This document shows, one piece after another, positions 1 through 32,234 of a stretch of DNA of 32,234 bases. The position numbers were made by a program, and so were the translations under genes. Below the pieces are notes generated by a model that ran no database searches, was not told the origin of the DNA, and saw only the letters and a list, made by a program, of their open reading frames with translations. Numbering within the stretch: position 1 is the first letter of the stretch; the number at the start of each line of letters is the position of its first letter. Source of the DNA: Deltaproteobacteria bacterium RBG_16_49_23 (lineage in GTDB: Bacteria > Desulfobacterota > BSN033 > UBA1163); contig MGQQ01000053.1 in NCBI GenBank assembly GCA_001798855.1, forward strand, positions 1 through 32,234, in the 5' to 3' direction.

Positions 1-2215
1 GATGAATAAGGCTTTCGATATCCCTCAGGGTGTCCGACTTATCCGGGACCGCATAACGGTAATCGTCGCAAACATATCTTCCGCCGGGCATCTTCGCTGC
101 GGCCTGCTCAATGATTCTCAAGCTCTGTCGCATCTCCTCCACTCGAACCAGATATCGTGAATAAGCATCCCCTCCCTCGGCCATTGGGATGTCGAATTGA
201 AAATTCTCGTAGCCCGAGTATGGAAATTTCTTGCGCAAATCCCATTCCAGGCCGCAGGCTCTCAAATTGGGGCCGGTCACTCCCCATTCCATGGCATCCT
301 GAAGGGAAAGGGCGCCGACCCCCTGGGTCCTCGCTTTAAAGATGGGATTCTTCGTAATCAAAGCCTCATAATCTTTGAGGCCGGAAGGAAGGGTTTTGAC
401 AAAGTCATCGATTGCCTCTTTCCATCCCACCGGCAGGTCGGCCGCCAATCCCCCAATTCGAAACCAGCTCGGGTGAAGCCGCCCGCCTGTGATCAGCTCG
501 ACGATATCCATGAGCTTCTCCCGCTCGCGGAAGGTGTAAAAAGTCGGAGTCATCGCTCCCACGTCATGACAAAAGGTGCCGAACCAGACGAGGTGGTTGT
601 TGATGCGAAAAAGTTCGCTGAGCATGATTCTGACAAACTGAGCCCTCTCGGGGACCTGAATTCCTGTCAGGGTCTCAACAGAATGAAGGTAGGCGAGGTT
701 GTTTGCGGCCCCGCCAAAATAGTCCACCCGGTCCGTATAGGGAATGAATTGGTGCCATGACTGCCGCTCGCCGATCTTCTCAACACCCCTGTGGTGATAA
801 CCGACATCCATATCGATATCGGTTATCTCCTCGCCCTCCAGGCTGACGACAAACCGCATGAGGCCATGGGTTCCCACATGCTGTGGGCCTACATTTAAAA
901 TGAGGAGTTCTGGATCATCACCGCTTCTGAAAAACATTCCTGCATCCAAAGGTTGATGCTTCCTCGCCGACTCCCGGGTATAGGGCTCCATTTCGGTTGC
1001 ACGGCCGGGATGATTTTTTCTCAGGGGATGCCCCTCCCAATCGTGAGGATTTAAAATCCTGCGCAGGTTGGGGTGTCCCTCAAATCGAATTCCGAACATG
1101 TCATAGGCTTCCCGCTCATACCAGTTGGCAGAGGGCCAGAGATCCGTAATGCTTTTGGCCACAGGATCTTTACTGTTCAATCCGACTTTCAGGCGCACAC
1201 GGGAAGGGGGGTCGAAAGAGAGAAGGTGATAGACAAGAGTATAGTCAGGGTAAGCTTCGCGCACAGGACGGTCGCTTTCGCCCCCCGAAATTTCGTGGCT
1301 AACCGTTCCGGCATAAGACGCATAAGATTTCCGGCCACGCCGCGCCGATTCATCGATCGCTGTTAAGTCATCGAGCCGAAGGTATCTGGGTGTTGTTTCC
1401 GTTTTCAAAAACTTTAGAACTTCCTTCAGACGGTTTTCCGCAATATTAAAAGCCGGCATATCTGATGTGGGTTGGATCTGCTGAACTTCGTCCCCGAATC
1501 TTTCCTTGAGGATCTGAACAAGAGATTTATCCCTCTCGGTCAGCTCGATCCGGCAAGGCGTGGGCGTCCACATGAGATCAGAGCGGGTATCCCAGAATTC
1601 CGACGGTGTTACGGATGTCCCTCTGATGGGAATGCCTTCATAACCCGGACCCCGTGTATCTCTCGATTTGGTTACGCCGTCTATGAGAATCGGGATCTGA
1701 CTTCCCTGGGTCCCTCCTCCCAGGTGCAATACCAGGCGGGCAGGGCTCTCTGTGGCGATCTTTTGTTGTAATAGAAGCAACCCTTGCTCAAGGGCCTCGG
1801 GACGGGGAGGGCAGCCGGTTACGTAGACATCGACAGGGATGATCTGGTCCACGCCCTGCACCACACTGTAGATGTCGTACATTCCTCCACAGTTGGAGCA
1901 GGAGCCCATCGAGATCACCCATTTGGGCTCTGCCATCTGCTCATAGAGCCTTAAGACAACAGGGGCAATTTTCTTGAAAACCGTCCCGGCGACGATCATC
2001 ATATCAGCCTGCCTTGGAGACCCCCGGAGAACCTCGGCTCCAAAACGGGCCAGATCGAAGCGGGGAGTGAATGCCGCCGCCATTTCAATAAAACAGCATG
2101 ACGTTCCGAAGAACAGGGGCCAGAGGCTATATTGGCGGGCCCAATTGATCAGCTTGTCGAGCTGGGTCAGGATGATGTTTCCCGGGTATTCCGGTCTTTC
2201 GGAGTTGGTCCCCAC
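1..2215 (-). CDS. nuoBCD: Fused NADH-quinone oxidoreductase subunit B/C/D (partial, 3' end outside window)
   Basis: This is the peripheral-arm part of respiratory complex I, with NuoB, NuoC and NuoD joined in one open frame. About 738 codons are in the window and the C-terminal end of the NuoD part is cut off at base 1. NuoB covers roughly residues 1-165 and carries the cluster N2 ligands C40, C41, C106 and C135 (motifs [25 protein letters not shown]). NuoC follows without a stop, with [11 protein letters not shown] near residue 365. NuoD begins around residue 440 (GPQHVGTHG, then [11 protein letters not shown]) and contributes to the quinone site. I chose the GTG at 2215 because an AGGAGG lies 6 bases upstream and the protein then opens like NuoB ([13 protein letters not shown]). 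The start lies inside nuoA, an overlap of 49 bases, which implies translational coupling. NuoCD fusions are common; the three-way fusion is known in some deltaproteobacteria and a few other groups. Confidence 0.93.
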
Positions 2216-2598
2216 TCCAGGCCTCCTTTTTTCCAGATGTAGAAGAGACTGATCAGCAGAATGATGATGAAAAAGGATACCCGCCACCAACCTGCCCAGC
2301 CCAGGCGATCGAAGGCAATCGCCCAGGAGAAGATGTAAGCCGCCTCCACATCGAAGATGAGAAAAAAGGCGGCGATGAGATAAAAAGCGATGGGATAGCG
2401 AAATCGGGCTGGGCCAGTGGGGATAACGCCACATTCATAGGGTCTTAGCTTTTCCGTGTTCGGTTTCTTTTGCCCGGGCCAGCTCGAAAGAAAAAGGAGG
2501 GCGGCCACCAGGAGGAGTACCATAAGACCATAGATGACCAAAGAGAATATCCCCGGTTCCCAGGGCGAGAAGATTCCTGCGCTTGCCACAGATTCCAT
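2167..2598 (-). CDS. nuoA: NADH-quinone oxidoreductase subunit A
   Basis: This small membrane subunit of complex I has 143 residues, slightly longer than the usual 120-140. Three hydrophobic helices are visible: about residues 18-38, 66-90 and 103-122. The conserved loop [13 protein letters not shown] between helices 1 and 2, with its cysteine, and the [12 protein letters not shown] stretch are hallmark NuoA features near the quinone site. It is the first gene of the minus-strand nuo operon. Its last 49 bases overlap the GTG start of the fused nuoBCD, whose Shine-Dalgarno lies within nuoA codons. Its own start has an AAGGA about 13 bases upstream, so the exact start is fairly but not perfectly supported. 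Confidence 0.95.
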
Positions 2599-2625
2599 AA
2601 ATGCTATCCATCCTTTCTCTAAAAA

Positions 2626-2653
2626 ATTATATATGAAGAAGGGGGGATGTCAA
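2626..2653 (-). promoter_or_regulatory. Sigma-70 promoter of the nuo operon
   Basis: On the minus strand TTGACA (2653-2648), a 16-base spacer and TATAAT (2631-2626) form a perfect-consensus pair. The expected transcript start near 2619 leaves a leader of about 20 bases before the nuoA ATG. It is a sequence match only. Confidence 0.75.
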
Positions 2654-2682
2654 CAGTTTTATCTATTTCGGGGTCTTTTTAC

Positions 2683-2711
2683 TTGACATAGAATATCGTT
2701 TTTCGTATATT
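2683..2711 (+). promoter_or_regulatory. Sigma-70 promoter of the aap operon
   Basis: TTGACA (2683-2688), a 17-base spacer and TATATT (2706-2711) read toward aapJ. The -35 boxes of this promoter and the divergent nuo promoter are only 29 bases apart, so one bound regulator could affect both. The leader to the aapJ ATG is about 245 bases and holds two hairpins. The whole gene-free stretch 2599-2961 consists of these two promoters, the hairpins and a G-rich tail. Confidence 0.7.
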
Positions 2712-2805
2712 AAACTCGGCCCAAAAAGGACAGTTGTTCTTATTAAAAATCTCAAAATAGTCTATGCATTGCCCTGGCAGGAGAAAGATTTATAACCCCA
2801 CCTAA

Positions 2806-2868
2806 CCTTCCCTTATCTTAAGGGGAGGAATAACCTCCTCTTCATCCCCCCTAAATATAAGGGGGGAT
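2806..2868. repeat. Two C/G-rich hairpins in the aap leader
   Basis: Arms 2806-2815 and 2819-2828 pair over 10 bases with one mismatch. Arms 2844-2852 and 2860-2868 pair perfectly over 9 bases (ATCCCCCCT with AGGGGGGAT). They belong to the same style of C/G-rich hairpin seen in many intergenic gaps here. Their place between promoter and gene could let them modulate aap readthrough, but neither is followed by a clear T-tract on the plus strand. Confidence 0.6.
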
Positions 2869-2961
2869 AGAGGGGGGTTAAGAGGGGGGCGAATTCAACT
2901 GGAGGGTTGCCTCAAGGCAATCGGGGAAGAAAATCATTTAACCTGAAAGGAGGAAAAAGGG

Positions 2962-3981
2962 ATGAAGGATGTCAAATGGTTTGTTGTTGTGCTGGTTTTA
3001 GCGCTTCTTTCGACAGGGGGGATGGCTGTAGCAGGAACCCTTGACGAAGTCCGCGCCAGAGGGGTTCTTACGGTGGGCGTGAATCCAGGGGTGGCTGGAT
3101 TCAGTATGCCTGACGAAAAAGGGGTGTGGAAAGGTCTCGACATAGATACGGCTAAAGCGATCGCTGCCGCGGTGTTCGGCGATGCCAGCAAGGTGAAATA
3201 TGTCGCCCTCACCGCTGTCCAGCGCCTCCCGGCTCTTCAGTCAAAAGAGATCGATGCCCTGTGCCGAAATACAACGGTTACCTTGACCCGTGAGACCGTG
3301 AACGGCCTCAATTTTGTCCATCCAAATTACTACGACGGCCAGGGGTTTCTGATCTCCAAGAAAAAGGGCGTCAAAACTGCGAAGGGATTGAAAGGCGCCA
3401 CGGTTTGCACCCTTCCCGGGACAACGACCGAGATGAATGCTGCGGATTACTTCCGGAAGAATGGGATGCCATGGAAACCGGTCGTCATTGAGAGCAACGC
3501 CGAGTTGAACAAAGCTTTTTTTGCGGGTCGCTGCGACGTCCTGACCTCGGACGCCTCCCAACTGGCCGCCATACGCTCCGTGGCCCCGAATCCCGACGAT
3601 TACATTATTTTGCCCGAGATCATCTCCAAGGAGCCCCTTGCTCCCGTGGTCCGTCATGGAGACGATCAGTGGTATGACATCGTCAATTGGACCGTGATGG
3701 CGCTCATCGAGGCTGAGGAGCTGGGCATTACGTCCGCCAATGTAGATGAGATGCTGAAAAGCACGGATCCCCAGGTCCAGCGCTTCCTGGGAGTCAACCC
3801 GGGCTTCGGTAAGGCTCTCGGTCTTGATGAAAAATGGGCCTATAACATCATCAAGCAGGTGGGTAACTATGGCGAAATCTTCGACCGCAACGTGGGACCG
3901 AAAACCCCCCTTAAACTTGACCGCGGGTTGAACAACCTGTGGACCAAGGGGGGACTCATGTATGCCTTGCCATTCAGATAA
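2962..3981 (+). CDS. aapJ: General L-amino-acid ABC transporter, periplasmic substrate-binding protein
   Basis: This 339-residue solute-binding protein (family 3, AapJ/BztA type) captures amino acids in the periplasm and delivers them to the AapQM permease. A signal peptide covers about residues 1-24 (hydrophobic FVVVLVLALLSTGGMAVA, cleavage near AVAG). The mature start TLDEVRARGVLTVGVNPG and the segment FSMPDEKGVWKGLDIDTAKA are typical of the family, as is the length near 340. A strong GGAGG lies 8-9 bases upstream of the ATG. It is the first gene of an aapJQMP operon and is followed by a strong hairpin with a T-tract, so it is probably expressed well above the membrane genes. Exact substrate specificity cannot be read from the sequence; family members are broad or favour Glu/Asp/Gln. 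Confidence 0.92.
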   Translation: MKDVKWFVVVLVLALLSTGGMAVAGTLDEVRARGVLTVGVNPGVAGFSMPDEKGVWKGLDIDTAKAIAAAVFGDASKVKYVALTAVQRLPALQSKEIDALCRNTTVTLTRETVNGLNFVHPNYYDGQGFLISKKKGVKTAKGLKGATVCTLPGTTTEMNAADYFRKNGMPWKPVVIESNAELNKAFFAGRCDVLTSDASQLAAIRSVAPNPDDYIILPEIISKEPLAPVVRHGDDQWYDIVNWTVMALIEAEELGITSANVDEMLKSTDPQVQRFLGVNPGFGKALGLDEKWAYNIIKQVGNYGEIFDRNVGPKTPLKLDRGLNNLWTKGGLMYALPFR

Positions 3982-3992
3982 ACCTCTATAAG

Positions 3993-4030
3993 AAAGAGGG
4001 TGCTCCCGCAAACGGGAGTACCCTCTTTTT
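3993..4030 (+). terminator. Intrinsic terminator/attenuator between aapJ and aapQ
   Basis: Arms 3993-4008 and 4013-4028 form a 16-pair stem with one G-U pair and a CAAA loop, running into five T residues. It starts 12 bases after the aapJ stop. As the permease genes follow in the same direction, it more likely trims the transcript and raises the ratio of binding protein to permease than ends the operon completely. Confidence 0.85.
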
Positions 4031-4158
4031 AATAACCGTAATCAGGGATTCCATCATTGATTCACAATCTTAAGCTGACCGGGCAGGGATCAAAGAATTT
4101 GTTCCTCGGGGACTTCCAGAACAACCTCTTTTAAAAACAATCGATCCTTTGAAAGAAG

Positions 4159-5343
4159 GTGAGAGGCTTTAAGGACAGCGCTATTTCAGAAAAGATACCC
4201 TTCTGGCTTGACCCCAGGAAAAGGGCCATTTTTTTTCAACTCCTTACCTTTTGTATGGTGGGGTTTCTGGCTTACTACCTCGTTTCCAATACCCTGATAA
4301 ACCTTGAAAGGCAGAAGATCGCATCGGGCTTTGGTTTTCTCCATAAAGAATCCTCTTTTGAGATCGGCGAATCTCTGATTCCCTATTCAGCGGCCAGCAC
4401 CTATACCCGCGCCCTCCTGGTGGGCGCCCTCAATACCGTCAAGGTCGCTTTCATCGGCATCGTTATCACCATCTTTCTTGGCACGATCATTGGTGTAGCA
4501 AGGCTTTCTTCCAACTGGCTTGTCTCAAAACTGGCAGCCATCTTCATCGAAGTCATGCAGGATATCCCCGTCCTTCTTCAGCTATTCTTCTGGTACGCCC
4601 TCTTCTGTGAAACCCTCCCCAGTCCGCAGGAGGCCCTGACCCCCGGGGCGGGGATTTCCGTTTGTAACCGTGGAGTGGCCTTTACGATCCCCGAGGCGCA
4701 TCCTGCTCATCGATACATGCTTCTGGCTATTCTTGCCGGGTGTGTGATTATTTATCTGATGCGCCGCTGGGCAAGAAAACGTCAAGAAAAAACAGGTCAG
4801 TTTTTCCCCACCTTCCGTGTCGGCATCGCCCTTCTCTTGGGCCTGCCTTTCGTGACCTGGCTGACCTTTGGCGCCCCCCTGAAGATGGATGTTCCCGTAC
4901 TCGAGGGATTTAACTTCCAGGGCGGCGTGATGGTCAGCCCTGAGTTCATTGCCCTTCTGATGGGCCTGATCCTGTATACCTCCGCTTTTGTCGCTGAAGT
5001 AGTACGTGCGGGAATCCAGTCGGTCAGCAAAGGCCAGAAAGAGGCGGCGATGTCGATCGGTCTCAGGCCGTCTCTCGTCTTGAACCTGGTGATCTTACCC
5101 CAGGCCCTCAGGGTGATTGTTCCGCCACTGACCAGCCAGATGCTCAACCTGACCAAGAACAGCTCTCTGGCCGTAGCCATTGGTTATCCGGATTTTGTCT
5201 CTGTGGCCAACACGACCATCAATCAGACAGGACAGTCCATAGAGGGAGTCGCGCTCATCATGGCCGTCTATCTCTTTTTCAGTCTGTCAACGTCAGCATT
5301 CATGAACTGGTATAATAAGAGAGTCGCTCTGGTAGAGAGATAA
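4159..5343 (+). CDS. aapQ: General L-amino-acid ABC transporter, permease AapQ
   Basis: This is one of two inner-membrane permeases of the amino-acid importer, with 394 residues and several hydrophobic helices (first about residues 24-43, a cluster at 90-150, and C-terminal helices). The cytoplasmic EAA loop that contacts the ATPase is present as EVVRAGIQSVSKGQKEAAM followed by SIGLRPSLVLNLVILPQAL, as expected for HisM-type permeases. The long insert between helices is normal for AapQ. The start is a GTG: a stop at 4148-4150 closes the frame just upstream, and the nearest later ATG would cut into the first membrane segment. The Shine-Dalgarno is weak (GAAAGAAGG abutting the start). It sits 1 base before aapM. 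Confidence 0.9.
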   Translation: MRGFKDSAISEKIPFWLDPRKRAIFFQLLTFCMVGFLAYYLVSNTLINLERQKIASGFGFLHKESSFEIGESLIPYSAASTYTRALLVGALNTVKVAFIGIVITIFLGTIIGVARLSSNWLVSKLAAIFIEVMQDIPVLLQLFFWYALFCETLPSPQEALTPGAGISVCNRGVAFTIPEAHPAHRYMLLAILAGCVIIYLMRRWARKRQEKTGQFFPTFRVGIALLLGLPFVTWLTFGAPLKMDVPVLEGFNFQGGVMVSPEFIALLMGLILYTSAFVAEVVRAGIQSVSKGQKEAAMSIGLRPSLVLNLVILPQALRVIVPPLTSQMLNLTKNSSLAVAIGYPDFVSVANTTINQTGQSIEGVALIMAVYLFFSLSTSAFMNWYNKRVALVER

Positions 5344-5344
5344 T

Positions 5345-6430
5345 ATGAAACAAGCCGTCCAGGCAGAAGAGTTAAGGCCCCCTGTCACCAGCATCGGCGT
5401 CATTGGCTGGATAAAAAACAACCTCTTTAACGGGACGCCCAACTCCGTTCTGACCCTTGTCACCCTCTTTTTCTTATGGAAAACTGTTCCTCCCCTCTTT
5501 CGCTGGGCATTTCTTGATAGCGCCTGGCATACAACCGGTCAGGCATGTCGAGAGGCTGCCGGGGCCTGCTGGTCAATCATTTCCATGAACTATCGTTTTA
5601 TTCTCTTCGGTTTCTATCCCTATGAAGAGCATTGGCGGCCTTTCCTCGCAATGATGATCCTTGTTGGTCTTCTTTTTTACAGCAGGGACCGGAACCACTG
5701 GAAAAAAACCCTGGCTTATGCCTGGATCATCGGGCTTTTCGCGATGGGTCTCCTGATGAAAGGAGGCCTGTTTGGACTGCCCTCCGTGGAAAGCACTCAA
5801 TGGGGCGGATTGCCTCTTACTCTTCTTCTCGCTATTTTCGGACTGACCGCAGCCTATCCGCTGGGGGTTATCCTGGCATTAGGGCGACGATCCAAGATGC
5901 GTGGCATCAAAGTTCTCTGTATCCTGTATATTGAGCTGATCCGCGGCGTGCCTCTGATCAGCCTCCTCTTCATGTCCTCCATCATCTTTCCTCTCTTCCT
6001 GCCCGAAGGGGTCACCTTCAACAAGATCCTGAGGGCGCAGGTCGCTATCATCCTATTCACCGCCGCTTATATTGCCGAGGTGGTCCGTGGAGGTTTGCAG
6101 GGCATGGCACGCGGGCAGTATGAGGCAGCGGAGTCCATCGGATTAAACTACTATCTAACGATGCGGCTGATCATTTTGCCCCAGGCCTTAAAGATCGTCA
6201 TTCCACCCACAGTAAGCATTCTCATCTCAGCCTTCAAGGACACCTCACTTGTGGTGATCATTGCCCTCTTTGACCTCCTCAAGACGACTCAGTCCGTGCT
6301 TTCCAATCCTGAATGGATGGGATTCAGCCGCGAGGCCTATGTGTTTGTTGCCATCCTTTATTTCTTAGGGTGTTTCTCCATGTCCAACTACAGCCGGAAG
6401 CTTGAAAGGGAATTGTCAAGGGGGGATTGA
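5345..6430 (+). CDS. aapM: General L-amino-acid ABC transporter, permease AapM
   Basis: This is the second permease of the Aap importer, 361 residues. Helices are visible near residues 38-55, 95-112, 120-140 and 155-180, and in the C-terminal half. The EAA loop reads [19 protein letters not shown], then [19 protein letters not shown], very similar to that of AapQ. The periplasmic-side stretch rich in W and F between helices 1 and 2 is a feature of AapM proteins. It begins 1 base after the aapQ stop and ends at 6430, 5 bases before the aapP ATG I prefer, so the three genes are almost certainly co-translated. Confidence 0.92.
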
Positions 6431-6435
6431 ACGAA

Positions 6436-7194
6436 ATGAATATTGAAAAGAAAGCATCTGAAGGGCAGATGATCGAATTTCTCGATGTGCACAAGTGGTT
6501 TGGTGAATTTCATGTGCTCCAGGGTATAAACCTGTCCGTTGACAAACAGGAGCGTATCGTTATCTGCGGGCCTTCAGGATCCGGGAAATCCACGCTCATA
6601 CGCTGCATCAATCGTCTGGAGGAACATCAGAGGGGCCGCATCGTTGTCGACGGGATTGAGTTGATCAATAACATCAAAAATATTGAGAAGATCCGGGCTG
6701 AGGTGGGCATGGTTTTCCAGCACTTCAACCTCTTTCCGCACCTCACGATTGTTCAAAATTTGTCCCTGGGACCCATCTGGGTAAGAAAGACTCCCAAAAA
6801 AGAGGCGGAAGAAACGGCCATGTATTACCTTGAAAAGGTGCATATCGCTGAGCAGGCCCGGAAATACCCCGGGCAACTCTCCGGAGGTCAACAGCAGCGT
6901 GTTGCTATTGCCCGGAGTCTTTGCATGAATCCCAAAGTCATGCTCTTTGATGAACCTACCTCCGCCCTTGATCCCGAAATGATCAAGGAAGTGCTCGATG
7001 TCATGATCGAGCTCGCCCAGGAGGGCATGACCATGATTGTCGTCACTCACGAAATGGGTTTTGCCAAGAGTGTGGCCCACAGAGTTCTTTTTATGGACTT
7101 CGGTAAGATCGTAGAGGGAAATACACCCGAAGAATTTTTTAAAAACCCCCAGCATGAGCGGACCAAGCTCTTCCTCAGCCAGATCCTGCATTAA
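6436..7194 (+). CDS. aapP: General L-amino-acid ABC transporter, ATP-binding protein
   Basis: This 252-residue ATPase powers the AapQM permease on the cytoplasmic face. It has Walker [11 protein letters not shown]-loop region [15 protein letters not shown], signature [13 protein letters not shown], Walker [13 protein letters not shown] and H-loop VVTHEM, in normal order and spacing for polar amino-acid importers (GlnQ/AapP type). I prefer the ATG at 6436: a run of AAGGGGGG ends 10 bases upstream. The in-frame TTG at 6427, which overlaps the aapM stop, has its purine run too close. It is the last gene of the operon and is followed by a GC-rich inverted repeat. Confidence 0.93.
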
Positions 7195-7264
7195 CCCTTC
7201 TTCCCTAATGAGCCCATCATTGAGCAGACACATTACTCGGAAAATAGCTGCCTAAAATACTTCC

Positions 7265-7339
7265 TCTCCCCTGCCTTCGCCGAAGCGCCTGCCCTCCGCA
7301 AGGCTTCTGGAGGCGGGGCTTCGCGCAGGCAGGGGGGAG
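7265..7339. terminator. Large GC-rich inverted repeat between convergent genes
   Basis: Imperfect arms at about 7265-7286 and 7318-7339 (CTCCCCTGCC against GGCAGGGGGGAG, then GAAGC against GCTTC) enclose a GC-rich middle that can also pair. It lies between the end of aapP and the end of the opposing macro-domain gene, so a bidirectional terminator is likely. No clear T-tract is present, and it may be a dispersed repeat reused for this. Confidence 0.5.
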
Positions 7340-7385
7340 GCTAAACTCACGTGATTTTCCTCCTTCGAGGGTGACGCCCCGTCTT

Positions 7386-7928
7386 TTATTTCCCTCCCGT
7401 CAGTTCCTTCAACGCTTCTTCGTAAACCCGGTAGGTTGTTGAGTCGAAGAGGACAAACCGAACGAGTTTAATTTCATGGTGATCCTTTAAATAATCTTTC
7501 ACTGTCTTTAAGGCAATCCTGGATGCCTCCTCCACGGGGTAACCATAGACGCCTGTGGCGATGGAGGGAAAGCTAATCGAGGAAATTTTATTCTGCGTGC
7601 ACAATTCCAGACTCTTTCGATAGGCGCTCGATAAAAGTTCGGCATCTTTTGGCTTTCCGGAATAGACCGGGCCCACGGCATGGACCACATATTTTGCCTT
7701 AAGATTTCCTCCGCCAGTGATCACCGCCGATCCTGTGGGGCAACCCTTATACCCGGCCTTTAGTTCGGCCATGATGGAGGGACCACCGCCCCGATGGATG
7801 GCGCCATCCACACCACCCCCACCTGCCAGTCGTGAATTGGCTGCATTCCCGATGGCCTCGGTCTCTTCCTGTGTGATATCGCTCTGAACCACTTCCAGGA
7901 CGGATTGATGAATGGCTGCTTGCATCAT
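7386..7928 (-). CDS. Macro-domain protein (ADP-ribose binding/hydrolysing, YmdB-like)
   Basis: This 180-residue protein is a single macro domain. Members bind ADP-ribose and many remove O-acetyl-ADP-ribose or mono-ADP-ribose from targets in the cytoplasm. The family signatures are clear: GNAANSRLAGGGGVDGAIHR near residues 27-46 contacts the distal ribose, AVGPVYSG follows the third strand, and SFPSIATGVYGYP near 119-131 forms the phosphate-binding loop. No DarT-like toxin or sirtuin gene lies next to it, so a stand-alone metabolite or protein de-ADP-ribosylation role is the simplest reading. AGGAGG lies 9 bases before the first of two adjacent ATGs (7928 and 7925). It converges on the aap operon. 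Confidence 0.9.
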   Translation of the reverse strand: MMQAAIHQSVLEVVQSDITQEETEAIGNAANSRLAGGGGVDGAIHRGGGPSIMAELKAGYKGCPTGSAVITGGGNLKAKYVVHAVGPVYSGKPKDAELLSSAYRKSLELCTQNKISSISFPSIATGVYGYPVEEASRIALKTVKDYLKDHHEIKLVRFVLFDSTTYRVYEEALKELTGGK

Positions 7929-8010
7929 TTTTTTTATCCTCCTTTTGACGCTAAGGGAATCAACATTGACAAAAAATTGTCGAAATGATTACCCACATTA
8001 CCGTGTCGAT

Positions 8011-8068
8011 TGTAGCGCCCTCGTTTATCGGGGGCGCCCTTTTACGTTCCGGTAGACCGGAACGCTAC
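8011..8068. repeat. 58-base double-hairpin palindromic element
   Basis: The ends TGTAGCG (8011-8017) and CGCTACA (8062-8068) are inverted. Inside are GCGCCC-TCG with CGG-GGGCGC and, next to it, a perfect 9-base stem CGTTCCGGT/ACCGGAACG with an AG loop. This REP/MITE-like structure sits in the gap between the macro-domain gene and the MFS relic. No coding content is visible. Confidence 0.65.
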
Positions 8069-8177
8069 AAAAGAATAAACATTCATAACGACTGCCCCGG
8101 AAGAGGCATAAAATCTAAATTTATCCATATCAGAAAGAGTTGACTCCGTCAATAGAGGAGAGTTAAGGTCTTAAGCG

Positions 8178-8471
8178 ATGAAGTATATTTATTACGGCTG
8201 GGTCATTGTCGGAGTAGGGGTTCTCGTGAAGATGGCGGGGCTGGGGTTTGGCCGGTTTGCCTACCCCATGCTTCTTCCTACCATGAGGGATGGGGAGGCA
8301 GAGAAAAGAGCGACCCTCTATGGGTGGGTCACCTTGATCCACGGCATCGGGCAGTTTTTAGGAACCATTTTCGGAAGATATTTGAGGGATTTGACAGGCA
8401 CTTTTTAGTTGACCTTTCTGGTTTCCCTGATGGGATTTGTCGCCTGTGTCATCCTGACCGCCATCTCTCCC
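8178..8471 (+). pseudogene. MFS transporter relic with large internal deletion and amber stop
   Basis: The frame opens with an MFS-like first helix (YYGWVIVGVGVLVKMAGLG) and the FGRFAYPMLLPTM motif of YbfB/UhpC-type transporters. It then jumps after about 45 residues to a segment resembling the end of such a protein (GWVTLIHGIGQFLGT, YLRDLTGTF). A TAG at 8406-8408 interrupts it, yet the same frame continues hydrophobically (LTFLVSLMGFVACVILTAI) before entering a C-rich repeat near 8465. An intact MFS protein has about 400 residues, so roughly three quarters is missing. I read it as a decayed gene. Its weak AGGAGAG-like site upstream of 8178 may be left over from the intact gene. Confidence 0.7.
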
Positions 8472-8481
8472 TTCCCCCTTC

Positions 8482-8504
8482 CCCTCTCCCAACGGGGGAG
8501 AGGG
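8482..8504. terminator. C/G-rich hairpin after the MFS relic
   Basis: CCCTCTCCC (8482-8490) pairs perfectly with GGGAGAGGG (8496-8504), with further C-rich and G-rich flanks. It separates the relic from the convergent lipoprotein gene and belongs to the window's family of C/G-rich hairpins. Confidence 0.55.
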
Positions 8505-8525
8505 ATGGGGTGAGGGGAACTTCTT

Positions 8526-9137
8526 TCAGAGAGTTTCATAAAAAGATTTCTTCAGGAACTTGAAAGAGCTCACGAACTTATCGAAGATGTCAAAGGCAGC
8601 GGGGTCATAGGTTCCATCCAGAGACCTCCACTGGGTGATATAAAAACCCACTACCCGGTCACCCCGTTTGGCGAATATCACCTTTCCCCTGACCTTCTCT
8701 TTTTTCACCGGATCCTTTCCCTCTACCGTGACGGCAAGCCCCTCTCCGCCAACGACCTGCACCTTCTTCTTCTCCAGGATCTGAAAATGGAGGATCGCGT
8801 TAAAGAGAAATCGCTTGAAGAACTCCTTTTCTCGATCCTCAAACCGTGTGGAACATCCGAAGGGCTCCTCATCATAGGCAAAGGTGGTCAAGGATGGAAA
8901 ATCACCGGGATCGGGCCTCACAAAACCGAAATTGATATCGTTCTCTCCTGTTTCGACCCGAAGCAGCTTCCAATCCGGAGGAGGCGGCACAAATTCAAGT
9001 TCATCCTCCCAGATGACGGTCCCCTGTTGAGTCAAGCGATAAGGAACAGCCTTTTTCTCCGTCTCAAAAGTTGCGCATCCGGAAAGCCAAACAGTCGCGA
9101 AAAATAAAGAAAGAATCAGAAGACTTTTTCTCTTCAT
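8526..9137 (-). CDS. Hypothetical lipoprotein
   Basis: This 203-residue protein has a clear lipoprotein signal: MKRK, a hydrophobic stretch, then the lipobox LSGC with the acylated cysteine at residue 21. It would be anchored on the periplasmic side of a membrane. The rest has the look of a small alpha/beta domain (FVPPPPDWKLLRVETGEND, then EGLAVTVEGKDPVKKEKVRG), without any catalytic motif I recognise. Its ATG overlaps the stop of the upstream selenoprotein peroxiredoxin (ATGA, 4 bases), so the two are probably translated together and may act in the same envelope process. An AGGAAAACC precedes the start. Function unknown. Confidence 0.8.
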   Translation of the reverse strand: MKRKSLLILSLFFATVWLSGCATFETEKKAVPYRLTQQGTVIWEDELEFVPPPPDWKLLRVETGENDINFGFVRPDPGDFPSLTTFAYDEEPFGCSTRFEDREKEFFKRFLFNAILHFQILEKKKVQVVGGEGLAVTVEGKDPVKKEKVRGKVIFAKRGDRVVGFYITQWRSLDGTYDPAAFDIFDKFVSSFKFLKKSFYETL

Positions 9138-9685
9138 GGTTTTCCTCCTTCCTGGTTCAGTTTTTTAAGAAAGAGGAGAATATCCTTGAAAACCGGCGAA
9201 CCATCCCTGACATAACGAATGACGCCCTTCTTGTCGATGATAATCGTCCGTCTGCTGAAGATGGGCTTGCCCTCAGGTTGCGCATCCACACTGACGCCCA
9301 GAAAAGAGGTGACATTGGAAAGGAGAGGAAAGGTTAAATCTAAACCCTTTGCCCAATATTTTAGGGTGATGACATCGTCCCGACTGACGCCCAGAACCCG
9401 GGCGTTGAAGCGCTCATAGAGGTAAAGGTTCCTCTGATGGCCCTCCATCTCGCCCGTTCAGACGGGTGTATAGGCCGCCGGGAAAAAGGTGATGACCAGG
9501 TGATGTTTCCCGTAATACTCCTCAGCATAATTGATCACCCGATCGTGCGTGGAGGGAAGGGTAAAGTTAAGCAGCTCCCTTCCAACCAATTCCACTTTTT
9601 TCTTAGCTTCCACACTGGAGAGGAGAAGAAGGAATAACAGGAGAAAAATCAAAAAGAAACATTTGCAAAACCTCTTCCTCTTCAT
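9134..9685 (-). CDS. Exported peroxiredoxin with in-frame UGA at the catalytic position (probable selenoprotein)
   Basis: Read through the TGA at 9460-9458, this is a 183-residue AhpC/TSA-family peroxiredoxin. The peroxidatic signature PxxxTxxC appears as P-A-A-Y-T-P-V-(TGA), then TGEM, so the stop codon replaces exactly the catalytic cysteine, giving Sec76. Downstream the fold continues in the same frame: FNARVLGVSRDDV, FPLLSNVTSFLGV and SRRTIIIDKKGVIRYV, the last with the conserved active-site arginine region. Residues 1-28 are a strong signal peptide (MKRKRFCKC, then a long Leu/Phe run), so the protein should act in the periplasm. No resolving cysteine is left in the mature part, suggesting a one-Sec mechanism with an external thiol reductant. 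AAGGAGG precedes the ATG by 5 bases. Seleno-peroxiredoxins (PrxU) are known; a TGC/TGT-to-TGA sequencing error is the main alternative. Confidence 0.88.
9436..9460 (-). promoter_or_regulatory. UGA recoding site with candidate bacterial SECIS hairpin
   Basis: After the UGA (9460-9458) and 8 bases, GATGG (9449-9445) and CCATC (9440-9436) form a perfect 5-pair stem with loop AGGG (9444-9441). The loop starts about 16 bases after the UGA and begins with A-G, within the usual range for bacterial SECIS elements. The stem is short, and alternative pairing with a CGCCCG at 9404-9399 is possible. Confidence 0.5.
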
Positions 9686-9700
9686 AGAGACCTCCTTTCT

Positions 9701-9724
9701 GGTTTAATAATAGAATCTTAAACC
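9701..9724. promoter_or_regulatory. Candidate operator upstream of the peroxiredoxin
   Basis: GGTTTAA (9701-9707) and TTAAACC (9718-9724) are a perfect 7-base inverted repeat around an AT-rich centre containing AGAATC. It starts 16 bases upstream of the peroxiredoxin ATG. It shares only a little with the candidate PerR boxes at 11274 and 11801, so its regulator is uncertain. Confidence 0.3.
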
Positions 9725-9743
9725 ATTTTCCTTTTCTTTGCAA

Positions 9744-9788
9744 TTTCCCCCTTTCATTCCTGTCTATGACAGGGAGGAAAGGGGGAAA
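9744..9788 (-). terminator. Long hairpin after the diheme cytochrome gene
   Basis: Arms 9744-9764 and 9768-9788 pair over 21 bases with two mismatches around a 3-base loop. It begins just after the stop at 9792 on the minus strand and probably ends or attenuates that transcript before the peroxiredoxin gene. Confidence 0.65.
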
Positions 9789-9791
9789 GGA

Positions 9792-11192
9792 TTAAAGGGT
9801 TCTCATAAATTCCACCAAATCCTTCTTTTCCTGTTCGCTCAGTTTGAGTTCAAGGATCAGGTTGAAGAGCTCTACGGTATCCTCTAATGTCAGCAGCCTT
9901 CCATCGTGGAGATACGTTGGAGAATCTTTGATGCCCCGCAGTGGGAAGGTCTTGATGGGACCATCCGCGCCGGCCATCCGCCCATTGATCATCCGCGGTT
10001 TATAGAACCGCTCCACCTTGAGATCGTGCATTAAATTGTCTGTGTAGTAGGGAGCCGGGTGGCAGACACCACATTTTCCCTTCTCAAAGAAAACCGTCTG
10101 GCCTCGTAACTCGGCTTGTGTTGCCTTCTTTGGATTGACTTTGCCGAAGAGGTCAAGTTTCGGAGCAGGCGGGAAGTCAAGAAGCGCCTGAAATTCCGAC
10201 ATTGCGTGGACCTGGCTGCCCCGTTCAAGGATGTTCGCCCCCTTCTTTGTAGCGATTACAGGGTCGCCATCAAAATAAGCAGCTCTCTGTTCAAATTCGG
10301 TAAAATCTTCGATCGACTTTAATGCTCGTTGAGACCCGAAAAGGCGCTGGACATTCACTCCCCTTAATGGGGGTGTATCAATACGATGTCGAAACTCTTG
10401 GGGGCGGATGTCTCCAACAAGGTGGGTTGCAGCGTTTGTGTGGCCGTTGGCATGACAGTCGAAGCAGGTTACCCCACGGCTTGCCTTTTCGGAGCGACGG
10501 TCTTCGGTCTGGTTGAACTGCTGCTGTGGAAATGGTGTAACCAATAGTCTAACACCTTCAATCTGCTTGGGGTTAAGAATCCCATTGAAAAGCTCGTAGT
10601 AATTGTCAATCGTCACCAATTTCCCCTTAGAAACGTCACCCAGGTCGGGTCGCGTCGTTAGGTAAATAGGCGCTGGAAATTCGGGCAAAAAATGATCGGG
10701 AAGGTCAAAATCGAGGTCAAAGCGGGTAAGGTCACGGCCTTCTTGCTTTTTTATCTCTTCAATATGAAATTTTGGGAAAACCATTCCTCCTTCCGGATGA
10801 TTGGGATGAGGAAGGGGAAAGAATCCCGCAGGAAATAAGTTCTTCTCGCGGATTTCTTCGGGAGTCATAGAAGCCAGTGTCTGCCAGGTCATCCCCTTTG
10901 GAAGTTTAACCCGAACGCCTTCCTGGATCGGTTTTCCCCGGGACATTGTCACACCACTGGCCGGTCGATTGCTCAAATCATAACGCTCACTGAGCAGATC
11001 CATGTGGCGTTTCATCACTTCATGCTTTGCTGCCTTCATCCGAGCCATGATTGCCTCAAAACTCTCTTTGATCACTACAGGAGAGTAACTGGATTCTTTC
11101 TTTGAAGGAGATTGGGCAAAGGTTGAAATGGACATCATGACCGGTAACAGAACTGCAATTACCCATCCAAAGTATTTTATCATTTTTAACAT
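9792..11192 (-). CDS. Exported diheme c-type cytochrome, cytochrome-c-peroxidase/MauG-like
   Basis: This 466-residue protein has a signal peptide (about residues 1-26, ending STFAQ) and two c-type heme motifs: CFDCH near residue 246 and CGVCH near residue 378. The C-terminal part, with FPLRGIKDSPTYLHDGRLLTLEDTVELFNLIL, matches the di-heme cytochrome c peroxidase/MauG superfamily. The long N-terminal extension is unlike classical 320-residue peroxidases, so substrate and reaction are open; peroxide reduction in the periplasm is a reasonable inference from the neighbouring PerR-like regulator and peroxiredoxin. AAGGAGG lies 9-10 bases before the ATG. A motif shared with the perR upstream region lies about 80 bases upstream. 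Members of this type are often mislabelled cytochrome b6 in databases. Confidence 0.8.
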   Translation of the reverse strand: MLKMIKYFGWVIAVLLPVMMSISTFAQSPSKKESSYSPVVIKESFEAIMARMKAAKHEVMKRHMDLLSERYDLSNRPASGVTMSRGKPIQEGVRVKLPKGMTWQTLASMTPEEIREKNLFPAGFFPLPHPNHPEGGMVFPKFHIEEIKKQEGRDLTRFDLDFDLPDHFLPEFPAPIYLTTRPDLGDVSKGKLVTIDNYYELFNGILNPKQIEGVRLLVTPFPQQQFNQTEDRRSEKASRGVTCFDCHANGHTNAATHLVGDIRPQEFRHRIDTPPLRGVNVQRLFGSQRALKSIEDFTEFEQRAAYFDGDPVIATKKGANILERGSQVHAMSEFQALLDFPPAPKLDLFGKVNPKKATQAELRGQTVFFEKGKCGVCHPAPYYTDNLMHDLKVERFYKPRMINGRMAGADGPIKTFPLRGIKDSPTYLHDGRLLTLEDTVELFNLILELKLSEQEKKDLVEFMRTL

Positions 11193-11273
11193 TTTTACTT
11201 TCCTCCTTTTCGTTGAATTCTTGGCAGTTAGGGTTTAAAGACCCATTCACCTCCTCCCCTCATTTAAACTAAT

Positions 11274-11286
11274 CTGGAATGATTCC
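11274..11286. promoter_or_regulatory. Candidate PerR/Fur box upstream of the diheme cytochrome
   Basis: The core CTGGAATGATTCC is partly palindromic (GGAAT-GA-TTCC type) and shares 12 bases, CTGGAATGATTC, with the site at 11801-11812 upstream of the perR-like gene, there in the opposite orientation. The sharing between two genes of one stress block is the evidence; the half-sites resemble Fur/PerR boxes only loosely. Confidence 0.5.
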
Positions 11287-11367
11287 GAATAAAATTTCAA
11301 AAAAATTTATGGAAATGTAATTTCTATCCCTAACCTCTGTAAGGATTGGTCAAGTTGAACGAGGGAG

Positions 11368-11784
11368 TCACTTTCCTTTACACTCCTGACAATATCCGTG
11401 ATATTCAAGCCTGGTATCAGTAACCCAGAAGCGAGCTTTTTTTGCGACCTCCTTTAGGTCAATGGAGACAGGGACCTTGTAATCCATTATCTTATTACAT
11501 CCCTTACAGACCAAATTAATGTGCTCCATAATATTCCCCTCATAACGGTTTTCCATTTTATCGAACTCCAGCATTTTAATGATGCCATGCCTGGAAAATT
11601 CATTGAGGGTGGAATAAACCGTGGATAAACTCAGGCTCCCGACTTTTTTCATCGCCTCCCGATAAATTAGGCTTGCACCTGGATGAAGATGGGTTTTATC
11701 GACTAATACTTCAATGATTGCAAGTCGTTGCGGGGTAAGTTTTAACCCTTTCTCCCTCATCTTTTTAATAATCGATGTTTTCAT
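11368..11784 (-). CDS. perR: Fur-family regulator, PerR-like
   Basis: This 138-residue cytoplasmic repressor has the Fur winged helix (KLTPQRLAIIEVL, then SLSTVYSTLNEFSRHGII) followed by the metal-binding dimer domain. Two CxxC pairs, C93/C96 and C132/C135, make the structural zinc site. Relative to Bacillus subtilis PerR the sensing-site aspartate is kept (D101, matching D104), which favours PerR over Fur. H34 and H88 match the oxidisable histidines, but the position of the H93 ligand is N90. It is upstream of the diheme peroxidase-like gene and the peroxiredoxin on the same strand. A candidate box lies 17 bases before its own ATG, suggesting autoregulation. The Shine-Dalgarno is weak. Confidence 0.85.
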   Translation of the reverse strand: MKTSIIKKMREKGLKLTPQRLAIIEVLVDKTHLHPGASLIYREAMKKVGSLSLSTVYSTLNEFSRHGIIKMLEFDKMENRYEGNIMEHINLVCKGCNKIMDYKVPVSIDLKEVAKKARFWVTDTRLEYHGYCQECKGK

Positions 11785-11800
11785 CTCAATTTGTAATTAA

Positions 11801-11812
11801 GAATCATTCCAG
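11801..11812. promoter_or_regulatory. Candidate PerR/Fur box upstream of perR
   Basis: GAATCATTCCAG is the reverse complement of the core at 11274-11285. It ends 17 bases from the perR-like start codon, where a repressor would block transcription or initiation. Confidence 0.5.
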
Positions 11813-11924
11813 TTTACAAAGAACATATCCTGTCCGACATCGCTTGTCAAGTTATTGTCTCGCTCAAAAATGGCTTGCCAAAATAGATTGAGGAGTGTTA
11901 AATAATTGTTAAGGAAATAGAAAG

Positions 11925-12332
11925 ATGATTGCTTACGATCTCATCTGTTCCAATGGTCATCTTTTTGAGTGCTGGTTTAAAGACAGCTCCTGCTTTGAGG
12001 AGCAGCAGTCTGCCGGCATCATCAACTGCCCCGTCTGCGATGATACCCAGGTAGTGAAAACCTTTTCTCCATTCATGATCAAGAAGAGTGACGGAGAAAG
12101 AAAAAAGGGGGAGGAGGCCGCTCAGCAGGCCTTGCAGTTAATCCATGAGTATGTGGACAAACACTTCGAAGATGTGGGAGCCAAATTTGCCGAGGAGGCG
12201 CTCAAAATCCACCATGGAGAAGAAGAAAAGAGAAACATCCGGGGAACGGCCACGATAGAGGAGGAAGTGATCCTGAAGGAAGAAGGGGTCCAGTTCTTAA
12301 AGGTCCCGATCGTCAAACGGCTTCTGAACTGA
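11925..12332 (+). CDS. DUF1178 family protein
   Basis: This 135-residue protein matches the uncharacterised DUF1178 family. It opens with MIAYDLICSNGHLFECWFKD and has a probable zinc ribbon made of C9 and the CPVC pair near residues 36-39, then TFSPFMIKK. The middle is a charged helix (EEAAQQALQLIHEYVDKH), and the end FLKVPIVKRLLN is also typical of the family. There is no signal peptide, so it should be cytoplasmic. An AAGGAAAT precedes the ATG by about 9 bases. It stands alone, divergent from perR and convergent with the LytTR regulator. Function unknown; the zinc ribbon hints at nucleic-acid or protein binding. Confidence 0.85.
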   Translation: MIAYDLICSNGHLFECWFKDSSCFEEQQSAGIINCPVCDDTQVVKTFSPFMIKKSDGERKKGEEAAQQALQLIHEYVDKHFEDVGAKFAEEALKIHHGEEEKRNIRGTATIEEEVILKEEGVQFLKVPIVKRLLN

Positions 12333-12413
12333 GGCTTTGAATGCTGAGATCTCTCGGTCCCTTTTTTGAACTCATCATAAAGCCGTCATCAAAAGTATTC
12401 GGTTTCGGGCCGG

Positions 12414-13178
12414 CTACATTTGTTTGAACAGATGAAGGTAGTTGCGGCTTACGGTGAGAAGCTCCGGTCTCTCTTTAAGTTTCAATATTCCTCGTCCTGT
12501 GAGTGAACGACTCACTTTGTCTATCTTGGAAACATTGACGATCGTTCCCCGGTGTATCTGCCAGAATTGACCGGGATCGAGTTCCTGGGCCAATTCTTTA
12601 ATGCTCTTTTTAATAAGGGACTCCCCTTCTTTGGTTATGACCAGAGTGTATTTATCTTCGGCCTTGAAGTAGTCTGCCTCCTCCACGGGTATGAGACGGA
12701 TACTATCTTTACTTTGCGTTTTAATCCAATGCAAAAAATCAGACCCTCCTCTGCCCGGCAACTTGGAAAGGACCTGCTCTACAACCTCAGCCAATCTTGC
12801 AGGTGGTTCAATGGAAGAATTCAATTGGTTCTTGAGGCGCTGAATGGTCTGAATCAGTCTGTTTTTTGACACAGGTTTGAGGAGATAATCAACAGCCTCC
12901 TTCTCAAAGGCTTCTACTGCATACTGATCGAAGGCGGTTACAAATACGATACGACAGAGCCCTGCTATTTTTTTTGCAACCTCCATACCTGAAAGACCAG
13001 GCATTCTGATATCAAGGAAGGCGATCTGCGGTCGTTTTGATTCCACTAATTCAAGGGCTTCTTTACCATTTTTGGCCTCGCCGCAAATCATGAGCTCCGG
13101 CCAAATCTCTGACAAAATGGATTTGAGGTATGTCCTCAACTCCTTTTCATCATCTGCGATAATGGCTTTGAAGATCAT
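12414..13178 (-). CDS. LytTR-family response regulator
   Basis: This 254-residue regulator has a receiver domain (about residues 1-120; acidic pair D9/D10, phosphoacceptor D56 in FLDIRMPG, K102 region in YLLKPVS) and a C-terminal LytTR DNA-binding domain (about 150-250; YFKAEDKYTLV, FWQIHRGTIVNVSKI, LTVSRNYL). LytTR proteins bind direct repeats and activate nearby genes. Its start lies 29 bases inside the upstream kinase gene with GAGGTG 7 bases before the ATG, so the two proteins are a coupled kinase/regulator pair. Being the last genes of the oxidoreductase/ABC/barrel block, they probably control it. Confidence 0.92.
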   Translation of the reverse strand: MIFKAIIADDEKELRTYLKSILSEIWPELMICGEAKNGKEALELVESKRPQIAFLDIRMPGLSGMEVAKKIAGLCRIVFVTAFDQYAVEAFEKEAVDYLLKPVSKNRLIQTIQRLKNQLNSSIEPPARLAEVVEQVLSKLPGRGGSDFLHWIKTQSKDSIRLIPVEEADYFKAEDKYTLVITKEGESLIKKSIKELAQELDPGQFWQIHRGTIVNVSKIDKVSRSLTGRGILKLKERPELLTVSRNYLHLFKQM

Positions 13179-14232
13179 GCTTGGGCACCTCGATGATCGC
13201 CCTTACTCCATTTGGCTTGTTTTCTTCTAAAAGTAAACGCCCTTTTTCCCCATAAAGCAATTTAATACGTTCTCTCACGTTTCCGATACCTACCCCGGTC
13301 TTGTTGAAAGAGGAGAATCCTTGACCATCATCGCTGATTTCGATTCTTATGACTTCATCTTCTTCTCCAACCTTTATCATGATTGCTCCTCCCTCCATTT
13401 TGGGCTCAAGCCCGTGTTTTACGGCATTCTCTACCAGAGGCTGAAGCAACATAGGCGGGAAGGGATATTTCCGGACTGCATCAGAAAGCTCGACCTTGAA
13501 ACGGAGCCTGTCGCCCATCCTGATTTTTTGAATATTAAGATAGGCTTTGATCATGTCCATTTCTTGATCTAATGTGATTGGATCAGGAAATGTCCTTGAC
13601 AGAGAGGTGCGCAGATAATGAATCAGATCCATTAACATAGACTTGCCATTGGCCGGGTCTGTGTCTATCAGACTCAGGATATTGGAAAGGGTATTGAACA
13701 AGAAATGGGGCTCGATCTGTGCCTGAAGCAGTCTCAGATTGGTCTCAAGGGCTTCTTTTTCAATGGAAAGACGTTTGATCCTTTCTTGCTGGATCTCTTC
13801 CTCACTCACTCTTAATCTTGCTCTGACGTAGAAGAAATAACTGACAGCACTACCGAAGGCGATGGCAATGATGATAGTCTGAAGAAGACCTCTATCCTGT
13901 GGCTTCAGGACGATGGAAAAGATCTGCTGAAGGACAAAAGGCCCTATTTGCAAGCCGATCAGGATTCCACTGCCAACGCCTATTGTGAATGTGAAAGCAA
14001 GGGATGCACTCTTCTCTGGTTTAAATATCCAGAGTAAAAACATAATGATCGAGCAAATAGAGATCCCGAAAGATTGAGACACAATTAAATTAATGATAAA
14101 GGACTTTGTGGTGATACCTGTAAAGGTTAAGAAAGCGGCGATCAAAGTGGATATGATAATCGTATAGAGTAAATCAATAAAAACATTTCTCGCATTGATA
14201 TAATGCTTGATATAAATTTCGCTTTGTTCCAT
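13150..14232 (-). CDS. LytS-like membrane sensor histidine kinase
   Basis: This 360-residue kinase has four membrane helices in the N-terminal part (about residues 17-38, 45-70, 77-105, 115-137), a short coiled coil, and a His_kinase-type domain. The phosphorylated histidine is H176 in QIEPHFLFNTLSNI. The ATP-binding part has LLQPLVENAVKHGLEP (N box) and ISDDGQGF, then GIGNVRERI (G boxes). No periplasmic sensor domain is present, so it may sense something within the membrane, which would suit a lipid-related cluster. It starts 26 bases after the barrel gene and overlaps the LytTR regulator. No clear Shine-Dalgarno is visible. Confidence 0.9.
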   Translation of the reverse strand: MEQSEIYIKHYINARNVFIDLLYTIIISTLIAAFLTFTGITTKSFIINLIVSQSFGISICSIIMFLLWIFKPEKSASLAFTFTIGVGSGILIGLQIGPFVLQQIFSIVLKPQDRGLLQTIIIAIAFGSAVSYFFYVRARLRVSEEEIQQERIKRLSIEKEALETNLRLLQAQIEPHFLFNTLSNILSLIDTDPANGKSMLMDLIHYLRTSLSRTFPDPITLDQEMDMIKAYLNIQKIRMGDRLRFKVELSDAVRKYPFPPMLLQPLVENAVKHGLEPKMEGGAIMIKVGEEDEVIRIEISDDGQGFSSFNKTGVGIGNVRERIKLLYGEKGRLLLEENKPNGVRAIIEVPKHDLQSHYRR

Positions 14233-14258
14233 GCTCAGGTTACCCGGCGCTTTCTATA

Positions 14259-15638
14259 TCAGAAGCTATACTTTAGGCCGATCATCCATTGATAATAGAG
14301 GATACTCCCAAACTCTGTATTCTTGCCACCTGCCATTACGGTACCGACGGAAAACAACTCCAGATGATTACCCAAAGAATATGACACAACTTTTGTAAAT
14401 TGACCAGATCCATCATTCAAATTCTGGGTCCAGCGTAAGGTAAGATCGATTTTGTTTTTGATATTATTCTGAGTATACTGGAGCAGTGCATAATTCTTTC
14501 GCAAGAATCTTAATCCCGTATTGACCGTTTGGCCAAGGGTCTTTTGTCCCAATGCCGATACCAAACCGTTAGAGCTGATAGCTCCTGCTGCCCTGCGCCT
14601 TAAGGAGTAGTAGGTATCTGAATCAGCATCGCTGTACCCTGGGCTATAATAGGCGTATTCCATCGACAAGGTTCCACTCGCTGCAAAAGTGTAGGAGCCT
14701 CCGATGAGGAGAACCGGTTTAATAGTGGAATCGTCTCGATGGAGTTTTTGCATTGAAGCCCCCAAAGGGGAATTAGCCCTCTTGGGGTATAATGCCTTAC
14801 TACCTTGGGTAATGACTCCCTCGCCATAGAGCAGGATGGCATCGGAAATAGTCCATCCTCCAAAAAACCCCAATGAATTCAGGGAATCCTCCCTATGCGA
14901 GAAGATGATTGAACCATAATTCTGCCGGCCTGTATAATCTATCTTCAAGGCATAAGTCTTTTCAAATGGCGTGCCTTGAGGAAAGCCAATCGGAAAGCCG
15001 GATGCGGTCTTGTTACGTCCTTCATCTGTATTGGCGATGAAAGATATCGTCCAGGAACTTCCCGGGATCCAGACCAACCGGCCGAAATCCATGCCCGGCA
15101 CTTCCAGGTAGGGGTTACGACGACCATTATCCTGGAAAAAGGGATTGGAAGGAGAGAATAGAAAGGAAGGCCCCCATTGCAGGTTTTCGCGGCCGTAGGA
15201 TATAAATAGATTCTCACGCACCTTCCATCTTACCAACCACTCATTGATGTACCAATCGTCATCCCATTGGGATTCTCCCTTGCGGTGCCCTTCTCGCCAG
15301 ATGCTATACTCAAGTCTCATTCTGGGTTTAGCGCTTAGCTCTAAAGGGTCTATGTTTAGACGTAGATCCGGCCGTATTTCCAGATCTGCCGCGTAATGCG
15401 GAATTTGCAGAAAGTTGTTTTCAGGATTTTGGCTTGAATTGGAAGGCTCCTGGATAATACCATAGGTCAAAATCCGCAAATCCAACGAAAAGCGCTTGGC
15501 CAATGTCTTTTGGATCATGGCAAGGGCTGTATGACTATCCTCACCGGCTATTCCCGTCTCCGGCAAGCAACCTATACCAACCATCAATAGAACAACAATT
15601 GTGAAAAGGCGATTCTTCATTCTAAGGTATGTACTCAT
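14259..15638 (-). CDS. Outer-membrane beta-barrel protein of the envelope-export cluster
   Basis: This protein of about 459 residues has a signal peptide (MKNRLFTIVVLLMVGIGCLP, then GIAGED) and a long mature part with alternating aromatic/polar strands, many Tyr/Trp/Gly, and a terminal phenylalanine (MIGLKYSF), the outer-membrane insertion signal. Motifs such as LFISYGRENLQWGPSFLFSP resemble Wzi/alginate-export-like barrels, but I cannot assign a family with certainty. The frame is open upstream to 15674, where the first ATG lies inside a C/G-rich hairpin; the ATG at 15638 or 15617 is more credible. It lies between the LolA-like carrier and the kinase and could be the outer-membrane receiver of exported lipid. 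Confidence 0.75.
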   Translation of the reverse strand: MSTYLRMKNRLFTIVVLLMVGIGCLPETGIAGEDSHTALAMIQKTLAKRFSLDLRILTYGIIQEPSNSSQNPENNFLQIPHYAADLEIRPDLRLNIDPLELSAKPRMRLEYSIWREGHRKGESQWDDDWYINEWLVRWKVRENLFISYGRENLQWGPSFLFSPSNPFFQDNGRRNPYLEVPGMDFGRLVWIPGSSWTISFIANTDEGRNKTASGFPIGFPQGTPFEKTYALKIDYTGRQNYGSIIFSHREDSLNSLGFFGGWTISDAILLYGEGVITQGSKALYPKRANSPLGASMQKLHRDDSTIKPVLLIGGSYTFAASGTLSMEYAYYSPGYSDADSDTYYSLRRRAAGAISSNGLVSALGQKTLGQTVNTGLRFLRKNYALLQYTQNNIKNKIDLTLRWTQNLNDGSGQFTKVVSYSLGNHLELFSVGTVMAGGKNTEFGSILYYQWMIGLKYSF

Positions 15639-15649
15639 TTTGAAGGGTA

Positions 15650-15697
15650 CCCCCCACCCATCCCTCCCCCTCAAGGGGGGAGGGATGGGTGGGGGGG
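15650..15697. repeat. Long C/G-rich hairpin between carrier and barrel genes
   Basis: Arms 15650-15670 and about 15675-15697 pair nearly perfectly over 21 bases (CCCCCCACCC against GGGTGGGGGG at the ends), with a TCAA-type loop. It sits inside a same-strand gene series, so it may lower expression of the barrel and two-component genes relative to the transporter. Confidence 0.65.
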
Positions 15698-15724
15698 GAT
15701 GTCATTTTTCTTAATACGTTTGTA

Positions 15725-16489
15725 TTACTTTAACAACAGATTGAGGTTGAAAACGGAATCCGGAACCTTCTTGATCAATACCTTGCGAAAGTACATGGTG
15801 GTGACATCCTCTTTCAGCACGGCGCTCGTAATAACCATTTTGGAAATGAATGGTTGCGGCTTACCATCAACAGTGATGCTGTTTTCATATTCGAATGTGG
15901 CGGTCTTAAACATCTTTCCTGAAACCGTGTAAAATTCAGCCTTGAGGCCCACCAGCCGCTCTTTGGATACCCAGTATTTGATCCGGTCATAAGTAGCCTT
16001 TTTATCCACTGCGCTTAAATCAAAGAGATAGCAGGGCTCTCCATTCGCCGTGTCCTCCAAACTTTGAATCACTTGATAGTCGCCGGCATAGTTGGTCGAT
16101 GCTATGTCGCCATTGGCAGCACCACCCATTAGTTTTTGCCGGGGAGAGATAGGGACTGCTTTAGAAAGACCAGGTTTCACAAACCACATATTGCGGTCTA
16201 ACATCAATAACTTTTGGCCTTTCACATTGGCCGGGGCAAGAAAGTCTGCCAGTGAGTTGAAATCACGAGCAGTTACCCTGATGGTTCTTTGTTGTTGACG
16301 CCCTCCTTCAATGGATTCAATGTCGATCTCCCACTCTACTCCTTCCACGTTACCCCGAGCTTCATCCGCTTTTGTGAGGATTTCCTTGGGGCTCATGGCA
16401 GCATGAAGGGAGGAAGGGAAAAAGCCCAGACAAGAAACAAGTGTAAAAACTAAAAGAATCAAATCTCGTTTTTTATGCTGGCGATTCAT
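15725..16489 (-). CDS. Periplasmic LolA-like outer-membrane lipoprotein-sorting protein
   Basis: This 254-residue protein has a signal peptide (about residues 1-30, ending SLHAA) and the half-barrel pattern of the outer membrane lipoprotein-sorting family related to LolA and RseB: SPKEILTKADEARGNVEG at the start, then VKGQKLLMLDRNMWFVKPG, YLFDLSAVDKKATYDRIKYW and LVGLKAEFYTVSGK. Such proteins carry acylated or hydrophobic cargo across the periplasm. AAGGAGG lies 6-7 bases upstream. It follows an FtsX-like permease by 22 bases, the arrangement expected when an ABC exporter hands lipid to a soluble carrier. Cargo is unknown. Confidence 0.85.
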   Translation of the reverse strand: MNRQHKKRDLILLVFTLVSCLGFFPSSLHAAMSPKEILTKADEARGNVEGVEWEIDIESIEGGRQQQRTIRVTARDFNSLADFLAPANVKGQKLLMLDRNMWFVKPGLSKAVPISPRQKLMGGAANGDIASTNYAGDYQVIQSLEDTANGEPCYLFDLSAVDKKATYDRIKYWVSKERLVGLKAEFYTVSGKMFKTATFEYENSITVDGKPQPFISKMVITSAVLKEDVTTMYFRKVLIKKVPDSVFNLNLLLK

Positions 16490-16511
16490 CAGTTTCCTCC
16501 TTCTAATATAT

Positions 16512-17750
16512 TTACACGTGTCCCAGGGCGTCCACTACATTTTGCTTGGCCGCACGCCTCGCCGGGATGATGGCAGCTAACAAAGAAAGAAAAATCAGAA
16601 AGAGCATCAACACGAACATAGTTTGAGGTACAAGGTTAACAATTAATGGCACAGGTGTAGAAGCGCCCGGAGGTGTGTAGGTCGGGGAGAGAGCTCGAAT
16701 AATGGCCCACACGCTTATATGCAATACTACTCCTATGAAACTGCCGAAAAGGCCCAACAGGCCGCCTTCCATCGCGAAGAGCAGCGATGTACCCCTTCTC
16801 TTTAAGCCCAAGGCCCTCAGGGTTCCAATCTCTCTGGTTCTCTCTAAAACTGCCATACCCATTGTGTTGACAGTGCTCATAACAACGATGACTAAGATAA
16901 TGGAGAACAGGAATAGGAAGATCATATCGAACATCCCTCTAACCTTTGAATAGAATAAGGATAGTTCGTTCCAGGTCTTTATCTCACAGGCAATGCCTGC
17001 CTTGGTTAGTTTGGTCAGAAGGAGCGCACGCATCTTCTCGGTCTTTCCCCAGTCTTCCAGCAGGACCACGATTCTTTCAGCCATTTTCGTGTCAAAAAGG
17101 GACTGTGCGAAGTCAAAAGTGAAACGCATGTATTTGTCATTAGTGGCATCCGACCCAGAATCATATACACCCGCCACTTGAATGTCCATGGCATTCATCT
17201 GGCCGCTCAGGGTAGTGGCCATCACAACTCCGTCCTTGCCAGGTTTGAGGTTGAGATACTTGGCTAAATCCTGGGCAATCTCCACTCCATAAGTCTTCTG
17301 CTCGTGTAATCCCTCTCCAATAATGGGTCTAAAAGCAGCCCAAGCTCCTTTAATTGTCTTATCATCCCTGGGAACGACTCCCTGGGCTATGAAAATGGTA
17401 GAGGTGGTTCCATTCGAGACAATACCGGCAACCTGAATCTGAGGGGTAGCCAAAATAACCTCATTTTCTTCCGTGACCAGTTTCGTTATTTTCTCGACTT
17501 CCGCTTTCGAAAACATATATCGCTCAGGATCAAGTTTCCCTTTCTCTAGCCAGCCAGCCTTGTAGACAGTTAGATGACCCAGGCCCTCGCCTCGAATAGC
17601 TGATTCCCTTAATCCGGAATAGGTATTACTGACATAACCTCGAAAGAGGCTTATCGCTGAAAAGCCCACACCTATCGCGAGCAAAGTGACAAAGGACCGG
17701 CGCTTATTTCTTAGAATATTGCGAATTGCTATTTTCATCCATTTTCTCAT
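16512..17750 (-). CDS. FtsX/MacB-type ABC transporter permease (LolCE-like)
   Basis: This 412-residue permease has the type VII exporter layout: one N-terminal helix (IAIRNILRNKRRSFVTLLAIGV), a large periplasmic domain (about residues 45-270), and three C-terminal helices (FLFLFSIILVIVVMSTVN; GGLLGLFGSFIGVVLHISVW; MFVLMLFLIFLSLLAAIIPA). The coupling motif ERTREIGTLRALGLKRR is the FtsX/LolCE signature. These proteins extract lipoproteins or lipids from the inner membrane, or drive periplasmic machinery, rather than open a channel. Its ATG overlaps the stop of the ATPase gene (4 bases), fixing the pair. Confidence 0.9.
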   Translation of the reverse strand: MRKWMKIAIRNILRNKRRSFVTLLAIGVGFSAISLFRGYVSNTYSGLRESAIRGEGLGHLTVYKAGWLEKGKLDPERYMFSKAEVEKITKLVTEENEVILATPQIQVAGIVSNGTTSTIFIAQGVVPRDDKTIKGAWAAFRPIIGEGLHEQKTYGVEIAQDLAKYLNLKPGKDGVVMATTLSGQMNAMDIQVAGVYDSGSDATNDKYMRFTFDFAQSLFDTKMAERIVVLLEDWGKTEKMRALLLTKLTKAGIACEIKTWNELSLFYSKVRGMFDMIFLFLFSIILVIVVMSTVNTMGMAVLERTREIGTLRALGLKRRGTSLLFAMEGGLLGLFGSFIGVVLHISVWAIIRALSPTYTPPGASTPVPLIVNLVPQTMFVLMLFLIFLSLLAAIIPARRAAKQNVVDALGHV

Positions 17751-18439
17751 CGCTTCATCCCTCCATCGACGATTCGTCCATCCTCCAGGCGCACCAGGCG
17801 TTTGACCTGATCCAGGAGCCGTTGATCATGGGTAGAAAAAATAAAAGTGATCTCATCTTTTTCATTCAGCTCGCGCATGATGGAAATGATCATGCGGGCG
17901 GTTTCCGTGTCCAGATTGGCGGTCGGTTCATCGGCAATCACCAAAGAGGGATCATTTACCAATGCCCTCGCAATCGACACCCTTTGTTGTTGCCCTCCTG
18001 ACATTTTGGCCGGGCGATTATGGATAAGTTCACTTAAGCCCACTTGCTCTAAACGGCTCAGGGCCTTGGCTTTAGCTTCTCCGAAAGATGCACCTTTAAT
18101 TTGAAGAGGGAGCATCACATTCTCCAGGGCGGAGAGAACCGGGATTAGGTTAAAACCTTGAAATATAAAACCGATCGTTTCATTGCGAAGCTCGCTTCTT
18201 TGGTTATCTGACAAAGAGCGAACTTCCTTGCCGGCAATCGCCAGATCCCCTGTCGATGGTTCATCAATGGCGCCGATAAGGTTTAGAAGCGTGGTTTTGC
18301 CAGATCCGGATGGTCCCCAGATGGCAACGAACTCCCCTTTATCTATTTCTAAGTCGATCCCTTGGAGGGCATGCACTACCGTTTCACCCAAGAAGTAGTC
18401 CTTTTTTATGTTTTGCATTTCGATTAGGGGCATATTCAT
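17747..18439 (-). CDS. ABC transporter ATPase (LolD/MacB type)
   Basis: This 230-residue ATPase carries Walker A GPSGSGKTTLLNLIGAID, Q-loop GFIFQGFNLIPVLS, signature [15 protein letters not shown], Walker B LVIADEPTANLD and H-loop FSTHDQ. Length and sequence match LolD and the ATPases of FtsX-type exporters. AAGGAGG stands 4-5 bases before the ATG. Immediately upstream is copy 1 of the 75-base promoter module that also precedes the oxidoreductase gene, so it probably begins its own transcript through permease, carrier, barrel, kinase and regulator. Confidence 0.92.
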   Translation of the reverse strand: MNMPLIEMQNIKKDYFLGETVVHALQGIDLEIDKGEFVAIWGPSGSGKTTLLNLIGAIDEPSTGDLAIAGKEVRSLSDNQRSELRNETIGFIFQGFNLIPVLSALENVMLPLQIKGASFGEAKAKALSRLEQVGLSELIHNRPAKMSGGQQQRVSIARALVNDPSLVIADEPTANLDTETARMIISIMRELNEKDEITFIFSTHDQRLLDQVKRLVRLEDGRIVDGGMKR

Positions 18440-18463
18440 TGTTCCTCCTTGTTAAGGGTTTCA

Positions 18464-18538
18464 GTTTTGAGATCATCTTATTTGACAAATCATGCTTTAT
18501 AAACAGTTTGGTGATGAAAAGGTCCATAAGGCGATAAA
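18464..18538. repeat. 75-base direct repeat, copy 1 (promoter module of the ABC operon)
   Basis: This copy matches 20237-20311 in the same orientation with one difference in 75 bases (G at 18521 here, A in copy 2). Similarity falls off sharply just past 18464 and more slowly beyond 18538. A candidate promoter sits inside. The plus-strand string ACAGTTTGG (18503-18511) fits the published LytTR half-site pattern, but no second half-site lies at the normal spacing. Confidence 0.85.
18475..18503 (-). promoter_or_regulatory. Candidate sigma-70 promoter for the ABC operon
   Basis: On the minus strand TTTATA (18503-18498), 17 bases and TAAGAT (18480-18475) give a moderate match to consensus. The predicted start near 18468 falls within a few bases of the repeat boundary. 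The same arrangement is conserved in copy 2. Confidence 0.45.
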
Positions 18539-18574
18539 AGGGTAATAATAGAAGTGAGAGGGTGCGGGGTTTAC

Positions 18575-20212
18575 TCATTTCAAATTCCCTCCCCAATCCT
18601 CCATCATTTTCTGGAAGGTAAACTCCCCGCCCCTCAATACACCTGTATAACCTCCCCCTGGATTGCCCCAGGCGCTCGCCAGGTAGAGTCCTTTAATAGG
18701 GGTCCGGTTATCGATCCTGGTCATATAGGCATTATTCATAGTCTGTTCAAATCCATAGATGGCCCCTTCAGGATTGCGTGTAAAGTACCAATTGGTCAAG
18801 GGAGTTGCCGAGTCCTTAACTTCTATCATGGAGGAGATTCCGGGGATTAACTCTTTTTCAGCCCTGCGGATGAGGATATCTGTCCACCTTGCTTTTTCCT
18901 CATAGTATTCCTTTTTACGCCCTGCCCGGTAATCGGTTTCAAACTTGCGCCAGGGTTCATAGCCAGTCAGAAAAAGAAGCATGAGTGTCGATTTACCCGG
19001 CCTGGAATAACCTTCAAAGAGGTTGTCGTAAATGGTGACGCTGAAGGGCCCCCGCTCCACATTCCCTTTCATGCAGTGTTGATAATTGGCCTCCGCCCCT
19101 TCTCCTGAAGAGATGCCAATGCTGTAACCCTTTATCCTACCCCTCAATCCCTGTTTTAACCCTAACCAAACAGTGAAACTCGAGATGCTTGGTTGGTATT
19201 CATTCAACTTCTTTAAGTAATCTGCCGGCACAACATCCAGGGGAAGCATTTCCTTAAAGGTGGCAAGGGCACTTGCGTTGCTTACCACAGCTCGAGCAGG
19301 CAGGATTTCTCCTCCCGAGATGGTTACCCCCTGCACAGCCCTGTCCTTCACCAGGATTTTTTCCACCGAGTTTCCGTAAAGGATTTTCCCACCCGAGGTC
19401 TCAATGGTTTTAGCCAAGGCATTACTCAATTCCTGAGAACGGGGTTTGATGTAGTAAGAGCCATTTTTCAGGTAGTCCCCAAGGGCGGTGGCATAGTAAA
19501 AACCGGAGAGCTTCGATGGAGGCAGACCGTAGTAGCCCCAATTGAAAGCCAGAACATCCTTCAGGGCAGGGTCTTTGACGTATTGATTTAATAAATCGAC
19601 CAGAGTCTTGTTCCTTACCTTCCACATCTTCCGGTACTGAATGGGGAAGATATACTTGAAAAACTTTCCTTTCTTTTGGTGAAGCTTGTCCGTTTCTTCT
19701 GCTATCTCTAATAGTTCCTGAAAAAAACCACGAATACCCTCCTTTTCAGAGGGGAAATGTTTTGTCAAAAGTTGAATCAGCGCCTCCGGGTCTCGCTGAG
19801 GAACTGAAATTTCAAGGGTTGGGGTCTTGAAATGAAAAGCTTCGGGCAGTGAAATCAATTGTAATTTTTCAAGGACACCCAATTCTTTCAGTATTCGTGC
19901 TGTTGCATTGTTGTGAATGGACGTCCCATGGAGCGACACCTCGAAGGTAAATGGTCCTCGGTCAAAAGAAGTGGCATAGCCTCCTGGGATACCATGTTGT
20001 TCGACCACTGTTACTGGAATGCCAAATCTGGACAGATAGGTTCCGCAACATAATCCCCCCAATCCCGCCCCGATGATCACTGTCGGGTAGTTGCCTTTGG
20101 GTCCCATGCCGGCGGCATAGGCTGCAATCTTTTTCCAGTCGAGAGCAAAGGAAGCTGCCGTCATGGCCGAGATGGTCAAAAAGGAACGTCTTGAAATTTT
20201 TTTGTCTATCAT
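18575..20212 (-). CDS. Tat-exported FAD-dependent oxidoreductase, CrtI/RetSat-like
   Basis: This 545-residue flavoprotein belongs to the phytoene desaturase/retinol saturase-like amine-oxidase superfamily. A twin-arginine signal is present (ISRRSFLTISAMTAA, residues 7-21), so it should be folded with FAD and exported. The dinucleotide-binding motif VIIGAGLGGLCCGTYLS is near residues 45-61, followed by VVEQHGIPGGYATSF. The C-terminal FAD contact is GLYLASAWGNPGGGYTGVLRGG split over residues near 508-529. Relatives saturate, desaturate or isomerise polyene and isoprenoid lipids; an exported one implies a lipid substrate on the periplasmic side. AGGAGG lies 14 bases before the ATG, rather distant. 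It is preceded by copy 2 of the 75-base module and followed by copy 1 and a lipid-type ABC exporter. Confidence 0.85.
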   Translation of the reverse strand: MIDKKISRRSFLTISAMTAASFALDWKKIAAYAAGMGPKGNYPTVIIGAGLGGLCCGTYLSRFGIPVTVVEQHGIPGGYATSFDRGPFTFEVSLHGTSIHNNATARILKELGVLEKLQLISLPEAFHFKTPTLEISVPQRDPEALIQLLTKHFPSEKEGIRGFFQELLEIAEETDKLHQKKGKFFKYIFPIQYRKMWKVRNKTLVDLLNQYVKDPALKDVLAFNWGYYGLPPSKLSGFYYATALGDYLKNGSYYIKPRSQELSNALAKTIETSGGKILYGNSVEKILVKDRAVQGVTISGGEILPARAVVSNASALATFKEMLPLDVVPADYLKKLNEYQPSISSFTVWLGLKQGLRGRIKGYSIGISSGEGAEANYQHCMKGNVERGPFSVTIYDNLFEGYSRPGKSTLMLLFLTGYEPWRKFETDYRAGRKKEYYEEKARWTDILIRRAEKELIPGISSMIEVKDSATPLTNWYFTRNPEGAIYGFEQTMNNAYMTRIDNRTPIKGLYLASAWGNPGGGYTGVLRGGEFTFQKMMEDWGGNLK

Positions 20213-20236
20213 GGTCTTTTCTCTTTCCTCCTAAAA

Positions 20237-20311
20237 GTTTTGAGATCATCTTATTTGACAAATCATGCTTTATAAACAGTTTGGTGATGAAAAGATCCAT
20301 AAGGCGATAAA
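20237..20311. repeat. 75-base direct repeat, copy 2 (promoter module of the oxidoreductase)
   Basis: See the copy at 18464-18538: 74 of 75 bases match. The repeats bracket the oxidoreductase gene at a distance of 1773 bases. Each is placed directly upstream of a minus-strand gene start, 24-25 bases from the ATG. Confidence 0.85.
20248..20276 (-). promoter_or_regulatory. Candidate sigma-70 promoter of the oxidoreductase
   Basis: TTTATA (20276-20271), 17 bases and TAAGAT (20253-20248) on the minus strand, identical to the promoter in copy 1. The predicted start lies near 20241. Confidence 0.45.
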
Positions 20312-20401
20312 GGGGGGGATTATAGGAGTGAAAGGGCGAAAATGGAAAGCAATAGATTGGATGAGGTGCGAGAAGATCCGCAAACCAGAGTACGACTTAG
20401 A

Positions 20402-21190
20402 TCAAGGTTTCAGGAATAGATTTACTTCCTGGAATTTCTCATCTCTAAAAAGTAAGATCCGTAGCGAATCGCCCGCCTTGGCCTTGTCAAAGATCTCTTC
20501 GAATTCCTGAATCCCCCCAACCTCTTTTAAATTGATTTTGGTAATGATATCTCCTGCCTTGATTCCGGAGACCTCCGAGGCGCTTCCCGGAACCACCTCG
20601 GAAACCAGCACCCCCTTTTGCCCTTTGAAATTGAAGTGAGAGGCCAGGGAAGGGGTGAGCTCCTGAATCCGGATTCCTTGCCGTTCTCCAATCCCCTCCT
20701 TCTGGGAGAGGGTAAGTCCCTGTTGATCTAAAACCTTGGCAGAGACGAGAATTGGGACTTTCGATTTCAGAGCAAGAATGATGGCATCGCTCGGGCGGGC
20801 ATCGACTTCGATCACCTCTTTGTTCAAAATAAGAAAGAGGGTGGCAAAATAAGTGCTGTCCTTCAGGTTGACAATTTTAACCTCCTTCACTTTGACCTGG
20901 GCTTGCGCCAGAATGGAATGGAGGAGATCATGGGTCATTGGCCTGGGAGAGGAAACCTGATTGAGCTCTTTATTGATGGCATTGGCTTCAAGAAGACCGA
21001 CCCAGATGGGGAGCCCTTTTTTCCCTTCCCTGTCCGCGAGGATGACGACCGGACTCTGACTGACAGGATCTATCCTTACTCCTTTCACCTCCATTTCAAT
21101 AAAGGCAGGAATTTTTTCTCTGCTGAGTGTGACCAGTCCCAGAGAGGTGATCAATAAAACGGCCAGACCGATCATGATATATTTTTTCAT
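20402..21190 (-). CDS. Exported bifunctional-nuclease (DUF151) domain plus PDZ domain protein
   Basis: This 262-residue protein starts with a signal anchor (MKKYIMIGLAVLLITSLGLV). A BFN/DUF151 domain follows (about residues 30-155; MEVKGVRIDPVSQSPVVIL, LPIWVGLLEANAI, EVDARPSDAIILALKSKVPI), then a PDZ domain (about 180-262; GVLVSEVVPGSASEVSGIKAGDII). DUF151 proteins are usually cytoplasmic nucleases or regulators, so the membrane targeting and the PDZ domain point to a different, envelope-based role. I set the start at 21190, where AAGGAGAG lies 5 bases upstream; the frame is open to 21226 but that part is in a C/G-rich repeat. It lies downstream of the gemA-like gene. Confidence 0.85.
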   Translation of the reverse strand: MKKYIMIGLAVLLITSLGLVTLSREKIPAFIEMEVKGVRIDPVSQSPVVILADREGKKGLPIWVGLLEANAINKELNQVSSPRPMTHDLLHSILAQAQVKVKEVKIVNLKDSTYFATLFLILNKEVIEVDARPSDAIILALKSKVPILVSAKVLDQQGLTLSQKEGIGERQGIRIQELTPSLASHFNFKGQKGVLVSEVVPGSASEVSGIKAGDIITKINLKEVGGIQEFEEIFDKAKAGDSLRILLFRDEKFQEVNLFLKP

Positions 21191-21215
21191 AGCTCTCTCC
21201 TTCCCCCTCCTTTTT

Positions 21216-21240
21216 TCCCTCCCCACTTGCAGGGGAGGGA
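21216..21240. terminator. C/G-rich hairpin between gemA-like and DUF151 genes
   Basis: TCCCTCCCC (21216-21224) pairs perfectly with GGGGAGGGA (21232-21240) around a 7-base loop. It is another member of the C/G-rich hairpin family. Confidence 0.55.
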
Positions 21241-21251
21241 GGGGTGGGGGG

Positions 21252-21692
21252 TTACATTTTCTGTATTGCTTTTTTTCTCAATATGGCCATGAGACCGATG
21301 ATGATCTTCTGGCCGTCCCTTTTGGTTTTTGGTTCGGGAACTTTGATGATGCGCTTGCAGAATGCGTGGTAATGTCCCTCCTCCCACCCCAACTCTTCCA
21401 GAAGGTATGAGATAAAATCATTCTGGCCCTGGGTGATCGATTCCAGGCCGCGGGGACTGCCTGAAGGGATGAGCCTGCCCTTTGGGGAAGGATGGTAGGG
21501 ATGGGGCAGGAGCCCCTTAAATCCCATCTCCTGAAAACGTTTCATGACCTTCTCGAACCCTTCCCGGTTCAGCCGGGTTGAACTCTCCACTCCAGCCACC
21601 CCTTTAAGGATCTGGCGATAAGATTCCTCATCGAGATGGAGGTCTTCCTTTGCAATATGGACAAGGGCCTTCTTTTTACGACCGATCGCCAC
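21252..21692 (-). CDS. GemA-like protein (phage Mu Gp16 family, DUF1018)
   Basis: This 146-residue basic protein resembles the Mu GemA/Gp16 family: KKALVHIAKEDLHLDEESYRQILKGVAGVESSTRLN at the start (split here over residues 7-42), LESITQGQNDFISYLLEELGW in the middle and AFCKRII near the end. In Mu-like phages it affects host supercoiling and gene expression. No other phage gene (Mor, transposase, portal) is near, so it is an orphan, either domesticated or a leftover. The start is a GTG. A TATAAT on the minus strand (21704-21699) ends 6 bases upstream and there is no good Shine-Dalgarno, so the mRNA may be leaderless; the start is less certain than the family. Confidence 0.75.
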   Translation of the reverse strand: MAIGRKKKALVHIAKEDLHLDEESYRQILKGVAGVESSTRLNREGFEKVMKRFQEMGFKGLLPHPYHPSPKGRLIPSGSPRGLESITQGQNDFISYLLEELGWEEGHYHAFCKRIIKVPEPKTKRDGQKIIIGLMAILRKKAIQKM

Positions 21693-21982
21693 AGCCTCAT
21701 TATAACCCAGATCAAGGGAAAAAGAGAAATCGATTCGTAAGCTCTTTTTCCGTCTATAAGTGACGACAAAATAAGGACTCTATTGTTGTCAAAAAAGGCC
21801 ACTTTTTTCCCTTTTCGTAAGATTTCAATTTTTGTTATCCCTTGCTTACCAAAATTGTTGAACTTTTATGACAAAAATGTCATTTCCCGGGGTTAAATTT
21901 CGATTTTCAATTTTAACTCAAAATTTGGAATAATACTTAGAGATTAAATAGTTACATAATGAAACCTCCATCCTTCCTGCTC
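21693..21982. other. AT-rich intergenic region without recognised genes
   Basis: Apart from the possible -10 box of the gemA-like gene at its left end, I see no convincing gene or hairpin here. It is markedly AT-rich from about 21780 and leads into the sigma-54 type promoter at 21983; an enhancer site for a sigma-54 activator would be expected in this stretch, but I cannot pick one out. Confidence 0.5.
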
Positions 21983-21998
21983 TGGCATATATATTGCT
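21983..21998 (+). promoter_or_regulatory. Sigma-54 (RpoN) type promoter
   Basis: TGGCAT (21983-21988), 5 bases and TTGCT (21994-21998) match the -24/-12 consensus TGGCAC-N5-TTGCW with one difference, with GG and GC at the right distance. The start would be near 22009, giving a 43-base leader to the small HTH gene with GAGGTG before its ATG. Confidence 0.7.
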
Positions 21999-22051
21999 TA
22001 AATTAAAATTGAAGTAAGATAAAACAAGAAAAAACTAATTGAGGTGAATTA

Positions 22052-22228
22052 ATGTCTGCTATGAAAGATGATAACATTTTAACAACTGATGAGGCAGCCC
22101 AATACTTAAAGATCTCAAAAGCAACTTTATTAAATCATATCCATGAAAGAAAGATAAAGGCTAAGAAAGTGGGGAGGAGTTGGAGAATTCTCCAATCAGA
22201 GCTATACCGATTTTTAAAGGAAGGGTAA
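22052..22228 (+). CDS. Small excisionase-family helix-turn-helix protein
   Basis: This 58-residue protein is a bare MerR/excisionase-type HTH (helix_turn_helix_17): DNILTTDEAAQYLKISKATL, then HIHERKIKAKKVGRSWRI and a final helix. GAGGTG precedes the ATG by 6-7 bases. Such proteins occur as DNA-binding modules in excision, plasmid control or transcription control. It is 45 bases before an HD-GYP response regulator and behind a sigma-54 type promoter, so they probably form a two-gene operon. Nothing here indicates an integrase partner, so I favour a regulatory role. Confidence 0.85.
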   Translation: MSAMKDDNILTTDEAAQYLKISKATLLNHIHERKIKAKKVGRSWRILQSELYRFLKEG

Positions 22229-22273
22229 GCAGGTAGGTGCGATTTCAAAATAAAGATAAGAGGGGAATACTAA

Positions 22274-23290
22274 TTGGAAACCCGCATCCTCATTGTTGAT
22301 GATGAGAAGATGATCTACTCGATCCTTGCGAAAAGGCTTTCCAAGGAAGGATATGCCTGTGTGATGGCCAATAACGGAAGAGAAGCCCTGGGCCTTTTTT
22401 ATAAAAATGATTTTTCGCTGATCATTTCGGATATCCGGATGCCTGAAATGGATGGGTTGGAGCTTCTGAGGAATGTGAGGGCTGTGCGGCCGAACATGAT
22501 GTTCATCATCATGACCGCCCATCCGGAGATCAATATGGCAGTAGAGGCCATACGCGTGGGAGTGACTGATTTCATCATTAAGCCGGTTGACCTTGAACTC
22601 GTTTCCTTCAGCGTAAAGAAGGCCCTTGAGCAGAAGAAGATGGAAGAAGAGCTTGAGTCTTATCACAACAATCTGAAGAAATTGGTAGAGGAAAGGACAG
22701 CAAAACTTCAAAAGACTTTGCTTGTTCTTAAGAAGAGCCACCTGGATTCAGTTAAGGTATTAGCCGGAGCGATTGACGCAAAAGATCCCTATACCCGAGG
22801 CCATTCAGACAGGGTGAGAAGGATGAGTATGAGGATTGCAGCCCAATTGGGGTTCAACCAAGAGAGACAGGAGAGCCTGGTCTTTGGTGCACTTCTCCAC
22901 GACATCGGTAAGATCGGCATCAGGGATGAGGTGCTTCAAAAAAAAGGGCAACTGACACCCGAGGAGTATCAATATGTTCAGCAGCACCCATTGATCGGGG
23001 TGAAGATCGTGGAGGGGATCGATTTTTTTAAAGATAAGATTTCCATGATTCGCAATCACCACGAACACTACGATGGCAGGGGTTATCCTGACGGTTTAAT
23101 TGGAGAGGTGATTCCTTTAGAGGCAAGGATCATTGGTGTACCGGACGCCTTTGATGCTATGACCAGTTTAAGGCCCCATCGTCGGGCCATGCCTGTTGAG
23201 GATGTCCTTCTTGAGATGGAGAAAGGAAAGGGAAGGCAATTCGATCCCCAAATCTTGGAGATCTTTCTGAATGAAAAAATCTATCAATGA
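22274..23290 (+). CDS. Response regulator with HD-GYP output domain (c-di-GMP phosphodiesterase)
   Basis: This 338-residue cytoplasmic regulator has a receiver domain (residues 1-120; D9/D10, phosphoacceptor D53 in IISDIRMPEMDG, lysine in FIIKPVD), a coiled-coil linker (120-155) and an HD-GYP domain (about 158-335). Key motifs are RGHSDRVRRMS, LLHDIGKIGI, HHEHYDGRGYPDG and a DAFDAMTS segment, so metal ligands for cyclic-di-GMP hydrolysis are present. The start is a TTG with AGAGGGG about 8-9 bases upstream; no ATG lies before the receiver core. It follows the small HTH gene. No cognate kinase is adjacent. Confidence 0.9.
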   Translation: METRILIVDDEKMIYSILAKRLSKEGYACVMANNGREALGLFYKNDFSLIISDIRMPEMDGLELLRNVRAVRPNMMFIIMTAHPEINMAVEAIRVGVTDFIIKPVDLELVSFSVKKALEQKKMEEELESYHNNLKKLVEERTAKLQKTLLVLKKSHLDSVKVLAGAIDAKDPYTRGHSDRVRRMSMRIAAQLGFNQERQESLVFGALLHDIGKIGIRDEVLQKKGQLTPEEYQYVQQHPLIGVKIVEGIDFFKDKISMIRNHHEHYDGRGYPDGLIGEVIPLEARIIGVPDAFDAMTSLRPHRRAMPVEDVLLEMEKGKGRQFDPQILEIFLNEKIYQ

Positions 23291-23394
23291 TAGGGTAGCC
23301 GAAGCCTTTAGGCTGCGCCTCGGATGAATAGATGGGAAATGGAAGTCTTTAAAATTGAAAACCGGCAATTAAGAAAAATGGGAGGTGTCCCTAA

Positions 23395-23602
23395 TTAGAG
23401 TCTGCTTATAAATGTCTTTTTCCGTCATGCCGGACTTGAGGAGCCTGCCCCGTACTTGATACGGGGGCATCCAGGCGTCGTCCCGACGAAAGTCGGGAAC
23501 CATCTCAAAGACTGGGTCCCGGTTTTCACCGGGAACCCCGGCTTCCGGCTTTCGCCGAAATGACGATTCTGATTGAGGGGGCAATTTATAAACAGACTCT
23601 AA
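23395..23602. mobile_element. 208-base MITE-like element with 19-base terminal inverted repeats
   Basis: The ends TTAGAGTCTGCTTATAAAT (23395-23413) and its inverted partner (23584-23602) match with one difference. The interior is built from nested hairpins: CCCCGTACTTGATACGGGG, TCCCGACGAAAGTCGGGA, GTCCCGGTTTTCACCGGGA, and CGTCATGCCGG near the left end against CCGAAATGACG near the right. No transposase is encoded. It abuts the PAS relic, which it may have truncated. No clear target duplication is visible. Confidence 0.65.
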
Positions 23603-23604
23603 AT

Positions 23605-23811
23605 AGAAACTTCATCTATATTTCTCCATCTTGCGAAAGAGTCACCGGTTATCGTCCAGAAGAATTCTTTGCTAATCCGGATTTGACGGAGACAATCGTC
23701 CGTCCTGATGATCGCTGTATGTTTACCCAACATATTAACAATTCATTTGACAACAGAGATGTTGGCGATTTGGAATTCCGCATCAATACCCGATTCATGC
23801 ATAAAAGTTGA
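23605..23811 (+). pseudogene. PAS-domain fragment of a lost sensor protein
   Basis: The frame after the MITE-like element encodes a recognisable PAS core (NRNFIYISPSCERVTGYRPE, then EEFFANPDLTETIVRPDDR and VGDLEFRI) but breaks where a further strand and helix are expected, ending NTRFMHKS and a stop. Both the upstream part and the kinase or other output domain are absent. The same frame runs left into the element's inverted repeat, so no genuine start remains. The stop codon forms part of the TTGACA of the next gene's promoter. Confidence 0.75.
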
Positions 23812-23836
23812 CATTGGGGGCATGTTAAAATAATAT
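23808..23836 (+). promoter_or_regulatory. Sigma-70 promoter of the phosphoesterase gene
   Basis: TTGACA (23808-23813), 17 bases and TAATAT (23831-23836). The leader of about 115 bases contains the small hairpin AAGGAGA-GAATA-TCTCCTT, which could hide a ribosome-binding-like sequence but is not the one used at 23959. Confidence 0.65.
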
Positions 23837-23958
23837 GCGGTCATGGGCCTTAGTGCGCATTATGCAGAGAGGGCAAAAAAACGAAGGAGAGAATATCTCC
23901 TTGTTCCGGGAAATGGAGAAGGAATGGAAGGGGTGCGGGGGGATTTTCGGAGTTTAAT

Positions 23959-24435
23959 ATGAAGATCGGTGTGCTTTCCGACACCCATTTAAGAGAACCC
24001 GATTCAGAATTTAAAAAGATTGCTGAGTTCTATTTCAAGGACGTAGATAAGATTTTCCATGCTGGAGATTTTGTAGAGTGGTCTGTTGCCGAATGCCTCT
24101 CGGGGCTGAAAGAATTAATTGCTGTCTGCGGGAATATGGACCATTATGCAGTCCGGAAGGTCTTTCCACAGAAACGAGTTATTGAATTAGGGGGATTTCG
24201 GATAGGCTTGATTCATGGAGGCGGGGCGCCTTTCGGAATCGAGTCACGGATCCAAGGAGAATTCAATGAGGTAGATGCAATCGTCTATGGCCACACCCAT
24301 ACTCCGGCAAATCATCTGGTAAAAAATATTTACTTTTTCAATCCCGGGTCGCCCACACGATCCCTCTGGCATGGCGCCACCCTTGGAATCCTTCACATCG
24401 GAGACAAGATTGAGGGTGAGATCATCAAGATTTGA
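23959..24435 (+). CDS. YfcE/MJ0936-type metallophosphoesterase
   Basis: This 158-residue cytoplasmic phosphodiesterase shows all metal-binding motifs of the family: SDTHL (D8, H10), HAGDFVEW, CGNMDHYA, LIHGGGAPF and YGHTHTP, then FFNPGSPTRSLW. Members hydrolyse phosphodiester bonds in vitro, physiological substrates mostly unknown. Length is typical. It is transcribed alone from its own promoter and ends before two hairpins that separate it from the convergent barrel gene. Confidence 0.92.
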   Translation: MKIGVLSDTHLREPDSEFKKIAEFYFKDVDKIFHAGDFVEWSVAECLSGLKELIAVCGNMDHYAVRKVFPQKRVIELGGFRIGLIHGGGAPFGIESRIQGEFNEVDAIVYGHTHTPANHLVKNIYFFNPGSPTRSLWHGATLGILHIGDKIEGEIIKI

Positions 24436-24510
24436 TAACTGATGACCCTTAACGGGTAAAATTCTTTGTAACACTTTAGCTCTTTGAAAAAGATTGTCTA
24501 ATCCCCCTGT

Positions 24511-24563
24511 ATCCCCCTTTGTCAAAAGGGGGATATGTTTCTCCTCCCTTTGGTAAAGGGAGG
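24511..24563. terminator. Tandem hairpins between convergent genes
   Basis: ATCCCCCTTT (24511-24520) pairs with AAAGGGGGAT (24525-24534) over a 4-base loop, and CCTCCCTTT (24543-24551) with AAAGGGAGG (24555-24563) over a 3-base loop. Both stems are perfect. They lie between the ends of the phosphoesterase and the barrel gene, so they likely terminate both transcripts. Confidence 0.65.
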
Positions 24564-24615
24564 CGGGGAGGGATTTTAACGGTTTATTTCAAACCGCTAA
24601 ATTGATACAATTCTT

Positions 24616-26448
24616 TTAAAATTCCTTATTCAAAGAAAAGGTAAGAAGATTAGCGTCAAAACCGTCATTTCGCCTTTCACGGTCTATTAAGTAGGTTCTT
24701 TCCAGAGTAAGAATGGGTGTGACCCATTTATTTTTATACCAGATACTGATCAGGCCATCCGCATATTTCTGGCTGTTTTCATCCCTGGTCCTCGCATAGC
24801 TCCCGTTGAACCGTGCGCCCAACCCTTTAAAAATACCCTCATAACTCATCCCCCCGGAATAGATCAGGGCATCGGAGTCAAAAACAAAACGTGTGAAGGG
24901 AGGAGGCACCGGAAAGGCGAACAGGTTGTTTGTGATGTTCTTCTTATCCCGGATCTTCTCATAAGTGAAAGAGGCGTCAAGGGACAGCCTGGGAAGAAAA
25001 GAAGGCTGGTAGCCCGCGGCGAAGACGTAGTCCTGGACATCGATCCGATATCGCTGATCGGGGTTGGTCTTTCTCTTCCACAACACTGACCCTTTTAAAT
25101 TCAACCCGTTGAGGGGAGTGTTATACTTCACTCTCAACTTAGCGATATTTTCATGTTCGGGCGAAATACGGGTATACGGATTATCGAAGTCCGCTCCCTG
25201 ATACTCTCCGTAAATACTGAACGACTTGTAAGGTTTCCAGTCCAAAGAGCCAATCCAGCCGTGGGTTCTAATAATTGTATCCTGGGAATCTTTGCCGCCG
25301 ATAGCCAGATTGCCCTCGACATTCATTAAATTCTCTGCATCGATATCCCGGTACTGAAAACGGTAGCCTCCTCTTAAGGTCAGCTTCTCAATCGGAAGAA
25401 CCTCGATCTGGAAAGTACCTGTATGTGCATGGAGTTCATAAGTCGGCTTGAACGTTTCTGCCCGTCCGTCCTGACTCAAACGATGGAACTGATAATCGAA
25501 ATGGAGCACGGCCTTTTTCATCAAAAGATAACTCAGGCCCAATTCGGCAATCTGAGTGTTAAAATCAGTCTTCCCCTCTGTCGTAGAAAATGGATTTGTA
25601 AAATGGGCCCGCCCGTTCGAATGGGCATAAGTAAATCCGAGATCCAGGTCCAAGCGTTCCCCGACCCGGGTATGGCCTTTGGCCGTACTGACATAGGTAT
25701 TCATATCTTCTTTCCGCTTCTCCACCAGGAAACCCGGCTCCTCGATTTCGTTCTCGTTCTTAAAATTCCAGCGGGACTGCTTCACATGGAAGTTCCAGGT
25801 CCCGATTGAAAAGTCTGCTGAAACGAAAAACTCATTCAGTCGCTCTTTCAGGTCCTGCTCAAGATTGGGGATGTCTAAAAGATAAATAAAGGCCCTCGGA
25901 GTCCTCATGTCTCCGGCCCTCTGAGCATGGCTGTAGCCGAAATTGAGACGGAAGTCGTCTTGGGGAAAGATCGTGAGGGTGACAGCCCCTTGTCTTCTGC
26001 GCTGATGGAAATCATGGTTATCAGTGAAGGGTTCGCCAAGCGAAGGAGTGAAGAAATCTTCACGGTTGAAGAAATATCTGGATTCCCTATAGGTCACGAC
26101 CAGATCATAAGTTTTAGCCTTTTTGATCTGAAGGCGCCCATAGGGAAAAGGATCCCCGATGCCGTTCAGGTTAAAGCTCAAAGAGTCTACAAGGCCCTTC
26201 TTTTCCTGATTCTTTCCTTGAAGGCTTAGGTTAAAAAGCCTCAGTCCCTCCATCAGGTTAACGACTTCTTTATACCGGTCCCGGCCTTCAATATCGGTCA
26301 GACGATACCCCAGTTCGACGCTTCCGTGCCACTGGAAAGGGCCTGTGGCCAGCCCTCCGTTCTCCGGGGCAGCGTCCAAATTGGAGAAGAACAGTAAAAA
26401 AGAAAGGGATAACATTCCTAAAATGGCTGTCTTAATATATCCTCTCAT
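24616..26448 (-). CDS. MtrB/PioB-like outer-membrane barrel of a porin-cytochrome conduit
   Basis: This protein of about 610 residues has a signal peptide (MRGYIKTAILGMLSLSFLLF) and a long run of amphipathic beta strands with many Tyr/Phe/Arg, ending LLTFSLNKEF with the terminal phenylalanine of outer-membrane barrels. Size and strand pattern (DFRLNFGYSHAQRAGDMRT, then LDLDLGFTYAHSNG and LTLRGGYRFQYRD) fit the MtrB/PioB family, which threads a decaheme cytochrome through the outer membrane. The CXXC seen near the N-terminus of Shewanella MtrB is not present. The frame is open to 26565, overlapping the cytochrome gene, but the ATG at 26448, 13 bases after that gene's stop, gives the proper signal peptide. 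Context with the decaheme gene strongly supports the assignment. Confidence 0.82.
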   Translation of the reverse strand: MRGYIKTAILGMLSLSFLLFFSNLDAAPENGGLATGPFQWHGSVELGYRLTDIEGRDRYKEVVNLMEGLRLFNLSLQGKNQEKKGLVDSLSFNLNGIGDPFPYGRLQIKKAKTYDLVVTYRESRYFFNREDFFTPSLGEPFTDNHDFHQRRRQGAVTLTIFPQDDFRLNFGYSHAQRAGDMRTPRAFIYLLDIPNLEQDLKERLNEFFVSADFSIGTWNFHVKQSRWNFKNENEIEEPGFLVEKRKEDMNTYVSTAKGHTRVGERLDLDLGFTYAHSNGRAHFTNPFSTTEGKTDFNTQIAELGLSYLLMKKAVLHFDYQFHRLSQDGRAETFKPTYELHAHTGTFQIEVLPIEKLTLRGGYRFQYRDIDAENLMNVEGNLAIGGKDSQDTIIRTHGWIGSLDWKPYKSFSIYGEYQGADFDNPYTRISPEHENIAKLRVKYNTPLNGLNLKGSVLWKRKTNPDQRYRIDVQDYVFAAGYQPSFLPRLSLDASFTYEKIRDKKNITNNLFAFPVPPPFTRFVFDSDALIYSGGMSYEGIFKGLGARFNGSYARTRDENSQKYADGLISIWYKNKWVTPILTLERTYLIDRERRNDGFDANLLTFSLNKEF

Positions 26449-26461
26449 TCCCTCACCCCCA

Positions 26462-27370
26462 TCATCGGAAGAACGCTCTGTCGAAGTTGGACCCGTGTAT
26501 CTGAGAATGGCAGTTGACGCAGGATACCGCTGAAGAGAAGAAGACATTCTGGTGTCTCTGGCCATGACACTGGATACAGACCCTTCTCACATCCCGGTGG
26601 GCCAGGAGAAACCGGTTAGGCGATCCATGAGGGAGATGGCAGATGGTGCACCCTTCCACCTTGACAGAGGGATGCTCGAAAACCCAGGGGCCCCTTTTCT
26701 CAGGATGGCATTTAAAGCAGGCATCGACATTAAAATTAAATCGCCCTCCTGTTCTTAAACTGGCCCTGTTCCGTGTTCCGTGGGGCGTATGGCAATCCGA
26801 GCATTTGATCGCCCCCTCCATGACTTTATGCCGGGTGGGAAGATAAAATTTTGATTTGACGTCCTGATGGCAGGAGAAGCAGACATCCATCTCTTTCCCT
26901 TTAAGGAGTTTATCGGTTAAGGGTTTTCTATGCATCTGGTGGCAGTCATTACATCCGACAGCGCCCAATTTATGGACTCCCCGATCGAATTGGAAGAAGC
27001 TCTTCTCTTTCTGATGGCATTTGAGACAGGCGTCAGAGCGATCTGTGGCATTTTTGTCCTTAAAGGAGAAGATGAGCTTCTTATCTCCCCCCGCATTGAC
27101 ATGTTTTTCTCCGGGACCATGGCAGGATTCACATCCCCTTTTCTCCGGGGGACGTTTGGGGTCTTTCAACGTTTGATAGTGGGGATTTTCTTTCTGGAAG
27201 GCGCCAAATATTTCGGAATGACAAACCTTGCAAACCTCGGGCACCGCAGGTTCCAGATAGCCCCCCTTTTCTGACTTCGTTTCTCCTTGACTGGAGGCGC
27301 CCCAGCTAAAAAGGGATGGCAAGAATAACAGGATGGCAATCACTATCGGAAAATACTTGATCCGATTCAT
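26462..27370 (-). CDS. Periplasmic decaheme c-type cytochrome, MtrA/DmsE-like
   Basis: This 302-residue protein has a signal peptide (MNRIKYFPIVIAILLFLPSL) and exactly ten CxxCH heme motifs (CKVCH, CESCH, CLKCH, CNDCH, CFSCH, CSDCH, CFKCH, CTICH, CIQCH, CVNCH), the number and spacing of the MtrA/DmsE family. It should pass electrons from the periplasm into the MtrB-like barrel encoded next to it. The chosen ATG at 27370 has AAGGAG 8 bases upstream; an open frame continues to 27451 but would add a charged leader before the signal peptide. It is the first gene of a two-gene minus-strand operon. A terminal extracellular multiheme partner is not encoded in the window. Confidence 0.92.
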   Translation of the reverse strand: MNRIKYFPIVIAILLFLPSLFSWGASSQGETKSEKGGYLEPAVPEVCKVCHSEIFGAFQKENPHYQTLKDPKRPPEKRGCESCHGPGEKHVNAGGDKKLIFSFKDKNATDRSDACLKCHQKEKSFFQFDRGVHKLGAVGCNDCHQMHRKPLTDKLLKGKEMDVCFSCHQDVKSKFYLPTRHKVMEGAIKCSDCHTPHGTRNRASLRTGGRFNFNVDACFKCHPEKRGPWVFEHPSVKVEGCTICHLPHGSPNRFLLAHRDVRRVCIQCHGQRHQNVFFSSAVSCVNCHSQIHGSNFDRAFFR

Positions 27371-27547
27371 TGATCTTCTCCTTCTTAGTCCGTTGGAATA
27401 TTTCATTGAAACTGAAAATGCCATTAGACGCAAAATATTGGTGAACTCCATGGTTGTGTAAAAAACGTTTGAAAAGAAGAGAATAGATGAGACCCAAATG
27501 ACTCATTTTATGAAATCAGATGTTATTCATATTGTCAAGTTAAAAAA

Positions 27548-27576
27548 TTCTAAAACAAATGGAAATATGCTATAAT
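27548..27576 (+). promoter_or_regulatory. Candidate promoter giving a leaderless transcript
   Basis: A perfect TATAAT (27571-27576) stands 7 bases before the ATG at 27584; a weak -35, TTCTAA, is 17 bases upstream at 27548-27553. No Shine-Dalgarno precedes the ATG, so transcription probably starts at or next to the start codon. Confidence 0.45.
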
Positions 27577-27583
27577 AAATTTA

Positions 27584-28807
27584 ATGAAAAGGAAGAGGGA
27601 AGTAATAACCGTTTTGTGCTTAGGAGCGCTGGTATTAGGTATCTCCATACTCAGCTATGCTCGACCAGCTCGTATGGTTGAATTCAATGCCCGATATGGA
27701 ACCATAGGTACGGCCTTAGACACCTGCCTGGTTTGTCATACCATTCCCAATCCAGTGGTGGGGAATGGACCCCGGAATCTCTACGGAACCCATCTTTTTG
27801 TTTTTAACTACAATTTCGCAGTTGTCGAACCATTCGACTCCGACATTGATGGCTTTACCAATATCGCAGAGATTATAGCGAGGACGTTCCCCGGGGACCC
27901 GAACAGTAAACCGGGTCCGGATACCACACCTCCTGTGGTCAACAGTTTTGTAATTCCTGCAGATCATAATACACTCGTGGTGCCCATCCTTTCCTTCACG
28001 GCCAATGATAATACGGGCGTCACGGGTTGGATGGTTACGGACATCCCTGCTTTTCCGGCAGCGGCAGATCCAAACTGGAGCCCAACGCCTCCGGCGACCT
28101 TTTCCTTTACCACACCAGGGATAAAGACTCTTTTTGCATGGGCCAAGGATGCCACAGGGAATGTCTCTTCTCCCGGCCTGAGCGCTTCTGTGACCATCAC
28201 CCTTACAAGATTCCAGGATGTTCCGGCTAACCACCCTTCCTTCTCTCGGATTGAGGCCATTGCAGCGGCGGGGATCACTAGGGGTTGTCAATCGGACGAT
28301 CCCGCCACGCTTCAAAACGAAGCCCTTTTCTGTCCCGGAAACCCGGTGACGAGAGAGCAGGCGGCGGCTTTTATGATCAGGACATTAAACGGAGCAGACC
28401 CCGTGGGAGTCTGCGCTCAGCCGCCCTTTTCAGATGTCCCGGTGGACGACATCTTCTGCATCCATATCGAGCAAATGGCCACTCGTGGGATCACCCGCGG
28501 GATCGGAGAAAACCTTTTCGAGCCCAGCTTACCTGTGACAAGAGAGCAGATGGCAGCTTTTCTTATAAGGGCAGTGTTCCCTGGGGATCCTCCAGGAGTC
28601 TGTGCTGTGCCCCCATTTCCGGATGTACTGGTTGGCAACCCTTTCTGCAGGCACATAGAGGAACTCGTTGCGCGTGCGATAACATTAGGATGTTTGGGAG
28701 ACGATCCAGGGACGCCGGGAAACGAAGCGCAGTTCTGTCCTGCCGACTTAGTGACACGTGATCAGATGGCGGTCTTTCTCGGAAGGGCTTTTCTGGCTCT
28801 CCCCTGA
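27584..28807 (+). CDS. Exported monoheme/EF-hand/Ig-like protein with three SLH domains
   Basis: This 407-residue secreted protein has a signal peptide (VITVLCLGALVLGISILSYA), one heme motif (TCLVCH near residue 49), and a perfect EF-hand-type calcium loop DSDIDGFTNIAE about 35 residues later. One Ig-like domain follows (about 113-207; TTPPVVNSFVIPADHNTL, KTLFAWAKDATGNVS), then three S-layer-homology domains (about 208-407; FQDVPANHPSFSRIE, FSDVPVDDIFCIHIE, FPDVLVGNPFCRHIE, each with an ITRG or ITLG turn and VTRxQMA helix). Paired cysteines in the SLH parts may form disulfides. SLH domains bind wall polymers or peptidoglycan, so it is likely a surface or wall-attached cytochrome. It is divergent from the decaheme operon and has a paralog at 31021. 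Confidence 0.88.
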   Translation: MKRKREVITVLCLGALVLGISILSYARPARMVEFNARYGTIGTALDTCLVCHTIPNPVVGNGPRNLYGTHLFVFNYNFAVVEPFDSDIDGFTNIAEIIARTFPGDPNSKPGPDTTPPVVNSFVIPADHNTLVVPILSFTANDNTGVTGWMVTDIPAFPAAADPNWSPTPPATFSFTTPGIKTLFAWAKDATGNVSSPGLSASVTITLTRFQDVPANHPSFSRIEAIAAAGITRGCQSDDPATLQNEALFCPGNPVTREQAAAFMIRTLNGADPVGVCAQPPFSDVPVDDIFCIHIEQMATRGITRGIGENLFEPSLPVTREQMAAFLIRAVFPGDPPGVCAVPPFPDVLVGNPFCRHIEELVARAITLGCLGDDPGTPGNEAQFCPADLVTRDQMAVFLGRAFLALP

Positions 28808-28830
28808 ATGTACCAACAAATCATTAACAA

Positions 28831-30276
28831 ATGAGACTGACCATTTTCTCGCGACTGATGATCGGATATATCGCTATCTTCATTCTGATGATGGGGGTGG
28901 CCGCTTATACTATTTTGAAGTTGCATTACTTTAATAAAGAGATGCGTCATATCCTGAAGGTCGATACCCTTCTCTTAGAGTATGAGGAAAGGCTGACAGA
29001 GTCTCTGCTTTCTCAAATGCGTTATGAAAAAAAGTTCTTCATCACCCAGGATGATGCCCTTTTTGGCCAATTTCTTTCAGCTAAAGAAGAGTTTGAGGGG
29101 TATCTTGGCAAGCTCGATTCCCTTGCTGATACAACCCCCAAAAAAGATTTGATCAAAAGGATCAAGAAAGACTTCGAACAATATCATCTCCTGATCAGTG
29201 AAAAAGTGAAACGTGTTAAGACAAAGCAGCACACGGTTGACCGACAATATGAAGAAGAAAAAGACCAGAAGGTAAATGCCATCATCGAGGAATTAGAACA
29301 TTTGGAGGCTTATTCTCATGAAGGCATCCGTCAAAAGATGAAGACCTTAGAAGAAACAGGGCAGTCCACTCGCAAATTAACTATTATTCTATCCACGATC
29401 GCGGTCCTCTTATTCATTGCCATATCCTTCTTCACCACGAGAAGCATTACCCGTCCCCTTTCTCTGGTCATGGGGAAAACAAATGAAATTTCGGGCGGCG
29501 TCTTCCAGTGTGACCTGAATATTTCATCTCCTCCGGAGATGTCCGAGGTGGCCAGGGCCTTCAATTCGATGTGTGATAAATTGAAGGTGGTGGATAAGAT
29601 GAAATCCGATTTCCTCTCCATGATGTCCCATGAACTGCGAACCCCCCTCACCTCCATCAAAGAGGGGACCGCCCTTTTGCGGGAGGAGGTAGCCGGTCCC
29701 ATCACAGAGAAGCAGAAGAGGCTGTTGACCATTATAACGGAGGAGAGCAATCGGTTGATCGATCAGGTCAACTCCCTCTTAGACGTTTCCAAGATGGAAT
29801 CAGGGATGATGACCTTTCATTTTGAGCAGAGAAGCCTCATCCCCCTTATTGAAATGGTTATCCTGGAGATAGGGCCCATCGTAGAAGCCAAGAAGATAAG
29901 CCTCGAGGCAAAGATCAATGGACCGTTGCCGGAAATCCCTATAGATCGTGAGAAGATTCTCCAAGCGCTCAGGAATCTGATTGGAAATGCAGTCAAATTT
30001 ACTCCTGAAGAGGGGCAGGTGATCGTAACCGCCAGATCCATTGATCGGGAAGTGGAGATTTCCGTGACCGATACAGGTCCGGGCATCCCCCGGGCCAGTC
30101 TGACGACTATTTTCGACAAGTTCCAACAGATTGCTCCGGCTGGGTCAACCCAGGAAAGAGGAACCGGATTGGGCCTGGCTATTGCCAAATATATTATTAC
30201 ATACCATGGTGGTAAGATATGGGCGGAAAGCGAACTTGGACGGGGAAGTACTTTCACTTTTGTATTGCCGGTCTGA
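28831..30276 (+). CDS. Membrane sensor histidine kinase (HAMP, HisKA, HATPase)
   Basis: This 481-residue kinase has a first membrane helix (about residues 10-28), a periplasmic coiled helical domain (about 30-180), a second helix (about 184-203), HAMP (about 204-258) and a class I kinase core. The phosphorylated histidine is H267 in MMSHELRTPLTSIKEG. The N box is NLIGNAVKFTPEEG, G1 DTGPGIP and G2 GTGLGLAIAKYII. It follows an SLH cytochrome gene by 23 bases, with no obvious Shine-Dalgarno. Its expected NtrC-type regulator survives only as a C-terminal scrap downstream, so it may now signal to the receiver protein at 30610 or to distant partners. Confidence 0.92.
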   Translation: MRLTIFSRLMIGYIAIFILMMGVAAYTILKLHYFNKEMRHILKVDTLLLEYEERLTESLLSQMRYEKKFFITQDDALFGQFLSAKEEFEGYLGKLDSLADTTPKKDLIKRIKKDFEQYHLLISEKVKRVKTKQHTVDRQYEEEKDQKVNAIIEELEHLEAYSHEGIRQKMKTLEETGQSTRKLTIILSTIAVLLFIAISFFTTRSITRPLSLVMGKTNEISGGVFQCDLNISSPPEMSEVARAFNSMCDKLKVVDKMKSDFLSMMSHELRTPLTSIKEGTALLREEVAGPITEKQKRLLTIITEESNRLIDQVNSLLDVSKMESGMMTFHFEQRSLIPLIEMVILEIGPIVEAKKISLEAKINGPLPEIPIDREKILQALRNLIGNAVKFTPEEGQVIVTARSIDREVEISVTDTGPGIPRASLTTIFDKFQQIAPAGSTQERGTGLGLAIAKYIITYHGGKIWAESELGRGSTFTFVLPV

Positions 30277-30288
30277 TCTCTTTTTCTC

Positions 30289-30430
30289 TTCTCGGGTGTG
30301 CGGTCAGGGGAATATAATCAAAGCAGCAGAGCTTGCCGGGAAATATCGGACCAATTTCTATGACCTCCTAAAGAAGCGCAATATCAATCTTGCAGATTTT
30401 AAGAAATCTTCCCGAAATAGTGTAGGATAA
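30289..30430 (+). pseudogene. Fis-type HTH tail of a lost NtrC-family response regulator
   Basis: The plus-strand frame ending at 30430 reads VCGQGNIIKAAELAGKYRTN and FYDLLKKRNINLADFKKS, the characteristic last 40 residues of sigma-54 activators. The receiver and AAA+ domains are missing, and the frame only continues upstream as an out-of-frame reading of the kinase gene. It is a deletion remnant of the regulator that would be expected next to the kinase. The rest of 30277-30585 is AT-rich without another gene. Confidence 0.75.
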
Positions 30431-30579
30431 ACCCTTCAAATCGATCTATTCGTTATTATTCATCTTTTCAATTCAATCCCCTTTCTTCCTGTAGTAAAAA
30501 TCCTTCAAGGTAAGTTTTTAATAGAAATCAGTTACTATTAAAACTTAATAAAATCAAATAGATAAAAATATTTAAACAT

Positions 30580-30595
30580 TGGCACATGGTTTGCC
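30580..30595 (+). promoter_or_regulatory. Sigma-54 (RpoN) type promoter
   Basis: TGGCAC (30580-30585), ATGGT and TTGCC (30591-30595) match the -24/-12 consensus very closely. The start would be near 30605. The upstream 70 bases are strongly AT-rich, which would favour IHF-type bending. Confidence 0.75.
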
Positions 30596-30609
30596 CTTTA
30601 ATAAAAGGC

Positions 30610-30969
30610 ATGAGGATACTGATCGTGGATGACAATATCGGGTTGGCCTGGATTCTTCAGGTAATGCTGGAAGAAGAAGGGTATGAAGTGAAAGTGGCTA
30701 AAGATGGCGGGGAGGGGTACTTAGCCTTTCTTCTATTTGAACCGGATTTAATCCTCACCGATATCCAGATGCCCATTGAGAACGGAATAGAGTTGGTGAG
30801 ACATATTAGGTTACACAACCCAGATGTTAGGGCCGTCTATATGAGCAGCGATCTTGGTTATTATGGATCGGTTCTTCAGGAAGAAAAAGAGAAACATAAA
30901 GCCTGTGTTCTCAGCAAGCCTTTCTCAAAGGATGAATTGATGAGGTCGCTTTCTGCATGCTCTCTTTAG
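30610..30969 (+). CDS. Receiver-only (CheY-like) response regulator
   Basis: This protein of 119 residues is a single receiver domain: acidic pocket D7/D8 in RILIVDDN, phosphoacceptor D51 in LILTDIQMP, and the conserved lysine in VLSKPFS near the end. With no output domain it would act in a phosphorelay or by protein contact. The frame is also open to an ATG at 30586, but that codon lies inside the sigma-54 promoter; if that promoter is used only the 30610 start can be translated, with a leader of about 5 bases. It precedes the second SLH cytochrome by 51 bases and may share its transcript. Confidence 0.88.
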   Translation: MRILIVDDNIGLAWILQVMLEEEGYEVKVAKDGGEGYLAFLLFEPDLILTDIQMPIENGIELVRHIRLHNPDVRAVYMSSDLGYYGSVLQEEKEKHKACVLSKPFSKDELMRSLSACSL

Positions 30970-31020
30970 AGAAAAGAAAGAAATTCAAACTCTACAAAAT
31001 CTAAAAATCAGGAGGATAAT

Positions 31021-32234
31021 ATGATTAAGAAAATCAGGAAAGAATTTAAAATCGTTTTGTTCGCAATAGCTCTTACTTTGGGCATCTGCGGAATGGTTTA
31101 TGCTTTCAATTCCGAACGTCTTGTATTCGTTGGGCGTTATCCAACATCGCCCTTATCCAGTTTATCTGCTGTTCCCGGAGTGCCCGGCAACCAATGTACC
31201 ATTTGCCATGGACCTTCCGCCCCCCCCCTCAACACTTACGGCCAGGCGTATTTTAACGCCGGGATGGGTGTCGCCGCTCTCCAGGCTATCGAACCAAGTG
31301 ATTCTGATGGTGACACATTTAGTAATATAACAGAGATTAACGCTGGGAGCTTCCCCGGGAATGCCACCAGCGTTCCACCACCACTACCGGATGCTGAAGC
31401 CCCAACAGTCATAAGCTTCATCATTCCCGCGACTTCCAGTTCTTTGACCGTACCAATTACGACCTTCACCGCTACGGATAATGTCGCAGTCACAGGCCTC
31501 TTAATCACAGAGTCGCCAAATACTCCCGCTGCCTCTGGTCCTCCATGGACCCCAACGGCTCCGGCAAATTTCATATTTACCACACCGGGACAAAAGACCC
31601 TGTTTGCCTGGGCCAAAGACGCAGCGAATAATGTCTCCACCAGCCGGAGTCAAACGGTTACCATCACCCTGCCCGCGTCTGATACAATACCTCCAATCGT
31701 GACGAGCTTTGTTATTCCTGCGACATCAGTCTCTTTAACGGTTCCCATTAGCGCCTTTACCGCCGCCGATAATGTAGGAGGGTCGGGAGTCAACGGGTTT
31801 ATGGTCGCAGAATCGTCAACTCCTCCCCTTGCAGGCAATGCAGGATGGAGTGCAACTCCTCCTGCAAACTTTACCTTCGCCACTGGTGGAGCGAAAACGC
31901 TCTTCGCATGGGCCAGGGATGCTGCCAACAATGTTTCGACAGGACTTGTGAGCGCTTCGGTCACGATTACGCTTCCACAGACCGTGACATTTCAGGATGT
32001 TTCCCCCACCCATTTTGCTTTCAATCATGTCGAGGCGATGGCTGCGGCAGGAATAACAGGAGGATGTCAGGCCGATAATCCCGGCACACCTGAAAATGAA
32101 GCCCTCTTCTGTCCTGATTCTGTCGTAGACCGGGGACAGATGGCGGCCTTCATTGTGAGAGCGGTGGAGGGTGGCCAGCTCTTTGAAGGACCCTGTATTG
32201 GTCCGTCGCCTTTTTCGGATGTGCCTGCAAGCAG
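31021..32234 (+). CDS. Second monoheme/EF-hand/Ig-like/SLH protein (partial, 3' end outside window)
   Basis: This is a paralog of the protein at 27584, with 404 codons present. It has a signal peptide (EFKIVLFAIALTLGICGMVYA), heme motif QCTICH near residue 62, and a calcium-type loop DSDGDTFSNITE. It has two Ig-like repeats where the first paralog has one (TVISFIIPATSSSLTVPI and TSFVIPATSVSLTVPI, each ending KTLFAWAKDAANNVS-like), and then SLH domains (FQDVSPTHFAFNHVE, ITGGCQADN, ALFCPDSVVDRGQMA, and the beginning of the next). AGGAGG lies 6 bases before the ATG. The C-terminal SLH domains lie beyond base 32234. Presumably surface-attached, like its paralog. Confidence 0.88.
   Translation, partial: MIKKIRKEFKIVLFAIALTLGICGMVYAFNSERLVFVGRYPTSPLSSLSAVPGVPGNQCTICHGPSAPPLNTYGQAYFNAGMGVAALQAIEPSDSDGDTFSNITEINAGSFPGNATSVPPPLPDAEAPTVISFIIPATSSSLTVPITTFTATDNVAVTGLLITESPNTPAASGPPWTPTAPANFIFTTPGQKTLFAWAKDAANNVSTSRSQTVTITLPASDTIPPIVTSFVIPATSVSLTVPISAFTAADNVGGSGVNGFMVAESSTPPLAGNAGWSATPPANFTFATGGAKTLFAWARDAANNVSTGLVSASVTITLPQTVTFQDVSPTHFAFNHVEAMAAAGITGGCQADNPGTPENEALFCPDSVVDRGQMAAFIVRAVEGGQLFEGPCIGPSPFSDVPAS

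Follow-up and report, generated by a model that had tools for sequence, protein, structure and literature searches.

In the stretch of DNA analyzed here (the window: 32,234 nucleotides of a contig of Deltaproteobacteria bacterium RBG_16_49_23), a gene that appears to be split in two most likely makes a single exported, selenium-containing, peroxide-removing enzyme. The best explanation of the locus, which on the evidence of sequence we hold with considerable confidence, is a genuine peroxiredoxin with selenocysteine (Sec) inserted at an in-frame TGA, which would be exported, carry a single selenol and have a lipoprotein partner. Annotation programs that treat every TGA as a stop would break such a gene in two, and the exported enzyme would be lost; the gene is present in 19 of the 395 genomes sampled from the phylum.

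Frame, export signal and predicted fold

The gene occupies positions 9134..9685 on the minus strand (ATG at 9685..9683, stop codon TGA at 9136..9134, 183 residues), with a ribosome-binding-like stretch, AAAGGAGG, directly 5' of the ATG. It comprises two open reading frames of the same frame, 9685..9458 (75 aa) and 9448..9134 (104 aa), and the sole interruption of the peroxiredoxin frame from 9685 to 9134 is a TGA at 9460..9458. This candidate Sec codon (residue 76) is at the catalytic position, the C of PxxxTxxC (local sequence FPAAYTPV[U]TGEME). When read through, the protein matches the whole Pfam AhpC-TSA model (PF00578; residues 34-159 against model positions 1-124 of 124, E 6.8e-20) with 71.7 bits over a cut-off of 26; in separate Pfam searches of the two halves, the first had no match and the second matched the C-terminal part of the same model. 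The same frame and the full-length match thus bear out, in the window, the original prediction of one peroxiredoxin encoded by two segments across a single TGA at the catalytic Cys.

A signal peptide is predicted at the N-terminus (9605..9685, minus strand; residues 1 to ~27, with a cleavage site, judged by eye, between ...SSVEA and KKK). Its hydrophobicity over 12 residues is 3.61, with 5 K/R before this segment, and residues 3-22 form a helix in the AlphaFold2 model. When hydrophobicity is judged with a simple rule, 35 of the 36 distinct sequences of the clade (defined below) begin with a signal-peptide-like segment; for the exception, L074, a short start was chosen. An exported selenoprotein had been proposed as unusual: the export signal is supported by these data, and the novelty as such is not, a periplasmic [NiFeSe] hydrogenase being tabled among selenoproteins (PMC1914089). 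An approximate lipobox pattern can be seen in 5 of the 36 distinct peroxiredoxin sequences, and some members, to judge from this pattern, may be lipoproteins themselves.

The window protein has only two Cys residues, C7 and C9, both within the n-region of its signal, so that after cleavage it would carry a single selenol but no thiol, with an estimated mass of about 17 kDa. None of the 49 clade loci has a Cys after the TGA (the L075 sequence ends 21 residues after it), and in 35 of 36 sequences the segment from the hydrophobic stretch to U is also free of Cys, the exception (L075) having a likely lipobox Cys there. The predicted absence of a resolving cysteine, a feature of 1-Cys-type peroxiredoxins such as AhpE, thus extends to the clade. 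The AlphaFold2 model (mean pLDDT 91.4) has a peroxiredoxin fold by Foldseek, similar to Bcp and AhpE (1-Cys) structures. P69 and T73 are nearly invariant in the clade, as are other active-site columns; one row, L083, deviates from the T-P-x-U part of the motif, with FGEGU in place of FTPxU.

The lipoprotein partner and other neighbors

The gene for a 203-aa lipoprotein (8526..9137, minus strand; lipobox LSGC, C21) overlaps the peroxiredoxin stop in the window by 4 nt, as had been noted originally, and a 4-nt start/stop overlap occurs in 24 of 35 distinct loci. The lipoprotein is encoded directly downstream in all 35 distinct loci with downstream DNA (the 36th, L075, ends before) and is the one conserved neighbor of the Sec-peroxiredoxin. 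Across the 395-genome sample, a lipoprotein profile matched 20 genomes (E 1e-6), of which 19 are the genomes with a Sec-peroxiredoxin. The twentieth (G167; L107:1-586, contig C358) has a lipoprotein fragment in a truncated frame, from about residue 75-78 on, which closely follows a stretch found upstream of the peroxiredoxin in L077, L081 and L082. This collinearity indicates that about 1 kb, comprising the peroxiredoxin gene and the beginning of the lipoprotein gene, is missing between them by either deletion or misassembly.

Searches of Pfam and NCBIfam returned no match for the window lipoprotein and nothing beyond chance for 35 members. A PsbP sequence match was obtained for 1 of the 35 (E 0.18), which does not place the family with PsbP by sequence, and the best solved chain by sequence had an E-value of 0.93. 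Using the structural model (pLDDT 84.6), Foldseek ranked PsbP best (E 2.2e-6, TM 0.45 by query and 0.57 by target), followed by LpqN (3.3e-4) and DcrB (2.6e-3), with EagT6/SciW and Tsi3 of type VI secretion also matching. The predicted fold is thus PsbP-like, resembling PsbP/CyanoP, LpqN and DcrB, at identities of 10-15% for PsbP, LpqN and DcrB and with no sequence-family match over cut-off. This fold (in PsbP, LpqN, DcrB and type VI secretion chaperones) is often used for docking.

The only invariant Cys of the lipoprotein is the lipid-bearing one of the lipobox, and we therefore rejected the lipoprotein as the source of the resolving thiol. The residue after this Cys is Ala; by the +2 rule of E. 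coli, it would send the protein to the outer membrane. The start/stop overlap could couple translation of the lipoprotein to Sec insertion, which is a guess, since the lipoprotein gene also has its own good ribosome-binding sequence (AAGGAGG).

We propose that SelB and tRNA-Sec, together with the RNA element immediately 3' of the UGA, let ribosomes read this codon as Sec, as the sequence evidence strongly suggests (see below), and that the product would be exported via its signal peptide to give a mature enzyme with one selenol and no thiol. The selenol would reduce H2O2 or organic peroxides in the cell envelope and become a selenenic acid. With no internal resolving Cys, this acid would receive its electrons from elsewhere, for example from a small thiol or an exported thioredoxin-like protein. 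The lipoprotein would most likely tether or position the enzyme at the membrane or dock its reductant. A thiol-free peroxiredoxin in an oxidizing compartment raises the question of what reduces it, and the co-inherited lipoprotein family offers a concrete lead. More tentatively, and in our view less likely than not, the pair might form a two-part envelope peroxide defense, in which a dedicated PsbP-fold lipoprotein both anchors a Cys-free, selenium-only peroxiredoxin to the outer membrane and chooses its electron donor, so that the enzyme escapes trapping by the periplasmic disulfide-forming machinery.

Alternatively, Sec may be inserted in a protein that acts mainly as a sensor or relay, passing oxidation to a partner rather than clearing peroxide. 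Such a role would agree with the lack of a resolving Cys in any member, with a fixed partner of non-enzyme-like fold and with the other exported peroxiredoxin-like genes in the same genome (see below). We nevertheless consider it unlikely in view of the near invariance of Pro, Thr and the other active-site columns, and because 1-Cys peroxiredoxins such as AhpE work as peroxidases. Even less probable is a link to the lipoprotein due to operon inertia only: although the genomes searched with both profiles represent one phylum and the wider scan gave close relatives only, adjacency is kept down to 45% sequence identity while other neighbors change, and the sole lipoprotein-only genome among the 395 (G167) is the one with a truncated lipoprotein frame and the intervening stretch missing.

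Apart from the lipoprotein partner of the proposed peroxide-removing enzyme, the genes next to it in the window vary among loci. An exported di-heme (two CxxCH) MauG/cytochrome c peroxidase-like protein (9792..11192, minus strand), whose NCBIfam MauG-type matches are far below cut-off, is encoded in 3 of the 36 distinct loci, the window's included. For a Fur/PerR-family regulator (11368..11784, minus strand; Pfam FUR 5.4e-26), the 21 distinct fetched loci that extend 2.3 kb or more upstream yielded a homologue in one case (34% identity), the other loci being too short to tell. Being not conserved, neither was retained as a functional partner. A "PerR-type stress block" had been proposed for this region; PerR (NF052545) is indeed the best model for the regulator, but at 100.2 bits versus a cut-off of 180, and the lack of conservation of the Fur-family gene nearby leaves the case for such a block weak. 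Other recurring neighbors are a macro-domain gene (13 of 36 loci) and a DUF1178 gene (9 of 36), the remaining large neighbor clusters consisting of frames of the pair itself or of mechanical frames overlapping it. Palindromes at 9738-9798, between the di-heme and peroxiredoxin genes, and at 8461-8522, after the lipoprotein gene, could be terminators or repeat elements. The peroxiredoxin and lipoprotein are 78-83% identical to those of the same-genus relatives L050, L024 and L026, whereas some flanking genes are 92-97% identical, which suggests recombination or faster evolution of the pair.

Related loci are found elsewhere in the same genome. A second Sec-peroxiredoxin and lipoprotein pair on contig C96 (L106:51-1868), broken by runs of N, comes after a gene for an exported TlpA-like protein whose UxxC motif (WATWUPIC) contains an in-frame TGA; this protein is likely another exported selenoprotein and is a candidate reductant. 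Among the loci compared, a close match to it lies only beside this second copy, and we rejected it as a conserved neighbor or reductant of the clade. Another exported, apparently Cys-free Sec-peroxiredoxin subfamily (DFTSGU / DFTPGU) is represented by L117:1081-1428 on contig C118 of this genome and by L120:690-1154, with no lipoprotein match in the fetched stretch. The genome also encodes an exported Cys-type peroxiredoxin paralogue (L118:901-1374, contig C149; VPAAWTPICSDQWP), and related Cys forms occur near the Sec gene in L058 and L059.

Reading of the UGA codon

The clade set comprised 49 fetched loci, of which 13 were set aside as having 120 nt around the TGA identical to another, leaving 36 distinct ones, including the window's own (L020). 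The aligned codon is TGA in all 49 loci and a Cys codon in none. Cys occupies the aligned residue in more distant homologues (e.g. L035, L036 and L040), and TGA is found there in other subfamilies (L037, L042 and L044). The alternation of Cys and Sec at this position, which the original prediction had called for checking by alignment, is thus seen between the clade and its more distant homologues, within which the in-frame UGA corresponds to a redox-active Cys, a mark of bacterial selenoproteins. With no Cys form turning up in the clade, selenium seems to be important to what this enzyme does.

The search for relatives covered 59 genomes, counting the one that the window comes from. Of the 16 other genomes in the same genus or family, 14 have a clear relative at 55-83% identity, its matched frame containing one TGA in each case and in one of the 14 a TAA as well; in this comparison G003 gave no peroxiredoxin match and G014 a distant Cys-type match only. 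A pattern scan of GTDB contigs, which reaches close relatives only, yielded 26 loci. The 19 positive genomes of the phylum sample (own genome included) gave 20 matches with E 1e-30 or better, every one of them with the TGA. In a tree of 57 rows, 35 clade rows are on one side of a branch with 99/99 support and the 22 other homologues apart, with a program warning of long branches. Judging from these sequence comparisons, the Sec-peroxiredoxin appears to be a real selenoprotein and to form a distinct clade, exported and Cys-free, of the known broad kind Prx (TxxU).

Upstream of the hairpin region the median dN/dS is 0.23 (357 of 561 pairs usable), and downstream of it 0.18 (318 of 561); the 204 and 243 pairs left out were saturated or zero. 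These low values confirm that the frame is open and conserved on both sides of the TGA, as had been anticipated.

The 60 nt directly 3' of the UGA (9398..9457, minus strand) fold into a SECIS-like RNA hairpin with an MFE of -31.7 kcal/mol (z -6.15), a stability reached by 0 of 200 shuffles. With codon-preserving shuffles, 0 of 200 were as stable in 30 of 34 sequences (mean z -4.2 over the 34), the four exceptions being L077 (10/200), L080 (2/200), L081 (8/200) and L082 (5/200). When the gene is scanned in five-codon steps, the 60-nt stretch that is most stable on average begins directly after the UGA. Synonymous conservation is observed in the same region: over codons +1 to +20 (18 testable), the mean codon identity is 0.71 versus 0.39 expected, compared with 0.35-0.51 versus 0.31-0.41 expected for other blocks of the gene (p 1.3e-5 by a rank test that ignores relatedness). 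Both lines of evidence place a stem-loop directly 3' of the UGA, as in SECIS elements.

The details of pairing are less uniform. At one stem position both bases are changed (G-C to A-U) in 8 of 34 distinct sequences, via Arg AGG to AGA and Tyr TAC to TAT. Of the cells in the tested hairpin, 86.2% pair, compared with 34-52% when the structure is slid; double changes are seen in 14 cells against a shuffled mean of 5.8, and none of 500 shuffles reached that number. On the other hand, its covariation score (0.055) is not above that of the slid controls (0.056 at -3 and 0.061 at +3), and the count of doubly changed pairs is unremarkable, 336 of 500 shuffles reaching it. A second version of the hairpin scored lower against shuffles, and RNAalifold picked a different, weak consensus structure (-6.75 kcal/mol). 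The apical loop of the MFE hairpin has a G in 2 of 34 sequences and none in 32, whereas the bacterial SECIS consensus has an apical-loop G (PMC1088965); a few known genes have SECIS elements that depart from the model (PMC9312934). An Rfam scan of 8000-12500 returned sub-threshold miRNA models on palindromes only. Overall, there is good support for a conserved RNA element immediately following the UGA, and less for any one exact structure. By itself, the window would fit a pseudogene with a nonsense mutation or a base-call error with a wrong letter, the gene being interrupted by a stop. The recurrence of the same TGA in 36 distinct sequences, the purifying selection on both sides and the synonymous conservation directly after it leave such an explanation hardly any probability.

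The original prediction of a Sec codon had been made dependent on a genome that encodes selB and tRNA-Sec, and both were identified in the draft genome. Scores over cut-off were obtained for tRNA-Sec (82.9 bits, anticodon TCA), SelB (353.9 bits) and SelA (623.1 bits). Of the genes named for this search, SelD was not found in the draft, its best match (86 bits, cut-off 125) being what we take to be a ThiL-like protein. Since the draft is 93% complete, an assembly gap is the likely reason. SelD exceeded its cut-off in 19 of 26 genomes searched, among them 8 of 9 same-genus relatives; each of these eight has a single TGA in the gene, as Sec-containing SelD does. Of the 395 phylum genomes, 353 have SelB over cut-off, including all 19 with the Sec-peroxiredoxin gene, and SelB is so common that its presence lends weak support to the Sec reading. 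A genome-wide reassignment of TGA (e.g. to Trp or Gly) in place of Sec at this codon has a negligible chance, the lowest of the alternatives; no observation favored it, and against it stand the facts that TGA also terminates the peroxiredoxin gene in 32 of 35 distinct loci and the lipoprotein gene in the window, that tRNA-Sec, SelA and SelB are present, and that more distant homologues have Cys at this position.

Comparison with known selenoproteins and peroxiredoxins

Selenoprotein Prx (TxxU) is tabled as a known prokaryotic selenoprotein family (PMC13188914, PMC9312934), and Prx selenoproteins occur in Geobacter metallireducens and Syntrophus aciditrophicus (PMC1794560); the proteins of these two species may belong to the clade described here. 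The Prx-like thiol:disulfide oxidoreductase selenoproteins, several of which are found in Deltaproteobacteria (PMC13188914, PMC1794560), share PF00578 with this clade, but have their Sec in UxxC rather than TxxU. No periplasmic or lipoprotein-linked selenoperoxiredoxin was found in the literature searched (open papers). Sec-peroxiredoxins with TxxU are thus already known, and a description of the Cys-free exported clade with a lipoprotein was not found in this open literature.

AhpE from Mycobacterium tuberculosis (1xxu, 4x0x) is among the closest solved sequences and folds (26-27% identity) and has, by PDB title, a single peroxidatic residue. It differs in having Cys where this clade has Sec; moreover, AhpE is cytoplasmic, and to our knowledge it has no such lipoprotein. 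PrxU from Eubacterium acidaminophilum (NCBIfam NF040737), invoked originally as the precedent, is likewise a PF00578-type peroxiredoxin whose Sec lies in TxxU, which upholds the precedent with regard to the kind of protein. The window protein itself is not a PrxU, scoring 26.7 bits against NF040737 (cut-off 270), and PrxU is cytoplasmic. In contrast to PrxU, members of the clade described here would be exported, with no Cys in the mature protein and with a fixed lipoprotein partner.
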